This document shows positions 1 to 57,649 of a stretch of DNA of 57,649 nt, in pieces. The stretch's first letter is position 1, and every line of letters starts with the position of its first letter. The stretch comes from Acidobacteriota bacterium. GTDB taxonomy: Bacteria > Acidobacteriota > Terriglobia > Versatilivoradales > Versatilivoraceae. A model generated the notes under the pieces. It worked only from the letters and a program-made list of their open reading frames with translations. It did not search any database and was not told the origin of the DNA. The DNA lies in the NCBI GenBank assembly GCA_028875575.1, contig JAPPDF010000053.1, positions 1 to 57,649 of the forward strand, written 5' to 3'. Made by a program: the position numbers and the translations under genes.

Positions 1-98
1 CTCGACCGTAGTGACCGCTACGCTCTTCGCTCCCGAGCACGCGCTGAGGGGAAAATTCCTGCGCCAGGATCACACCCCCTGGTGAGAAATGCGGGCTA
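1..98 (+). mobile_element. Right end of MITE-like element, cut by window edge
   Basis: This is the right part of the repeat seen complete at 2446-2696. It shares the structured block containing GACCGTAGTGACCGCTACG, and it ends in the inverted terminal repeat at 78-98 (CCTGGTGAGAAATGCGGGCT plus A). The left part lies outside the window. The end points straight at pilC, 42 bases downstream. An ATG inside the terminal repeat at 89 is in frame with pilC, so a naive start call would extend pilC into the repeat. Confidence 0.85.
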
Positions 99-139
99 AC
101 CGGCCTGGACGAAAGCGCCCGGGCCCTCTGGAAGGGTCA

Positions 140-1348
140 ATGCCGGTATACCTCTATCGCGGAAGATCCCGGACCGGAACCGAAGTACGCGGCCGGCGCC
201 GGGCAGCTTCCAGGCAGGCGTTGGCCAATGTGCTGCGAAGAGAGCAGGTCAGGCCGGTGATGATCAAGGAAGAGGTCGACCGCCGCTTCTTTTCCCGAAG
301 CCGGGGCCGTGTCAAACCCAAGGAGCTCGCAGTCTTCACCCGGCAATTCTCGGTCATGATCGACGCCGGATTGCCTCTGGTGCAGTGCCTGGATTCCTTG
401 GGACAGCAGCAGGAAAACAGTGCCTTCCAAAGCGTGTTGCAGGCGGTGAGGGAGGACGTAGAGAGTGGGACTTCCCTGGCGTCGGCACTGGAACAACACC
501 CCAGGGTCTTCGATCCCCTCTACAGCAGCATGGTGGCCGCAGGAGAGGCCGGAGGCATCCTGGACACCATTCTCCGGAGGCTGTCCACCTACATTGAGAA
601 GGCGGTCAAGTTGAAGCGCGCGGTGGTGTCAGCCATGGTCTATCCGGCCGTGGTTCTGGCGGTCGCCATGGCAATCGTGCTTCTGGTCTTGTGGAAGGTG
701 GTTCCGATGTTCACCACTCTCTTCGTCAGCCTCCAGGCCGAGCTTCCCTTGCCGACCCGGGTGGTTATAGCCATCAGCCAACTGGTCGGCCACACCATTC
801 CTTTCCTCATGCTCGGCGCCATCGGGCTTGCTTACACCTTCCGGCGTTACTACGCGACCCCGGGCGGCCGCCATGCCATGGACCGGGCCCTGCTGAGGAT
901 TCCCGTCCTGGGAGGCGTGATGCGCAAGATCGCCATCTCCAGGTTCTCCCGAACTCTGGCCACGCTCCTTTCCGGCGGAGTGCCGATCCTGGAATCTCTG
1001 GCCATCACTGCCGGAACGGCAGGCAACGCGGTGGTGGAGGAAGCCGTCCTCAAGACTCGCGGCGCCGTCCAGGAGGGGAAGGCCATGGCCGAGACTCTTC
1101 GGTATTCCCGGATATTCCCTCCCATCGTCACTCAGATGGTGAGTGTAGGGGAGCAGACGGGCGCCCTGGACGCCATGTTGACCAAGCTGGCCGAGTTCTA
1201 TGAAGACGAGGTCGACGCCGCCGTATCCGATCTGTTGACCGCCTTGGAGCCTCTGCTGATCCTGCTGTTGGGACTGCTGGTCGGCGGGATTGTCATCTCC
1301 ATGTACCTGCCGCTATTCTCGCTGATCTCCAAGCTGTCGGTACTGTAG
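140..1348 (+). CDS. pilC: Type IV pilus / type II secretion inner-membrane platform protein (PilC/GspF family)
   Basis: This 402-residue polytopic inner-membrane protein belongs to the family that couples the assembly ATPase to pilin or pseudopilin polymerisation. The sequence shows the two T2SSF halves: a cytoplasmic domain with FTRQFSVMIDAGLPLVQCLD, then hydrophobic segments near residues 155-190 and 205-235, then the second half (SRFSRTLATLLSGGVPILESL) and a C-terminal membrane span ending LPLFSLISK. Length is normal for the family. I start at ATG 140 (MPVYLYRGRS), which has GAAGGG just upstream. The earlier in-frame ATG at 89 lies in a repeat. Other pilus genes (pilB, pilT) would be expected to the left, outside the window. 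Whether it serves pili or secretion cannot be told from one gene. Confidence 0.93.
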   Translation: MPVYLYRGRSRTGTEVRGRRRAASRQALANVLRREQVRPVMIKEEVDRRFFSRSRGRVKPKELAVFTRQFSVMIDAGLPLVQCLDSLGQQQENSAFQSVLQAVREDVESGTSLASALEQHPRVFDPLYSSMVAAGEAGGILDTILRRLSTYIEKAVKLKRAVVSAMVYPAVVLAVAMAIVLLVLWKVVPMFTTLFVSLQAELPLPTRVVIAISQLVGHTIPFLMLGAIGLAYTFRRYYATPGGRHAMDRALLRIPVLGGVMRKIAISRFSRTLATLLSGGVPILESLAITAGTAGNAVVEEAVLKTRGAVQEGKAMAETLRYSRIFPPIVTQMVSVGEQTGALDAMLTKLAEFYEDEVDAAVSDLLTALEPLLILLLGLLVGGIVISMYLPLFSLISKLSVL

Positions 1349-1372
1349 GGTGTCGAGAAATCCGGTTTTTCG

Positions 1373-1399
1373 TTGACACGGGAACCCGCGTCATATATT
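1373..1399 (+). promoter_or_regulatory. Putative sigma70-type promoter for the small membrane protein
   Basis: TTGACA (1373-1378) and TATATT (1394-1399) are separated by 15 bases, slightly short of the ideal 17. It lies in the gap after pilC and ends about 36 bases before the ATG at 1436. Confidence 0.45.
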
Positions 1400-1435
1400 C
1401 ACCCGAAGACCCTTGCTGGGAGGCTGCAGATTCCT

Positions 1436-1834
1436 ATGTTCTTCACATTACTGATCATCACTTTCCTGATTGCCTTGGCGGTATCCTATGGCGTGGTGCG
1501 ACTTTTTGACCGGCCCATCGCTTCAATACTCGATCGGATCGTAGCCGAGGACCTGGGCGGGGCGTGGCACCGCTACATCAAGTTCGCGGCCTACGTTGTC
1601 GGTATCTCGTCAGGCGTTCGCATCCACCAGTTGGAACGCTACATCTCGGCATCCCGGAAGGACGAAGAGATTCTGGTCCTGACGTCGGAGCGGTGGACGC
1701 TGGAGGTCTATCGAACCATCATCGAGACGCTCCAGGGCATTGCCTGGATGCTCCTGGTGGTCTTTGTGGTGGCGCTGGTGGCGTACGTATTTGCGAAGGG
1801 TTTCGAGTTGAAGCAGTCTCGATCAAAATCTTGA
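1436..1834 (+). CDS. Small two-span membrane protein, function unknown
   Basis: The product has 132 residues. It opens with a membrane span (FFTLLIITFLIALAVSYGVV), followed by about 65 soluble residues rich in charge (VRIHQLERYISASRK), a second span (IAWMLLVVFVVALVAYVFA) and a basic tail. I do not recognise the family. Start ATG 1436 follows GGGAGG at 1418-1423; upstream in-frame codons from TTG 1373 overlap a promoter-like sequence and look non-coding. The stop codon overlaps the -35 box of the cold-shock gene promoter. It is probably an inner-membrane protein with both ends on the same side. No partner is evident beside it. Confidence 0.6.
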   Translation: MFFTLLIITFLIALAVSYGVVRLFDRPIASILDRIVAEDLGGAWHRYIKFAAYVVGISSGVRIHQLERYISASRKDEEILVLTSERWTLEVYRTIIETLQGIAWMLLVVFVVALVAYVFAKGFELKQSRSKS

Positions 1835-1858
1835 CAGTTTGGGTGGTTTCCGTATACT
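1831..1858 (+). promoter_or_regulatory. Strong sigma70-type promoter of the cold-shock gene
   Basis: TTGACA (1831-1836), a 16-base spacer, then TATACT (1853-1858). Transcription should begin near 1865, giving a leader of about 165 nt before the ATG at 2030. That length is close to the E. coli cspA leader. Confidence 0.75.
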
Positions 1859-2029
1859 TTCGCATCCGTTGTAATGTTTTTAGGGATTTGAGTTGTAAGC
1901 ATGTCGAAAATGAGGTTGCTCCCCTTGGCGGTCCGATTGTCTGTAGGCTCCCCTTTTTTTCGAGGCTTCTTCAAGTTGTAAAAACATCTACGACACCTCC
2001 CACACGATGCGAAAGGAGTCTCGAAGTCC

Positions 2030-2257
2030 ATGAGTAGAGAGACCGGAAAAGTCAAATGGTTCAACAATTCCAAGGGTTACGGCTTTATTGAGCGCAGTCA
2101 GGGCGGTGACGTCTTCGTCCATCACACTGCGATTCAGTCCGAGGGCTACCGCACCCTGGAAGAAGGACAGTCGGTGGAATTCACGGTTGTGCAGGGACCC
2201 AAGGGTCTGCAGGCACAGGAAGTGGTCAAGTCCGACGAAGAAGAGACGGCCATATAG
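2030..2257 (+). CDS. Cold-shock domain protein (CspA family)
   Basis: A 75-residue single cold-shock (OB-fold) domain that binds single-stranded RNA/DNA and acts as an RNA chaperone. RNP1 (KGYGFIER) and RNP2 (DVFVHHTAI) are both intact, followed by LEEGQSVEF and a short acidic tail (KSDEEETAI). AAAGGAG at 2012-2018 sets the start. A strong promoter, a leader of about 165 nt and a downstream hairpin terminator make this a monocistronic unit. The long leader suggests post-transcriptional control of the cspA kind, but I cannot show a thermosensor fold by eye. Which Csp paralogue it is cannot be decided. Confidence 0.96.
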
Positions 2258-2288
2258 ACTGGTTTCCGTCACAACGTTCGTTTCCCGG

Positions 2289-2324
2289 CCCTGAAGCTGA
2301 TTCAGCTTCAGGGCGTTTTATTTT
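2289..2324 (+). terminator. Rho-independent terminator of the cold-shock gene
   Basis: CCCTGAAGCTG (2289-2299) pairs perfectly with CAGCTTCAGGG (2303-2313) around an ATT loop: an 11-bp stem followed by CGTTTTATTTT. It lies 31 bases after the stop codon. Confidence 0.9.
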
Positions 2325-2445
2325 GGGCGGACCTTGCGGGCAACCCATGTCCCTCTCACCCAAGCAGGGGATCCAGCCGCGCTTCACCTCGCCTCCCTCG
2401 ACGCCGTTGCCGCGGCTATTCCTTGATTTCCCAATTTTTCGCATC

Positions 2446-2696
2446 TAGCCCGCATTTCTCACCAGGTCGCTGGTAGCATGACGAAAGGGAGTCTATCTTT
2501 CAGTACTTTGATTGGCTCCATGTAAAGGGCTTGCGGGTACCAGACGGCGCTGGGCATGCCCTGGCTTGTCCTTTCCCCTTCAGCGCGCACAGGCTCCCTC
2601 GACCGTAGTGACCGCTACGCTCTTCGGTCGCGAGCACGCGCTGAAGGGGAAATTCCTGCGCTATGATCATGCCGCCTGGTGAGAAAATGCAGGCTA
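2446..2696 (+). mobile_element. Complete MITE-like element, about 251 bp, with 21-bp inverted ends
   Basis: The left end 2446-2466 (TAGCCCGCATTTCTCACCAG plus G) is the inverse of the right end 2675-2696, which carries one extra A. No ORF of transposase size is present, so it is non-autonomous. Inside, TTTCCCCTTCAGCGCG (2572-2587) pairs perfectly with 2637-2652, enclosing a smaller CGACCG/CGGTCG pairing. The terminal TA on both sides could be a duplicated TA target or part of the repeat. The right end overlaps the start of the uracil-DNA glycosylase gene. A reverse-oriented copy lies at 56510-56757. Confidence 0.85.
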
Positions 2697-3424
2697 GGAG
2701 CCGCGACCTTGCCGAGTTCTTGGTGTTGACACCGAATCTTTCCGAGATCGGCGACCTGAACCGCCTGCAGGTGGAGATTCCCGGTTGCCGCCTGTGCCCT
2801 CGGCTGAATGCCTGGCGAGAGCAGACCGCCCGGGAGAAGGTGGCCAGATTCCGGCAATGGGATTATTGGGGTCGGCCGGTGCCCAGCTTCGGGCAGGAGG
2901 ACGCCCGCCTGTTGGTGGTCGGACTGGCTCCGGCCGCTCACGGAGCCAACCGAACCGGACGCATGTTTACCGGGGACCGAAGCGGAGAGTGGCTCTATGG
3001 CGCCCTCCATCGACACGGCTTCTCCAGCCATCCGGAATCCACCCACCGCCAGGATCGGCTGAGACTGATCGACTGCTACATCACCGCCGTCATCCACTGC
3101 GCCCCTCCGGCCAACAAGCCCAGCCCGGAGGAGATTCGCAGTTGTCGTCCCTACCTGCAATTCGAATGGGAGCGTCTGACGAGGGTTCGGGTGGTGCTGG
3201 CGCTGGGCCGAATCGCCTTCGATAACGCCTGGGACCTTTACCGAGGAAACAGCCGCACCAGGCGTCCCCGCTTCAAGCACGGCCTCGAGGTCGCCCTGAG
3301 CGGCGACCGCCTGCTGCTGGCCTCCTATCACCCCAGCCAGCAGAACACCTTTACGGGAAAGCTCACTCAGCCCATGTTCGATTCCGTCTTCCGTAGAATT
3401 CGGCAGGTGATCGACGTCCGCTGA
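2687..3424 (+). CDS. Type 5 uracil-DNA glycosylase (UdgB family)
   Basis: This repair enzyme removes uracil, and in this family often hypoxanthine or other deaminated bases, from DNA. Of its 245 residues, motif A reads GLAPAAHGANRTGRMFTGD, with the family's Ala in place of a catalytic Asp/Asn. The C-terminal motif is SYHPSQQNTFTGKLT. Cysteines in GCRLCPRL and in HCAPPANKPSPEEIRSC fit the iron-sulfur ligands of family 4/5 enzymes. The start is uncertain: ATG 2687 is the ATG of the right terminal repeat of the upstream MITE, and no alternative ATG lies before the conserved region. GTG or TTG codons slightly downstream are possible. It appears monocistronic. Confidence 0.93.
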   Translation: MQARSRDLAEFLVLTPNLSEIGDLNRLQVEIPGCRLCPRLNAWREQTAREKVARFRQWDYWGRPVPSFGQEDARLLVVGLAPAAHGANRTGRMFTGDRSGEWLYGALHRHGFSSHPESTHRQDRLRLIDCYITAVIHCAPPANKPSPEEIRSCRPYLQFEWERLTRVRVVLALGRIAFDNAWDLYRGNSRTRRPRFKHGLEVALSGDRLLLASYHPSQQNTFTGKLTQPMFDSVFRRIRQVIDVR

Positions 3425-3501
3425 GGTGGCCAAGTGATAGAATGGCGGAGTTTCTCCTGCGACCTCCAATCTGAAGCTGTCCCTCCCACGGAGATGGAGC
3501 C

Positions 3502-4773
3502 TTGAAGAAAAATTCGCTCGACGACCAAAAACTGCCGCGGCGGTCTCTGCTCAAGGGCACTGCCGGGATGATCGGGTTGGGTGCGGCCCAGGCGACCGGG
3601 TCGGGAGGAGCGCCCTCAGCGGCCGCTGCCTCTCCCCCGGAACCCCGGCGAACACGAGCCCGGGAGCTCATGCGCATCACCAGGTTGGAGACCTTTCTGG
3701 TGAGGCCCCGCTGGCTGTTCCTGAAGATCCATACCAACGCGGGAATCGCGGGCTGGGGAGAGCCGATCCTGGAGGGCCGGGCCCGGACCTGCGCCACCGC
3801 CGTCCAGGAGTTGGAATCCTACCTGATCGGCAAGGATCCGCGGGCGGTGGCCCACCACTGGCAGGCGATCTACCGTCACGCCTTTTACCGTGGAGGACCG
3901 ATTCTCACCAGCGCACTCAGCGGCGTCGATCAGGCGCTTTGGGACATCAAGGGCCAGGCGCTGCAGGTCCCCGTCTACGAGTTGCTGGGAGGTCCGACCC
4001 GACAGCGGATTCGAGTGTATGCCCATGCCGGTACCCCGGAGGCAGTGAAGGACAAGATGCGGCAGGGGTTTACGGCCTTCAAGACGGGACCGGCCAAGAA
4101 GCGCCCCGCCCGCCCGGTGGAAACACCGCAATTCGTGGATTACGCGGCCGAGAAATTCGCCGAGCTGCGCCAGGCCGCCGGACCGGAAGGGGACATCGGC
4201 ATCGACTTTCACGGAGCCATTTCCCCCCAGACGGCCAAACTGCTCATCAAGGCGCTGGAACCCTACCAGCCCATGTTCATCGAGGAACCGGTCAATTGCC
4301 AGAACGTGGAAGTCATGGCCGACATCGCCAGGGGCACCCACCTGCCGATCGCCACCGGCGAGCGCATTTTCACCAAGTGGGGCTTCAGAGAAATTCTGGA
4401 AAAGGGAGCGGCCTCGATCCTGCAGCCCGACCTGTGCCACGCCGGAGGAATTACCGAAGTCCGGCTGATTGCGGGAATGGCGGAGGCCCACTATGCCACG
4501 CTGGCCCCCCACAACCCCCTGGGACCCATTTCGCTGGCCGCCGGACTGCAGATGGCGGCCTCGATCCCCAATTTTCTTTGCCAGGAACAGGTAAGCCTGG
4601 GAGAGGGCTACCTCAAGAAACCCTTTCAGGTCAAGGAAGGCTACATTGATCTGCCGACGGGACCGGGGTTGGGGATCGAAATCGACGAGGAGGCCCTGGC
4701 CTCAAAGATCGGCCACGACTGGCACAATCCGGAAACCTACGACGCCGACGACGGATCTGTAGTGGATTGGTAG
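3502..4773 (+). CDS. Galactonate dehydratase-like enolase-superfamily enzyme with Tat signal
   Basis: Members of this mandelate-racemase/enolase group dehydrate sugar acids, for example D-galactonate to 2-keto-3-deoxygalactonate. The 423 residues start with a twin-arginine signal (LPRRSLLKGTAGMIG), then the N-terminal cap and the barrel. The metal ligands follow the DgoD pattern: D in GIDFHGAIS, E in MFIEEPV and E in ATGERIF. The general acid/base His lies in TLAPHNPLGPIS. The tail GLGIEIDEEALA...DDGSVVDW closely resembles DgoD. Start TTG 3502 follows GGAGATGGAG. A Tat leader is unusual for a DgoD-type enzyme and suggests periplasmic action, though Tat-tagged paralogues are common in Acidobacteria- and Planctomycetes-type genomes. 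Exact substrate unknown. Confidence 0.88.
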   Translation: MKKNSLDDQKLPRRSLLKGTAGMIGLGAAQATGSGGAPSAAAASPPEPRRTRARELMRITRLETFLVRPRWLFLKIHTNAGIAGWGEPILEGRARTCATAVQELESYLIGKDPRAVAHHWQAIYRHAFYRGGPILTSALSGVDQALWDIKGQALQVPVYELLGGPTRQRIRVYAHAGTPEAVKDKMRQGFTAFKTGPAKKRPARPVETPQFVDYAAEKFAELRQAAGPEGDIGIDFHGAISPQTAKLLIKALEPYQPMFIEEPVNCQNVEVMADIARGTHLPIATGERIFTKWGFREILEKGAASILQPDLCHAGGITEVRLIAGMAEAHYATLAPHNPLGPISLAAGLQMAASIPNFLCQEQVSLGEGYLKKPFQVKEGYIDLPTGPGLGIEIDEEALASKIGHDWHNPETYDADDGSVVDW

Positions 4774-4824
4774 TGAGACCCTCGGCAGTTCCGGATCACT
4801 GCTCCCTTAACGGGATGTGGGAGA

Positions 4825-4841
4825 AACCGGGCCGCCCGGTT
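4825..4841. terminator. Possible bidirectional hairpin between converging genes
   Basis: AACCGGGC (4825-4832) and GCCCGGTT (4834-4841) form a perfect 8-bp stem around one base, between the convergent dehydratase and glutamine synthetase genes. There is no T tract on either side, so terminator function is only inferred from position. Confidence 0.35.
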
Positions 4842-4889
4842 GCCGCTGTCGCACACGGTACCCGCGTCTTTGCCGGGACCTGACCCCGC

Positions 4890-7067
4890 CTATCTCACGA
4901 ACAGCATGTCCCGATAGTTGGGCAGCGGCCAGAGATCGTCCGGAATCACCTTCTCCATCCGGTCTGCCACTACGCGCACCGCGTTCATCGCGGGAATCAC
5001 GTTGTTGCGCATGTGGACCACCTTCGACGACACCTCGTCGCCCCCGAGTTCCTCGTTCTGAGCGTCGAGCTCGTCCAGCGCCGCCGTCAGTTCGTCGATG
5101 AGTCCCGAAACGCGCTCGATGTTGCTGTCGAGGCCACTCGTTCCAACCTCCGCCGCCCGAGATCCTCCCCGAGCCGAAACCAACTGGTTCAGGTAGTTGA
5201 CCGCCGCCGGCAGGATCGTGCAGCGTGCCATGTGGGCGGCCGTCTCGCCCTCGATGTTGATCTTGATGAAATACTGCTCGGTCAGCACCTCCAGCCGAGC
5301 CTCGAGCTCGCGGGGAGTCATGACTCCGTACTTGTCGAAGAGACGCTGATTCTTGGGCGAAGCGAGCGCGGGAAGCGCCTGCACTGTATTCCCCGTATTG
5401 AGCAGTCCCCGCCGCTCGGCCTCCTCCACCCACTCGGGAGCGTAGTTGTCGCCGTTGAAAATGATCCGCTTGAACGAGGGGACCTCGTTGGAGAGCAGCT
5501 TCCACAGCGCGGTCTCGACGGATGCCCCGGCCTCGACCACCGCTTCAAGCACGTCGGTCCAGAGGTCGATAGACTCGGCCACGATGGTGTTGAGCACCGT
5601 TGCCGGCAGCGAAATGCTCGCCGACGAACCCACCGCGCGGAACTCGAACTTGTTTCCGGTGAAGGCGAAGGGCGATGTGCGGTTGCGGTCGCCGAAGTGG
5701 CGCGGCAGGTCGGGCAGCACCGAGACACCCAGAGCAAGGAGGTCTTTCCGTTCCGTCTCCTCCGCCGAGCCCGACTCCTCGATCTGCTGGAAGATGTCCT
5801 GCAACTGGTCGCCCAGAAAGACCGAAATGATCGAGGGCGGGGCTTCGTTTGCGCCCAGACGGTGGTCGTTCCCCGCGCTCGAAACGCACGCCAGCAGCAG
5901 ATCCTGGTGCTTCTCCACCGCGCTCATGACCGCGGTGCAGAAGAAGAGGAACATCAGGTTGTCGTGGGGAGTGTCCCCCGGGTCCATCAGGTTTCGGTCC
6001 GCGGTCCCGAAGGACCAGTTGAGGTGCTTGCCGCTCCCGTTGATCCCCTGGAAGGGCTTCTCGTGCAGCAGGCACACCAGTCCATAGTCGCGCGCGTTCC
6101 GCTCCAGGATCCGCATCATCAACTGTTGATGGTCGGAGGCCACGTTGGCGTTCTCGTAGACCGGCGCCACCTCGTACTGCCCCGGCGCCACCTCGTTGTG
6201 GCGCGTCTTCATCGGGACACCCAGCCGGTAAAGGTCCATCTCGACCGACTGGATGTAGGCCATCACCCGATCGTGGATTGAACCGAAGTAGTGGTCGTCC
6301 AGCTCCTGTCCCTTCGGCGGCTTGGCTCCGAAGAGGCTGCGGCCGCAAGTCATCAGGTCCGGGCGGCGGTAATAGAACTCGCGGTCCACCAGGAAGAACT
6401 CCTGCTCGGGACCCAGGCTGGCCGTGACCCGTCCGGCCTCCACACCGAAGATCTTGAGCGCGCGGCGCGTGACCCGGTCAAGCGCGTCCATCGACCGCAG
6501 CAGGGGAATCTTGGCATCGAGACTTTCGCCCGCCCAACTGGAGAAGGCAGTGGGAATGCAGAGGTAAGTGGCCGACTCGCCGCCCAGAATGAAGGCCGGC
6601 GAGGTCGGATCCCAAGCCGTATAGCCGCGAGCCTCGAAGGTGGCGCGGAGCCCCCCGGAGGGGAACGAAGACGCGTCGGGCTCGCCCTGAACAAGCTCGT
6701 CGCCCCCGAATTCAGTGATGGCGCGCCCATCGCGATCGACCTTCAAAAAGGAGTCGTGCTTCTCGGCGGTGCTCCCCGTGAGCGGCTGGAACCAGTGTGA
6801 ATAGTGGGTGGCGCCCCGCGAGAGGGCCCAGTCCTTCATCGCTGCGGCGATCGTGTCGGCACTCTTTGTGTCGAGCGCTTCCGCGTGCTCAATGGTCCTG
6901 AATAGCTGCTTGAAGACGTTGTCGGGCAGCCGCGCGCGCATCTCCTTCACCCCAAAGGTGTCTTCCCCGAAGATTCGAGGGAGGAGATCGCGGTCACCCG
7001 ACCGGGATTCCGATCTGCCGCTCCAGGTATTCACTGCGCTGACGGAGTCGAAGCGTTTCTGTGTCAT
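4890..7067 (-). CDS. glnN: Glutamine synthetase type III
   Basis: Makes glutamine from glutamate, ammonia and ATP in the cytoplasm. The length, 725 residues, is that of GSIII and far above GSI (about 470). Signature blocks are visible in order: HWFQPLTGSTAEKHDSF, FPSGGLRATFEARGYTAWD, LGPEQEFFLVD, NEVAPGQYEVAPVYE, LLHEKPFQGINGSGKHLNWS, GNDHRLGANEAPPSIIS and NRTSPFAFTGNKFEFRAVG. ATG 7067 follows AGAGGAT. It stands alone. No GSI gene is present here, so it may be the main or an auxiliary ammonia-assimilating enzyme. The convergent neighbour is the dehydratase. Confidence 0.97.
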   Translation of the reverse strand: MTQKRFDSVSAVNTWSGRSESRSGDRDLLPRIFGEDTFGVKEMRARLPDNVFKQLFRTIEHAEALDTKSADTIAAAMKDWALSRGATHYSHWFQPLTGSTAEKHDSFLKVDRDGRAITEFGGDELVQGEPDASSFPSGGLRATFEARGYTAWDPTSPAFILGGESATYLCIPTAFSSWAGESLDAKIPLLRSMDALDRVTRRALKIFGVEAGRVTASLGPEQEFFLVDREFYYRRPDLMTCGRSLFGAKPPKGQELDDHYFGSIHDRVMAYIQSVEMDLYRLGVPMKTRHNEVAPGQYEVAPVYENANVASDHQQLMMRILERNARDYGLVCLLHEKPFQGINGSGKHLNWSFGTADRNLMDPGDTPHDNLMFLFFCTAVMSAVEKHQDLLLACVSSAGNDHRLGANEAPPSIISVFLGDQLQDIFQQIEESGSAEETERKDLLALGVSVLPDLPRHFGDRNRTSPFAFTGNKFEFRAVGSSASISLPATVLNTIVAESIDLWTDVLEAVVEAGASVETALWKLLSNEVPSFKRIIFNGDNYAPEWVEEAERRGLLNTGNTVQALPALASPKNQRLFDKYGVMTPRELEARLEVLTEQYFIKINIEGETAAHMARCTILPAAVNYLNQLVSARGGSRAAEVGTSGLDSNIERVSGLIDELTAALDELDAQNEELGGDEVSSKVVHMRNNVIPAMNAVRVVADRMEKVIPDDLWPLPNYRDMLFVR

Positions 7068-7391
7068 CGCGGGGTATCCTCTTCTCTAAAGGTTGGGGCT
7101 ATCCGCAAGCGGCGGCGACACTCCGAACCGGGAACCCATTGGGCCGCAGCCACTCGATGCACACCCACACCGGTGATGCGAAGGGCCGGCTGCATTCTAG
7201 AGGTTTCTCAGGGGGAGAGCAAAAGATCTCCAATCGACCGAATAACCCTGTCCCTGGTCTTTGAACCGCAACTCGAAGGAATTCTACCGCATCACGCGTC
7301 ATATTTTCGACTTTTGTGAGCTATCAGTGATCTTTGGGAGAATATCCAGCACACAATAGTCCCTCTACAATTCGGTTCCCCCAGATTCACT
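7068..7391. other. Intergenic region between rarA and glnN
   Basis: This 324-bp gap holds the upstream region of glnN (minus strand) and the 3' flank of rarA. I see no convincing ORF, RNA gene or promoter. The half nearest rarA (about 7290-7380) is noticeably more AT-rich than its surroundings. Confidence 0.5.
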
Positions 7392-8774
7392 TCAAACCGA
7401 GCTCGAACCCTCGTCTTTTTCCGTCCGGCGGAGCCTGGCGATCTTCTCCCGCCAGGTTTGCAGTCGCTGTCGGATGACCTCCTCGAATCCCTCCCCCGAG
7501 GGCCGGAAGTACCTTCGACCCTTCAGCGATTCCGGAAGGCAACTCATGGCGGTCAACCGATCGGCGAAATCGTGGGCGTACTGGTAGCCTTTGCCGTAAC
7601 CCAGAGTCTTCATGAGCTGGGTGGGGGCATTGCGCAGGTGCACGGGGACCGGCTCGGCAAGGGTGTGCTTCACGTCCGCGACGGCCGCGGCATAGGCCTT
7701 GTCCAGGGCATTGGACTTGGGAGCAGTGGCCAGGTAGACCGCTGCCTGGGCCAGGGCCAGGGTCCCCTCGGGGAGTCCGATGAAGTGGAAGGCTTCCTTG
7801 GCCTGCACGGCCACCGTCAGGGCGTGAGGGTCGGCCATGCCCACGTCCTCGGAGGCGAAGCGGACCATTCGCCTGGCGATGTAGAGGGGGTCCTCGCCGG
7901 CCTCCAACATGCGTGCCAGCCAGTAGATTGCAGCGTCCGGATCGCTGTTGCGAAGCGATTTGTGCAGCGCCGAAATGAGATTGTAGTGTTCCTCGCCAGC
8001 CTTGTCGTAGAGAAGCACCCGCCGCTGCATCGCGTCTCTGACCAGTTGCTCGCTGATGCTTCTCTGGCCGGCCTCCTCGGCTGGAGCCATCTGAACGGCA
8101 ATCTCCAGGGTGTTGTAGGCCACCCGGGCGTCTCCATTGGCTAATTGGGCGATAATGGCCAGGTGGGTATCCTCAATCTCGATCGGGTCGGCCCCCATTC
8201 CATGCTCCCGGTCGCTCAGAGACCGCCGAAGCAGTTGGACCACCTCCTCGGATGACAGCGGTTCCAGTTGGTAAACCTTGCAACGGGAAAGCAGGGCGGG
8301 ATTCACCTCGAAGGAAGGATTCTCGGTGGTGGCGCCGATCAGGACAATGGCGCCGGTTTCGACAAAAGGCAGGAAAGCATCCTGCTGGGCCTTGTTGAAA
8401 CGGTGAATCTCGTCGATGAACAGCAGGGTCCGGCGCCCGGAACGCCGGTTCCGTTCCGCCTCCTGCATCACCGAGCGGATCTCCTTGATTCCCGAAAGGA
8501 CCGCACTGAAGGGGACGAAGTCCATCCGGGTACCCTGGGCGATGATGCGGGCCAAGGTGGTCTTGCCGGTACCCGGAGGACCCCAGAGGATGAGGGACCC
8601 GATACGGTCCTTTTCCAGGAGCAGGCGCACCGGCTTGCCGGGACCGACCAGGTGCTGCTGGCCCACGAAATCTTCCAGCCGGGTGGGCCGCATCCGGTCC
8701 GCCAGCGGCGCCCCCTCCCCTGCCGGGACCTGCCGGGGCGAGGCGAATTCTGGAAAGAGATTCATGGTGCTCAT
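7392..8774 (-). CDS. rarA: Replication-associated recombination protein A (RarA/MgsA AAA+ ATPase)
   Basis: A 460-residue AAA+ ATPase of the clamp-loader clade that acts at stalled replication forks. Walker A (GPPGTGKTT), Walker B ([11 protein letters not shown]), sensor 1 ([12 protein letters not shown]) and arginine finger region (LLSRCKVY) are present. They are followed by the RarA C-terminal region ([27 protein letters not shown] as HYNLI..., then KGYQYAHDF). I start at [10 protein letters not shown] (ATG 8774; a second ATG is at 8765), because this lies one base after the stop of the methyltransferase gene; longer in-frame sequence overlaps that gene and is not conserved. It is probably translated as a pair with the methyltransferase. 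Confidence 0.96.
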
Positions 8775-8775
8775 G

Positions 8776-9609
8776 CTACAACGCCTGACTCCGACCTGTC
8801 GATTGGGTGAAGCCTCCACGACAATCTCTTTGCCTGGCGGCTTCGCACAAGACGATGGCGGCTGCAGCCGCCACATTGAGCGAGTCGACCCCTTTGGCAG
8901 TGGGCACGCGGATCTCGGCATCGAAGGCGCCCAAACCCGGGGGGATTCCCCCACCCTCGCTCCCTACCACCAGGGCCAGACCGCCTCGGTAGTCGGCCTG
9001 CCGGAAATCGGTAGTCCCGTCCGGCACGGCCGCCATCAGACGGATCCGGCTCCGGCGCAGTCGTGGGGCCAGCGATGCAGGGGCCAACGGGCCGGCAATG
9101 GGAATTCGGAAGAGGGATCCGGCGGAAGCTCGAACGGCCTTCGGGTTGAGCGGACTGACGGTGCCGGTGGTGAGCAATAGCGCGCTGGCCCCGAAGGCCT
9201 CCGCCGAGCGGATCAGAGTTCCCAGGTTGCCCGGGTCCTGCACCTGGTTGGCCACCAGCAGCAGCGGCTCGCCGGTCAACAGGGAATCCAAGCATGCGGC
9301 GGGGATGCGCACGACGGCCAGGATTCCCTGGCTGGTCACGGTATCGGAAAGGGAGTGAAACAGCTTGTCCGAGACACCGAAGAGCTCGGCCCCTGCCCGT
9401 TCGGACCAGTCTTCGTCCCTGAAGGGAGCCAGCTTGCTGGAGGCCACCAGGATCTCCTCGACCTCGAGACCGCTGTCGCAGGCCTCGCGCACCAGCTTGG
9501 GCCCTTCCACCACGGCCAGAGCCTCACCATCCAGGGGAGAGCGACGCATCAGCGCCCTCAACCGCTGGATCCTTCGATTCGAGGACGAGGTGATGGTTTC
9601 AGAACTCAT
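8776..9609 (-). CDS. SpoU/TrmH-family 2'-O-ribose RNA methyltransferase
   Basis: A SAM-dependent RNA methyltransferase with the SPOUT trefoil knot, probably acting on 23S rRNA or tRNA. Of 277 residues, the N-terminal substrate-binding region is followed by motif 1 ([20 protein letters not shown]), motif 2 ([12 protein letters not shown]) and motif 3 ([16 protein letters not shown]). It precedes rarA by one base and is likely co-transcribed. The C-terminal tail [15 protein letters not shown] is extra and unconserved-looking. RlmB and TrmH cannot be told apart from sequence inspection alone. Confidence 0.93.
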
Positions 9610-9802
9610 CGGTGGTCCTCGCCGGGGAAACCGGTAAAGCCCAAGGCGTCGTCGCGAGGCGCCTGAGGGGCAGGTGGAGAACGTATTCCGAGGGCACCGG
9701 TGATGGAGGATTCAGGCCTCTCAAACGTGGGCTCTTCCCGGCTGTTCCACACCCTCTGCGCCCGCGTTGACCCACCAGGGTGTTTATGTTAGTTTCAGCC
9801 TG

Positions 9803-10441
9803 ATGCTAACGCAAAGAATCAAACTTCACGGAGCAGGCGCGGACCAGACCGCGCTCGAGACCGCCTCGGCTGCTATTCTCGACGGCAACCTGATCGCCCT
9901 CCCGACCGAGACATTCTATGCGCTGTCCGCGGACGTCTATAACCTGCGAGCCGTAGAGCGAATCTTTCAAATCAAGGGAAGGCCGGACTGGAAAGCCCTG
10001 CTGGTGCTGATCGATTCGGTGGATCAAGCCGAAGGGATCAGCGACAGCATTCCACCGGTATTCTACGAAATCGCGGCGCGCTATTGGCCCGGCCCACTTA
10101 CCCTCATCCTTCCGGCAGCCAAAAGGGTTCCCCTGAAGGTGACCGGGGGAACGGGAACGGTGGGCATGCGGATTCCAAACCAACCCTTCACCCGGAGCGT
10201 CATTGACAGGGTTCGCCTTCCCATCGTCGGCACCAGCGCCAACCTGTCCGGACATCCCTCCTGTTCCACGGCAGAGGACGTGTTGAGCCAGCTTGGGGGC
10301 AAGATCGAGCTGGTGGTGGACGCCGGCGACTCTCCGGGAACGGCCGCTTCGACCGTTCTGGACCTGACCTCGAAACCGGCCCGAGTGGTTCGAGAAGGAG
10401 CTATCCCCAACGAAGTTCTGGCGGAATACCTCTCCCATTAG
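9803..10441 (+). CDS. Threonylcarbamoyl-AMP synthase (TsaC/YrdC/Sua5 family)
   Basis: Forms threonylcarbamoyl-AMP from threonine, bicarbonate and ATP for the t6A37 modification of ANN-decoding tRNAs. The 212 residues show the YrdC core: LIALPTETFYALSADVYN, the IKGRPDWKALLVLI strand, YWPGPLTLILPA, VGMRIPNQPF and PIVGTSANLSGHPS. No Sua5 C-terminal domain is present, so it is TsaC-length. ATG 9803 (MLTQRIKLHG) is chosen; an earlier TTG at 9767 adds unconserved residues. No strong ribosome-binding site is visible. The next gene starts 4 bases after its stop. Confidence 0.93.
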   Translation: MLTQRIKLHGAGADQTALETASAAILDGNLIALPTETFYALSADVYNLRAVERIFQIKGRPDWKALLVLIDSVDQAEGISDSIPPVFYEIAARYWPGPLTLILPAAKRVPLKVTGGTGTVGMRIPNQPFTRSVIDRVRLPIVGTSANLSGHPSCSTAEDVLSQLGGKIELVVDAGDSPGTAASTVLDLTSKPARVVREGAIPNEVLAEYLSH

Positions 10442-10445
10442 AGTC

Positions 10446-11078
10446 ATGAAAGCCCGACGGAAGCGGTTTGCGTTCAAAGTCCTTGCCGGTTATCTTCCCT
10501 CCGCCATCCTGGTCTATGCTCTGGCGATCTTCGCGCTGGTCCGGACCGAGGCCAACCGGGACGACGCCCGGCCTGCCGGCCGCATTATCGTCTTCGGCGC
10601 CGCCCAGTACAACGGCCGGCCCTCGCCCGTCTTCAGGGCGCGGCTGGATCACGGCGTGGAGCTCTTCAAGAGAAAGCTCTCAAACCGGATCATCACTACG
10701 GGCGGATACGGTATGGACCCTCGCTTTACCGAGGCCGAGGTCGGCAAGGCCTATCTCATCCAGCATGGAGTCCCCGAGGACAGCATTGAGATGGAAGCCA
10801 GAGGGCTGACCACGCTGGCCAGCATTCAGCACATCGTGGAAGTCTTGCGTCGTCAGGGAATCCGGCAGGTCGTAGTGGTCAGCGACGGGTTCCACCTCTT
10901 CCGGATCAAGCAGATCTTCCAGGACCGCCAGGTCGTCGTCTTCGGATCCCCCGTGCCCAACAGTCCCATCGAGTCGAACTGGAAGCGCCGCCTGCAGGCT
11001 TCGCTGCGGGAGGTGGTGGGATACACCGTCTACGCGGCCCGAGAAAAACTCCACCTCCCCATTCCCGCCGGGGCCTGA
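10446..11078 (+). CDS. YdcF/SanA-like DUF218 membrane protein
   Basis: The 210 residues begin with a basic stretch and one membrane span (VLAGYLPSAILVYALAIFALV), followed by a DUF218 Rossmann-like domain. The domain motifs are IIVFGAAQYNGRPSPVFRARLDHG, IITTGGYGMDPRFTEAEVG, the Glu-rich loop VPEDSIEMEARGLTT and VVVVSDGFHLFR. The family includes SanA and ElyC, linked to envelope integrity; enzyme activity is unproven. Starting 4 bases after tsaC, it is surely co-transcribed with it. Confidence 0.88.
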   Translation: MKARRKRFAFKVLAGYLPSAILVYALAIFALVRTEANRDDARPAGRIIVFGAAQYNGRPSPVFRARLDHGVELFKRKLSNRIITTGGYGMDPRFTEAEVGKAYLIQHGVPEDSIEMEARGLTTLASIQHIVEVLRRQGIRQVVVVSDGFHLFRIKQIFQDRQVVVFGSPVPNSPIESNWKRRLQASLREVVGYTVYAAREKLHLPIPAGA

Positions 11079-11142
11079 TCTGGGACATCCCTGTTTCCTC
11101 CCTTATGAACCGCCCAGTGGTAGGGGACGGTAGCGCGGCCAG

Positions 11143-11574
11143 GTGAAGAGTGAATAGTGGCGAGTGAAGAGTGAAGAGCTATTTGATCGACACGCAAAGC
11201 ATCCAGTCGGCCTCGGCGCAATCCTTCAAATTAGTCCCGTCCCTGCCGTGCAGATCATTCGAGGAAGAAACTGCCGATGGTTTTTGAAGACAAACCACGA
11301 ATGGACACGAATACCGATGGAGCTCCTTTGGTGGGACGCGTCAGGGGATGAAGTCCTCCCATCACTCTTGCTCCTCAAGGCGGCGCGCGCCGGCTTGCCA
11401 GGCCGCAGCCCTGCCGATGCGGCAGAGCCGTCACGCTTGGTGGTCCTTCGTGGATCGCTCTTTTTTCGTTTGTTTCAGGTAGGCTCAGTCACGTCATCAG
11501 GGGCTTGGCTGTTCCCAAACCCTCGGCTAACAACTTCCCACTCTCCACTCTTCACTCTTTACTCTCCACTGAAC
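11143..11574. repeat. Degenerate intergenic repeat, family B copy 1
   Basis: This fills the gap between two genes. One end is built of GTGAAGAGTGAATAGTG-like units, the other of CACTCTCCACTCTTCACTC, its inverse. Inside are TTTGATCGACACGCAAAGC, CAGATCATTCGAGGAAGAAA and AACCACGAATGGACACGAAT, shared almost base for base with 25664-26054. The right end runs into the C-terminal codons of the minus-strand gene at 11552 and supplies its stop. Confidence 0.8.
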
Positions 11575-12430
11575 CGCCGTCGGTCGGAGGATCCGCCGGC
11601 ACCATCCGCACACTGGTTCCAAAACGCCGGTAATCGGAGAACTCTCCGGTCATCCTCATGTTGAGTCCCTTGAGCAGAAAAATCCGGCCGTTCATGATCA
11701 TCTCGAACCGCCGCGGAAACCAGACATCGTCCCGTACTTTCTCCTGTCGCACCCACAGCGTCGATCCCTTGTACAACCTGGCCACCAGACCTCCAGCGAT
11801 CTTCACGGGCTTGACGAATTCCAACTCGACCTGATTCAACTGCAGGTCCTGCCTGTCGATCCAGACCCGCCCCTTGAGCTTGTCCAGAATCCACAAGTCC
11901 TTCTCGGCGGGACGGTATTTCTCGTGGGGCAGCAGATCCACCACGACCACGGGTCGACCATTCAGCACTTCCTCACCCCGGTAGTGAAAATGAAAGGCCC
12001 GAACCGCATCCTCCCAGAATAGGGCCTCCTTGCGGCGCCGCTCGGCATGCTTGCGCTCCAGTTTGGCGCGGCCCGCAGGGGAAAGGTTTCTTTGGCGGCG
12101 CAGCCGAGCCTCGGCCTTTCTCTCTTGTTTTCGGGCTTCTTTCTCCGAAAGAGGTTCGCCGTTCCTCCGGATCAGCTTTCGGTAGACACCGTCGTCCAGT
12201 GGGATCACCTCGTAAGTGGAAGAGGTTCTTTTCTTTTCGCGGCCCTTGCGGTCGAGTATGATTCTGTGATTTTGCAGCCGGTAGAAATAGCCCATCTCCC
12301 GAAATCTGTTCTTGCGCTCGTTCTCGGCCACCTGGGCGACCAATCGGCGCAGGTCGTTCTCCCGGTTCAAGTCAACCGCTGCAAGCAGGATCGGGTTGGC
12401 CAGCAGAACCGCCAGAACGGTTTTGAACAC
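11552..12430 (-). CDS. Exported LolA-like / outer-membrane lipoprotein-sorting-type protein
   Basis: The 292 residues have a short signal-like N-terminus (VFKTVLAVLLANPILLAAVD). A very charged helical region rich in Lys/Arg/Glu (KEARKQERKAEARLRRQ) follows, then a beta-rich C-terminal half (RVWIDRQDLQLNQVELEFVK, WFPRRFEMIMNGRIFLLKG). That half resembles the antiparallel sheet of LolA/LppX-type lipid-binding proteins; this is a fold-level guess. GTG 12430 follows GGAGGG with good spacing. A longer frame overlaps the divergent glycosylase and is rejected. The last residues (SVESKE) and the stop lie in a repeat, so the original C-terminus may have been replaced. Confidence 0.7.
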   Translation of the reverse strand: MFKTVLAVLLANPILLAAVDLNRENDLRRLVAQVAENERKNRFREMGYFYRLQNHRIILDRKGREKKRTSSTYEVIPLDDGVYRKLIRRNGEPLSEKEARKQERKAEARLRRQRNLSPAGRAKLERKHAERRRKEALFWEDAVRAFHFHYRGEEVLNGRPVVVVDLLPHEKYRPAEKDLWILDKLKGRVWIDRQDLQLNQVELEFVKPVKIAGGLVARLYKGSTLWVRQEKVRDDVWFPRRFEMIMNGRIFLLKGLNMRMTGEFSDYRRFGTSVRMVPADPPTDGGSVESKE

Positions 12431-12515
12431 GTTGCCCTCCAAAGAGTCGTCAAACCCAATTATGCCACGGGTGGCGCACCCCGGTTGAACTTGGTGTCCC
12501 TGTGAGAACCCACCC

Positions 12516-13433
12516 ATGACCCAACCGACCTTGATTCTCGACGTGCCGCCGGACTTCAGTTTCTGGAGAACCGTGCTGAGCCACGGCTGGTCTACCCTGC
12601 AACCCTTCGTTATGGATCGTCGTCGGCGCCGGCTATTGCGGGTCCTGCAACTCGACTCCCAGCCGGCACTGGCCGAGATGCGGGAACAAACGGATGGCAA
12701 AGTCCGGGTGGGCGTACACTCCTCCGGTCCGCTGTCCGGTCGGGACCTGAGATCGGTCAAGGAGGCCGTGGCCCACATGCTGCGGTTGGGAGAATCCCTG
12801 GCCGAGTTCCATAGGGAACTGGCACGGCGGGACCGTTCGGGCCGGTTCCACTGGGTCCCCCGGGCCAAGGCGGGGCGGTTGCTGCGGGCCCCCTCCTTCT
12901 TCGAGGACATGGTCAAGATGATCTGCACCACCAACTGCTCCTGGAAGGCCACCCAGCGCATGGTGACCGGGATGGTTCAGAAGCTGGGGACACGACTGGA
13001 TTCCGACTACTGCTGCTTTCCCAGCCCCGAGCAACTGGCGGGGACCACTTCCCGGTTCCTGAGACGGGAGATTGGCTGCGGATACCGCAGCGGCTATCTC
13101 ATTGAGCTGGCCGAGAGAGTGGCCACGGGCAGGCTGCCGAACGGTGAATGGGAGGATCTGACCGGGGAGGAAGCCTACCGCCGACTGCTGGCCATCAAGG
13201 GAATCGGTCCCTATGCCGCCGGGAATCTGCTGAAGCTGCTGGGTCACCACGACCACCTGAGCCTGGATAGCTGGGTCCGACCCCGGTTTGGGGCCGTTTA
13301 TGGACTGAAGAAGGCCCCCAAGGACTCCGCCATCCAGAGGCACTACCGGCCTTTCGGCCGCTGGCAGGGGCTGGTGCTCTGGCTCGATCTGACCCGGGAC
13401 TGGTTCGAGGACGGGGATTCGCGGTCTTCCTGA
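12516..13433 (+). CDS. HhH-GPD DNA glycosylase (AlkA/OGG-like)
   Basis: A 305-residue base-excision repair glycosylase of the helix-hairpin-helix superfamily. The hairpin LLAIKGIGPYAAGNLLKLL (about residues 225-245) is followed 10-15 residues later by the catalytic Asp in HDHLSLDSWVR. The N-terminal region (GWSTLQPFVMD...RRRRRLLRV) fits the beta domain seen in AlkA and OGG proteins. No Lys appears at the usual OGG catalytic position in the hairpin, so a monofunctional alkyl-base glycosylase is more likely. It diverges from the LolA-like gene across 85 bases. Together with the type-5 UDG, it is the second DNA glycosylase of the window. Confidence 0.88.
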   Translation: MTQPTLILDVPPDFSFWRTVLSHGWSTLQPFVMDRRRRRLLRVLQLDSQPALAEMREQTDGKVRVGVHSSGPLSGRDLRSVKEAVAHMLRLGESLAEFHRELARRDRSGRFHWVPRAKAGRLLRAPSFFEDMVKMICTTNCSWKATQRMVTGMVQKLGTRLDSDYCCFPSPEQLAGTTSRFLRREIGCGYRSGYLIELAERVATGRLPNGEWEDLTGEEAYRRLLAIKGIGPYAAGNLLKLLGHHDHLSLDSWVRPRFGAVYGLKKAPKDSAIQRHYRPFGRWQGLVLWLDLTRDWFEDGDSRSS

Positions 13434-13559
13434 TGTACGGTTTGCCCGGCGGCCCCGGGTCCCGGGAATTGCCGGCCCGGGTATAATGGGGCATTCCGCA
13501 GAGAGCATGGGCGGCTCGATCGCCAAGAGATGCCGTAACCGGGAATCCTCCGAGGGAAC

Positions 13560-15158
13560 ATGCTGCCTTTGTCACTGGTAAGTCAATTCAAGGACCAATG
13601 CGTCCTGATCGCCGGCGACACCCACATCGACCGTGAGGTCTACGGGGACGTGCACCGCCTGGCGCCCGAAAGTCCCGTTCCGGTGCTGCAGATCACCTCG
13701 AAGCGGGCCATCCCGGGTGGGGCCGCCAATGTCGCCAGGAACATCTCCAGGCTGGGCGGCCAGGCGGCCCTCTACGGCTTCTTCGAAGGGGATGAGGCCA
13801 GCCGGGAGATTTTGGGTGAACTGCGGGAGGAGGGCGTTCAGGTGCTGAGCGCCCCGCCGACCGCCCCCTATCGCCTGCCGGAGCGTCGGCGCTTTTTCGC
13901 CTCAAACCACCAGCTCATCCAGATCCTTCAGCGGCCGGCCATCGACCACTATGCCGACTCGCTACCCCCCCTTGGCGAGTTCACCTCCGAACTCCCCGGC
14001 AGGCCCCGAACCGTAGTGGTCTACGATCAGGGCTACGGCTTCGTGACACGATCGCTTCTGGACTCGGTGGAAGCCCTGGCCCGGGACCAGGGGCTGAAGG
14101 TCGTCATCGACGCCCATCCGGAGCATGTCCGCTGGTATCCCCGGGCCGACCTTTTCACCTTCAACGCCGGAGAAATCGTGGCAGCGGCGGCTCAACTGGG
14201 GGAGTCCGACTCCAGCCCGGAGCGGGCGGGCCGGCGGGTGGCCGAGAGGCTGGACTCGAATGTTCTGGTTACCCGCGGAAGCCAGGGGATGACCATCTTC
14301 CCCACCTCGGGCCGGCCGCAGACCATTCCCGCCGACCCGGTGCCACTGGCGGACCGCGCGGGAGCCGGCGACAGCGTGACCGCCGTTCTGGCCCTGAGCC
14401 TGTCTGCCGGCGCCGACCTGAAATCGGCGGCAGCCCTGGCCAACAAGGCCGCGGCCACGGTGGTTTGCAAGCCCGGCATCGCCTACCTGAATCCGGAAGA
14501 GCTGCTGAATCTCTTTCACCCCCAGATCAGCAGCCTGCTGCGCGAGAGCGTCGAGGTGAAACAGCGCCTGATCACCGAGCAACTCCCGGAGATCGAACGG
14601 GTGGTGAGGGCCATCATTCAGACCTACCGCGACCACAAGACCGTCTACGCCTTCGGCAACGGAGGGAGCGCCGCCGACGCCAACCACTTCATTACCGAAC
14701 TGGTGGGCCGTTTCCGCATCGAGCGCAAGGGACTCCCGGCCTTCTCCTTTTCCACCAACGAGATCCTGATGACCTCCATCGCCAATGACTACGGGTACGA
14801 AAGCACCTTCACCCGCCAGGTGGACACCTTCGTCAAGCCCGGGGACCTGGTGGCGGCCTTTTCGACCAGCGGAAAGTCGGAGAATGTCGTGCGGGCCATC
14901 CAGATGGCCAAGGAAAAGGGGGCCACCACGGTCGGCTTCACCGGATCCTCCGCCGGGAGCTTTCCCGAGCTGTGTGATCTCTGCATTCAGGTGCCTTCCG
15001 ACAACACCCCCCGTATCCAGGAATCCCACCTGGTGGTCGTCCACATCATCTGTGAACTGCTGGAAAAGGAGTTGGCCCTGACGGACCCGATAAAAGACCC
15101 CCCTGTTCCCGTCCGGCCTTCAGGCCAAGACCCCCATGGAAACACGAGTCAAGAATAG
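13560..15158 (+). CDS. Fusion of HldE-like heptose kinase and SIS-domain sedoheptulose-7-phosphate isomerase
   Basis: A 532-residue two-domain protein. Residues about 1-315 form a PfkB/ribokinase domain of the HldA/HldE type (GDTHIDREVYGDVHRLAPES, PGGAANVARNISRLGG, catalytic loop DRAGAGDSVTAVL). Residues about 335-515 form a GmhA-type SIS domain (VYAFGNGGSAADANHFITEL, AAFSTSGKSENVV, PRIQESHLVVVH). GmhA makes heptose-7-phosphate and HldA/HldE phosphorylates it at C1, so the fusion joins two consecutive steps of ADP-heptose synthesis for LPS or surface glycans. The usual HldE partner is a nucleotidyltransferase, which is absent here. It overlaps the next gene, a second kinase, by 23 bases. Confidence 0.9.
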   Translation: MLPLSLVSQFKDQCVLIAGDTHIDREVYGDVHRLAPESPVPVLQITSKRAIPGGAANVARNISRLGGQAALYGFFEGDEASREILGELREEGVQVLSAPPTAPYRLPERRRFFASNHQLIQILQRPAIDHYADSLPPLGEFTSELPGRPRTVVVYDQGYGFVTRSLLDSVEALARDQGLKVVIDAHPEHVRWYPRADLFTFNAGEIVAAAAQLGESDSSPERAGRRVAERLDSNVLVTRGSQGMTIFPTSGRPQTIPADPVPLADRAGAGDSVTAVLALSLSAGADLKSAAALANKAAATVVCKPGIAYLNPEELLNLFHPQISSLLRESVEVKQRLITEQLPEIERVVRAIIQTYRDHKTVYAFGNGGSAADANHFITELVGRFRIERKGLPAFSFSTNEILMTSIANDYGYESTFTRQVDTFVKPGDLVAAFSTSGKSENVVRAIQMAKEKGATTVGFTGSSAGSFPELCDLCIQVPSDNTPRIQESHLVVVHIICELLEKELALTDPIKDPPVPVRPSGQDPHGNTSQE

Positions 15159-16140
15159 CCTGGAATGCATCCGGCAGATCTCCGGCGTGCGGGTGCTGGT
15201 GGTCGGCGATGTCATGCTGGACACCTACCTGGCTTGCCGGGCCTTGGGCGTGGCCGACGAAGCCCCCGTCCCCCTGCTGGAAGTCCGAAGCCAGTCCCGG
15301 GCGCTTGGGGGAGCCGCCAACGTGGCGCGCAACCTGGCCCGGCTGGGTGCCCACACCGCCCTGACAGGAATGGTAGGAGGCGATTCCGAGGCCGAGGCGG
15401 TTAAAAGGCTGCTGCGGGAATCGGGTGTGGAGGGGGCCCTGCTCGAGAGTCATAGGCCGACCACTCTCAAGACCCGCGTGCTATCGGGAGATCACTACTA
15501 CCTTCGGCTGGACGAAGAAGAACTCTCGCCTTTGACCGAAGCCGAACAGGCTGCTTTGGCTGCCCGAATCGAAGCTCGATTGAGCGAGGTCGATCTGCTG
15601 GTGGTCTCCGACTACGACAAGGGGTTGCTCTCTCCGAGCCTGGCCGAGCGGATCGAACGCTTGGCCCGGGAGAGCGGCCGCCGGATCGTGGCCGACCTCA
15701 AGCCCCGAAACGCCCTCAACTGGCGCCACCTGCACCTGATCGCCCCCAACCTGAGCGAAGCCCGTTCCCTTAGCGCCCAACTCGATTCCGGAGGGGAACC
15801 GGGCGATGACGTCGAGACCATTGCCGAAACGCTCAGATGCCGGATGGGCTGTGCTGTAGTTCTGAAGATGGGCAGCCAGGGCATGCTGATTGCGCCACCC
15901 TCCGGCTCCACCTGCCGCCTTGATGCCCTCTGCCCTTCCCCGGTGGAGGTCTCGGGAGCCGGCGACACAGTGCTGGCAACGCTGGCCGCCGCTCTGGCCC
16001 AGGGCGCCGATCTGCACCAGGCCGCCCGGCTGGCCAACCTGGCCGCGTCCATCTCCGTCTCCAGGCCCGGCACCCACGCCGTCTCGGCAGCCGAGCTGAC
16101 GGAGGCGGTGACTCAATCAGAAAAGGCACAAGGTGCCTGA
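15136..16140 (+). CDS. D-glycero-beta-D-manno-heptose-7-phosphate kinase (HldA/RfaE domain I)
   Basis: A 334-residue PfkB-family kinase that adds the C1 phosphate to heptose-7-phosphate. It shows VGDVMLDTYLACRALGVADE, PLLEVRSQSRALGGAANVARN, TTLKTRVLSGDHYYLRLDEE (substrate loop) and SGAGDTVLATLAAALA with the catalytic Asp. No nucleotidyltransferase domain follows, so it is HldA-like rather than a full HldE. It starts inside the end of the kinase-isomerase fusion and is translationally coupled. Its 3' end overlaps the convergent TauE gene by 24 bases. Why two kinases sit together is unknown; the fused one may have a different sugar. Confidence 0.88.
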   Translation: METRVKNSLECIRQISGVRVLVVGDVMLDTYLACRALGVADEAPVPLLEVRSQSRALGGAANVARNLARLGAHTALTGMVGGDSEAEAVKRLLRESGVEGALLESHRPTTLKTRVLSGDHYYLRLDEEELSPLTEAEQAALAARIEARLSEVDLLVVSDYDKGLLSPSLAERIERLARESGRRIVADLKPRNALNWRHLHLIAPNLSEARSLSAQLDSGGEPGDDVETIAETLRCRMGCAVVLKMGSQGMLIAPPSGSTCRLDALCPSPVEVSGAGDTVLATLAAALAQGADLHQAARLANLAASISVSRPGTHAVSAAELTEAVTQSEKAQGA

Positions 16141-16833
16141 CACGAGCAGAAAGACCGCTGCCCACCTCCGAAACACCTTCTCCCCAGCCCGGAGATGGAC
16201 AAAGTGACCCAACAGGGTCGCCGCCACCAGAGCCGGCAGCAGAGTCAGGGCCAACTGCAACCCCTGAGTGTCCAGCAGCCCCTGGTGGGCATACAATCCG
16301 AGCCTCCAGGCGTACTCGACGGCAAACAGCACGATCAGCGTCGCCCGAAATGCTGCCTTGTCCAGGGCCTGGCTCGAGAGGAAGGCCACATAGGCCGGGC
16401 CGCTGGTTCCGAACATTCCTCCCAGCAATCCTCCCGCAAGCCCCGCCGCCAGCCCCCATCGGCTGGACACGACCGGGGCTGAGGGCGTATTTCGCAGGAA
16501 GAACAAACCGACCCCAATGACAGCTACGCCCAGGACAATCTCCATAGGCCGGTTGCCCCAGGAAGCCAGCAAATAGACTCCCGCAAGGCTACCGGGCACC
16601 GCCCCGGCCAACAGCCGCAACAGGTTGGCCCGGTCGACCCTGCGAACGGCGCCGGGCACCAGCAGGATGCTGAGAGCCACCTCCAGGCAGGATTCGACAG
16701 GAACGATAAACTTCAGGGGAAAGAGCAGCGCCAGCAGGGGAATGCTGAGCAACGCCCCTCCGAACCCGGAAAAGGATCGGAAGAAAAAGGCAAACAGGAT
16801 GATGGCCTGAGCAGCCAGCAGGGATGGATTCAT
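16117..16833 (-). CDS. TauE/SafE-family sulfite or anion exporter
   Basis: A 238-residue integral membrane protein with about eight hydrophobic spans and the two-fold TauE/SafE repeat. Each half carries a Gly-rich motif: FFRSFSGFGGALLSIPLLAL near the N-terminus and GLAGGLLGGMFGTSGPAYVAF in the middle. Family members export sulfite, sulfoacetate or other small organic anions; the substrate cannot be read here. It overlaps the heptose kinase tail to tail and has no same-strand partner. Confidence 0.88.
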   Translation of the reverse strand: MNPSLLAAQAIILFAFFFRSFSGFGGALLSIPLLALLFPLKFIVPVESCLEVALSILLVPGAVRRVDRANLLRLLAGAVPGSLAGVYLLASWGNRPMEIVLGVAVIGVGLFFLRNTPSAPVVSSRWGLAAGLAGGLLGGMFGTSGPAYVAFLSSQALDKAAFRATLIVLFAVEYAWRLGLYAHQGLLDTQGLQLALTLLPALVAATLLGHFVHLRAGEKVFRRWAAVFLLVSGTLCLF

Positions 16834-17008
16834 GGAATTGCGAGTTTTAAGCCGTCATCGACCAGGAAGAACTCCATTAATTCTACCAACCAATAATCGG
16901 CGTCGGTTTGGTCATCCCTGTCTTCGCTATCATCCGCCTTGATGTTTCAGTGCGCCGGTAGTGTTGTGGCCGCCTGCTGTAACAGCGGTCGCCCTTGGAT
17001 GATTGGTA

Positions 17009-17036
17009 TTGAAATATGCATATTCATATGTATAAT
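17009..17036 (+). promoter_or_regulatory. Strong promoter and probable operator of the brnTA module
   Basis: TTGAAA (17009-17014), a 16-base spacer and a perfect TATAAT (17031-17036). The spacer contains the palindromes ATATGCATAT (17014-17023) and CATATG (17025-17030). These are plausible sites for BrnA autorepression, as known for this family. The expected transcription start, near 17043, falls at the brnT ATG, so the message would be nearly leaderless. Confidence 0.7.
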
Positions 17037-17043
17037 TTGGGTG

Positions 17044-17313
17044 ATGCGGCTCCTTTGACGCGAACCCAAGCGGCAAGCCAACCTCAAGAAGCATGGACTG
17101 GATTTCGTCGACGCTGAGCATGTCTTCAAGGGTCCTCTGTTCACCTTTGAAGACAACCGCGAGAACTACGGCGAACAGCGTTGGATCACGCTTGGGCTTT
17201 TGGGCACGAAGGTCGTAGTAATCGTGCATACTGAAACTGAAGATGCACTCCGTGTTATTTCCATGCGTGAGGCAGACAACGATGAAAAGCTTCTCTTCTT
17301 CAGCAACCTGTAA
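17044..17313 (+). pseudogene. brnT: brnT toxin gene interrupted by an in-frame TGA at codon 5
   Basis: BrnT is a RelE-fold ribonuclease toxin. From 17059 the frame reads REPKRQANLKKHGLDFVDAE, then the typical FTFEDNRENYGEQRWITLGLL, VVVIVHTE and ALRVISMREADNDEKLLFF, ending TAA at 17311. In frame upstream, ATG 17044 gives MRLL followed by TGA (17056-17058). Aligned to the family N-terminus (M-x-x-x-W-D-x-x-K-x-x-x-N-x-x-K-H-G), the TGA falls exactly on the conserved Trp codon with no gap. One G-to-A change (TGG to TGA) therefore explains it. No good internal start lies before the core. The antitoxin gene downstream is intact. A sequencing error is possible. Confidence 0.85.
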
Positions 17314-17587
17314 TGATCGTGATGAATATCCCAAGGTGACACAAACGGACCTGGACCGGGCCACATTCCGCGTCGGACTCAAGCCCGCCCCACGCAAGCA
17401 ACGCATCACAATCTCGCTGGACACAAACCTCGTCGAATACTACAAGGCAAAGGCAGGGAAGCGCGGGTATCAAACCCTGATTAACGAGACATTGAGGCAG
17501 GCGAAGGAACAGGAAGAGTTGGCCGATACGTTACGGAGAGTCATTCGAGAGGAATTGCATCGCGAAAAGCACTACGGCAGCACCTGA
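17282..17587 (+). CDS. brnA: BrnA antitoxin (BrnT partner)
   Basis: The DNA-binding antitoxin that neutralises BrnT and represses the operon. The family core is clear: VTQTDLDRATFRVGLKPAPRKQRITISLDTNLVEYYKAKAG (seen in two parts), then GYQTLINETLRQA, a ribbon-helix-helix at the C-terminal half, and a charged tail. The start is uncertain. ATG 17282 overlaps brnT by 32 bases and gives 101 residues; GTG 17336, after the brnT stop, gives 83 residues, closer to typical BrnA length. With brnT broken, it is an orphan antitoxin that may still repress its own promoter or counter a BrnT elsewhere. Confidence 0.88.
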   Translation: MKSFSSSATCNDRDEYPKVTQTDLDRATFRVGLKPAPRKQRITISLDTNLVEYYKAKAGKRGYQTLINETLRQAKEQEELADTLRRVIREELHREKHYGST

Positions 17588-17681
17588 CGAAAATGTCCAA
17601 GCGGTAGTGGTTCCGCCGCCCGTACAGTGACGGCAATTACCTGACAGTTCCCCTTCCAGGGCAGATACAGCAGCCCCCCCA

Positions 17682-18656
17682 TCACCGGAAAAACCCCCGC
17701 CAGGCGACGTCGACCAGGGTGTGGAGCAGGGCCGGGGCCATCAGGTTGCGGGTGCTGGCGTAGGCTCGGCCGTAGACCAGTCCGGCCAGGGTGGCCAGCA
17801 GGAAGTAGCGCCAGTCGGGGCTGGGACCGTTGTTGAGATGGGCGGCGCCGAAGATGAGCGCGGCCACTCCCAGAGCCACAGTGGGGCGGCCGATCGCTTT
17901 TTCCAGCAGGTTCTGAATGATGCCTCGGAACAGCAGCTCCTCGGGAATGCCGATGAAAATGAAAATTCCCAGCGCCATCGGCAGGAGGGCGCCGGGTGAG
18001 GCAAACTCCTCGGCGGGCTGGAGGAAGCCGGTCAGAAGGCCCAGCCCGATGGCTACCGGGGCGTACAGCGCGAAATACCCCGCGGCAACCCGCCAGTCCA
18101 CCGCCCGCCAGCGCCACCGATAGCCCACCCCATCCAGGCCCTGCAGGCAGACCACGCAGAACACACCCAGGCAGGTCCCGACCAGCGCGCTCATTCCATA
18201 AGCCAGGCCCCCAGCGGGCCAGGTCCAGACTCCTTTCATCAAGCCGAAGTCCAGGGGAAGCCACAGCACCAGCGCCACCAGCCACTCCTGCCAGTGAAAT
18301 CGATTGGCAAGCCTTCGGGTGAACAGGACGATCAGAAGAGGGACAGTCAGGTAAAGGGCCAGTTTGAGATACGGTAAAAATCCCAGCGTATCGGTAGCGC
18401 CGCCGTAAATTTGGTAGGGAATCCAGAGAACGGTTGCAAACGGCAGCACCCGGCCTGCGTTGGGCCCAAACCAGTCCCCGAGAGTCTGTTGAAGGGGTGG
18501 GTAACCCAAGAGAAGGAAGAGGAAGAAGTAGCTGTTCAGGCAGAGGGCCGCCAGTCCGGTTCGCAGGTCGACAGCGACCTGCCCGCCGGAGAGTCCCCAG
18601 GCCAGCAGGTTGATGCCTATCAGAATGAGACAGATCGTCAGGACCGGAAGCTTCAT
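17682..18656 (-). CDS. CPBP (CAAX-like) intramembrane metalloprotease
   Basis: A 324-residue protein with about eight hydrophobic spans. The C-terminal third has the CPBP/Abi signature: EELLFRGIIQNLLEK (Glu-Glu plus Arg), ALIFGAAHLNNGP (His) and APALLHTLVDVAWRG (second His). Such proteases are related to Rce1 and act in prenyl-protein processing, bacteriocin self-protection or unknown bacterial roles. No bacteriocin gene is seen next to it. The long N-terminal membrane part (residues 1-190) precedes the core. Start ATG 18656 diverges from the phosphodiesterase gene. Confidence 0.88.
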   Translation of the reverse strand: MKLPVLTICLILIGINLLAWGLSGGQVAVDLRTGLAALCLNSYFFLFLLLGYPPLQQTLGDWFGPNAGRVLPFATVLWIPYQIYGGATDTLGFLPYLKLALYLTVPLLIVLFTRRLANRFHWQEWLVALVLWLPLDFGLMKGVWTWPAGGLAYGMSALVGTCLGVFCVVCLQGLDGVGYRWRWRAVDWRVAAGYFALYAPVAIGLGLLTGFLQPAEEFASPGALLPMALGIFIFIGIPEELLFRGIIQNLLEKAIGRPTVALGVAALIFGAAHLNNGPSPDWRYFLLATLAGLVYGRAYASTRNLMAPALLHTLVDVAWRGFFR

Positions 18657-18816
18657 CTATTGAACGTTCCTGGAGCCGTGCGGGGACTGCAAGGGATTGC
18701 CCAAACGCCCCATCGATCGGACCGGCGGCGTCCGCCGCCAGAGTTCCGGGACCCCAAACGAGGGGGTTGATGTATTATGCCCTGTCTCCGAGAGGGGAGG
18801 CAGCGGCTTTTCTACC

Positions 18817-20922
18817 ATGACCCGGAAACCCAAATCCCTGTGGCCGACTACCGCCTGGGCCCTGATCCTGGGAATCGCCTTTCCCCTGTCCCTGCAGGCC
18901 TACATTGGACCGGGGGCGGGTTTTGCCTTCGTTTCCTCCTTTCTGGTGCTGCTGCTGGCCGTCCTGCTGGCTGGCTTTTCCCTCCTCTCCTGGCCCCTGC
19001 GGCTCCTGGCGGGCCTCTTCTTCAAGCGCAAGCGAGGGAACCGGCAAAAGACCGACTTTTCCCGGGTGGTGGTTGTGGGATTCGACGGCATGGATCCCAA
19101 GCTGGCCGAAGGCTTCATGAAGGAGGGTCTGCTACCCAACTTCCAGAAGCTGAAGGAGCGGGGCGACTTCACCGCACTGGCCACCAGCTTGCCGGCCATT
19201 TCCCCGGTGGCCTGGTCCTCCTTCTCCACCGGAGTGGACGCCTCCTACCACAACATCTACGACTTCCTCACCCGGGACCCCTGCACCTACGCCCCCATCC
19301 TGTCCTCGGCCCAGATCAGCGCCGCCTCCCGGGTGTTCTCGGTGGGCAAGTACCTGATCCCCCTGGGAAAGCCCCGGGCCAGCCTGAAACAAAAGAGCAA
19401 GCCCTTCTGGAATATTCTGGGTGAACGGGGCATCTTCAGTTCCATCATCCGCGTCCCGGTCACCTTCCCGCCGGAGAAGTTTCACGGAGTGCTGCTCTCC
19501 GGCATGTGCGCTCCCGACCTGAAGGGCTCTCAGGGAACCTTCTCGCTTTACACCAGCAACGGCGACCCCTCCGGATCAGCGCTCGGAGGAACGCGGTACC
19601 CGGTCTCCCTCAGCGACAACCCGATCCGCACCGCGCTCCACGGGCCAGAGAACCCGCTGATTCGCGACGGGGGAGAGTTGACCTTGCCCATGGAGATCCG
19701 GCTGGACCCCTCCGGAGACCGGGTTCGCATTACCGTCTCGGACCAGGAGTTCGAGCTGGAACAGGGTAGCTACTCTCCCTGGACTCGGGTGGTCTTTCGA
19801 CCCGGGCTGGGAATGAAGGTCCACGGGATCTGCCTCTTCCACCTGAATCGAATCTCGCCCCACTTCGAGCTCTACGCCTCCCCCGTCCACATCGATCCCG
19901 AACGCCCCATCCTGCCGATCTCGCACCCCTTCATCTACTCAGTCTACCTGGCCAAGCTGATCGGGACCTACGGCACCCTGGGGCTGGCGGAAGACACTTG
20001 GGCCCTCAACGAGGGGGCCATCGACGAAGAGGCCTTCCTCAAGCAGGCCTACCTGCTGTACGAAGAGCGGGAGAAGATGTTCTTCAAGGTCCTGGAGCGC
20101 ACCCCCAAAGGAGTCTGCGCCTGCGTCTTCGACACCACCGATCGGGTTCAGCACATGTTCTTCAGGTGCCTGGACGCCGATCACCCCTCCAACCGCGGCA
20201 AGGAAACCGAGAAATACCGGAACGTGATCCGCGACCTCTACATTCGAATGGATCGCCTGTTGGGTCGGCTATTCCAGGTCCTCGACGACAAGACCCTTTT
20301 GCTGGTCATCTCCGACCACGGGTTCACCCAGTTCAAGCGGGGACTCAATCTGAATGCCTGGCTTCGGGACAACGGCTATCTCTTCCTCAAGGAGGGTCGC
20401 AACGAGAGCGGCGATTGGCTGCAGGGAGTCGACTGGGAACGAACCCGAGCCTTCGCCCTGGGACTGACCGGAGTGTTCATCAACCGCAAAGGACGAGAAG
20501 CCAGGGGAATCGTGGAGGAGGGCGAGCCCCTGGCGGCCTTGAGAAACGAAATCTCCCGGAAGCTGACCGGGCTGGTCGACCCCGAGACGGGCCAAACCGC
20601 CATTCGGAGGGTGGTTGAAACGGAGAGAACCTTTACCGGCCCCTATACCCACGAGGCTCCCGATCTGCTGGTAGGATACAATGCCGGCTATCGAACCTCG
20701 TGGGCCGGCGCCACGGGACGGGTCACCCCATCGCAGTTCGAGGACAACACCCGGCACTGGAGCGGCGACCACTGCGTGGACCCCGTCCTGGTTCCCGGTG
20801 TCCTCTTCAGCAATCGAAAGATCCAACAGGAGAATCCCGGGCTGACCGACATCGCTCCCACCGTGCTCAAGGCGCTGGGAGTGGAGCAGCCGGGCCACAT
20901 GAAGGGACGCCCCCTGATTTAG
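18817..20922 (+). CDS. Membrane-anchored AlkP-superfamily phosphodiesterase/nucleotide pyrophosphatase
   Basis: A 701-residue protein: N-terminal span or signal (WALILGIAFPLSLQAYIGPG), second span (FVSSFLVLLLAVLLAGFSLLS), basic linker, then a type I phosphodiesterase domain from about residue 85. Metal ligands fit VVVGFDGMDPKL (Asp), SPVAWSSFSTG (nucleophile region), FDTTDRVQHMFF, VISDHGF (Asp, His) and the late NTRHWSGDH His. Known members cleave nucleotides, phosphonates or phospholipid headgroups; the substrate is unknown. I start at MTRKPKSLW (ATG 18817, purine-rich GAGGGGAGG upstream). The genes at 20977, 21237 and 22072 follow in the same direction, the last a second phosphodiesterase. 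They look like one operon. Confidence 0.88.
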   Translation: MTRKPKSLWPTTAWALILGIAFPLSLQAYIGPGAGFAFVSSFLVLLLAVLLAGFSLLSWPLRLLAGLFFKRKRGNRQKTDFSRVVVVGFDGMDPKLAEGFMKEGLLPNFQKLKERGDFTALATSLPAISPVAWSSFSTGVDASYHNIYDFLTRDPCTYAPILSSAQISAASRVFSVGKYLIPLGKPRASLKQKSKPFWNILGERGIFSSIIRVPVTFPPEKFHGVLLSGMCAPDLKGSQGTFSLYTSNGDPSGSALGGTRYPVSLSDNPIRTALHGPENPLIRDGGELTLPMEIRLDPSGDRVRITVSDQEFELEQGSYSPWTRVVFRPGLGMKVHGICLFHLNRISPHFELYASPVHIDPERPILPISHPFIYSVYLAKLIGTYGTLGLAEDTWALNEGAIDEEAFLKQAYLLYEEREKMFFKVLERTPKGVCACVFDTTDRVQHMFFRCLDADHPSNRGKETEKYRNVIRDLYIRMDRLLGRLFQVLDDKTLLLVISDHGFTQFKRGLNLNAWLRDNGYLFLKEGRNESGDWLQGVDWERTRAFALGLTGVFINRKGREARGIVEEGEPLAALRNEISRKLTGLVDPETGQTAIRRVVETERTFTGPYTHEAPDLLVGYNAGYRTSWAGATGRVTPSQFEDNTRHWSGDHCVDPVLVPGVLFSNRKIQQENPGLTDIAPTVLKALGVEQPGHMKGRPLI

Positions 20923-20976
20923 ACTTCCCGGAGGCGGCCGGTCCGGTCCCGCCCCCCAACGCATGGAGAGAATGTC

Positions 20977-21183
20977 ATGTTTGGCAGCAGGATCAAGCTG
21001 GACGGCGAGTTGCTGAGCCGATGCCGCAAGCAGGCGGAACAGCTCGGCTACAGCTCGGTCGAGGAATTCATCACCCACGTCCTGGAAAGGGAGTTGAGGG
21101 CCATGGAGGGAACCGGGGGCGAGCCCGCGGCAGATGAAGAGGAGATCGCCAACCGCCTGAAGGGGCTCGGGTATATCGAATAG
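20977..21183 (+). CDS. Small ribbon-helix-helix-like protein between two phosphodiesterase genes
   Basis: The product has 68 residues. IKLDGELLSRCRKQAEQLGY and SSVEEFITHVLERELRAM together give the beta-helix-helix pattern of CopG/Arc DNA-binding proteins. An acidic linker and the tail NRLKGLGYIE follow. The LGYI-type ending is reminiscent of C-termini found on AlkP/sulfatase-superfamily proteins, which may mean a shared docking motif; that is a guess. ATG 20977 is preceded by GGAGAG. It lies 54 bases after one phosphodiesterase and 53 before the membrane protein. It may be a local repressor or an enzyme partner. Confidence 0.75.
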   Translation: MFGSRIKLDGELLSRCRKQAEQLGYSSVEEFITHVLERELRAMEGTGGEPAADEEEIANRLKGLGYIE

Positions 21184-21236
21184 TCCGACTCCCCCGGCTT
21201 GCTTCGATCCAGATCGGAACCTCAATCCGACCCACC

Positions 21237-22058
21237 ATGGAGCTGTTCAACCGCACATTGAGCCTGGCGACCGACCTGGTGATGGCACCCTTAAGGGGGC
21301 TTTCGCCCTCGACCTCCCTGCTGTTGCTGTCAGCCGCCATGGGCCTCCTGTTTCTGCTGGTTTTCCGTCTGACCTCCAACCAGGACGCCATCGGAAGGCT
21401 GCGGCGGCGGATGGGGGCCCACCTGCTGGAATTCCGTCTCTTTCAGCACAGCCTCGGCATCCAGTGGTCGGCTCTGTCCCGCATGCTGCTGGCCAACCTG
21501 ATTTACTTGAAGTATGCCGTACGGCCCCTGTTGGTCATGCTGGTTCCGCTCGGCCTGCTGCTGATCCAGTTGGACCAGTGGTATGGATACCATCCCCTCA
21601 AACCGGATGAGACCGTCCTGGTGTCGCTGAAACTGTCGGGAGAGGGAGATCTCACCAAGGTGCGGCTGGAGACCGGCGACCACCTGGAACCGGTGGGAAG
21701 ACCCCTGCGCAGCCCGCACTCCGGAGAGGTGAACTGGAGCGTCCGCCCGCAGCGGCAGGGGAACCAACTGTTGACCTTTCTGTTCGAGGGCCGGCAGGTG
21801 CACAAGCGGATCGTCATCTCCAACCAGGGGCTGGCGAGGGTCTCGGCGGTCACTCCGTCCCGAAATTTCTGGGAAGTCCTGCAGCACCCGGGAGAGCCGC
21901 CTCTGCCGCCGGACTCCTTCGCAGAACGCATCTCGGTGGATTACCCCGCCCGCAGGATCGACCTGCTGGGATGGGAAACCCACTGGCTGATCTTCCTCCT
22001 GATCGTCTCCACTCTCGCGGCCCTGGCCTTCAAGCGGCTTCTCCGGGTTCAGATCTAG
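21237..22058 (+). CDS. Membrane protein, possibly Oxa1/EMC3-like N-terminus with a periplasmic beta domain
   Basis: The product has 273 residues. Span 1 (TSLLLLSAAMGLLFLLVF) leads into LTSNQDAIGRLRRRMGAHLLEFRLF, a basic amphipathic helix of the sort seen in DUF106/EMC3-type proteins. Span 2 (AVRPLLVMLVPLGLLLIQL) is followed by a soluble beta-rich part (residues about 120-240) and span 3 (WLIFLLIVSTLAALAF). I recall similar proteins beside phosphodiesterases in related genomes, but assign no function. It lies 13 bases before the second phosphodiesterase, so the two are probably made together. Confidence 0.72.
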   Translation: MELFNRTLSLATDLVMAPLRGLSPSTSLLLLSAAMGLLFLLVFRLTSNQDAIGRLRRRMGAHLLEFRLFQHSLGIQWSALSRMLLANLIYLKYAVRPLLVMLVPLGLLLIQLDQWYGYHPLKPDETVLVSLKLSGEGDLTKVRLETGDHLEPVGRPLRSPHSGEVNWSVRPQRQGNQLLTFLFEGRQVHKRIVISNQGLARVSAVTPSRNFWEVLQHPGEPPLPPDSFAERISVDYPARRIDLLGWETHWLIFLLIVSTLAALAFKRLLRVQI

Positions 22059-22071
22059 GAGTGTTCGTTCC

Positions 22072-23448
22072 ATGACCAAGATCCTGGTGATCGGGCTCGA
22101 CTGCGCCGCCCCCGAGATCCTATTCGGGGATGAAAGACTCACCCACTTTCGACGGCTCATGGCCAACGGCTGCTACGGCAGGCTGGAGAGCGTGATTCCC
22201 CCCATCACCGTTCCCGCCTGGATGTGCATGGCCACCAGCCAGGATCCCGGATCGCTGGGCGTGTACGGCTTTCGCAACCGGGCGGACCACTCCTATGACG
22301 GCCTCCGCTTCGCCGACGCCCGATCCATCCTGGAGCCGGCCATCTGGGACCAGGTGTGCCGGCAGGGTGGGCGTTCGAACATCATCGGCGTTCCCCCGTC
22401 CTATCCGCCCAGGCGGGTTGACGGCATCTGCGTGGGGTGTTTTCTGACTCCCGACACCGCCCGCAACCGGTACACCCATCCCGCCCTCATCCAGGAGAGG
22501 ATCTCCCAACTGGTCGGGGACTACCCGGTAGACGTGAGTGGCTTTCGCACCCACCGCAAGGACTGGTTGAAGCAGCAGATCGACTCCATGACACACACCC
22601 ACTTCGAGGTGGTCCGCCACTTCCTGCGCCACTCCAAGTGGGACTACTTCCAGTTCGTGGAAATCGGCCTGGACCGGATCCACCACGGCTTCTGGCAGTA
22701 TCACGACCCGCGCCATCGCCTCTTCGAGGCGGGCAACCCCTATTCGGAAGTGGTCGGCGATTACTATCGGCTACTGGACGAGGAGGTGGGGAAGCTGCTG
22801 GAACTGCTGGACAAGGAGACGGTCATCCTGGTGGTCTCGGACCACGGAGCCAAGCCTCTGGACGGGGGTTTCTGCGTCAACGAATGGCTCATCCGCCAGG
22901 GCTGGCTGGTCTTGAACCGCTATCCCGGGGATGCCACGCCCTTCGGCCAATTGGCGGTCGACTGGGATCGGACCCGGGTCTGGAGCGAGGGAGGCTACTA
23001 TGCCCGGGTCTTCCTGAACGTCAAGGGCCGGGAGCCTCGCGGAATCATTAGCCCGGAGGACTATGATCCCTTCCGCGACGAGGTGGCCGCCAGGCTGGAA
23101 GCCATCCCGGATGACCTGGGCCGTCCCATGGGCACCCAAGTCTTCAAGCCCGAACGGGTCTACCGCTCGGTCCGCAGGGTGGCCCCCGACCTGATCGCCC
23201 ACTTCGGGGGACTGGCCTGGCGCTCCATCGGATCGGTGGGCCGGCCGGAACTGCACTTGCAGGAGAACGACACCGGCCCCGACGGCTGCAACCACGCCCA
23301 GCACGGCGCCTTCATTCTCAACGCCCCCGGACTCTCACGGCGTGGAGAAGTCCAGGGTGCCCACCTGCTGGACATGGCGCCAACGCTGCTCCGGCTAGGC
23401 GGCTACGACCTGCCGGGTTCCATGCAGGGAACCCCGCTCTTCAGTTGA
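22072..23448 (+). CDS. Soluble AlkP-superfamily phosphodiesterase
   Basis: A 458-residue type I phosphodiesterase/nucleotide-pyrophosphatase-like enzyme without signal or membrane span, so cytoplasmic. Metal sites: VIGLDCAAPE (Asp), PPITVPAWMCMATSQDPG (nucleophile region, T or S), VEIGLDRIHHGFW (Asp, His), ILVVSDHGAKPLDG (Asp, His) and the late CNHAQHGAFILNAPG (His). It is a shorter cousin of the 701-residue enzyme at 18817 and the last gene of this plus-strand cluster. The next gene is convergent. Substrate unknown; phosphoglycolipid or nucleotide-sugar hydrolysis would fit the superfamily. Confidence 0.88.
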   Translation: MTKILVIGLDCAAPEILFGDERLTHFRRLMANGCYGRLESVIPPITVPAWMCMATSQDPGSLGVYGFRNRADHSYDGLRFADARSILEPAIWDQVCRQGGRSNIIGVPPSYPPRRVDGICVGCFLTPDTARNRYTHPALIQERISQLVGDYPVDVSGFRTHRKDWLKQQIDSMTHTHFEVVRHFLRHSKWDYFQFVEIGLDRIHHGFWQYHDPRHRLFEAGNPYSEVVGDYYRLLDEEVGKLLELLDKETVILVVSDHGAKPLDGGFCVNEWLIRQGWLVLNRYPGDATPFGQLAVDWDRTRVWSEGGYYARVFLNVKGREPRGIISPEDYDPFRDEVAARLEAIPDDLGRPMGTQVFKPERVYRSVRRVAPDLIAHFGGLAWRSIGSVGRPELHLQENDTGPDGCNHAQHGAFILNAPGLSRRGEVQGAHLLDMAPTLLRLGGYDLPGSMQGTPLFS

Positions 23449-23478
23449 GTCCCGGCTCGGCAGCAGCCGATCGCCTCC

Positions 23479-24537
23479 CTATCGGAGCCACTCGTCCCGG
23501 TGCTCCCGCACATAGTCGTCGTCGTTGAGATGGGGATAGGCCTGGTAGACGCGGTCGATCTCCTCCAGTTGCCCCGGTCCCAGGGTTTCTTCCGGATCCA
23601 GGCACCAGATGCCCTCCAGCAGGCCCTGGCGGCGCAGCACTTCGTGCAACCCCGGGACGCAGCCCCGAAAATCGTTGGCCGCATCGAAAAAGGCCGCATT
23701 GCTGTCGGTCACCTCGATGGCCAGCCTCAGCACCGATTCCGGCAGTGTCCCGTCGCCGTTGCGGTAGCCGTGGCACTCCTCCAGGATCTCGACCGCCCGC
23801 CGGGTCCACACGGCCCAGTGCCCCAGCAGGCCCCCGACGATCCGCAGCTCCACCTCCTTCCCCCGGATCCGGAAGCGATGAGGGGTGATGAGGTCCATCA
23901 CAATGTTGTCGTCGTTTCCTGTATAGAGGGCGATGTCCTCTCGTCCCGCCTCCGCCACCGCGCGCAGCACCTCCAGGGTGTGGTAGCGGTTGAAGGGCGC
24001 CAGCTTGATGGCGACCACCTCCGGAAGTTCCACGAATCGGCGCCAGAACCCGTAGGACAGCTCCCGGCCGCCGATGGTCGACTGCAGGTAGAAGCCGAAC
24101 ACCGGGGTGACCCGGGCCACCTCGCGGCAGTGGTCCAACAGCTCCTGGTCGTCGGCCTGGCTCAGGGCGGCCAGGTTCAGAAGGCCGGCATGGTATCCCA
24201 GCTCTTGAATCAGTTCCGCCTCGGCCACCGCTTGAGACGTGGGGCCGCAGATCCCGGCGATCCTCAGCAGGGGCTCCGGCCGGTTGGCGTCGGCCCGATC
24301 CATCTCTTCCCGGGTCAACTCCAGCACGGGTCGAAACAGGTCATGCCTGGGATCCCGGATGGAAAATTGGGTCATGTGAACGCCCAGGGCCAGACCTCCC
24401 GAACCGGCTGCGATGTAATAGCGGGACAAGGCGCGCTGCCGCCGCTCGTCCAGCTTGCGGCCGGCCGTCAGGGCCAGGGGATGGGCGGGGATGACCACTC
24501 CCCTGGAAAGCAGGGAATGCAAGTGTTGACTCAACAC
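23479..24537 (-). CDS. Dihydrodipicolinate synthase (DapA)-family aldolase
   Basis: A 352-residue class I (Schiff-base) aldolase/dehydratase fold: GVVIPAHPLALT, GGLALGVHMTQF, LLRIAGICGPTSQAVAEAE and the Lys strand VVAIKLAPFNRYH. The Tyr/Phe region GFYLQSTIGG replaces the usual YYNxP. The protein is longer than DapA (about 290) and the motifs are loose, so a sugar-acid or other keto-acid lyase is likelier than lysine synthesis. GTG 24537 follows a perfect AGGAGGT. It lies 21 bases after the dehydrogenase gene and the two form an operon. Confidence 0.82.
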   Translation of the reverse strand: MLSQHLHSLLSRGVVIPAHPLALTAGRKLDERRQRALSRYYIAAGSGGLALGVHMTQFSIRDPRHDLFRPVLELTREEMDRADANRPEPLLRIAGICGPTSQAVAEAELIQELGYHAGLLNLAALSQADDQELLDHCREVARVTPVFGFYLQSTIGGRELSYGFWRRFVELPEVVAIKLAPFNRYHTLEVLRAVAEAGREDIALYTGNDDNIVMDLITPHRFRIRGKEVELRIVGGLLGHWAVWTRRAVEILEECHGYRNGDGTLPESVLRLAIEVTDSNAAFFDAANDFRGCVPGLHEVLRRQGLLEGIWCLDPEETLGPGQLEEIDRVYQAYPHLNDDDYVREHRDEWLR

Positions 24538-24558
24538 GGCTACCTCCTGAAAGGCGGA

Positions 24559-25596
24559 CTAGAATCGGCCGTCACGAACCTGGAAATGGGTGGGCTTGTC
24601 CAGGCTGGGACCGCCGCGCATCACCCAGTCGGCGATCCAGCCCAGCAGCCGTTCAATGGCTACCCGGGGCCGGCCGAGCCTCCGATAGCCGCGGCGCCCG
24701 TCGCTCAGCAAGGCGTCGGCGGCTTCCTCTCCCACCAGGTTGAGAGAGCGGTTCATCAGCCGGCCCAGCTCCCGGCAGATCCGGCGAACCGAGAGGCGCT
24801 CGGGCCCGGCGATGTTCACCACCAAGGGCGGGGCTGCGCAGTGCTCGATCGCCCGCAGGGCCATGGCGTTGGCGTCACCCTGCCATATCACGTTCACATG
24901 GCCCATGGTCAGGTCAATGGGCTGCCGCTCCCAGACCTTGCGCGCCAGGTCGACCAGGACTCCGTAGCGCAGCTCACAGGCATAGTTGAGCCGCAGCAGC
25001 GCCACCCGGGTCCCCCGGGTCCGGCTGAAATACTCGAACATCCTCTCCCTGCCCAGGCAGCTCATGGCATATTCGCCTTCCGGCACGGGAGGATCCTCCT
25101 CGCTGGAACCGCTGCCGGCAGCCGGGGTCATGGGGTAGACGTTGCCGGTCGAGAAGGCCACGATCCGACTCCGGCTGAACCGGCGGCAGACCATTGCCGG
25201 CAGGTGGGCGTTGACCGCCCAGGTGCGGGCCTCGTTGCCGGTGGAGCCGAACTTCATGCCGACCATGTAGATCACGGTAGGAACTTCGGGCAGCTCCTCC
25301 AGCGCCTGCGGGTCCAGCAGGTCGCAGCCGATGGTCTCAACCCCCTGCGACTCCAGCCGTTCCCGCTCTCTCTGGTTGGAGAAGCGGGAGACGGCAATCA
25401 CCCTTCCGCGACTCGAGCCCGCTTCCAGGGCCCGGCTGGCCATGCGGGCCAGGGTGGGACCCATCTTCCCCCCCGCCCCCAGGACCAGAAGATCTCCCGA
25501 CAGCCGGTCCAGGCTGCTGATGACCTCGGCGGTCGGTTCACTCAGCAGGTCCTCGAGCTGATCGATGTCGTCAATACGTTCCGTCATGGGGAACAT
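24559..25596 (-). CDS. NAD(P)-dependent epimerase/dehydratase family protein
   Basis: A 345-residue extended-SDR protein. After an N-terminal helix, residues about 33-45 hold the nucleotide-binding loop LLVLGAGGKMGPTLA. Next come RVIAVSRFSN, IYMVGMKFGSTGNE, IVAFSTGNVYPM and LRLNYACELRYGVL. The Tyr of the SDR active site is not in a clear YxxxK; EYAMSCLGRERMFEYF has Tyr but not Lys four on, so catalysis may differ. ATG 25596 is preferred over a longer frame that enters repeat DNA; ATG 25587 is the alternative. It precedes the DapA-family gene and probably acts with it on a sugar-derived keto acid. Confidence 0.82.
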   Translation of the reverse strand: MFPMTERIDDIDQLEDLLSEPTAEVISSLDRLSGDLLVLGAGGKMGPTLARMASRALEAGSSRGRVIAVSRFSNQRERERLESQGVETIGCDLLDPQALEELPEVPTVIYMVGMKFGSTGNEARTWAVNAHLPAMVCRRFSRSRIVAFSTGNVYPMTPAAGSGSSEEDPPVPEGEYAMSCLGRERMFEYFSRTRGTRVALLRLNYACELRYGVLVDLARKVWERQPIDLTMGHVNVIWQGDANAMALRAIEHCAAPPLVVNIAGPERLSVRRICRELGRLMNRSLNLVGEEAADALLSDGRRGYRRLGRPRVAIERLLGWIADWVMRGGPSLDKPTHFQVRDGRF

Positions 25597-25663
25597 CGTG
25601 ACTGAACAACCCCTGTTTTGCTCCGTCTGATCCGTACCGTCGTGTGCGACGGCGGCGCGGCGA

Positions 25664-26054
25664 AGTGACAAGTGAATAGTGGATAGTGATTAGTGGATAG
25701 TTATTTGATCGACACGCAAAGCCTCTTGTCGGTCGCGGCACAGTCCTTCATGTAAGTACCGCCCCCGCCCTACCGGACAGATCATTCGAGGAAGAAACTG
25801 TCGATCGAATTTGAAGACGAACCACAAATGGACACGAATAGGGATAAACCTCTAGCCGATTTTCTTCGTGGCCCTTCGTCGTTCTTCGTGTGTCTTCGTG
25901 GATTTCTTTTTTTGGCCTTTGTGGTTCACTCGCGTTTGTTTCAGGTAACCGCAGTCAGTTCATCATGCGCTTGCCCGTTCCCGATACCTTCGGCCAACCA
26001 CCCTTCATCCTTCAAACTTCATCCTTCACCCTTCACTCTCCACTCTCCACTGCC
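25664..26054. repeat. Degenerate intergenic repeat, family B copy 2
   Basis: This shares long stretches with 11143-11574: GTGAATAGTGGATAGTG units at the left, TATTTGATCGACACGCAAAG, CAGATCATTCGAGGAAGAAA, AACCACAAATGGACACGAAT, GTTTGTTTCAGGTA, and CACTCTCCACTCTCCACT at the right. A CTTCGTGG-rich stretch at 25860-25925 is extra. As in copy 1, the right end abuts the stop codon of a minus-strand gene. No ORF in it is credible. Confidence 0.8.
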
Positions 26055-27074
26055 TTACAGGCGTCCCTGGAGCAGGGTCACGTCCACCGGCCGGCCCTTG
26101 AGTCGAATCGCCTCCGGCATCGTCGCCACCGGCGTCAGGCCGACAGACCTGAAATGCTCGACTTTGGCGCTGTCGGTGGCGGCAGCGTAGCCCTGAAGCA
26201 TCGCAATGCCTTTCTGCCGGGCGGTTTCCACCAACCCGGCCAGCAGGTGCTTCACACCCTGGGGATAGTTGTCATGGGCCAGGGCGTCGATCACGGCGCT
26301 GTGGCCTCTCAGGGGAGCCGACCCGGGGGTGATGGAACCCAGGCCCAGCACCCGGTGGGGAGCCTCTCCCTCCAGGGTGAGCATCGAGCCGCCCAGGGCC
26401 TCCACCCCGTACCAGAGCGAGGTGAAGTTCGACACGCAGCGGAGGGGCGGTGCATACCGCGGCGACACCAGGCCGCGAAGGAAGTCCAGGCAGAGACTCT
26501 CCATCGGCTGGGCCATCAGGCAGGCCACCCCGGGGAGGTCGCCCCAGTTGGCCGGGCGGACGGAGGTCTGCTGGCCGGGAGCGAAGAATTCCTTTTCGGG
26601 CTCGGTTTCACCTGGAGCCGGTCTGCGCATGACGGCCCCGAACAGTCGCCGGAACCCGATCTTCTCGTAGACCGAAACCTGCCGCGGCGAATTGCCCAGA
26701 TAGACGACCCGGCACCCTGCTTCCCAGGCCTGCTGAACCAGCCCTTCGGTCAGGGTGGCGGCAATGCCCAACCCCCGGAAGTCCTCCCGAGTCATTACGT
26801 CCTCCACAACCCCAACCTGCGGGAGCTCGCAGGCAAAGGCAACCGAGGCCGTCCCCACTGCGTGGCCGTCAACCCTTGCCAGAGCCACCTGAGTTCGCAA
26901 GTGTTGGCAGTAGTCCCCCCGCATGGACTGAAGCCAGTCCACATCGGTCCGAGCCCACTCCTGCTGGAGCAGCTCGATGATGACCATTCGGTCGGCGGGC
27001 GCGATGGGATAGTTCAGACGGACCACCTCCATGGCCCGATTGTCCCTGAGAGTGACCCTTTCACTCTCGCTCAT
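26055..27074 (-). CDS. GNAT-family N-acetyltransferase
   Basis: A 339-residue protein with an acetyl-CoA-binding GNAT fold: VGTASVAFACELPQVGVVED, then motif A VMTREDFRGLGIAATLTEGLV (R-x-x-G-x-G/A) and VVYLGNSPRQVSVYEKIGFRR. The remaining 190 residues, including HSAVIDALAHDNYPQ and ATDSAKVEHFRSVGL, look like a second, degenerate GNAT-like half. The acceptor is unknown. It follows egtD by 89 bases on the same strand and may belong to that transcript. Confidence 0.82.
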   Translation of the reverse strand: MSESERVTLRDNRAMEVVRLNYPIAPADRMVIIELLQQEWARTDVDWLQSMRGDYCQHLRTQVALARVDGHAVGTASVAFACELPQVGVVEDVMTREDFRGLGIAATLTEGLVQQAWEAGCRVVYLGNSPRQVSVYEKIGFRRLFGAVMRRPAPGETEPEKEFFAPGQQTSVRPANWGDLPGVACLMAQPMESLCLDFLRGLVSPRYAPPLRCVSNFTSLWYGVEALGGSMLTLEGEAPHRVLGLGSITPGSAPLRGHSAVIDALAHDNYPQGVKHLLAGLVETARQKGIAMLQGYAAATDSAKVEHFRSVGLTPVATMPEAIRLKGRPVDVTLLQGRL

Positions 27075-27163
27075 GAGCCTCCGCCCCCGTTTCCGACCGA
27101 TTCGCTCAAGCTACCTGCCGCCGCCCTTGGGCACGGCCGCTGGCCGCACAACCCCACGAAGCC

Positions 27164-28231
27164 TCACAATCGGCCCTCGGAGCCGAGGGGCTGGGCCACG
27201 GCTTCCCCCTCTGCGCCCGGCCGAACCGATTCCGCCTTGTCCACGCTCCAGATGGAATCGGAGAAGAAACGGCAGGAATCGAACAGGTGTTCGCGGACCT
27301 TGAACCCGGACTGCAGGGCGAACCATTCGATATCCGAAATCGAGTACTTGCAGGAGTGCTCGGTGTGGATCGGTTCCCAGGCCTCGAAGTCAAAGGAGCG
27401 TCCGATCTGCTCGATGAAGACCGACTGCCGCTCCTGGCTGACCAGGTAGCTCTCCATGGAGCTGGAGAAGGCATCGTAGGTGCCGAAGTGGCGAAACTTG
27501 GCCACATCGAAGCAGCCCCCCAGCTCGCGGTTGATGCGCTCCAGCAGATTCAGGTTGAACCGGCTGGTCAACCCCAGGGAGTCGTTGTAGGCCCGAAGCA
27601 GGACGTCAATGTCCTTCTTGAGGTCGAAGCCTATCAGCATCAGATCGTCGTGATTCAGGCACTTCCAGGCGCTTTGCAGAAAGAAACAGGACTCCTCCCG
27701 GGTGAAATTACCGATGGAGGACCCCAGAAACAGCACCAGGTTGCGCCGTCGGTAACGATGGTTCAACCACTTCAGGCCATGGAAGTAGTCGCCCACCAGC
27801 CCCTGGGTCTTGAGGTCTGGGAACCGGGCCTTGACCATGCCGACCAGCCCACCCATGGACGATGCCGAGATGTCGATCGGTACGTACTGAAAATCCAGCC
27901 CCGTTTCCGTAAACCGTTCCAGGAAGTGAGCGGTCTTCCGGCTCAGACCGGAGCCGAGCTCCACCAGGTTGAATGGCTTCCCGGCCACACAGGCGGCGAT
28001 CCTCTCCCACTGGCTCTCCAGAATCTCCAGTTCGCACCCGGTCAGGTAGTATTCCGGCAAGCGGGTGATCCGGCGGAACAGCTCACTTCCTTGCCGATCA
28101 TAGAAATACTTGGAGGGGATGGACTTTCGTGCCGCCGAGAGGCCAGTCAGGACATCCAGGGCAAAGGCGTCCCGCTCGTCGAAGGAGTCGGCGTGGTCCT
28201 TCGCACCCAGAATGTTGACGCTTACAGGCAC
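27164..28231 (-). CDS. egtD: L-histidine N-alpha-methyltransferase, ergothioneine synthesis (EgtD)
   Basis: Trimethylates histidine to hercynine with SAM. A 355-residue DUF2260-type methyltransferase: RKSIPSKYFYDRQGSELFRRI, LPEYYLTGCELEIL, NLVELGSGLSRKT (SAM motif I), YVPIDISASSM, LVLFLGSSIGNF, DLMLIGFDLKKD and the late HTEHSCKYSISDIEWF. All are typical of EgtD. GTG 28231 follows GGGAGG and lies 11 bases after egtB, so the two are one operon. A longer frame overlaps egtB and is rejected. No egtA, egtC or egtE is visible, as in reduced egtB-egtD pathways. Confidence 0.95.
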   Translation of the reverse strand: MPVSVNILGAKDHADSFDERDAFALDVLTGLSAARKSIPSKYFYDRQGSELFRRITRLPEYYLTGCELEILESQWERIAACVAGKPFNLVELGSGLSRKTAHFLERFTETGLDFQYVPIDISASSMGGLVGMVKARFPDLKTQGLVGDYFHGLKWLNHRYRRRNLVLFLGSSIGNFTREESCFFLQSAWKCLNHDDLMLIGFDLKKDIDVLLRAYNDSLGLTSRFNLNLLERINRELGGCFDVAKFRHFGTYDAFSSSMESYLVSQERQSVFIEQIGRSFDFEAWEPIHTEHSCKYSISDIEWFALQSGFKVREHLFDSCRFFSDSIWSVDKAESVRPGAEGEAVAQPLGSEGRL

Positions 28232-28242
28232 GTTTGCCTCCC

Positions 28243-29523
28243 TCAATGCAGGTCCTTCGCCAGTCGAATGCCCGTGAACTGCCAGCGCTTGTCGCACTGA
28301 AAGAAGTTGCGGTAGCTCGGGCGAATGTGGCTTTTGGGCGTGGCGCAGGACCCACCTCTCAGAACCATCTGGTTGCTCATGAACTTTCCGTTGTACTCGC
28401 CGAGCGGACCCCGGTCCTGGCGGTACCCGGGATAGGGCAGGTAGGCGCTTCCCGTCCATTCCCAGACGTCCCCGAATAGTTGGCGCACCTCGGGCTGCCC
28501 CTCCCCGGACCCGCATCCCCCGGGAGCCGGATGGAAGCGGCCGTCTTCCAGAAAGTTCCCCTGCATCGAACGTCCATGCTGCCGGGCGGCCCTTTCCCAT
28601 TCCGCCTCGGTCGGCAGGCGCTTGTCCGCCCAACGGGCATAGGCGGCCGCTTCATAGAAGCTGACGTGGGCCGCCGGCTCGTCCAGGTTCAGCGGACGGG
28701 ACCCGCGCAGGGTGACGATCTCCCAATCGCCGTCGCGCCGCTCCCAGTAGAGAGGCGCGTCCCAGCCGTTTTCGCTGACGGCGTCCCAGCCATCGGAGAG
28801 CCACAGCAAGGGGTCCCGATACCCGCCGTCGTTGATGAAATCCAGGTACTCACCGCAAGTCACCAGTCGATCCATCAGGCCGAAGTCGGAGAGCCATGTC
28901 TTGTGCCGGGGCCGCTCGTTGTCCCAGGCAAATCCCTGGTCGGGAGCTCCCATCTCGAACATGCCGCCTGCGAACTCGTGAAATGTCGCAGGGGACGGTC
29001 GGGCAGGATCGCGGCTTCCCGCTTCATCGCAATCGCGATAGCTAGGTCTCAAGGGATTGCTGGCCAGGATGTGCTTGACATCGGTAACCAGCAGTTCCTG
29101 ATGCTGTTGCTCGTGGTGCAGCCCCAGCTCCACCAAGTCCGCGAACCCGGCGAAACGCCCCGAGTCCAGCTCCTCCACCAGGTCCACCAGCTTCTCGTCC
29201 ACGCTGGCGCGGTAGGCATAGACCTCCTCCACCGTCGGCCGGGAGAGGGTTCCTCGAATGTCCCGCGCCACTCGCTCCCCGAAACTCTGGTAGTAGGAGT
29301 TGAAGACAAAGTAATAGCGGGGATGAAAGGCCCGATAGCCTTCGGCAAATCGTTCCAGGATGATTCGCTCGAAGAACCAGGTGGTGTGCCCCAGGTGCCA
29401 CTTGGGAGGACTGACGTCGGGCATGGACTGAATCACGTAGTCCTCGGTGCAGAGGGGCCGGCAGAGATCCCGGGTGGTTTGCCTGACCGTCTGAAAAGCG
29501 CTCGAGAGCTCGGATCGATTCAT
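28243..29523 (-). CDS. egtB: Ergothioneine biosynthesis iron-dependent sulfoxide synthase (EgtB)
   Basis: Joins hercynine to a thiol donor (gamma-glutamylcysteine or cysteine) using Fe(II) and O2. The 426 residues comprise an N-terminal DinB-like domain with the iron site (WHLGHTTWFFE and ELGLHHEQQHQELL) and a C-terminal formylglycine-generating-enzyme/C-type-lectin domain. The latter shows GGMFEMGAPDQGFAWDNERP, RLPTEAEWERAAR, GDVWEWTGSAYLPYPGY, VLRGGSCAT and RPSYRNFF. ATG 29523 (MNRSELSSAFQ) is chosen; no clear ribosome-binding site precedes it. It is followed at once by egtD. Confidence 0.95.
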   Translation of the reverse strand: MNRSELSSAFQTVRQTTRDLCRPLCTEDYVIQSMPDVSPPKWHLGHTTWFFERIILERFAEGYRAFHPRYYFVFNSYYQSFGERVARDIRGTLSRPTVEEVYAYRASVDEKLVDLVEELDSGRFAGFADLVELGLHHEQQHQELLVTDVKHILASNPLRPSYRDCDEAGSRDPARPSPATFHEFAGGMFEMGAPDQGFAWDNERPRHKTWLSDFGLMDRLVTCGEYLDFINDGGYRDPLLWLSDGWDAVSENGWDAPLYWERRDGDWEIVTLRGSRPLNLDEPAAHVSFYEAAAYARWADKRLPTEAEWERAARQHGRSMQGNFLEDGRFHPAPGGCGSGEGQPEVRQLFGDVWEWTGSAYLPYPGYRQDRGPLGEYNGKFMSNQMVLRGGSCATPKSHIRPSYRNFFQCDKRWQFTGIRLAKDLH

Positions 29524-29744
29524 GGGGGATTTGAGTCTGACGGAAATCGATGCGCCGCCGGCCGGCCTGTCACAGGTGAGACAGTGAACGCGGCGAACTC
29601 TTGCCGCAAGCTCGAGGCTACGCCCGGCGGCGTCCTGAGTGGCCGAGCCTGCAACAGGTCCTTGCCCGCAAACTTGCTGCAATCGCAAAATGGCAGATCA
29701 GCCTACCACACAACCTATCCACGGTCGAGGGAGGTGAAAAGAGA

Positions 29745-30235
29745 TCTCCACGAAGTCACACGAAGGACCACGAAGGGGTCGGAGGAGGCTAAAGAGGGGT
29801 CTGCCAAGGGGGAACCAAATCTCAAGAAAAAGATGCCCGCGAAGGGGAAAGACGAACCACGAATGAACACCAATAAACGGATTGAAGAGTTGAGGCGTTT
29901 GCAAAATGCGGCAGCGGGATGGTTACCGAAAATGGCCACAAAAGGCACAAAAAGAGCAGAATGATGAGCCAATTGCAAAATTCCGCGGGCACTTGAATAG
30001 GGACCGTTGTTGAATTATTGGAATAACCTGTAAAGACCCCGTATGCAACGCTATGGAATCAATGCCATTCAGCAGTAGCGGATCGAAGTTATTCCAGTAA
30101 TTCAACAACGTCCCCCGCGCTGCACGACGAATTTTGCAAAAGGCTCACGAATCAAACTATTCGTGTTCATTCGTGGTTCGCCTTCATTAACGATAGCCCG
30201 TTATTTCCCGAATGCCCCCTGCGAGGGCTTGTCGC
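29745..30235. repeat. Family B repeat fragments flanking a palindromic element
   Basis: CACGAAGTCACACGAAGGACCACG (29751 onward, shown split) and GACGAACCACGAATGAACAC (about 29850) match family B. The stretch ATTCGTGTTCATTCGTGGTT (about 30159) is the same sequence inverted. The two family-B pieces thus face each other across 29965-30147. Nothing in the 29524-30304 gap looks coding; the part before 29745 shows no feature. Confidence 0.65.
29965..30147. repeat. 183-bp palindromic element with about 62-bp imperfect inverted arms
   Basis: The left arm begins TGAGCCAATTGCAAAATTCC; its inner part GTTGTTGAATTATTGGAATA ends near 30027. The right arm mirrors it: GTTATTCCAGTAATTCAACA from 30088, ending TTTTGCAAAAGGCTCA near 30147. 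About 60 unpaired bases lie between. It could extrude as a cruciform or fold as RNA, or be a small non-autonomous mobile element. No coding capacity. Confidence 0.75.
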
Positions 30236-30304
30236 CGACTCTCGCCTGAATGGGTAAGGAGTGTTTATTATGTGGGTCGCTATACGGAAAGCAGGAGGCC
30301 GCGG

Positions 30305-31738
30305 TTGCGCACCATCGTCTGGTTTCGGGGAAAAGACCTGCGGGTCGGGGATCACGAGCCCCTTGCCAAGGCGGCCGCCGAGGGTGAGGTGATTCCCCTG
30401 TTCGTTCTCGAACCCCGCTTCTTCGGACCGGGCCGGGCGCGCCGCGCGCCCCACCGGATGCAGTTCCTGCTGGAATCGCTGGCGGGGCTTCAGGAGGGTC
30501 TGTCGCAGCGGGGCAGCGGATTGGTTCTGCTGGAAGGACCGAGCACGTCGGTGCTGCCGAGAGTAGCCGCCCAGTGGAAGGTCGATCGCGTCTGGGCCCA
30601 TCGTGGCTCCGAACCCGGCGGCCGCGCTCGGGACGACGAGGTAGCCCGCGCTCTGGAGGTCCCCCTCAGGCTTTTCGAGGGCGAAACGCTCGCCCCTCCG
30701 GGGAGCATTCGGACCCGGGCTGGGCGGCCCTTTTTGGTCTTCACAGCCTTCAATCGGGCTTTCCTGAAAGAAGCATCCGCCGGCTGGGCGCGCCCCGCTC
30801 CCGAGAGCCTGCCCCCACTGCCTGCCGGCCTCGGCCTATGGACCGGCGGAGTGCCGGATTGCTCCGACATCGGACTCGAACTCAATTCGAGGGTGCGTGA
30901 AGGGGGAGAGCAAGCCGGCCGCAAGCGCCTGCGGACGTTTTTCGCCGGCTCGCCCAGCCTCTACGAAACTCTCCGGCACCGTCTGGACGTGGGGGTGACC
31001 AGCCACCTCTCGGCGGATCTCAAGTTCGGAACCCTTTCGGCCCGGGAGGTCTGGCAGCGGTCGTGGGAAAACCATCGGGACACCCCCTCGGGCACGGCAT
31101 TCAGGGATCAGCTCCTGTGGCGGGACTTCGGCTACCACACCTTGTGGGACCGCCCAGAGGTGCTGGAGCGTCCCTTCCGGAATGACTTCCTTGGCTTTCC
31201 CTGGGAATTCGACGAAAAGCTCTGGACCGCCTGGACCGAAGGCCGTACCGGCTTCCCCCTGGTGGACGCCTCGTCCCGGCAGTTGCTGCGGGAAGGCTGG
31301 GTCCCCAACCGGGCACGGATGGTATCGGCCAGCTTTCTGACCAAGCACCTGCTCATCGACTATCGGCTGGGCGAAGCCCATTACATGAAGTACCTGGTGG
31401 ACGGCGACCCGGCCCAGAACAACCTGGGCTGGCAATGGTCGGCGGGTTGCGGCTGCGACGCCCAACCCTACTTCCGGGTGTTCAACCCCGTCCTCCAGGG
31501 AGATCGATTCGACCCCACGGGAGCCTATGTGAGACGATGGCTCCCCCGGTTGGAGCGGCTACCCGAACGTTATATCCACCGTCCCTGGGCGGCCCCCGCC
31601 AGCGTCCTCGAGGAGGCGGGCGTCCGCCTGGGACAGGATTATCCCTATCCCGTGGTGGACCATTCCCTGGCCCGGGACCGGTTTCTCAAGGTAGCGCGGG
31701 ATTATCTGCACGGCCGGGGAAGCAAGGCGGGAGGGTAG
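30305..31738 (+). CDS. Deoxyribodipyrimidine photolyase (class I / cryptochrome family)
   Basis: A light-driven flavoenzyme that repairs cyclobutane pyrimidine dimers. The 477 residues comprise an N-terminal antenna Rossmann domain (IVWFRGKDLRVGDHEPLAKA) and a C-terminal FAD domain (TSHLSADLKFGTLSAREVW, LLWRDFGYH, NRARMVSASFLTKHLLIDYR, then WQWSAGCGCDAQPYFRVFN). In the last motif, Cys382 and Cys384 stand where Thr is usual (AGTGTDA). TTG 30305 is chosen because AGGAGG lies at 30293-30298; an upstream frame has no conserved residues. It converges on tspO with an 8-base gap. Photolyase, TspO, SDR and START-like genes often form a light-stress cluster. Confidence 0.93.
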   Translation: MRTIVWFRGKDLRVGDHEPLAKAAAEGEVIPLFVLEPRFFGPGRARRAPHRMQFLLESLAGLQEGLSQRGSGLVLLEGPSTSVLPRVAAQWKVDRVWAHRGSEPGGRARDDEVARALEVPLRLFEGETLAPPGSIRTRAGRPFLVFTAFNRAFLKEASAGWARPAPESLPPLPAGLGLWTGGVPDCSDIGLELNSRVREGGEQAGRKRLRTFFAGSPSLYETLRHRLDVGVTSHLSADLKFGTLSAREVWQRSWENHRDTPSGTAFRDQLLWRDFGYHTLWDRPEVLERPFRNDFLGFPWEFDEKLWTAWTEGRTGFPLVDASSRQLLREGWVPNRARMVSASFLTKHLLIDYRLGEAHYMKYLVDGDPAQNNLGWQWSAGCGCDAQPYFRVFNPVLQGDRFDPTGAYVRRWLPRLERLPERYIHRPWAAPASVLEEAGVRLGQDYPYPVVDHSLARDRFLKVARDYLHGRGSKAGG

Positions 31739-31745
31739 GCCGTCT

Positions 31746-32216
31746 TCAGGAATTCAATCTCCAGATGCCGTAGTTCAGATAGGTAGCGTATCCCACCCAG
31801 GCGAGGTAGGGCAGCAGAAGCAGAGCCGCCACCAGGCTGTGGGGTTTGAAAGCCAGAAGGGTGATCAGGATCGCCACCCAGAGCAGCAGGATCTCGACCA
31901 GGGCGGCGCCGGGCTGGCGCAGGCCGAAAAAGAGGAAGGACCAGGCGATATTGAGCAATAGCTGCATCCCGAACAGGGCAAAGGCCAGCCGGGCTCCCTC
32001 GAACCCCGACCGGGTCCAGACCTGCCAGGCCGCCACCGCCATCAACACGAAGAGAACGGTCCACACCGGTCCGAAGACGCTGTCCGGCGGCGTCCCGGGC
32101 GGCTTAATGAGCCCGGGGTACCAGTCCTTGACCGATTCCGCCGTCGCCAGCGAGCCGAGATAGCCGGCTCCCAGACACACCAGGAGCAGTGCAGCCAGCA
32201 CGCCCAGAGATTGCAT
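31746..32216 (-). CDS. tspO: TspO/MBR-family tryptophan-rich sensory protein
   Basis: A 156-residue five-span membrane protein that binds porphyrins and is tied to light and oxidative stress responses. WYPGLIKPPGTPPDSVFGPVW is the family signature (given here as adjoining pieces WYPGLIKPP and FGPVWTVLF). LNIAWSFLFFGLRQPGAALV (helix 3) and LPYLAWVGYATYLNYGIWRLN close the protein. It is the last gene of the minus-strand group SRPBCC-SDR-tspO, 3 bases after the SDR gene. Confidence 0.95.
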   Translation of the reverse strand: MQSLGVLAALLLVCLGAGYLGSLATAESVKDWYPGLIKPPGTPPDSVFGPVWTVLFVLMAVAAWQVWTRSGFEGARLAFALFGMQLLLNIAWSFLFFGLRQPGAALVEILLLWVAILITLLAFKPHSLVAALLLLPYLAWVGYATYLNYGIWRLNS

Positions 32217-32219
32217 CGG

Positions 32220-33755
32220 TTAAGCCTCCTCGCGGCATGTCGCCGCTGCCTGTTGTTCACCCGAGAGCCGGGCGATGCGCCTGAGCATGCCCTCGAAGAT
32301 CAACCGGTGGAGAGGATAGAGAACATACCAGTAGGCCAGGCCCGCCAGTCCCAGGGGTTCGAACTCGGCTGTCTGCCGAATGACCGATCCGGACCCGGAA
32401 GTCTCCACCTCGAACTGCAGCCAGGCTCGGCCCGGCAGCCGCATTTCCGCCAACAGTCGCAGCAGGCGATCGGGCTCGTAGGCCTCGACCCGCCAGAAGT
32501 CGATGGTCTCCCCCACCGCCGGATGTTCCGGATCCTTGCGGCCGCGCCTCAGTCCCGGTCCGCCGGCCATCAGATCCAGCCACCCCCGTAGCCTCCAGAG
32601 CCAGTTGAAGGCGTACCATCCGGCCTTTCCTCCAATCTTGCGGATCGGTGCGAAGGCGGCGCCGGCCCCGGCTTCGACCTTTTGCGCCCGGGAGTCGACC
32701 AGCCGGGCGCCGTAGCGCACACCGGCCATTCCCCGGACCGTCCCCGACGAGGAGAGGGCATCGGACCAGCGGGTCTGGGCGAATTGACGATCTTCGTTCA
32801 CCAGGGCGCGGGCAATCGATTCCCGGAGTGTGCGCGGACGGATGTCGAATCTGTCGAGCGCCTCCGGTTTTTTGACGACGGTTTCGTTTCTGAGGCTGTC
32901 GACGAGCTTGCGGCCCACACGAGCATAGACCGGGGTGACCAGGCCAAGCCACAAGCCCGACAGCCTCGGGGACAGAAGGGGAACCGGGATCATCACACGG
33001 CGGAGTCCGCGCTGCCTGGCGTATTCCCTCATGATGTCGCCATAGGAAGCCCGGTCCCGACCGCCGATCTCGAAGACGCGGCTCTCGGAACCGGGAAGGT
33101 CCAGCGCAGCCACCAGGTATGCGATCACATCCTCGACGGCGATTGGCTGAGACAGGGTTCGCACCCATCGCGGCGTAATCATCACCGGCAGCCGGTCCAC
33201 CAGGGCGCGAATCATCTCAAACGAAAGGCTGCCCGATCCGACGATGATGGAGGCGCGAAACTCCAGCGTGGGGACGCCGGAATGCCTGAGGATTCGGCCC
33301 ACCTCCTGGCGGCTGGCCAGGTGGCTGGAAAGATCCTCCTGACCGCCCAGGCCTCCCAGGTACACGATCCGCCCCACCCCTGCCGCGCGGGCCGCCTCCG
33401 CAAAGGCTCTGGCGGCAAGCCGGTCCGCTTCGGCAAAGCTGTCCCCCGACGCCATGGAATGGACCAGGTAATAGGCCGTCGAGACGCCTCGCATGGCGGT
33501 CGGAAGCGTCCCCGGCCGCGTCAGGTCACCTCCGACCACCTCGGTGCCGGGGCCGACCCGCACCCGGAGAAACTTCGGGTGCCGCGCCAGGCAGCGGACC
33601 GACCGGGCTTGCTCCTCGAGTCGCGCCAGCAGCCTGCCGCCGATGTATCCGGTGGCTCCCGTAACCAGTATCCGTCCTCCGGCTTCGACCGAACGCAATC
33701 TCGGTTCGCCGGCGTCGACCAAAGGCAATTTCAGTTGCTGCCTAATTGCTTGCAA
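32220..33755 (-). CDS. NAD(P)-binding SDR with C-terminal DUF2867-type domain
   Basis: A 511-residue two-part protein. The first part is an atypical SDR: GGRILVTGATGYIGGRLLA, VVGGDLTRPGTLPTAMRGVS, AYYLVHSM, IVYLGGLGGQ and VFEIGGRDRASYGDIM. After about residue 330, the DUF2867 part is marked by GETIDFWRVEAYEPDRLLRL, MRLPGRAWLQFEVE and YWYVLYPLHRLIFEGML. The family accompanies photolyase, TspO and carotenoid genes in many bacteria; its reaction is unknown. TTG 33755 follows AAAGGAG, 11 bases after the START-like gene. A longer frame overlaps that gene. Confidence 0.87.
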   Translation of the reverse strand: MQAIRQQLKLPLVDAGEPRLRSVEAGGRILVTGATGYIGGRLLARLEEQARSVRCLARHPKFLRVRVGPGTEVVGGDLTRPGTLPTAMRGVSTAYYLVHSMASGDSFAEADRLAARAFAEAARAAGVGRIVYLGGLGGQEDLSSHLASRQEVGRILRHSGVPTLEFRASIIVGSGSLSFEMIRALVDRLPVMITPRWVRTLSQPIAVEDVIAYLVAALDLPGSESRVFEIGGRDRASYGDIMREYARQRGLRRVMIPVPLLSPRLSGLWLGLVTPVYARVGRKLVDSLRNETVVKKPEALDRFDIRPRTLRESIARALVNEDRQFAQTRWSDALSSSGTVRGMAGVRYGARLVDSRAQKVEAGAGAAFAPIRKIGGKAGWYAFNWLWRLRGWLDLMAGGPGLRRGRKDPEHPAVGETIDFWRVEAYEPDRLLRLLAEMRLPGRAWLQFEVETSGSGSVIRQTAEFEPLGLAGLAYWYVLYPLHRLIFEGMLRRIARLSGEQQAAATCREEA

Positions 33756-33766
33756 GGGGCTCCTTT

Positions 33767-34213
33767 CTAATCCGGAAAGCGCTCGAGCAGCCGTTCCCGG
33801 CGATAGCGAAAGATCCGGGACAGATCCGGAGCCACCAACCAGCGGTCGACCAGCCGGCCTCCCCAGACGGCATACCGCACGCGATCCTCGACCAGCGTGC
33901 CGCCCTCCACCGGCCGGAAGCGGTGCCGGTGAATCCATCGGCGATAGGGACCCCGGACCTGTTCATCCACAAAGAGACTGGGGGGATTCCAGGCCGTGAT
34001 GCGGCTCCGCCAACGCAGGGGAACCCCCCGGAGCCGGAGGCGGTAGTCGATTTCCGTGCCTGGCAGGATGGCAGTCGGCGAGGGGTCGACGATTTGAAAG
34101 TGCAACCAGGGCGGAGTCAGCAGATCCAGGTTCCGTGCATCCGCGAAAAAGGGAAATATCTCCTCCGGAGTCCGCCGGATCAGGACCGCACTGTGCAATT
34201 CGAATAATCTCAC
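33767..34213 (-). CDS. SRPBCC (START-like) ligand-binding protein
   Basis: A 148-residue single-domain polyketide-cyclase/START-like protein: FELHSAVLIRRTPEEIFPFF, ARNLDLLTPPWLHFQIV, IDYRLRLRGVPLRWRSRI, HRHRFRPVEGGTLVEDRVRY and LSRIFRYRRERLLERF. The fold holds a hydrophobic cavity; the ligand is unknown. GTG 34213 has GGAGG at the right distance, which is better than ATG 34234. It leads the minus-strand operon with the SDR and tspO genes, opposite the photolyase. Confidence 0.87.
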   Translation of the reverse strand: MRLFELHSAVLIRRTPEEIFPFFADARNLDLLTPPWLHFQIVDPSPTAILPGTEIDYRLRLRGVPLRWRSRITAWNPPSLFVDEQVRGPYRRWIHRHRFRPVEGGTLVEDRVRYAVWGGRLVDRWLVAPDLSRIFRYRRERLLERFPD

Positions 34214-34239
34214 GCCGGTCCTCCGCAAAAGCATCGTGG

Positions 34240-34370
34240 TGCCGCTTGGAGTTGAAGGAGATCCATCTGTTTTCCTGTCTATTCGTGGTTCAACTTCGAT
34301 AACGATCGGCCGTTTTCCGTCGAATGAGCAGCACGGAGGGTCGGAGGCCGGACTTGTTTGAAGCACCCTG
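34240..34370. repeat. Family B repeat fragment, inverted orientation
   Basis: Compared with the complement of 11143-11574, it shares GGAGATCCATC, CTATTCGTGGTTCAACTTC, GATAACGATCGGCCGTTTTC, GTCGAATGAGCAGCACGG and GGACTTGTTTGAAG. It lies directly upstream of the START-like operon and may carry its promoter. The rest of the gap to 34500 shows nothing clear. Confidence 0.65.
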
Positions 34371-34500
34371 TTGCAACCGGTTTGGACCGCCTTGTCGCAC
34401 GGTCCGGAGCCGAGCCGGAGGGGAACCCAGTCTCCAACGTAAGAGGCCCTTTTTCTCCCTGCATGATCGGTCCTGTCGTCCGGGACGGGGGCCCCGCAAA

Positions 34501-36042
34501 TCAGGAATCGGCCCCCTCGCCACCCTTGGCCGGGGACGACAACCCGACGGCCTCCAGCAGAAAGCGGGCGGCCTGGGCGGGAGACTCCCCATCCACGTCC
34601 ACCCGCTTGTTGGCGGCTCTCATGGTCCCGTCATCGATAATCCCGTCAAAGACCTCCAGCGCCTTGACCAGTTCGCCCCTGCGGGCGGCAGCCGGCGAAA
34701 GCACCAGCACCGCGTCATAGGGAGGCAGCGCCTGCAGCGGATCGGCCAGGACCGCCAGGTCATACTCGATGATGCGGCCGTCGGTCGTATAGGCGGAGAT
34801 GACATCCACCACTCCCTCGCGGGCGGCGGCGTACATGAGGCTGGGATCGAAGGTTCGCCGTTCTCTGAAGTCAAGACGGTAAGCCTCTCGCAACGCTACC
34901 CATTCGGGCCGGGCAAAGAACTCGAAATCGGCCCCGATCGTCATTTGAGGGGCGTGGCCGGTGAGGTCCTGAATGGAGGCGAGCTTCAAGGCCTCCGCCT
35001 TGTGCCTGGGAACTGCCAGGCCGTAGTTGTTCTCGAACCCCAGCGCCCCCAGGACCCGGACCTGGTGCTCCCGCTGGAGCCAGTCCTTCATCTGTTCCAG
35101 CAGATCCGCCCGCGGGGGAAGGTCCCGCCGCTTCATGACGTTGGCCCAGATGGTACCCGAGTAGTCCACGTAGCAATCGACGTGGCCGGCGGTCAGGGCG
35201 TCGAACAGGATCATGGAGCCCATGCTGGATCGGTTCTCGGCTTGCAGGCCGGCTTGGGTCAATCTCTGGGCGATTGCCTCAGCCAATACGTACTGCTCGG
35301 TGAAGGGCTTGGCCCCGACCACCACCGCGGCCGACCCCCTGGCGGTGGGAATCTGCAGAATCAGGGTCGAGAGCAGAATGAACAGCAGGCCGGCCCCCGC
35401 CAGCCAGCCCTTGGTTCGGCTGCGGCCGGCCACGGCCATCTCCCCCAGACGAATGAGCTGATCCAGCACGATCGCCAGCACCGCCGCGGCCGCACAGCCG
35501 ACCAGGACCGCGGTGAAGTTCTGGGTCTGCAGGCCGCTGAAGATGTAGTTGCCCAGGCTGGTGGCGCCGACCGGAGTGGAAAGGGTGGCCGATCCCACCA
35601 CCCAGACGGTGGCCGTGCGGATGCCGGCGATGATCACCGGAGCCGCCAGCGGCAGCTCCACCCGGAAGAGTCTCTGCCGAGAGGTCATGCCCAGGCCCTC
35701 GGCGGCTTCCAGGATGTCCGGGGCCACCCCCAGGATGCCGGTGACGGTGTTGCGCAGGATCGGCAGCATGCTGTAGAGCAGCAGGGCGATGAAGGCGGGC
35801 AGGAAGCCGATCTGGCCAAGCAGGGGAACCATCAGCGCCAGCAGGGCCAGCCCGGGGATGGTCTGGGCCACGCTGGCGACCGTGAGCACCGGCCATTGCA
35901 GCGATTGTACCCGGGTCACCAGGATGGCCAGGGGCAGGCACAAGGCGATTCCGCTGGACAGGGCCACCAGGGTCAGGGTCAGGTGATGCCCCAGGTAGTC
36001 TGGAAGGAGCCTCAACTGGTCGGCCAACGCCGTCTCGGTCAT
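34501..36042 (-). CDS. Osmoprotectant (betaine/choline) ABC transporter, fused permease and substrate-binding protein
   Basis: A 513-residue fusion. Residues about 1-205 form an OpuCB/ProW-type permease with five to six spans and the inner loop LEAAEGLGMTSRQRLFRVELPLA (EAA motif). A span (GAGLLFILLSTLILQI) leads to an OpuCC/ProX-type binding domain from about residue 245: VVVGAKPFTEQYVLAEAIAQ, CYVDYSGTIWANVMKR, LGALGFENNYGLAVPR and VDVISAYTTDGRIIEYDL. Fused permease-receptor forms are known in this family. It overlaps the ATPase gene by 4 bases (ATGA), so the pair is tightly coupled. It imports compatible solutes under osmotic stress. Confidence 0.93.
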   Translation of the reverse strand: MTETALADQLRLLPDYLGHHLTLTLVALSSGIALCLPLAILVTRVQSLQWPVLTVASVAQTIPGLALLALMVPLLGQIGFLPAFIALLLYSMLPILRNTVTGILGVAPDILEAAEGLGMTSRQRLFRVELPLAAPVIIAGIRTATVWVVGSATLSTPVGATSLGNYIFSGLQTQNFTAVLVGCAAAAVLAIVLDQLIRLGEMAVAGRSRTKGWLAGAGLLFILLSTLILQIPTARGSAAVVVGAKPFTEQYVLAEAIAQRLTQAGLQAENRSSMGSMILFDALTAGHVDCYVDYSGTIWANVMKRRDLPPRADLLEQMKDWLQREHQVRVLGALGFENNYGLAVPRHKAEALKLASIQDLTGHAPQMTIGADFEFFARPEWVALREAYRLDFRERRTFDPSLMYAAAREGVVDVISAYTTDGRIIEYDLAVLADPLQALPPYDAVLVLSPAAARRGELVKALEVFDGIIDDGTMRAANKRVDVDGESPAQAARFLLEAVGLSSPAKGGEGADS

Positions 36043-36818
36043 TGCCCCTCCCGCCCGGAGCGCAGCATGGATTCCACCTGGTCGGCCTGGCGCCTGGGGG
36101 TCTCCATCAGGGCAGCGATATAGGGGTGACTCGGGTTCCGCAGAATCTGCCTGGGAGTGCCTGTTCCCACCAGAACGCCCTGCTTCATCACGGCAATGCG
36201 ATCGGCCAGCAGCAGAGCCTCGGTCATGTCGTGGGTGACCATGACCACCGTCAGGTTCAGGGTCTGCTGCAGGCGTTTGAACTCCCGTTGCAGGCCGTCG
36301 CGGGTTATGGGGTCCAGGGCGCCGAAGGGTTCGTCCATCAGCATGATCCTGGGACGGGCCGCCAGGGCTCGCGCCAGCCCGACCCTCTGGCGCTGCCCCC
36401 CTGACAGCTCATCGGGTTTGCGGTCGCGATGGGTCCGGGGAGAGAGGCCGGTCAGGTGCAGCAGTTCGTCGACGCGGTCCCGGCAGGCGTCGGGTTCCCA
36501 GTTGAGAAGCCTCGGCACCACAGCCACGTTCTCGGCCACGGTCATGTGGGGGAAGAGGCCGACCCCCTGAAACACGTAACCGATTCCCCGGCGCAGAACC
36601 ACGGGATTGACCCGGGAGACGTCCCGATCCTCCACCAGGATCCGCCCCCGGGTGGGCTCCACCAGGCGGTTGATCATCTTGAGCAGGGTCGTTTTTCCAC
36701 AGCCCGAGTCACCCAGCAGCACCAGCAGTTCCCCGGCGCCAACCTCCAGGTCGACTCCCTCTACGGCGAAGCTCCGGCCCCGGTCGTAGGTCTTGGATGC
36801 TTGCTGAATGCGAATCAT
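36039..36818 (-). CDS. Osmoprotectant ABC transporter ATP-binding protein (OpuCA/ProV type)
   Basis: A 259-residue ABC ATPase: Walker A LGDSGCGKTT, Q-loop GYVFQGVGLFPHMTVAEN, signature ELSGGQRQRVGLARAL, Walker B RIMLMDEPFGALD and the switch VMVTHDMTEAL. The C-terminal CBS domains of longer ProV/OpuCA proteins are absent, so ionic-strength sensing by CBS is unlikely. It overlaps the permease-receptor gene downstream and the sugar-isomerase-like gene upstream by 4 bases each. Confidence 0.93.
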   Translation of the reverse strand: MIRIQQASKTYDRGRSFAVEGVDLEVGAGELLVLLGDSGCGKTTLLKMINRLVEPTRGRILVEDRDVSRVNPVVLRRGIGYVFQGVGLFPHMTVAENVAVVPRLLNWEPDACRDRVDELLHLTGLSPRTHRDRKPDELSGGQRQRVGLARALAARPRIMLMDEPFGALDPITRDGLQREFKRLQQTLNLTVVMVTHDMTEALLLADRIAVMKQGVLVGTGTPRQILRNPSHPYIAALMETPRRQADQVESMLRSGREGQ

Positions 36819-37684
36819 GACAGTGCGGTCCTGCTGTCGAGGCCGCGTTCTCCGGCCGAACGGACGACGGCCTCCGTCTTTCCCCTACCGGTTCCGGCCA
36901 CTTCCGCCAAATCCCGCGTCCAGTATCCGGGATTGAAGAGCTCGAGGGAAAGAAAGCCCTCGTACCCGATGGCGTCCAGATCTCTCAGGAAGGCCTTCAA
37001 GGGAAGAATGCCGTCTCCCGGATAGACACGGTCGGCGTCAGTCTGCTCAAACTGGGGAGGCGAGGCGGGCGCGTCGTTGAAGTGGCACACGGCAATGGTC
37101 TTGGAGGACAGGCCTCCGATGGCTCCGAAGCCGGAGCCACCCCGAAAGAGGTGAAAGGGATCCAGCACCAGGCAGCCGTGAGGGTGGTCGGCCTGCCGCA
37201 CGATGGCCAGCGCCTGTTCCAGCTGAAAGACGTTGTGCTGGAATCCCAGGAACTCCATTGCCGGACGAACCCCGAAGGCTTGGCCCTCCTCCAGCAGCTC
37301 GCGGTAGCGGGCCGCCGCCAGAGGAATGTCCAGGTGAGGAACGTCGGGAACCGGCGAGGCCACAATGTGGGCCGCACCCACGGCTGACGCCTGCTCCAGC
37401 CGCCTGCGTGCCTCCCCGTAGGCGGCTTCCTTGTGGAATCCCTGGCTCTGCATCCAGTCCGACAGGGTGATGACGCTGGCCACCGCCAGGCCCGAGTCCT
37501 CCAGGATCCGGCGCAGCTCGGCCAGGGGCCGACCCGACTGCTCGAATCCGGTCAACTCCTCGGTCCAGACCTCGATGGCCGAGTAGCCGGTCCGGGCCGC
37601 GATGTCGATCTTCTCCAACAGGCCCGCCGGCCGGATAGTGCTGGTATTCAGGCAGAGAGGCCACTGGCGCATGGCGTTTTCCAT
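36815..37684 (-). CDS. Xylose isomerase-like TIM-barrel sugar phosphate isomerase/epimerase
   Basis: A 289-residue AP_endonuc_2/xylose-isomerase-like barrel: LCLNTSTIRPAGLLEKIDIA, GYSAIEVWTEE, VRPAMEFLGF (metal Glu), CLVLDPFHLFRGG (Asp, His), IAVCHFNDAP (His) and YEGFLSLELFNPGYW (late Glu). Relatives include hydroxypyruvate isomerase, IolI/IolE and 3-dehydroshikimate dehydratase. Start is uncertain: ATG 37684, ATG 37672 or GTG 37732. It overlaps the transporter ATPase by 4 bases, so a link between compatible-solute uptake and sugar or inositol metabolism is suggested but unproven. Confidence 0.85.
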   Translation of the reverse strand: MENAMRQWPLCLNTSTIRPAGLLEKIDIAARTGYSAIEVWTEELTGFEQSGRPLAELRRILEDSGLAVASVITLSDWMQSQGFHKEAAYGEARRRLEQASAVGAAHIVASPVPDVPHLDIPLAAARYRELLEEGQAFGVRPAMEFLGFQHNVFQLEQALAIVRQADHPHGCLVLDPFHLFRGGSGFGAIGGLSSKTIAVCHFNDAPASPPQFEQTDADRVYPGDGILPLKAFLRDLDAIGYEGFLSLELFNPGYWTRDLAEVAGTGRGKTEAVVRSAGERGLDSRTALS

Positions 37685-37738
37685 GGAGGAATGCGGCTCC
37701 CGGCTCCGGTCAGCTTCCGGCGCCCGACACACCTCGGT

Positions 37739-39970
37739 TCATCGGCGTGCCCACCGATCCAGTTCGTCGAAGAGGGGGGCGGCTCCCAGCTCGGCCTTCC
37801 ATCCATTGCAGAGACAGGCGATGGGAGCCTTGAGAGCGGGCAGCGGGTCCGCTCCCGGGGTCATGCCGGAGGCCTGGCCGCGCAACCAAGCCAGGAGTTC
37901 CTGCAGGCTGCGCTTGCCTGAACCGGCCAGCTCCGAATGCAGTTGCGGCTGGATGGTCTGCTCGAACTCACGTTTGCGGTCCACATCCACGATGTCGGGA
38001 AGCAGCAGGCCGGCCGGGCCCAGCTCCAGGTCCAGGCGGGCCAGGAGTTCGCGGTACACCAGGCGGGCCAGTTCCTCGGCCCTGCCGCTCACCTCGGTCA
38101 ACAGATCCATTCCCTTCCGGGACGAACCTCCCCGCGGCGCAAGCTGGCAATAGAACTTCAGCTTGGGCTCGGTTCCGGAGGGCCGGACCGTGACCACGAA
38201 GTCGTCCATGGACATCCGGATCACGTTTCTCGGCAGCTTGTCCGACTCGCTGACGAAGGCCCCGAACCGTTCCTGATCCCAGTAATCCAGGACGTGACGC
38301 ACCGGATGACCTGCCAGGGTCCGCGGAGGCGAGTCTCTCAGAGAGGCCATCAGCCGATCCCTCCTGGACACGCCCCCGGCCCCGGCCATGGCGATGGAGC
38401 GGCCCACGTCGGCATAGCCTCCCAACTGCTCAAGGATCCCGATGTAGTAGTCCAGAAGGGTGCGACCCTGCAGCCGCAGCCTCTGGTAGAGGGCCGCCAG
38501 CACCATGCAGGCCGGAGCGGCATCCTTGTCCCGTATGGTGGGAACCATGATCACCCCGTGGCTCTCCTCGGCGGCCAGCACCAGATCCCGTGGCCTGGCA
38601 ACCACCTGGCCGTATCTTCCGGTTCGTTCCAGGGACTTCAGCACGTCGGCGACATATTTGAAGCCGACCAGCAGGTCATCCACGATTTGGGAGCCACCGG
38701 CCTTCTCCACGATCCTACCCAGGATGCGGGTCGTCACCAGGGTCTCCACCACCAGCCCCCTCCTGCGCGGTCCCTCGGGATCCAGCATCAGGAAGTATCC
38801 CAGAATGGCGGCAATCTGGTTTCCGTCCAGGTGGACCCAGGAGCCGTCGGACTGCCTGACCTCCAGTCCGACCCGGTCGGCATCGGGATCGCTGGAGAGG
38901 ACCAGGCCCGAGCCGATCTCGTCGGCGAACTCCCTGGCGGGTGCGGTGGCCTGGGGCACCTCCGGATTGGGGGCCTTGAAGGGGATGACAGCGAAGGAGC
39001 CGTCGGCGTCCTGACGGGGCGGGGTCCGAACCGGAAAGTTCAGCCGGCCCAGCAGGTCGCCCACCGTCTTCAATCCGCATCCGCAGAGGGGCGTGTAGAC
39101 CACCGGCAGGTCGGGCCGAGGGGTGAAGGTGTCTCCATACAGCTCCAGGTAAGCGTCCAGATAGTCCTGGTGGAGATCTTCGGGAATGTCCCGCACCAAG
39201 CCCTCGGCAAGCGCCTGGGCGAAGGGTATGCTCCGGATGGCGGTAGCCTCCCGCATGGCGTCCATCAGAGCCTGGTCCTCCGGCGCCACCGGCTGGCTGC
39301 CGAAGGCGTCATAGACCTTGATCCCGTTGTCGTCGGGGGGATTGTGGGAGGCCGAGAGATTGATTCCCCCGGCAGCGCCCAGGCGGCCGATGACAAAGGA
39401 CAACTCGGGCGTGCTGATCACCGCATCCTCGGCCCGCGGCTGCGCGAAATAGGCCGTGATGCCGTTGCCGGCGTAGATCTCGCAGGCCAGCCTCCCCAGC
39501 GAGCGCGAAGAGGTTCCCAGAAGCGGGTGATCCTCTCCCAGAAAGCGGTAGGTTCCGGCCAGGTCCTTGAAGACTCGAACATCGTTGGCCACCACCACCG
39601 CCAAGTCGCGGCGGCCCGGAAAGGCGGCCGCGAGGTAGTGGCAATGACCCTGGACGGTCATGGCCACGGTGGCCGGATTGAGCCGGTTGGCCCCATATCC
39701 GACCCTGCCCCTGCGCCCGCCGGTCCCGAAGGGAAGCACCTGCCAGAAGGCGTCGAAGAGCAGGTCCACCTGCCCGGCCTGGAGGTGCCGCTGCAGCACC
39801 TCTGGCTCGGCGTAGGGCACCTGCCCCGAAAGCCACTGCTCCAGGTTGTCGCCTGCCTCCCGGCCCCGGTCCCCGTACTTCCGCACCAGCCGGTCAACCA
39901 TGGATTTCAGTGCGTCGTCTGCCGCCATTTCCTCGATCCCGGGAGACCGTTGGCGCGTCACCGGATTCAC
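37739..39970 (-). CDS. Phosphohexomutase (phosphoglucomutase/phosphomannomutase family)
   Basis: A 743-residue alpha-D-phosphohexomutase interconverting hexose 1- and 6-phosphates. FGTGGRRGRVGYG marks domain 1. The phosphoserine loop is GGINLSASHNPPDDNGIKVY, the metal loop SSDPDADRVGLEV, the sugar loop LAAEESHGV and the phosphate loop RPSGTEPKLKF near residue 595. About 145 further residues (LPDIVDVDRKREFEQTIQPQ, ACLCNGWKAELGAAPLFDEL) are an unusual C-terminal extension. GTG 39970 follows GGAAGGAG. It lies upstream of the isomerase and transporter genes on the same strand and may lead that operon. Confidence 0.92.
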   Translation of the reverse strand: MNPVTRQRSPGIEEMAADDALKSMVDRLVRKYGDRGREAGDNLEQWLSGQVPYAEPEVLQRHLQAGQVDLLFDAFWQVLPFGTGGRRGRVGYGANRLNPATVAMTVQGHCHYLAAAFPGRRDLAVVVANDVRVFKDLAGTYRFLGEDHPLLGTSSRSLGRLACEIYAGNGITAYFAQPRAEDAVISTPELSFVIGRLGAAGGINLSASHNPPDDNGIKVYDAFGSQPVAPEDQALMDAMREATAIRSIPFAQALAEGLVRDIPEDLHQDYLDAYLELYGDTFTPRPDLPVVYTPLCGCGLKTVGDLLGRLNFPVRTPPRQDADGSFAVIPFKAPNPEVPQATAPAREFADEIGSGLVLSSDPDADRVGLEVRQSDGSWVHLDGNQIAAILGYFLMLDPEGPRRRGLVVETLVTTRILGRIVEKAGGSQIVDDLLVGFKYVADVLKSLERTGRYGQVVARPRDLVLAAEESHGVIMVPTIRDKDAAPACMVLAALYQRLRLQGRTLLDYYIGILEQLGGYADVGRSIAMAGAGGVSRRDRLMASLRDSPPRTLAGHPVRHVLDYWDQERFGAFVSESDKLPRNVIRMSMDDFVVTVRPSGTEPKLKFYCQLAPRGGSSRKGMDLLTEVSGRAEELARLVYRELLARLDLELGPAGLLLPDIVDVDRKREFEQTIQPQLHSELAGSGKRSLQELLAWLRGQASGMTPGADPLPALKAPIACLCNGWKAELGAAPLFDELDRWARR

Positions 39971-40205
39971 AACTCCTTCCTCCCTGCCTCACCCGTCACA
40001 GCCTGAACCGGCGGCTCGCCCGTCCCGCCGCCGCAGCCGCCTGAGTATACCGCAACGGGGGTGAACCGGACAGCGGCCACGCCTGTCCGAAACCCCATAC
40101 CGCCCGGCTTCCGGCGGTAGGATATAATGCCCGGTTCCGCGCGGGCCTGCCCACTGTGTCAAGCCGCGTCGGCGGAGCAACAAGGCCCCTGGAAAGGAGA
40201 TCCCC

Positions 40206-41846
40206 ATGACCGGCGGTCAGGCCCTGGTTCGCTCCCTGGAAGCCCACGGAGTCACCGCTGTCTTCGGCATCCCGGGCACTCACAACCTGGCGGTTTACGA
40301 CGCTCTACTGGACAGCCCCATCCGCCACGTCAGCGCCCGTCACGAACAGGGAGCGGCCTTCATGGCCGACGGGTACGCCCGGGCCGGTGGAGAATTCGGC
40401 GTCTGTCTCAGCACCACCGGACCGGCAGCGCTCAACACCCTGACCCCGCTGGGCACCGCCTTCAGCGACTCCTCCCGGGTCCTGTGCGTAGCCAGCCAGA
40501 TCCAATCGGATTATCTGGGCCGGGAAAAGGGCTTGCTGCACGAGTGCTCCGGCCAGTCGGGAGGTTTCCGGGCAGTCACCAAGTGGTGCCAGCAGGCCAC
40601 CACGGTAGAAGCCATCCCCTGGCTGGTTCGAGAGGCCTTCGCCCAATTGGGTTCGGGGCGGCCGCGGCCGGTGGCCCTGGAGATCCCCTGCGACGTGCTG
40701 GACTCCACCGGTCAGCCCGCGCTGCCCGCGCCACTGACGACAGAGCTGGAACAGCCCGGGCAGGAGGAACTCACCCAGGCCTGCCGACTGCTGGAAGAGG
40801 CCAGCCGGCCGGTCATCTGGGCCGGGGGCGGCGTTATCCGGGCCGGGGCCTCGGCCGCCCTGACCCGGTTGGCGGAGCGGCTGCAATCCCCGGTCTTCAC
40901 CACCACCCTGGGCAAGGGAGCCATCCCCGAAGACCATCCCCTCTCCGGAGGCAACACCCTGCTCCATCCGGTTGGCCGGGCTTACCTTGAGACCTGCGAC
41001 CTGATGCTGGCGGTGGGAACCCGGTTCAAGGAGATCGAGACGGAACGCTGGCGCCTGAAGCTGCCGGAGCAGCTGATCCACATCGACATCGACCCCACCG
41101 AGATCGGCCGCAACTACGAGGTGAGCGCCGCCGTGGTCGGCCACGCCAAGCCCTCCCTGGAAGGTTTGCTGGAACGGTGCCAAGGGGCGACGACTTCCCG
41201 GGACCGCCCACGGGAGGTCCAGGCGCTTCGAGACCGGATATGGGGCGAATGCCGGCAGCGGGCGCCGGCGGCGGTGGAACTGGTGGAGTGCCTGAGAGCG
41301 GAGCTTCCCCGGGACAGCATCCTGGTCTGCGACCTGACCGCGGCCGCCACCTGGTGCCACCACCTGCTGGAGGTCTACCAGCCGGCCGGCTTCCACAGCC
41401 CCTGGGGATTCTGCACCCTGGGTTTCGGACTGCCCGCGGCCATCGGAGCCAGGATGGCTCAGCCCCAGCGTCCGGTGGTCCTGCTGTCGGGGGATGGAGG
41501 GTTTCTCTTCAACTGCCAGGAGCTGGCCACGGCGGTGGAGTGCGGACTGCCACTGGTGATGGTTGTCTTTAACGACAAGGGTTACGGGGTGCTTCGGCCT
41601 CAACAGATGGCCCGCTATGGCCGCACCCATGCGGCCGACCTGGTCGGCCCCGATTTTGCGGCCCTGGCCAGAGCCTTCGGAGCCGCCGCCCTGCGGGTGG
41701 AGCGCCTGCAGGATCTATCCCGGAACCTCTTGGAAGCGCTACGACAGCCAGGGCCCTGCCTGGTCGAGTTGACGGCCCAGATCCCCTGGCCGCCCATCGA
41801 GACCACCGCCGGCATGTTCGCTCAGGCGGAAGTGCCCACCCAATGA
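40206..41846 (+). CDS. Thiamine-diphosphate enzyme of the acetolactate synthase family
   Basis: A 546-residue ThDP-dependent decarboxylase or carboligase. It has the PYR domain with GIPGTHNLAVYDAL and catalytic Glu in SARHEQGAAFMADGYAR, the central domain (PVIWAGGGVIRAGA), and the PP domain with the GDG-N motif (LSGDGGFLFNCQELATAVEC...MVVFNDKGYGV). Without a regulatory-subunit gene nearby, a role in branched-chain synthesis is unlikely; benzoylformate decarboxylase, sulfopyruvate decarboxylase or similar catabolic enzymes are alternatives. GGAAAGGAG precedes ATG 40206 at ideal spacing, and a TATAAT lies at 40123-40128, without a clear -35. It diverges from the phosphohexomutase gene. Confidence 0.88.
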   Translation: MTGGQALVRSLEAHGVTAVFGIPGTHNLAVYDALLDSPIRHVSARHEQGAAFMADGYARAGGEFGVCLSTTGPAALNTLTPLGTAFSDSSRVLCVASQIQSDYLGREKGLLHECSGQSGGFRAVTKWCQQATTVEAIPWLVREAFAQLGSGRPRPVALEIPCDVLDSTGQPALPAPLTTELEQPGQEELTQACRLLEEASRPVIWAGGGVIRAGASAALTRLAERLQSPVFTTTLGKGAIPEDHPLSGGNTLLHPVGRAYLETCDLMLAVGTRFKEIETERWRLKLPEQLIHIDIDPTEIGRNYEVSAAVVGHAKPSLEGLLERCQGATTSRDRPREVQALRDRIWGECRQRAPAAVELVECLRAELPRDSILVCDLTAAATWCHHLLEVYQPAGFHSPWGFCTLGFGLPAAIGARMAQPQRPVVLLSGDGGFLFNCQELATAVECGLPLVMVVFNDKGYGVLRPQQMARYGRTHAADLVGPDFAALARAFGAAALRVERLQDLSRNLLEALRQPGPCLVELTAQIPWPPIETTAGMFAQAEVPTQ

Positions 41847-41924
41847 GTCGAATTCATGGACGGCCGAGCCGGGTGGAGGAGTTGGCCGAGGCTGTGCCAG
41901 GACGTGTGCGGGCGGGACGCCCGC

Positions 41925-42085
41925 GCTCCCGGATGGGCTTCATCCCCTGACGTCGTCGCAACTAAGGAGGTCCAACGGTCTTCGTGTTTGTCCGTGGTTC
42001 GTCCTCAACAACCATCGGCAGTTTCTTCCTCTTATAATCTGCCCGCAAGGGCGGGGGCGGAACTTACCTGAAACCATTGAATGAT
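41925..42085. repeat. Family B repeat fragment, inverted orientation
   Basis: CATCCCCTGACG, AAGGAGGTCCAACGGTCTTC, GTGTTTGTCCGTGGTTCGTC and ACCATCGGCAGTTTCTTCCT follow the complement of 11143-11350 in the same order. CTGCCCGCAAGGGCGGG and ACTTACCTGAA come next. It ends just before the SDR gene's 3' end at 42111, again next to the 3' end of a minus-strand gene. Confidence 0.7.
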
Positions 42086-42110
42086 CGGTTTCCCAGGGTG
42101 GCGGCCCGCC

Positions 42111-42962
42111 TCACCCGGAGTCGCCGCTCGCGGGCGGCGCCTTGGCTTTTTTGGGGGGAGTGGCTGAGACGCCTTCCAGGCCGCCGCTGACCCTGAGAAC
42201 TTCTCCGGTGATCCAGGTGGCATCCGGACTGCAGAGAAAAGCCACTCCCTGAGCGATCTCATGGGGCTCTCCCCAGCGCCCCAGGGGAATCGAGCCGGCA
42301 ACCCGCCGGATCATTTCCTCCTCCGAGACATTCAGGCTCAGAGCCCGTTCCGCCATATTCTGGCGGTTGAAGTCAGTATAGACCGGCCCGGGACTCACGG
42401 CGTTGACCCGAACCCCGTAGGGCGCCAACTCCAGGGCCAGCGTCCGGGTCAGGCTGATCACGCCCGCCTTGGCAGCGTTGTAGGCCGCCACCAGGGCTGC
42501 AGCGCTCTGCCCGTTCACCGAAGCCATGTTGACGATGCAGCCCGACTCTTGCCGCTGCATAACGGCGGCCGCCGACCGGCAACAGTAGAAGGTTCCCGTC
42601 AAGGTCACGCCCATCACCCGGTCCCACTCCCGGTCACCCAGCTCGGCCACCTCGGTCACCGATTGCCTCGAACCGGCATTGTTGACCAGGATGTCGAGCC
42701 GCCCCCGGTCGTCCACAAACGCCTCGAAAAACTCCCTCACGGCCCGGCTGTCGGTGATGTCCAGGGTGGCGGGTTCCGCCTGCAGTCCCTTCTCCCCCAG
42801 CCCGGCCGCCGCTTTCCGGACCTTCTCCGCTTGCACATCAGCCATGGTCACGTGGGCGCCCCGTCGGCCCAGCTCCTCGGCGATGGCCAGACCCAGCCCC
42901 TGGGCAGCTCCAGTGACCACGGCATTCAGGCCCTTCAGGGCATCAGCAGCAGTATCGATCAT
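42111..42962 (-). CDS. Classical short-chain dehydrogenase/reductase
   Basis: A 283-residue Rossmann oxidoreductase of the FabG-like type: VVTGAAQGLGLAIAEEL (TGxxxGxG), LDILVNNAG, IVNMASVNGQ (catalytic Ser), AAYNAAKAG (YxxxK) and VRVNAVSPGPVYTDF. D40-region Asp after the second strand (VTMADVQAE) points to NAD(H) preference. The substrate is unknown. The last 15 residues (Pro/Lys/Ala-rich, PPKKAKAPPASGDSG) are a low-complexity tail. GAGGA precedes ATG 42962. No same-strand partner. Confidence 0.9.
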   Translation of the reverse strand: MIDTAADALKGLNAVVTGAAQGLGLAIAEELGRRGAHVTMADVQAEKVRKAAAGLGEKGLQAEPATLDITDSRAVREFFEAFVDDRGRLDILVNNAGSRQSVTEVAELGDREWDRVMGVTLTGTFYCCRSAAAVMQRQESGCIVNMASVNGQSAAALVAAYNAAKAGVISLTRTLALELAPYGVRVNAVSPGPVYTDFNRQNMAERALSLNVSEEEMIRRVAGSIPLGRWGEPHEIAQGVAFLCSPDATWITGEVLRVSGGLEGVSATPPKKAKAPPASGDSG

Positions 42963-43123
42963 GATTCGTCCTCAAGATGAAAATTGGAGGGAGTATAGCA
43001 TTGGCTTCCGCTTCATCTCTCAAGGGTAAGTCGGCCGGGGTTTTTTTGTGGAGGCATTGCGTTCGGGGACGGGTGCTTTCTATGCGCCGCATTCGCGGCT
43101 GGGTGGGTGCTGAACCCATACGA

Positions 43124-43143
43124 CCCCGGGCTGCCGCCCGGGG
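43124..43143. repeat. CCCCGGGC hairpin repeat, copy 1
   Basis: CCCCGGGC, loop TGCC, GCCCGGGG: a perfect 8-bp stem, followed by CTACCC. It lies in the 484-bp gap 42963-43446, which otherwise holds only degenerate GCCGCATTCGCGGCTG-like imperfect repeats and no gene. Confidence 0.7.
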
Positions 43144-43288
43144 CTACCCTGAGCCGCAGCTACGCAGCTCTATAAGGATGGCTCGTAGGTGGCGTCTTGC
43201 CGGGTAACCCACGTCAGCCGCAGCATTCGCAGCTCTCCCCGAACCCACAACGCTGCAAGGGGAAACGTGCTTTTCTATTTGGAATAAT

Positions 43289-43310
43289 GCCCCGGGCCAG
43301 AGCCCGGGGC
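43289..43310. repeat. CCCCGGGC hairpin repeat, copy 2
   Basis: GCCCCGGGC, loop CAGA, GCCCGGGGC: a perfect 9-bp stem followed by TATCC. It is the same unit as 43124-43143 with a different loop, about 165 bases away in the same orientation. Such REP-like units are common in GC-rich environmental genomes. Confidence 0.7.
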
Positions 43311-43446
43311 TATCCATCGGGAAACGTCACATAGGGGAGTAGAGCCGCGAAGGCGGCCACAGCACCTATCCACGGAGTGAGCCCGCCTTGCCAGGAGCAA
43401 TGGTTTGGTTTAGTCTCTGCACCGATTCCTGAAGTGGGTCCAAGCA

Positions 43447-44874
43447 ATGGCGATGCAGACCGAATCCAAGGCCTCTGTGGGCGGCGGCCCACCGGCGAGA
43501 CCAAGCGGCGTTCGCCACGGCGTGCTGGGCCTGCTGGCGCTGGCGGCTGCCAGCGCCTACCTCACCCGTCACTGCATTGCCGTCGCCAACACCACCATTC
43601 AGAGGGAGCTCCACTTCACCACCGAGCAGATGGGCTGGATACTGAGCGCCTTCATGGTGGGCTACCTGGCCTTTCAGGTCCCGGGAGGCTGGCTGGGAAC
43701 CCGCCTGGGACCAAGGTGGGCCTTGTCCCTCATCAGCCTGCTCTGGTCGCTGTTCAACCTCTGGTCGGCCAGGGTGTATTCCTTTCTTCCCATGCTGGCT
43801 TCCCGGATTGCCTTTGGCGCCGCCCAGGCCGGACTGGTGCCCATCGCCACCCTGGTCATCAACAACTGGTTCCCCGAGCGGCGGCGGGGGTTCAGCAGCG
43901 CCAGCGTGGAGACTTCCATGTCCATCGGGGGCATCGTCACCATGGGATTGACGGCCTACCTGATGGAGCGCTACCCCTGGCGGGAGGTCTTCGGTCTCTA
44001 TACCTGGGTGGGCGTGGCCTGGGCGGTGGGCTTTTTCTGCTACTTCCGCAACCACCCCCGGCAGCACCCCTGGGCGAATGAGGCCGAGCGGGACCTGATC
44101 ACCCGGCAGCCTTTCGCCGGGCAAACGGGGGTGGCCGCCACCGCCTCGAGCCCGACCCGGCCCGAATCGACCGAGGAAGGGAGTCCCCGACCCTACCTTA
44201 GCCCGGACAGCCAGTCGACCCTGCTGGCCAGCATGATCGGGAGCCGCAGCCTGTGGGGAATCTGTTCCCAGCAGTTCCTGCGGGCGGCTGCCTATGCCGT
44301 CTTCGTCTCCTGGTTTCCCGCCTACCTGGAAAAGGGCTACGGCATCACGCCCGGCCAGGCGGGATGGTTTGCCGTATGGCCTCTGGCGGCGGCGGTGACG
44401 GGGTTGATGGCGGGCGGCTTTCTGGTGGACGGGTTGTTCGCGCGGACCGGAAGCAAGCGGATCAGCCGCAGCCTGGTGGCCTGCTTCGGCATCGGCACCG
44501 CCGGCCTGCTGACGCTGCTGGCCCTGGGGGCCCCCTCGGCTCCGGTATTGGTGGCGTTGCTGTCGGCAAGCTCCCTGGCGGGCGCCTTTTCCGGTCCCTC
44601 CTCCTGGACGGCGACCATGGACATCGCCGGCCGCTACAGCGCCCTGCTGATGGCGGTGATGAACATGGCCGGAATCGCCGGGGCCCTGATGATGCCCATC
44701 GCTTTGGGATACCTGATCGGACATATCGAACGGACCGGCGGGGACTGGAACCTGGTGCTCTATCTCATTGCCGGCACGCAGTTGGCGGCTGCGCTCTGCT
44801 GGCTGGCCGTCAGGCCCGACCAACCCCTCATGAAGCCGGCGGACCGGCAGGGCCCGCCGCCAATGGAGGCGTAA
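43447..44874 (+). CDS. MFS transporter (anion:cation symporter type)
   Basis: A 475-residue major facilitator with 12 predicted spans. Early signature: YLTRHCIAVANTTIQREL, then MGWILSAFMVGYLAFQVPGG and the loop 2-3 motif WLGTRLGPRWA. ASRIAFGAAQAGLVP and NNWFPERRRG follow the ACS family (GudP/ExuT/phthalate-type organic-anion carriers). A long central loop (residues about 215-260) is Ser/Pro-rich. The deacylase gene starts 27 bases later, so the carrier probably imports N-acylated amino acids or a related acid for it. Confidence 0.9.
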   Translation: MAMQTESKASVGGGPPARPSGVRHGVLGLLALAAASAYLTRHCIAVANTTIQRELHFTTEQMGWILSAFMVGYLAFQVPGGWLGTRLGPRWALSLISLLWSLFNLWSARVYSFLPMLASRIAFGAAQAGLVPIATLVINNWFPERRRGFSSASVETSMSIGGIVTMGLTAYLMERYPWREVFGLYTWVGVAWAVGFFCYFRNHPRQHPWANEAERDLITRQPFAGQTGVAATASSPTRPESTEEGSPRPYLSPDSQSTLLASMIGSRSLWGICSQQFLRAAAYAVFVSWFPAYLEKGYGITPGQAGWFAVWPLAAAVTGLMAGGFLVDGLFARTGSKRISRSLVACFGIGTAGLLTLLALGAPSAPVLVALLSASSLAGAFSGPSSWTATMDIAGRYSALLMAVMNMAGIAGALMMPIALGYLIGHIERTGGDWNLVLYLIAGTQLAAALCWLAVRPDQPLMKPADRQGPPPMEA

Positions 44875-44901
44875 CCAGCCCCCGCGATTTGTCTCAGCGC
44901 C

Positions 44902-46485
44902 ATGACCTTCGACCTCATCCTAAGCGGCGGACATCTCCTCGACGGCACCGGAACCCCGGCCGTTGCCGCCGACCTGGGCATCCTCGGGGAGAAAATCGAA
45001 GCCATCGGAGACCTCTCCCGGGCCCAGGCCGGCCGAATCGTTCCGCTGCAGGGTCTCACGGTCGCACCAGGATTCATCGACACCCACACCCACTCCGAGG
45101 GACCGCTTCTCCACGATCCCCAGCACGCCTACGGGTTGCGCCAGGGAATCACCACCGAGATCGTGGGCCTGGACGGGATGTCCTGGGCTCCCCTGTCCCG
45201 GGCCAATTTCCAGCTCTACGCGCGCTACCTGGGTGGGATCCTGGGGAACCCGCCGCCCGACTTGGACATGAGCAGCGTCGCCGCCTTTCGAGCGCACTAT
45301 CACCGCAAGGTAGCTGTAAACGTTGCCTACCTGATCCCCCACGGGGCGCTCCGCCTGGAACTGCTGGGCTTCCGGGACCTGCCGCTCCGGGGAGAGGCGC
45401 TCCGGGCCGCCGGGCGCATGGTGCGGCAGGGGATCGAGCAGGGGGCGGTGGGGTTTTCCACCGGAGCCGCCTACTATCCCGGATACTGGGCCGACACCCG
45501 GGAACTGGTGGAACTGTGCCGGGCGGTGCGCCAAGCCGGCGGCGTCTACGTCAACGAGCCCCGGGTGGGGACACCCGCGCGCGCCTTTGCAGGAGGAGGG
45601 ATCCTGGAGGGACTGGAGGTCGCCCGGCGGTCGGGGGCGCCCGTTCACTTCGCCCATCTCAGGACGACCGAGCAGAGCGCCGGCCGGCTCCAGGAACTGG
45701 CAGCCCCCATCGACCGGGCCAAGGACCAGGGGGTGGACTGCAGCATGGACATCTATCCCTATCCCAGCGGGAGCAGCATCGCCGTGAGCTTTCTGCCGGG
45801 CGAGATGCAGGAGGGCGGTCCCGATGCGATTCTGGAGCGGCTGGCCGACCCGGGACGTCAGCGGGCCCTTCGGGACCACCTGCAGAACCACCTGTTCGCG
45901 CCGCTGGAGCCCGTCACCTTTTCCTACCTGCCCCGCAACCCTCACCTGGAGGGAAAGAGCCTGGCCGAGGCATCCCGGCTCCGGGGGTCTTCCCCTACCC
46001 AGACGCTCTGCGACCTCCTGCTGGAGGAGGAACTGAAGGTGGGCTACCTCAACGCACCGCCCTCGAGCCCGGCGCTGCGGGAAGCCATCGACAGGGATTG
46101 CCTGCAGTTGCTGGCCCGTCCCGACGCCATGGCCTGCAGCGACATCACCCCCCTGGGAAGCGCACCCCATCCCCGATGCTACGGAGCCTTCCCCAGATTT
46201 CTGGGACGGCTGCGGCGGCGCTTGGGGAGTCTGAGCCTGGAGACGATGGTCCAGCGGATGACGGACGGGCCGGCGCGCCGCTTCGGATTGAGCGGGCGGG
46301 GCCGGTTGCAGGCGGGGTATTTCGCCGACCTGGTGGCCTTCGACCCGGGCACGGTCACAGATAGCGCTACCTATGAAGACCCCAAGCAGTTTCCCGTGGG
46401 CATACCCTGGGTGGTGGTCAATGGTCAGGTGGCGGTGGAAGAGGGGCGATGTACCGGGGTCCTGGCCGGCCAGGCAGTCCCGTGA
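44902..46485 (+). CDS. N-acyl-D-amino-acid deacylase / D-aminoacylase-type amidohydrolase
   Basis: A 527-residue metal-dependent amidohydrolase. The N-terminal beta domain is LILSGGHLLDGTGTPAVAAD. The barrel metal motif is APGFIDTHTHSEGPLLHD. The next motifs are QGITTEIVGLDGMS, GFSTGAAYYPGYWADTRELV, PVHFAHLRTT (metal His), MDIYPYPSGSS and ACSDITPLGSAPHPRCYGAF (Asp, then HPRxYG). The C-terminal beta domain ends GYFADLVAFDPGTV. These features match D-aminoacylase/dihydroorotase-like enzymes that free D-amino acids from N-acyl forms. It follows the MFS gene, forming an uptake-and-hydrolysis pair. Confidence 0.9.
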   Translation: MTFDLILSGGHLLDGTGTPAVAADLGILGEKIEAIGDLSRAQAGRIVPLQGLTVAPGFIDTHTHSEGPLLHDPQHAYGLRQGITTEIVGLDGMSWAPLSRANFQLYARYLGGILGNPPPDLDMSSVAAFRAHYHRKVAVNVAYLIPHGALRLELLGFRDLPLRGEALRAAGRMVRQGIEQGAVGFSTGAAYYPGYWADTRELVELCRAVRQAGGVYVNEPRVGTPARAFAGGGILEGLEVARRSGAPVHFAHLRTTEQSAGRLQELAAPIDRAKDQGVDCSMDIYPYPSGSSIAVSFLPGEMQEGGPDAILERLADPGRQRALRDHLQNHLFAPLEPVTFSYLPRNPHLEGKSLAEASRLRGSSPTQTLCDLLLEEELKVGYLNAPPSSPALREAIDRDCLQLLARPDAMACSDITPLGSAPHPRCYGAFPRFLGRLRRRLGSLSLETMVQRMTDGPARRFGLSGRGRLQAGYFADLVAFDPGTVTDSATYEDPKQFPVGIPWVVVNGQVAVEEGRCTGVLAGQAVP

Positions 46486-46549
46486 CAAATGGATTCATTG
46501 AAGACGGCCCAACATGAGGTTCCGAAGGCTGCGCCATCCCATTGCCGCC

Positions 46550-47548
46550 TCAACCTTCGGAGGGCTTCTCTTTCCGTTTGGGGCGAATGTCCAGACCGGG
46601 CACGCCCAAATCCAATCGGAAGAGCGCTCCGGGCGTGCCTCCCGTGACGAAGAGCTGATCCAGCCTGGGTCCGCCGAAGGCGCAATTGCTGGTGGTGAGG
46701 TTTCCCCCGGGATAGCGGCGGATGAGCTTGCCCTCGGGGTCCAGGACCTGAACCTGGCGCATCCCGTAGTGGGCCACGTAGAGGTTTCCGGCAGCATCCA
46801 GGCAAATGCCGTCGGGTTGGTTGCCGATCTGCTCTCCCTCCTTCGTGGGCAGATCGGCGAATACCTGCATGGGGCCTACCTTGCCAGGCGAGAGCACCTC
46901 GTAAAGCAGTATACGGTTCTTCTGACTTTCGGCGACCAGCAACCGCTTTCGATCGGGAGTCAGGACGATGCCGTTGGGGTAGGCCAGCCCTCCGGTCACC
47001 AAGTGGGTGGTTCCCTCAGGATCCACGTAGTGAACGGTGCCGATGGGATTGGACAGGCCGGTTCCCTCCGGGTCGGTAAAATAGAAACCTCCCTCCGGGT
47101 CCAGGGTCAGGTCGTTGGGTCCCTTTAGCGGCTTGCCCTCGCATTCCTTGGAGGCCGGTTCCATCATGTTTCCCTCGGCATCCAGACGCAGCACGGCGTG
47201 ATGGGTGGCGTCGCAGACCAGGTGGGTGCCGTCCGCCAGAATCTTGTGGCCGTTGGGTTCCCCGGTCTCCGCCCACACGCGATGCTTTCCATCGGGGGTC
47301 ACCACCGTGATCACCCTCTCGTGGGAAAAGTAGATGTTCCCTTCGCGATCGATCACCACCCCCTCGGAATAGTCATTGGTGCGGACGATCTCCACCGGCT
47401 GGACAGCCTCGGCTTCCGGGAGCACCGCCTTCTTGTCGGAAGGAGCGATCGCGGAATCCGGCTCTCCGGCGGAGCCGCAGCCCAGGCTCCAACCGCATAC
47501 TATTGCCAACACAATGACCCCCAACCCGGCCCGGTGCTCGCGAATCAT
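46550..47548 (-). CDS. SMP-30/gluconolactonase-like lipoprotein
   Basis: A 332-residue exported beta-propeller. The N-terminus is a lipoprotein signal with lipobox WSLGC, Cys near residue 24. The propeller shows YSEGVVIDREGNIYFSHE (metal Glu), GPNDLTLDPEGGFYFTDPEG (Asn), LAYPNGIVLTPDRKRL (Asn) and QPDGICLDAAGNLYVAHYG (Asp), the usual metal sites of SMP-30/gluconolactonase/LRE-like enzymes. Such proteins hydrolyse sugar lactones; substrate unproven. GGGAGG precedes ATG 47548. It converges on the deacylase gene. Confidence 0.9.
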   Translation of the reverse strand: MIREHRAGLGVIVLAIVCGWSLGCGSAGEPDSAIAPSDKKAVLPEAEAVQPVEIVRTNDYSEGVVIDREGNIYFSHERVITVVTPDGKHRVWAETGEPNGHKILADGTHLVCDATHHAVLRLDAEGNMMEPASKECEGKPLKGPNDLTLDPEGGFYFTDPEGTGLSNPIGTVHYVDPEGTTHLVTGGLAYPNGIVLTPDRKRLLVAESQKNRILLYEVLSPGKVGPMQVFADLPTKEGEQIGNQPDGICLDAAGNLYVAHYGMRQVQVLDPEGKLIRRYPGGNLTTSNCAFGGPRLDQLFVTGGTPGALFRLDLGVPGLDIRPKRKEKPSEG

Positions 47549-48148
47549 GAGGACCTCCCGTCCTTATCCAAGGGCTCGGGCAGACGCGATTTGCCGTTGC
47601 CCTCGCAAGATGCGCCCCCCGGCGATGGTTTTCGACTCTTGTTACCGGCATCCTGAACGCTTCGCGACCAGCCTGTAAAACCTCGTGGTCTCAGATCTCG
47701 GGCTTGTCAACCGCGGCGGCTGGCTCGGCTCCGCCAAACACCACTCTTGTCCCGGCAGGAATTTGGATCCTATCGGTTCCCGCTTGCCGGGTCAATGTCG
47801 GAGCGCACCGATCCACCGAGTCGAAACAGGCACCTATGATGGCCAGCCTGCCCGCTCCAGACCGCGACCGCAATCGCGCCCTGTTGGCCCTTTACCCCAG
47901 GATCGCTGCCCCATGTCGATGGTATTTCCCGGATCCACATGGACAGATGTCGAGCGGTTGTTGGCGGTTCGATCAGAGATAGCGACGGATTCCCCTGACA
48001 GTCACCGGTTCACGTGCTGGGCAAGCCGACGTCTCGACGAAGGAGCTTGAAACTGACGCGCCAAACCCACGTGGGTCGAACATCACAGATTGTAATAAGA
48101 CTCAAAAAATAAACATTTTATACATCTTAATTTACACGCAAGTGTCAC
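47549..48148. other. Upstream region of the LRR gene, non-coding
   Basis: About 600 bases with no convincing ORF or RNA gene. The last 80 bases (48085-48140) are strikingly AT-rich (AAAAAATAAACATTTTATAC), unlike the rest of the window. They may serve as a promoter UP element or mark an older insertion boundary. Confidence 0.5.
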
Positions 48149-48210
48149 GATGGTTTGCGTACCATCAAGAACATTCTTGTATTTGCGATTCCGCTGCGGC
48201 GTCCGATAAT
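48149..48210 (+). promoter_or_regulatory. Palindromes and weak promoter upstream of the LRR gene
   Basis: GATGGT-TTGCGT-ACCATC (48149-48166) is directly joined to CAAGAA-CA-TTCTTG (48166-48179). A candidate TTTGCG (48182-48187), 17 bases, GATAAT (48205-48210) follows. The palindromes could bind a repressor, but this is inferred only from symmetry and position. Confidence 0.35.
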
Positions 48211-48269
48211 ACGATCCAAGAATTCGTGATGGCCAGCCCCTTGCCGCTACCGCCCGATCAGCCGGCACC

Positions 48270-51200
48270 TTGTTCTCTGTGATCGTATTGAACATCAACA
48301 GGCTTTCATCATGTATCCGGCCACCCGGTGAGAAATGCGGGCCAAGGACAAGCTCCCCGTGCTGGATTGTCCTTGCCTGGCACTTCGCCCTGCTGTGGTT
48401 CCTTCCAACCGGCGCGTTCGGGCAAGGTATCTGCGACCGCACGCCTCAGGTGCGGGAAGCCCTATTGGAGGTTACCAGGATATCCACCTGCGGACAGGTC
48501 ACCGGCGCCCATCTGTCCAGCGTGCGGCGACTGGATCTTTCGGCGTCCGAAATCACCGAGCTCAAGCAGAACGACTTCAGCGGTCTGAACTCCCTGGAAT
48601 GGTTGCGGTTGAACGAAAACTCCCTGACCGAATTGCCTCAAGGGATCTTCAATGGACTGAATTCGTTGAAAGGCCTGTGGTTGCAGAACAATTCCCTAGC
48701 TGCTTTACGCGATACGGTTTTTAGCGGGTTAGGCAGGCTGCGTGAACTGGTGCTGTTTCAAAACTCGCTGAGTGTGCTACCCGAAGGAATTTTTTCCGGT
48801 CTGGTCGAGCTGAGAACTTTGCGCCTGCAGGACAACTCTCTGAGGACATTGCCCGAGGGAGTTTTTCAAGGGTTGCACAATCTGAGTGAGATGACATTTC
48901 TAGGAAACTCTCTGAGAGACTTACCTGGGGAAATCTTTAGTGGCTTGAGCAATTTGAAACACCTGAATCTAGGTCGGAACTCGTTGGGTTCGCTGCCCAA
49001 GGATATCTTCAGCGGGTTGAACGCACTTGCGGATTTGGGTTTATCGGGAAACCAGCTAAGTGAGTTACCCGAAGAGATCTTTAGCGATCTGAACTCGCTG
49101 GAAACGCTTTGGCTAGTGGACAACCCTCTGAGCACTCTGCCCGCGGGAATCTTCGACGATGTCCTGGATACGATGGGAAGCAGTCCCCATGGGCCCGGAC
49201 TCGGAGTAGACAACCACATGAAGGCCAGTTTGGCCTTCGCTGCGACTTCACAAATCGTATTTTCAGGAACTAATGTGACGGTTACCGTGACGCTGAGCCG
49301 CGAGTTGCCCGTGGCCGTTCGGCTACCCTACAGCCTGGGAGGCAGCGCCACCGAGAACGACTATGCGAATCTGTCCCCCCAACCGGAATCGGGGCTGCTT
49401 TTTCCGGCCGGAGAGACGAGCAAGGAGATTCGTTTTGCGCTGCCGGAAAGCGACGACCGCCCGGGTAAAACGATCGTGCTGACCTTGGGGGAGCTCTCCC
49501 GGGTCCGTCTGCGCCGCTCCGACGGCTCGCCCCCTGACGCTCCTTTTCTGAAGGCCGAAACCCTGGTCGACCGTCCCGAGGATCTGGCCGACCATACGGT
49601 TACGATTTCTTCCCCTAACCAGCCTACGGGTCTTTGCAACCGTACGCCTCAGGTTAGAGACAAGCTGCTGGAGATCACGGGGATACCCGACTGCGCACAA
49701 GTCACACTGGGGCGTCTGGCTGAAGTCACCCGGTTGGATCTTTCAGGCAGCGGACTCACCGCACTTCAAGCGCACGACTTCGGCGGCTTGGTCGCACTGC
49801 ACAGCCTGTTATTGAACAACAACTCCCTCAGGACGCCGCCCGAGGGCGTCTTCAGCGGTCTGAAATCGCTGCGGGTGCTGTGGTTGCAGGGCAACGGGTT
49901 CAACAGCCTTCCCCTTCGAGTTCTGGACGAAGTGATCCACAGGCTGGAGGACCTGCGGGTGGATCCCCGACTGAGCGCCAGCCTTGCCTTTGAGTCGAGT
50001 GCGCAGGAAACGGTGACAGGCGCAACCGTGAGGGTTCGGGTGTGGCTGAGCCGTGCCCTGCCGGTGGCGGTGCGCGTACCCTACAGCGTGAGCGGCACTG
50101 CCACCGAGACCGACTATGGCGGGTTGTTCCCCTCTCCGGAAGTTGGGCTCTTGTTCCCTGCCGGCGAGACTGGGGGGCAGATTGTATTTACTCCCTTGGA
50201 GGACTCGGAAGCCTTGGGGAAGACCGTGGTGCTGACCCTGGGGGAGCTCTCCGAGATCGGACTGCGCCGCTCCGACGGTAGCGGCGACGATGCTCCCGGA
50301 CTGGACGCCGGGGTGCTGGTGGACCGGCCGGCCGCTGGAGCCGTCCACACCGTGACCATGGCTCACTCCAACCAACCGGCAGACGTCTGCGAACGCACGC
50401 CGCAAGTGAGGGATGCGCTGGTCGAAAGGCTTGGCCGGGTCTGCGAGGACATTACGACGGCGCATTTGGCCGAAGTGCGAATCCTGAGTGTGGATGACCC
50501 CGAGTTTACTACCCTTCAAGCACACGACTTCAGCGGGCTGATCGCCCTGGAATATCTGCTGTTGGATCGCAACTCCCTGACCTCATTGGCCGAAGAGGTC
50601 TTCAGCGAATTAACCTCCCTGAAAGGGCTCCGGTTGCAGGACAACTCGCTAAGCATGTTGCCAGAGGGAGTCTTCCAGGGGCTGAATTCTCTGCGAGAGC
50701 TATATTTGTATAGAAACTCTCTGAGCGTCCTGCCTCCCAAGGTCTTTCGCGGCCTGGGCAACCTGCGCGAGTTGCGGTTGTGGGGAAATTCCCTGACCGG
50801 CTTGCCGCCGGGTGTATTCCAGGGGCTGAGCAAACTGGAGGACCTCGAGTTGGGCGCTAACCACTTGAACCAACTTCCGGAGGGAATCTTTAGCGGCCTT
50901 GACAACCTGCGAAGCTTGTGGTTGTCCTTGAACCCCATCAACGAGTTGCCAGAGGGAGTCTTCGACGGTCTGAGCAAGCTGGAAGAGCTGCGGTTGTTGG
51001 GCAACCACCTGGAAGATCTGCCCGTGGACATTTTGGACGGATTGGACAACCTGCGCCTCTTGGTATTGTCCGGCAACCCCCTGAAGGATCTACCCGAGGG
51101 AATCCTGGACGATGTGCTCGATACCTTGGGCGGAGAATACACTGTCGATTTCGGAGCAGGCGTGCTGGGCGGCAACCCTAACGTCATACAAGTGCCCTAT

Positions 51201-52457
51201 CGCGGCCATCTGTCCGTGGATTCCGACCTGAAGGCCACGCTCGCCTTTGCTTCAACCGAAACCGAGGCGCCGGAGGGCGCCACCGTGAGGGTGCCGGTCA
51301 CCTTGAGCCGGGAGCTTCCGGTGTCCGTGAGGGTGCCCTATTCCGTCGGCTTCGGCGGGGCCTCAGCCGGTTACACCAACCTCTCTCCCGCTCTGGACAG
51401 CGGGCTTCTCTTTCCGGCGGGAGAGACCCGAGGCCAAATTTCCTTCACATTGTTGCGGGATACCGCCGCCCAGGGAGAAAGAAGCCTGGTGCTGACCCTG
51501 GGGAAGCCCACCGAGATCCGCCTGCGCCGCTCCCACGGGGAGCCCCCCGACGCTCCGGACCTAAGGAGCGATAGTCTTGTCCTCCGGTCCAAGCACCAAG
51601 CCCTCCACACCGTGACCGTTTCCGACGTCGATCCGGCAGAGCGGGACCCCTTCTGCCTCTCGCTGTGGCAGGATTCGCCCTGCTCCACGGTGGCCATCCT
51701 GCCTCATCTCTTCCTGGGCCCCCTGGGCGAGCATCTGGCCAATACTGAAGTGGCTGTCACCCACAAGGACCCCGAAGCGGCTCATTGCGAGGTGGCAGTG
51801 TTGTTTGACCAAGGGACCTCGATGGCCTCGGCGGTGTCGTTCAGCGGACGGTTTCCGGACGGTAACCTCTTCCGCACCACCCTTCCCAGGGGAGGGGCCG
51901 AGTTGCTGACCCTGACGGCTCCAGATGCCGGACAGCTGACATCCGGAGCTCTATACGTCTTTGCTCGCTCGCCCTGCCAGACCGGCTCCCTTCAGGTCCA
52001 GGCGCGCCATCTGCTGGAAAGTCCATCCGATGGAGAAACGGTGGAACTGTTTTCCGTAGACGGCCAATCGGAAAACGACTGGCTGGGAGACGGAGACTGC
52101 CGCAGGCTGACCGCAATGTTGAGAAATGGCGACAACGTGGGACTGGCTTCGGTGACCACCCGGCCGGGACAATCGGCCCCGCCCGGCACCCGACTCCGCT
52201 TCGCGGAATTCGATCTGAATGGGAACTTGATCGGCAGCCTCGGCAGCCTGGAGATCTACGGGCAGCACCACGCCACATATCCCTGGTCGCTCGATCGGCC
52301 CGCAACCATCCAGATGTGCCTGGACGTGCCCGGCGCCAGTGACTTTCAACTGGCCATCGATGCCCTGGGCACCACGGCCGGGGGCGCCAAGGTGCAATTT
52401 TCCACCGTGATCATTCCCGGTGACACCGGGCCGGACGACCGCGGCCCGAGTCGATAA
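48270..52457 (+). CDS. Secreted LRR protein with three cap-LRR-Calx-beta-like modules
   Basis: A 1395-residue secreted or surface protein. After a signal-like segment (WIVLAWHFALLWFLPTGAFG, about residues 33-52) come three homologous modules. Each opens with a Cys-RTPQVR cap (Cys55, 456, 707). LRRs of the type LPEGIFSGLxxLxxLxLxxNSL follow, about 10 in module 1, three or four in module 2, about 11 in module 3. Each module ends in a Calx-beta-like sandwich (about 317-427, 570-680, 987-1095: VTLSRELPVxVRVPYS, GLLFPAGET, LVLTLGE, IxLRRS). A separate C-terminal domain (1120-1385) carries Cys pairs. The TTG 48270 start is a guess; GTG 48279 and TTG 48288 are alternatives, and all lie in a MITE relic. 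The subtilase gene follows 12 bases later. Likely role: extracellular binding or adhesion. Confidence 0.85.
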   Translation: MFSVIVLNINRLSSCIRPPGEKCGPRTSSPCWIVLAWHFALLWFLPTGAFGQGICDRTPQVREALLEVTRISTCGQVTGAHLSSVRRLDLSASEITELKQNDFSGLNSLEWLRLNENSLTELPQGIFNGLNSLKGLWLQNNSLAALRDTVFSGLGRLRELVLFQNSLSVLPEGIFSGLVELRTLRLQDNSLRTLPEGVFQGLHNLSEMTFLGNSLRDLPGEIFSGLSNLKHLNLGRNSLGSLPKDIFSGLNALADLGLSGNQLSELPEEIFSDLNSLETLWLVDNPLSTLPAGIFDDVLDTMGSSPHGPGLGVDNHMKASLAFAATSQIVFSGTNVTVTVTLSRELPVAVRLPYSLGGSATENDYANLSPQPESGLLFPAGETSKEIRFALPESDDRPGKTIVLTLGELSRVRLRRSDGSPPDAPFLKAETLVDRPEDLADHTVTISSPNQPTGLCNRTPQVRDKLLEITGIPDCAQVTLGRLAEVTRLDLSGSGLTALQAHDFGGLVALHSLLLNNNSLRTPPEGVFSGLKSLRVLWLQGNGFNSLPLRVLDEVIHRLEDLRVDPRLSASLAFESSAQETVTGATVRVRVWLSRALPVAVRVPYSVSGTATETDYGGLFPSPEVGLLFPAGETGGQIVFTPLEDSEALGKTVVLTLGELSEIGLRRSDGSGDDAPGLDAGVLVDRPAAGAVHTVTMAHSNQPADVCERTPQVRDALVERLGRVCEDITTAHLAEVRILSVDDPEFTTLQAHDFSGLIALEYLLLDRNSLTSLAEEVFSELTSLKGLRLQDNSLSMLPEGVFQGLNSLRELYLYRNSLSVLPPKVFRGLGNLRELRLWGNSLTGLPPGVFQGLSKLEDLELGANHLNQLPEGIFSGLDNLRSLWLSLNPINELPEGVFDGLSKLEELRLLGNHLEDLPVDILDGLDNLRLLVLSGNPLKDLPEGILDDVLDTLGGEYTVDFGAGVLGGNPNVIQVPYRGHLSVDSDLKATLAFASTETEAPEGATVRVPVTLSRELPVSVRVPYSVGFGGASAGYTNLSPALDSGLLFPAGETRGQISFTLLRDTAAQGERSLVLTLGKPTEIRLRRSHGEPPDAPDLRSDSLVLRSKHQALHTVTVSDVDPAERDPFCLSLWQDSPCSTVAILPHLFLGPLGEHLANTEVAVTHKDPEAAHCEVAVLFDQGTSMASAVSFSGRFPDGNLFRTTLPRGGAELLTLTAPDAGQLTSGALYVFARSPCQTGSLQVQARHLLESPSDGETVELFSVDGQSENDWLGDGDCRRLTAMLRNGDNVGLASVTTRPGQSAPPGTRLRFAEFDLNGNLIGSLGSLEIYGQHHATYPWSLDRPATIQMCLDVPGASDFQLAIDALGTTAGGAKVQFSTVIIPGDTGPDDRGPSR
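48280..48344 (+). mobile_element. Relic of MITE right end inside the LRR gene 5' region
   Basis: CCCGGTGAGAAATGCGGGCC (48324-48343) matches the right terminal repeat of the elements at 2446 and 56510 with two or three changes. The 20-45 bases before it (CTTTCATCATGTATCC) resemble 56715-56736. The rest of the element is not recognisable. The frame of the LRR protein runs through it just before the signal sequence. Confidence 0.6.
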
Positions 52458-52469
52458 AGGTCTGATCGC

Positions 52470-55400
52470 ATGATCGAGAGAGAGCCGTACACGAGCGGTA
52501 AGTCCGCAGCCCGGATCGGGCTGAGGCTGTGCGTACCCCTGCTTCTGCTGGCCGATCCCGGATCGGCCGGTTCCCAGGACGGCCTCCCCAATCTGAGACC
52601 CGTTCGCCCTGAGGGCTGGTCGGACAGCCTGGTGATCTCCAACCGGCAGGAGACACACACCGAAACCCTCCGGCTGATGGCCCAGGATCGCCTTTTTGTG
52701 GACTTCGCCGTCATCAACAGCGGCGGCTCCCCGGCCGCCGCGCGTTTCCGGATCGAGCTCTTCCTGGACGGCCGCTTGAGGGAAACCTTCGATGTGGCCC
52801 CTCCCCTGGACCCACAGGTCTTTCGATTTCGCGAGGACTATCCCCTTGGAAGATTGAGCAGCGGCACCCACACGCTTCGAGTCGTTGTCGACGGGGGAGA
52901 AGCGGTCCCGGAAAGCGACGAGACCGACAACCAGTACACCAAGACTTTTTTCGTCAGCGGCGCCTGCTTCCCGCTGACCACCAGGGTTTCACCGAGGGGG
53001 GCCGGAACCGTGACGCCCAACCGAGAGCCCAACTGCGGCAGCACCACACTCAGTGTCAGAAGCTCGGATGTCGATGATCAGGATTCAAACCAGAAATTGG
53101 GCATGGGCGGAGAACCGGTGCTGCAGGCTCAGCGGGACAGGGCGTTTGAGGCACTGAGGGCCAGGGTTCGGGGCGAAGGCAAGGCAAAGGTGATCGTGGG
53201 ATTGAAGACCGATGGCCAATCGGTGTCAGCGGCGGTCAGCAGCCTGAATGAAGTCCAAGCCCGCTCCCCGCTGATTTCCCGCGTCCAGCAATCGCTGCTG
53301 ACCCGATTGGGCGGCCACAACCTCTCGTCGGTTCGTCGCTTCAAGTACATGCCCCATGTGGCCATGGAGGTGGACGAGCCCGCTCTGGAGGCACTGGCCT
53401 CCGACCCGGAGGTGGTTACCCTGGAGGAGGACATCAGGGTCGAGCCTCTGCTGGAGACGAGCACGACCCTGGTCGGCGCACCCAATGCCTGGAACCTAGG
53501 GTATTCGGGAGCAGGCCAGGCGGTCGCCATCCTGGATACGGGGGTGGACGGGAAACACCCTTTTCTGAGGGGCCGGGTGGTGGCGGAGGCCTGTTATTCC
53601 GGCGCCGAAAGCCGCTGGACGCCGCTCTGTCCCGGGGGCGTCAGGGAGTCCACCGGCATGGAGTCGGGAGAGCCCTGTTCTTCGTCAAGCAGTTGTTTCC
53701 ACGGCACCGCCGTAGCCGGGGTGGCCGCCGGGAGAGGGACGATGTTCTCGGGAGTGGCCCCCGAGTCCGGGATCATCGCCATACAAGCGTTTTCCCAGTG
53801 CCCGGGCCCCGTCAACTGCCTGGCGTCATCCACCAGCGATTGGGTGGCCGGCCTCGAGCGGGTCCTGGAGCTGAGCGGCGGCTACGACATCGCCGCGGTC
53901 AACATGAGCTTCGGTGGGGATCTCTTCTCGGAAGAATGCGACGCCGAATTCCCCGCGGTGAAGGCCGCCATGGACAATTTACGGGCGTTGGGCATCGCGC
54001 CCGTTGCCGCTTCCGGGAACAAGGGATCCTCAACCGGAATCGACTTCCCATCCTGTATCTCCAGCGCAGTCAGCGTGGGCTCCACCGACACCGGCGCCGA
54101 TGAAACGACCGCGGATGAGGTCTCAGTCTTCTCCAACAACTCTCCCTTGCTGGACCTGCTGGCGCCCGGCCGGGGGATCAACACCTCGGTGCCCGGCGAG
54201 GATTTCGGTCGCTTCAATGGAACCTCCTTTTCCACACCTCACGTCGCCGGTGCCTGGGCGGTGCTCAAATCGAAGGCGCCCAACGCTTCGGTTGCGGAGC
54301 TGCTTTCCGCCTTGAAGAGTACCGGTGTTCCCGTTGTCGATCCCCGGAACCAGCTCATCAAGCCTCGAATCCAGGTGGACGCCGCCCTCGACAAGATCGT
54401 CAGAGAAATCCCCTATACCACCGGTACCCGCCTGACACTGACCGCCGGGCCCAATCCCGGCTTCCGCTTCAAGGGCTGGCAAGGGTGCGATTCGCCTTCA
54501 GGGAATCGCTGCGCGGTCGAGATAGACTCGAGCAGGCAGGTGGTTGCCCTCTTTGAACCGACGTCAGCAGCCCACCCCGATCTGATCCCCACTTCGCTGG
54601 TGGCTCCTCCGACCGCCGACTTCGGGCGTCCGGTCTCGATTTACGCCGCCGTCAGCAATCCGGGCCCGGTGGATGCCGGTCCTTTCCGGGTCGGATTCTA
54701 TCTGTCGGTCGACGACATCATTACCATCGACGACACCTGGTTTGCCGCCTGCTCCTTCGACTCGGGTCTGGCCGCGGGAGAATCGGAGACCTGCGACCGG
54801 CTGTTTCCGCTGCCTCCCCGGCTGAGTGCCGGCCGTTACTTCCTGGGCGCCATCGTAGACGACCTGGACCAGGTGTCCGAGAGCAGCGAGACCAACAATG
54901 TCAAGGCCAGCGACGGAGGGCCGCTCGAAGTCTTTGCTCCGCCTCCGGGCGCCCGGTCGTTCATCCCGGTGGTCTTGAGTTCAGCCGGGCTCAGGAATTC
55001 CTTCTTCACCTCGGAGCTGACCCTGACCAATCGGAGCGCTCAGGAGACGCGACTCGAATTCATCTACAAGTCCCACCGGGGTGGGGGAAGCGGCCTGGCT
55101 TCCGATGTGATCGCCCCCGGCCGGCAGATGATTGTGCCAAATGCCCTCGACTATCTCAGGCAGCAGGGGCTTCCCGTTCCCTCGACCGGAAACCGCATCG
55201 GGACGCTGGAGGTGAGGCTTCCCGATTCTTCTTCGGAGATCGGAGCCCTGGTTCGGACCGCCACGGCCGTGCCCGAGGGCCGGGCCGGTCTGGCCTATGC
55301 CGGCATCGACGGCGACAGGGGATTCCATGAAGCCGTCTATCTGTGCGGCTTGCGCCAGAACACCCGGGACCGCTCCAATGTGGCTTTCCAGAACATGGGC

Positions 55401-56435
55401 ACCACGGCCGACGGAACGATCACCTTGAAGACCACGGTGTTTTCCGGCGACCCCGGTGATGACACCGTCAGGGACCTTGGGACCATGGAGCTTGGCCCCG
55501 GAGAGTTTCACCAGTTTTCGCCGGTGCTGGGGACGGTGGCCAACGGCTACGTCAGGGTGGAGCCGGTTGACGGAGAGGCCCCCTTCTATGCCTACGGCGT
55601 CATCAACGACCAGACCAACTCCGACGGCTCCTTCGTCTTCCCGGTCTCAGCCGGTTCGCTGGAGGGCAGCCTGCGCCACACCCTGCCGGTGATCGTCGAG
55701 GTCAACGAGTTCTCCAGCGAACTGATAGTGACCAACTTCTCCGAAGAAACCAAGACCCTCGACTTCAGCTTCGTGGCGGAGGGACTCACCACTCCTGACG
55801 ACACGGCCGGCTTCAGCCTGAGGCTGGAACCCGGCCGGCAGCGGATCATTCCCGATGTCATCCACACCGAATTGCGCCGGAAGGGCGTGCAAGGGGTGCC
55901 CGCGGGAAGGGGTGGACTGGCCGGAGCCCTGTTCGCCACGGTGAAGAGCGGCGACATGAGCGGGATCGTGATCGGGGCCCGCACCAGTTCCTCCGACGGC
56001 CGCGGCGGGCAGTACGGGGTCTTCTACAATGCCGTGCCCGACGGGGCAGCCGTTACCGGCAGCGCCTGGATCGACGCCCTGCAGCAGAACGAAGAGAACC
56101 GCAGCAACCTGGCCCTGGTCAACACCGGAGAAGTCGACGACAGCCCCAGCCTCTTCGAGATCGACATCTACGACGGGGAGACCGGCATGCTGGTCAGGAC
56201 GGTCTCCATGGACAATGTCAGGCCCGAAGACGCCAACGGCATCAGGCTGGCGGCCAGGCGCTGGCATCAGATCAACGGCATCCTGAGCAAGTACACCCGG
56301 GGAACCACCCAGGGCTACGTTCGGGTCCGCCGGATTTCCGGCAACAATCCCTTCCTGGCCTACGGGGTGGTCAACGACGGCGGGGCTCCCGGGCAACGCA
56401 GCGGCGACGGGGCTTACGTCCCGGCGCGGGACTAG
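52470..56435 (+). CDS. Secreted subtilase (S8) inserted in a split InlB-type repeat, with C-terminal surface modules
   Basis: A 1321-residue exported serine protease. Order: signal region (LRLCVPLLLLADPGSAGS); a CARDB-like domain (about 60-160, ending ESDETDN); half of an InlB B-repeat-like domain (CFPLTTRVSPRGAGTV to NCGS, 166-191); an I9-like propeptide (KVIVGLKTDG... to DPEVVTLEED); and the S8 domain with triad Asp356 (ILDTGVDG), His411 (CFHGTAVAG) and Ser586 (NGTSFSTPHVAG). Then comes the other half of the repeat (YTTGTRLTLTAGPNPGFRFK, 649-695), a second CARDB (SNPGPVDAGPF...SSETNN), and two copies of a paired beta module (SELTLTN, RSNVAFQN; SELIVTN, RSNLALVN). Twelve bases after the LRR gene; co-transcribed. 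Confidence 0.92.
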   Translation: MIEREPYTSGKSAARIGLRLCVPLLLLADPGSAGSQDGLPNLRPVRPEGWSDSLVISNRQETHTETLRLMAQDRLFVDFAVINSGGSPAAARFRIELFLDGRLRETFDVAPPLDPQVFRFREDYPLGRLSSGTHTLRVVVDGGEAVPESDETDNQYTKTFFVSGACFPLTTRVSPRGAGTVTPNREPNCGSTTLSVRSSDVDDQDSNQKLGMGGEPVLQAQRDRAFEALRARVRGEGKAKVIVGLKTDGQSVSAAVSSLNEVQARSPLISRVQQSLLTRLGGHNLSSVRRFKYMPHVAMEVDEPALEALASDPEVVTLEEDIRVEPLLETSTTLVGAPNAWNLGYSGAGQAVAILDTGVDGKHPFLRGRVVAEACYSGAESRWTPLCPGGVRESTGMESGEPCSSSSSCFHGTAVAGVAAGRGTMFSGVAPESGIIAIQAFSQCPGPVNCLASSTSDWVAGLERVLELSGGYDIAAVNMSFGGDLFSEECDAEFPAVKAAMDNLRALGIAPVAASGNKGSSTGIDFPSCISSAVSVGSTDTGADETTADEVSVFSNNSPLLDLLAPGRGINTSVPGEDFGRFNGTSFSTPHVAGAWAVLKSKAPNASVAELLSALKSTGVPVVDPRNQLIKPRIQVDAALDKIVREIPYTTGTRLTLTAGPNPGFRFKGWQGCDSPSGNRCAVEIDSSRQVVALFEPTSAAHPDLIPTSLVAPPTADFGRPVSIYAAVSNPGPVDAGPFRVGFYLSVDDIITIDDTWFAACSFDSGLAAGESETCDRLFPLPPRLSAGRYFLGAIVDDLDQVSESSETNNVKASDGGPLEVFAPPPGARSFIPVVLSSAGLRNSFFTSELTLTNRSAQETRLEFIYKSHRGGGSGLASDVIAPGRQMIVPNALDYLRQQGLPVPSTGNRIGTLEVRLPDSSSEIGALVRTATAVPEGRAGLAYAGIDGDRGFHEAVYLCGLRQNTRDRSNVAFQNMGTTADGTITLKTTVFSGDPGDDTVRDLGTMELGPGEFHQFSPVLGTVANGYVRVEPVDGEAPFYAYGVINDQTNSDGSFVFPVSAGSLEGSLRHTLPVIVEVNEFSSELIVTNFSEETKTLDFSFVAEGLTTPDDTAGFSLRLEPGRQRIIPDVIHTELRRKGVQGVPAGRGGLAGALFATVKSGDMSGIVIGARTSSSDGRGGQYGVFYNAVPDGAAVTGSAWIDALQQNEENRSNLALVNTGEVDDSPSLFEIDIYDGETGMLVRTVSMDNVRPEDANGIRLAARRWHQINGILSKYTRGTTQGYVRVRRISGNNPFLAYGVVNDGGAPGQRSGDGAYVPARD

Positions 56436-56509
56436 CACTGATTCGTCGAGTGTTGCTCCTGATTTCCAGCAATAACCTCAAATCGCTTGTAAATTCCCCT
56501 ACCAGCCAC

Positions 56510-56757
56510 TAGCCCGCATTTCTCACCAGGGGGCGTGATCCTGGCGCAGGCATTGTTCCCTCAGCGCGTGCTCGGGAGCGAAGAGCGTAGCCGTCACTAC
56601 GGTCGAGCGAGCATGGATGCGCTGAGGGGAAAAGGACAAGCCAGGGCACGCCCAGCGCCGTGTGTAACCGCAAGACGTACCAATCAGACCCATGAGGTGC
56701 TGAAAATAGATGGACTTTCCTCTATGAATCGAGCGGCCTGGTGAGAAATGCGGGCTA
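56510..56757 (-). mobile_element. Complete MITE-like element, about 248 bp, reverse orientation
   Basis: Inverted ends lie at 56510-56530 and 56737-56757 (TAGCCCGCATTTCTCACCAG plus G and its complement), with the interior reversed relative to 2446-2696. The internal stem is kept: CCCTCAGCGC (56558-56567) with GCGCTGAGGG (56619-56628). Here both arms have lost the same base pair compared with the 2.4-kb copy (CTTCAG/CTGAAG). No transposase gene. It separates the subtilase from the sCache gene. Confidence 0.85.
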
Positions 56758-56780
56758 TAGGCATCGTGCGGTTTATTTAC

Positions 56781-56808
56781 TTGACGAATCTACCGCATGG
56801 TATAGATT
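56781..56808 (+). promoter_or_regulatory. Putative promoter of the sCache gene
   Basis: TTGACG (56781-56786), 16 bases, TAGATT (56803-56808), starting 24 bases outside the MITE end. The predicted start is about 55 bases before the ATG at 56872. Confidence 0.4.
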
Positions 56809-56871
56809 AAATGCCACTCACTGCCTGACTCCAAACAGCAGCGGTTCAACAAAGATCAAGGAGCGATTGCC

Positions 56872-57649
56872 ATGAAACCTCTAACTCGGATGGTTCTCTT
56901 GGGATGCGTATTGGTCATGGCTGGCGTCCTGTCCGGTGTGGGTCCCGCCTCGGCCCAGGAAGCACCCGATGTCACGGCCCAGGATGTGGTGGACCGGGAT
57001 ACCCTGAAAGCCTTCGTCCAGGGGGCGATTGCATGGTTGGGGGCGCAATTCGAGAGTGGAGAGGCGGTGGACATTAACGCCCTGAAGGATCTCTTCAGGA
57101 TGGAACCTGGTCCCTGGAAGCACGGGTCCACCTACTTCGTTGTGCTGGTGAATAATTACTTGGTTGAAGGTGCGGTATTGGTTTTTTTCGACGCGGGCAA
57201 TCCAGACCGCGATTTCAAGCTCCTCTCGGTGATTGAAGACGCCAATGTGGTGAAGATCATGCAAGATCTCGTCGCTGCGGCAGTCGATAATGCACCCATG
57301 ATGGAAGGAGGCTTTGTCGCGTATGAAGAGGCAGGTGTGAGTAGAGTCAGCTATGCTCAACTTGTCGTTGCGCCGGAGAACGCAGGAGTTATCGCCAATC
57401 AGCAACTTGTCATCAGCGCCGGTTTCGATTCCGCAGACGTTCCAGCCGAGATGGACATGATGACGACCTTCGTACCGGTGGTGCTGGACTTGAGGGGGAA
57501 GAGCAACTCCCACTTCACCTCGGAGCTGGCCCTGACCAACCGGGGTGACGAGGCGGCCATGCTCAACTTCACCTACACGGCCGAAGCCGGCGGGGGCAGC
57601 GGCACCGCCACCGACATGCTGGGTCCCCACCAGCAGAAGATCGAGGCCA
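56872..57649 (+). CDS. Secreted single-Cache-domain protein with surface module, truncated by window end
   Basis: The first 259 residues are visible; the 3' end is outside the window. A signal peptide (MVLLGCVLVMAGVLSGV, cleavage after PASA) is followed by a sCache_2-like sensor domain. Its features are DTLKAFVQGAIAWL, LKDLFRMEPGPWKHGSTYFV, VLVFFDAGNPDRDFKLLSVI, DANVVKIMQDL, GGFVAYEEAGVSRVSYAQLV. From about residue 212, TFVPVVLDLRGKSNSHFTSE, LALTNRGDEAAMLNFTYTAE and AGGGSGTATDML begin the module repeated at the C-terminus of the subtilase. AAGGAG (56858-56863) sets the start. A Cache domain outside a chemoreceptor or kinase, joined to a surface module, is unusual; it may bind a small ligand at the cell surface. 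Confidence 0.9.
   Translation, partial: MKPLTRMVLLGCVLVMAGVLSGVGPASAQEAPDVTAQDVVDRDTLKAFVQGAIAWLGAQFESGEAVDINALKDLFRMEPGPWKHGSTYFVVLVNNYLVEGAVLVFFDAGNPDRDFKLLSVIEDANVVKIMQDLVAAAVDNAPMMEGGFVAYEEAGVSRVSYAQLVVAPENAGVIANQQLVISAGFDSADVPAEMDMMTTFVPVVLDLRGKSNSHFTSELALTNRGDEAAMLNFTYTAEAGGGSGTATDMLGPHQQKIEA

Follow-up and report, generated by a model that had tools for sequence, protein, structure and literature searches.

Can a complete protease, propeptide included, lie within a single small beta domain, and what would then become of that domain once the enzyme has cut its own chain? The question is raised by an open reading frame in the 57,649-nucleotide stretch of acidobacterial DNA analysed here (the window), for which a sequence-only reading had proposed that two distant segments of the product, residues 166-191 and 649-695, belong to one InlB B-repeat. 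The quoted text is present in the translation, and the features assigned to the protein and to the gene in front of it are as follows.

48270 to 52457, + strand: gene for an LRR and Calx-beta protein, 12 bp upstream of the protease gene
52470 to 56435, + strand: the whole open reading frame, 1321 amino acids with an ATG start, a secreted subtilase with a nested B-repeat
52470 to 52580, + strand: probable signal peptide, residues about 1-37, with the hydrophobic IGLRLCVPLLLLADPGSAGS in the translation and a putative cleavage point
52581 to 52958, + strand: first CARDB-like domain, residues about 38-163, the weaker of the two Pfam CARDB stretches, borders presumed
52965 to 53042, + strand: N-terminal half of a divergent InlB B-repeat, the beta1-beta2 hairpin, residues 166-191, from the spliced Pfam match, AlphaFold2 strands and conservation
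53043 to 53111, + strand: variable, probably disordered linker, residues 192-214 (pLDDT about 25-26 in model blocks 31-50; 19% identity)
53112 to 53441, + strand: I9-like propeptide with a leading helix, residues about 215-324 (predicted order: helix, then E-H-E-E-H-E)
53442 to 54395, + strand: S8 catalytic domain, residues about 325-642, triad D356, H411 and S586 (Pfam Peptidase_S8, 4.1e-36)
54414 to 54560, + strand: C-terminal half of the B-repeat, beta3 onwards, residues 649-697 (Flg_new_2 profile 19-71; strands at model residues 495-538)
54576 to 54908, + strand: second CARDB domain, residues 703-813 (Pfam CARDB, 7.1e-23)
54948 to 56432, + strand: C-terminal module of no recognised kind, residues 827-1321, recurring in many secreted proteins of this bacterial family

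Searched intact against Pfam, the protein matches S8 at residues 347-618, CARDB in two stretches (the better at 703-813) and Flg_new_2 at 649-697, with no known surface anchor among its matches. The adhesin or surface-stalk role raised in the sequence-only reading is unsupported, no sign of anchoring or of receptor binding having come to light. Its place in S8 is marked by D356, H411 and S586, which together with N517 are invariant among the four paralogues compared. The Flg_new_2 match of the intact protein, at 29.8 bits (gathering cut-off 23.6), covers profile positions 19-71 of 73 only. When the flanks 166-191 and 649-697 are spliced the score rises to 46.2 bits and the match to positions 2-71 of 73, while the C-flank by itself reaches 33.9 bits over positions 19-71 and the N-flank by itself has no Pfam match. 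The observation made in the sequence-only reading is confirmed: these segments are the halves of one divergent InlB B-repeat, interrupted by a linker, an I9-like propeptide and a complete S8 protease.

Several comparisons with uninterrupted repeats bear on the smaller, N-terminal half. Scored with an in-house HMM made from 66 uninterrupted repeats, the N-flank of the window protein adds 11.7 bits on splicing, a gain equalled by none of 200 control flanks (100 shuffled, 100 cut from elsewhere in this protein). For the rest of the family, splicing adds only 2-10 bits, an amount that by itself often falls short of significance. The N-flank family matches the repeat profile weakly in hhalign (E 0.0047, 7.5% probability) and in the right register, at columns 3-15, and the spliced family aligns over columns 3 to 74. 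Conversely, uninterrupted repeats align end to end with the spliced query (positions 3-75 of 83), and one of them keeps a Cys-beta1-beta2-NC-Y order identical to that of the spliced sequence. Mean pairwise identity within the nested family is 51% for the hairpin as against 19% for the adjoining linker, so that the hairpin stands out as a conserved island, with dN/dS of 0.04-0.28. The four conserved cysteines of the repeat, C166, C189, C673 and C681, may pair within each half or across the halves. A PDB sequence search with the spliced repeat gave no useful match, and the results of fold searches were filled by subtilisins.

Residues 160-700 were modelled in AlphaFold2 with 52 sequences, and a control run was made on the same input minus the C-flank. 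The full model, with a mean pLDDT of 83, runs from the N-flank strands through a disordered linker, a helix, a beta-alpha-beta-beta-alpha-beta propeptide and the subtilase to five C-flank strands. With the C-flank present, the N-flank strands are placed at model residues 11-15 and 20-24 in a block of pLDDT 89; without it these strands vanish, the block falls to 29 and residues 1-55 all lie below 50. The hairpin is thus predicted only together with its partner half, and we infer from this loss of confidence that strands of the two flanks pair, perhaps in one compact beta-grasp-like fold; neither flank is a complete domain in the models, as the sequence-only reading had supposed. In the solved InlB B-repeat an extended loop joins beta2 and beta3, in place of the helix of the beta-grasp (PMC8900821). 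Reading the strand order of that structure onto the model would place the insert in the same beta2-beta3 connection, for which the extended loop suggests a site tolerant of insertion.

The content of the insert had been described as a whole I9 propeptide and an S8 protease. The protease part stands with its triad, and subtilisins align to model residues 166-482 with Z about 40; the propeptide has the strand and helix order predicted for it and no match to Pfam Inhibitor_I9 (PF05922), the window protein giving none at E values up to 5. Eleven of 52 relatives do match Inhibitor_I9 weakly, with an E value of 0.0011 at best, and the beta-alpha-beta-beta-alpha-beta order lies immediately before the catalytic domain in both AlphaFold2 runs; on these two grounds we regard the segment as a putative propeptide. 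In the VIA-align structural alignments mature subtilisin starts at model residue 165-166, which corresponds to residue 324-325, and pLDDT dips there too, so that a cut would be expected between the two halves of the repeat. Autocleavage near residue 324 would break the chain link between the halves. It had been claimed that propeptide cleavage would nick the host domain: the predicted cut does fall between its halves, but inside the insert, so that the host fold could stay together.

The nested layout is not peculiar to one gene. It is identical in three paralogues of the same genome, an orthologue shares 83% identity over the nested module, and strong matches occur in 8 of 399 genomes of the class (three genera), all eight with a nested copy. 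In one genome, G033, the match spans exactly residues 161-698 and the outer domains appear by eye to be BACON/SLH-like, not CARDB, which argues that what is conserved as a unit is the nested module. Another gene of G033 encodes the protease without any repeat. Across the family the outer domains vary (CARDB, FN3, SLH/BACON). A scan of about 85,000 genomes and a sorting of 88 distinct relatives yielded 54 with no repeat nearby, 17 in which the protease is followed by a complete repeat and no N-flank is present, and 17 with the C-half only behind the protease. The N-half stands before the propeptide in 13 of these last 17, the other four copies ending at a locus or contig boundary, and in the 13 intact copies half-repeat and N-flank always occur together and never apart. 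Since the hairpin is kept beside a freely changing linker, and since no intact copy has lost either half, the composite domain appears to matter, if only for stability. Most relatives have the signal peptide straight before the propeptide. Two variants may be noted: in one paralogue group, L004 and similar copies, a loop of the S8 domain has acquired a run of glutamates, EEEEEEEEEE, and in genome G004 (L023/L060) an LRR protein and the protease share one frame, the LRR part running into the protease N-terminus and the C-terminus being broken by a frame change, which may represent either a genuine fusion or a copy in decay.

The InlB-nested copies are compatible with one clade (AU p 0.955, the constrained tree being better by 63 log units) and form one clade in a second tree. 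They come from Acidobacteriota, chiefly from the genus of Candidatus Versatilivorator, and this nesting probably had one origin, in that genus and its kin. The exception, L063, lies on a metagenome-assembled genome labelled Candidatus Latescibacterota and falls within the acidobacterial clade, pointing to misbinning or transfer. No further InlB nestings were found among 396 genomes drawn from the phylum, in 41 genomes of another class, or in 400 Chloroflexota genomes by inspection of the returned loci. A search of 61 relatives with the spliced query returned no empty site, by which we mean the outer protein with its repeat unbroken and the protease missing; the uninterrupted repeats in that search occur only in other kinds of protein. 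The protease may have been inserted into a pre-existing repeat, or the N-terminal hairpin may have reached its forward position by relocation or duplication, the latter being suggested by the relatives with a complete repeat in the same place behind the protease.

The same protease subfamily is nested in other host domains. In another acidobacterial family (L191/L195) it interrupts a PKD-like domain, whose halves have no match singly and when spliced give PKD_4 at 20 bits, below the cut-off of 27; the splice aligns at 47% identity with one gap (E 3e-27) to an unbroken copy of the domain that lies farther downstream in that protein. In a protein from Chloroflexota (L077) a strand, EPDIDVQPTSLSY, lies ahead of the propeptide as the first of an ASH/BACON-like domain whose remaining part comes after the protease. 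Once spliced, this domain can be aligned from end to end with an unbroken one encoded in another genome (45%, 50 bits). Its sister L072 has a similar look, and is read as ASH-like by the parallel with L077 alone. The subfamily is probably nested in an ASH/BACON-like domain in both. A further arrangement is seen in L092/L201, where a propeptide-subtilase unit and an ASH-like domain lie between the propeptide and the catalytic domain of a second subtilase. The PKD-like, ASH-like and L092 cases branch apart from the InlB clade. Given the PKD-like and the probable ASH/BACON-like hosts, nesting appears to have recurred, and its recurrence on separate branches is what one would predict if a zymogen gains from having its two ends fixed to a single domain.

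As the best explanation of the window protein, though one to which we give only an even chance, we propose a secreted zymogen in which the I9-like propeptide and S8 protease occupy the beta2-beta3 connection of one InlB-type beta-grasp repeat. After secretion the protease would cut its own chain near residue 324, yielding an N-terminal chain of CARDB domain, hairpin, linker and propeptide, and a C-terminal chain of protease, the rest of the repeat, CARDB domain and C-terminal module. The repeat would remain formed across the cut as a non-covalent clamp on the two chains. The propeptide-bearing chain would in this way be kept beside the active site, where it could go on serving as inhibitor or chaperone, and both outer arms would be held on one particle. 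Cleavage, retention, the role as clamp and any benefit are all inferred. In a broader version, a single subtilase subfamily would have entered beta domains of unrelated kinds (InlB beta-grasp, PKD-like, ASH-like) several times over, the split domain in each case linking the front of the propeptide with the far end of the protease so that autocleavage makes a two-chain enzyme by domain complementation. Retention of an inhibitory propeptide would then be convergent; we consider this version possible, on balance rather unlikely.

Other explanations differ in how much of this they accept. That separate genes were joined by an assembly or frame artefact might be suspected of a genome assembled in 101 contigs, but the layout is repeated in three paralogues and in independent genomes, with purifying selection acting through the junctions, so that the idea can be given almost no credence. 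The flanks might instead be unrelated, the C-flank forming by itself a short domain of InlB type and the hairpin of the N-flank being separate or due to chance, which would suit the missing Pfam match of the N-flank alone and its weak profile similarity; this is largely refuted by the AlphaFold2 control and is further opposed by the splice gain, the perfect co-occurrence of the flanks and the correct register of the N-flank on the repeat profile, and we consider it very improbable.

A different question is whether the nesting, if real, has any part in maturation. The propeptide-subtilase unit could have been shuffled by chance into insertion-tolerant loops of extracellular beta domains and kept as a modular display, as the variety of hosts (InlB, PKD, ASH) and the free exchange of outer domains among family members would allow, and insertions occur in 20% of multidomain proteins according to a 2026 survey (PMC13114784). 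Against a history without a role stand the conservation of the InlB-clade hairpin beside its changing linker and the retention of both halves in every intact copy, and we regard it as a serious minority possibility. Compatible with a clamp, and only slightly short of an even chance, is an origin by relocation, in which an ancestral protease had a complete C-terminal repeat whose first hairpin was moved or duplicated to a position before the propeptide. The 17 relatives with a complete repeat, where nested copies have only the C-half, would fit such an origin, the repeat starting about 12-23 residues past the protease in nearly all of them; so would the W-x-C-D/E-x-C motif of the nested C-half, present in 10 of 35 protease-linked repeats and 1 of 35 others (p 0.006, the rows not being independent). 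The trees, however, do not resolve the tandem-repeat relatives as a sister group to the nested clade, the nearest rows being mostly without any repeat. The overall interpretation of the sequence-only reading is partly supported.

Taken singly, the parts of this protein are unremarkable representatives of families already known (S8, InlB B-repeat, CARDB), and domain insertion itself is common. Compared with the Listeria InlB B-repeat (Flg_new_2, PF18998), the spliced flanks fit the profile end to end and agree in strand order and beta2-beta3 junction, the difference being an interruption of about 457 residues that contains a protease. Triad, fold (Z about 40) and propeptide strand and helix order are those of the I9 subtilases (MEROPS S8; pro-subtilisin E 3whi, Tk-SP 9ues), in which, however, the signal peptide directly precedes the propeptide, whereas here half a domain does. 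The S8 proteases of Nitrospirota, Pseudomonadota and Thermodesulfobacteriota with complete InlB repeats share the protease subfamily and the position of the repeat, but their repeat is whole and none of it stands before the propeptide. The GAIN and SEA domains belong to autoproteolysed receptors whose parts are retained non-covalently. The proposed likeness to them is in working only, a chain being cut and a fold holding the parts, with no membership claimed; there the domain cuts itself, while in the window protein a nested enzyme would cut its own tether. Among open-licence papers we found none on a subtilase nested in an InlB repeat, and the main text of the 2026 survey makes no mention of subtilisins, proteases or InlB (PMC13114784). 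An enzyme that cuts a link inside its own host domain would put to a clean natural test the ability of a small beta-grasp fold to keep a severed protein together and, if the proposal is true, would represent a naturally evolved split-domain clamp and a new means of keeping a protease propeptide attached. For annotation it carries a warning, Pfam showing half a repeat here: half-domain matches flanking enzymes may mark hidden nestings.

Beyond the nested module, the C-terminal module (54948-56432, residues 827-1321; about 495 residues) has no Pfam match. It occurs at 14 places in the window genome, at the ends of at least 10 kinds of protein (LRR, NHL, glucose-dehydrogenase-like and others). 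Every genome searched within the bacterial family carries it, in 2-24 copies, and 49 genomes from other families all lack it; it is possibly a family-specific sorting or surface domain. The next open reading frame, 56872-57648, runs off the contig end, and the module begins there as well (57460-57642). In the window, as at the paralogous loci L002 and L003, the LRR and Calx-beta gene lies directly upstream of the protease gene, at a distance of 12 bp or with an overlap, forming a conserved pair.
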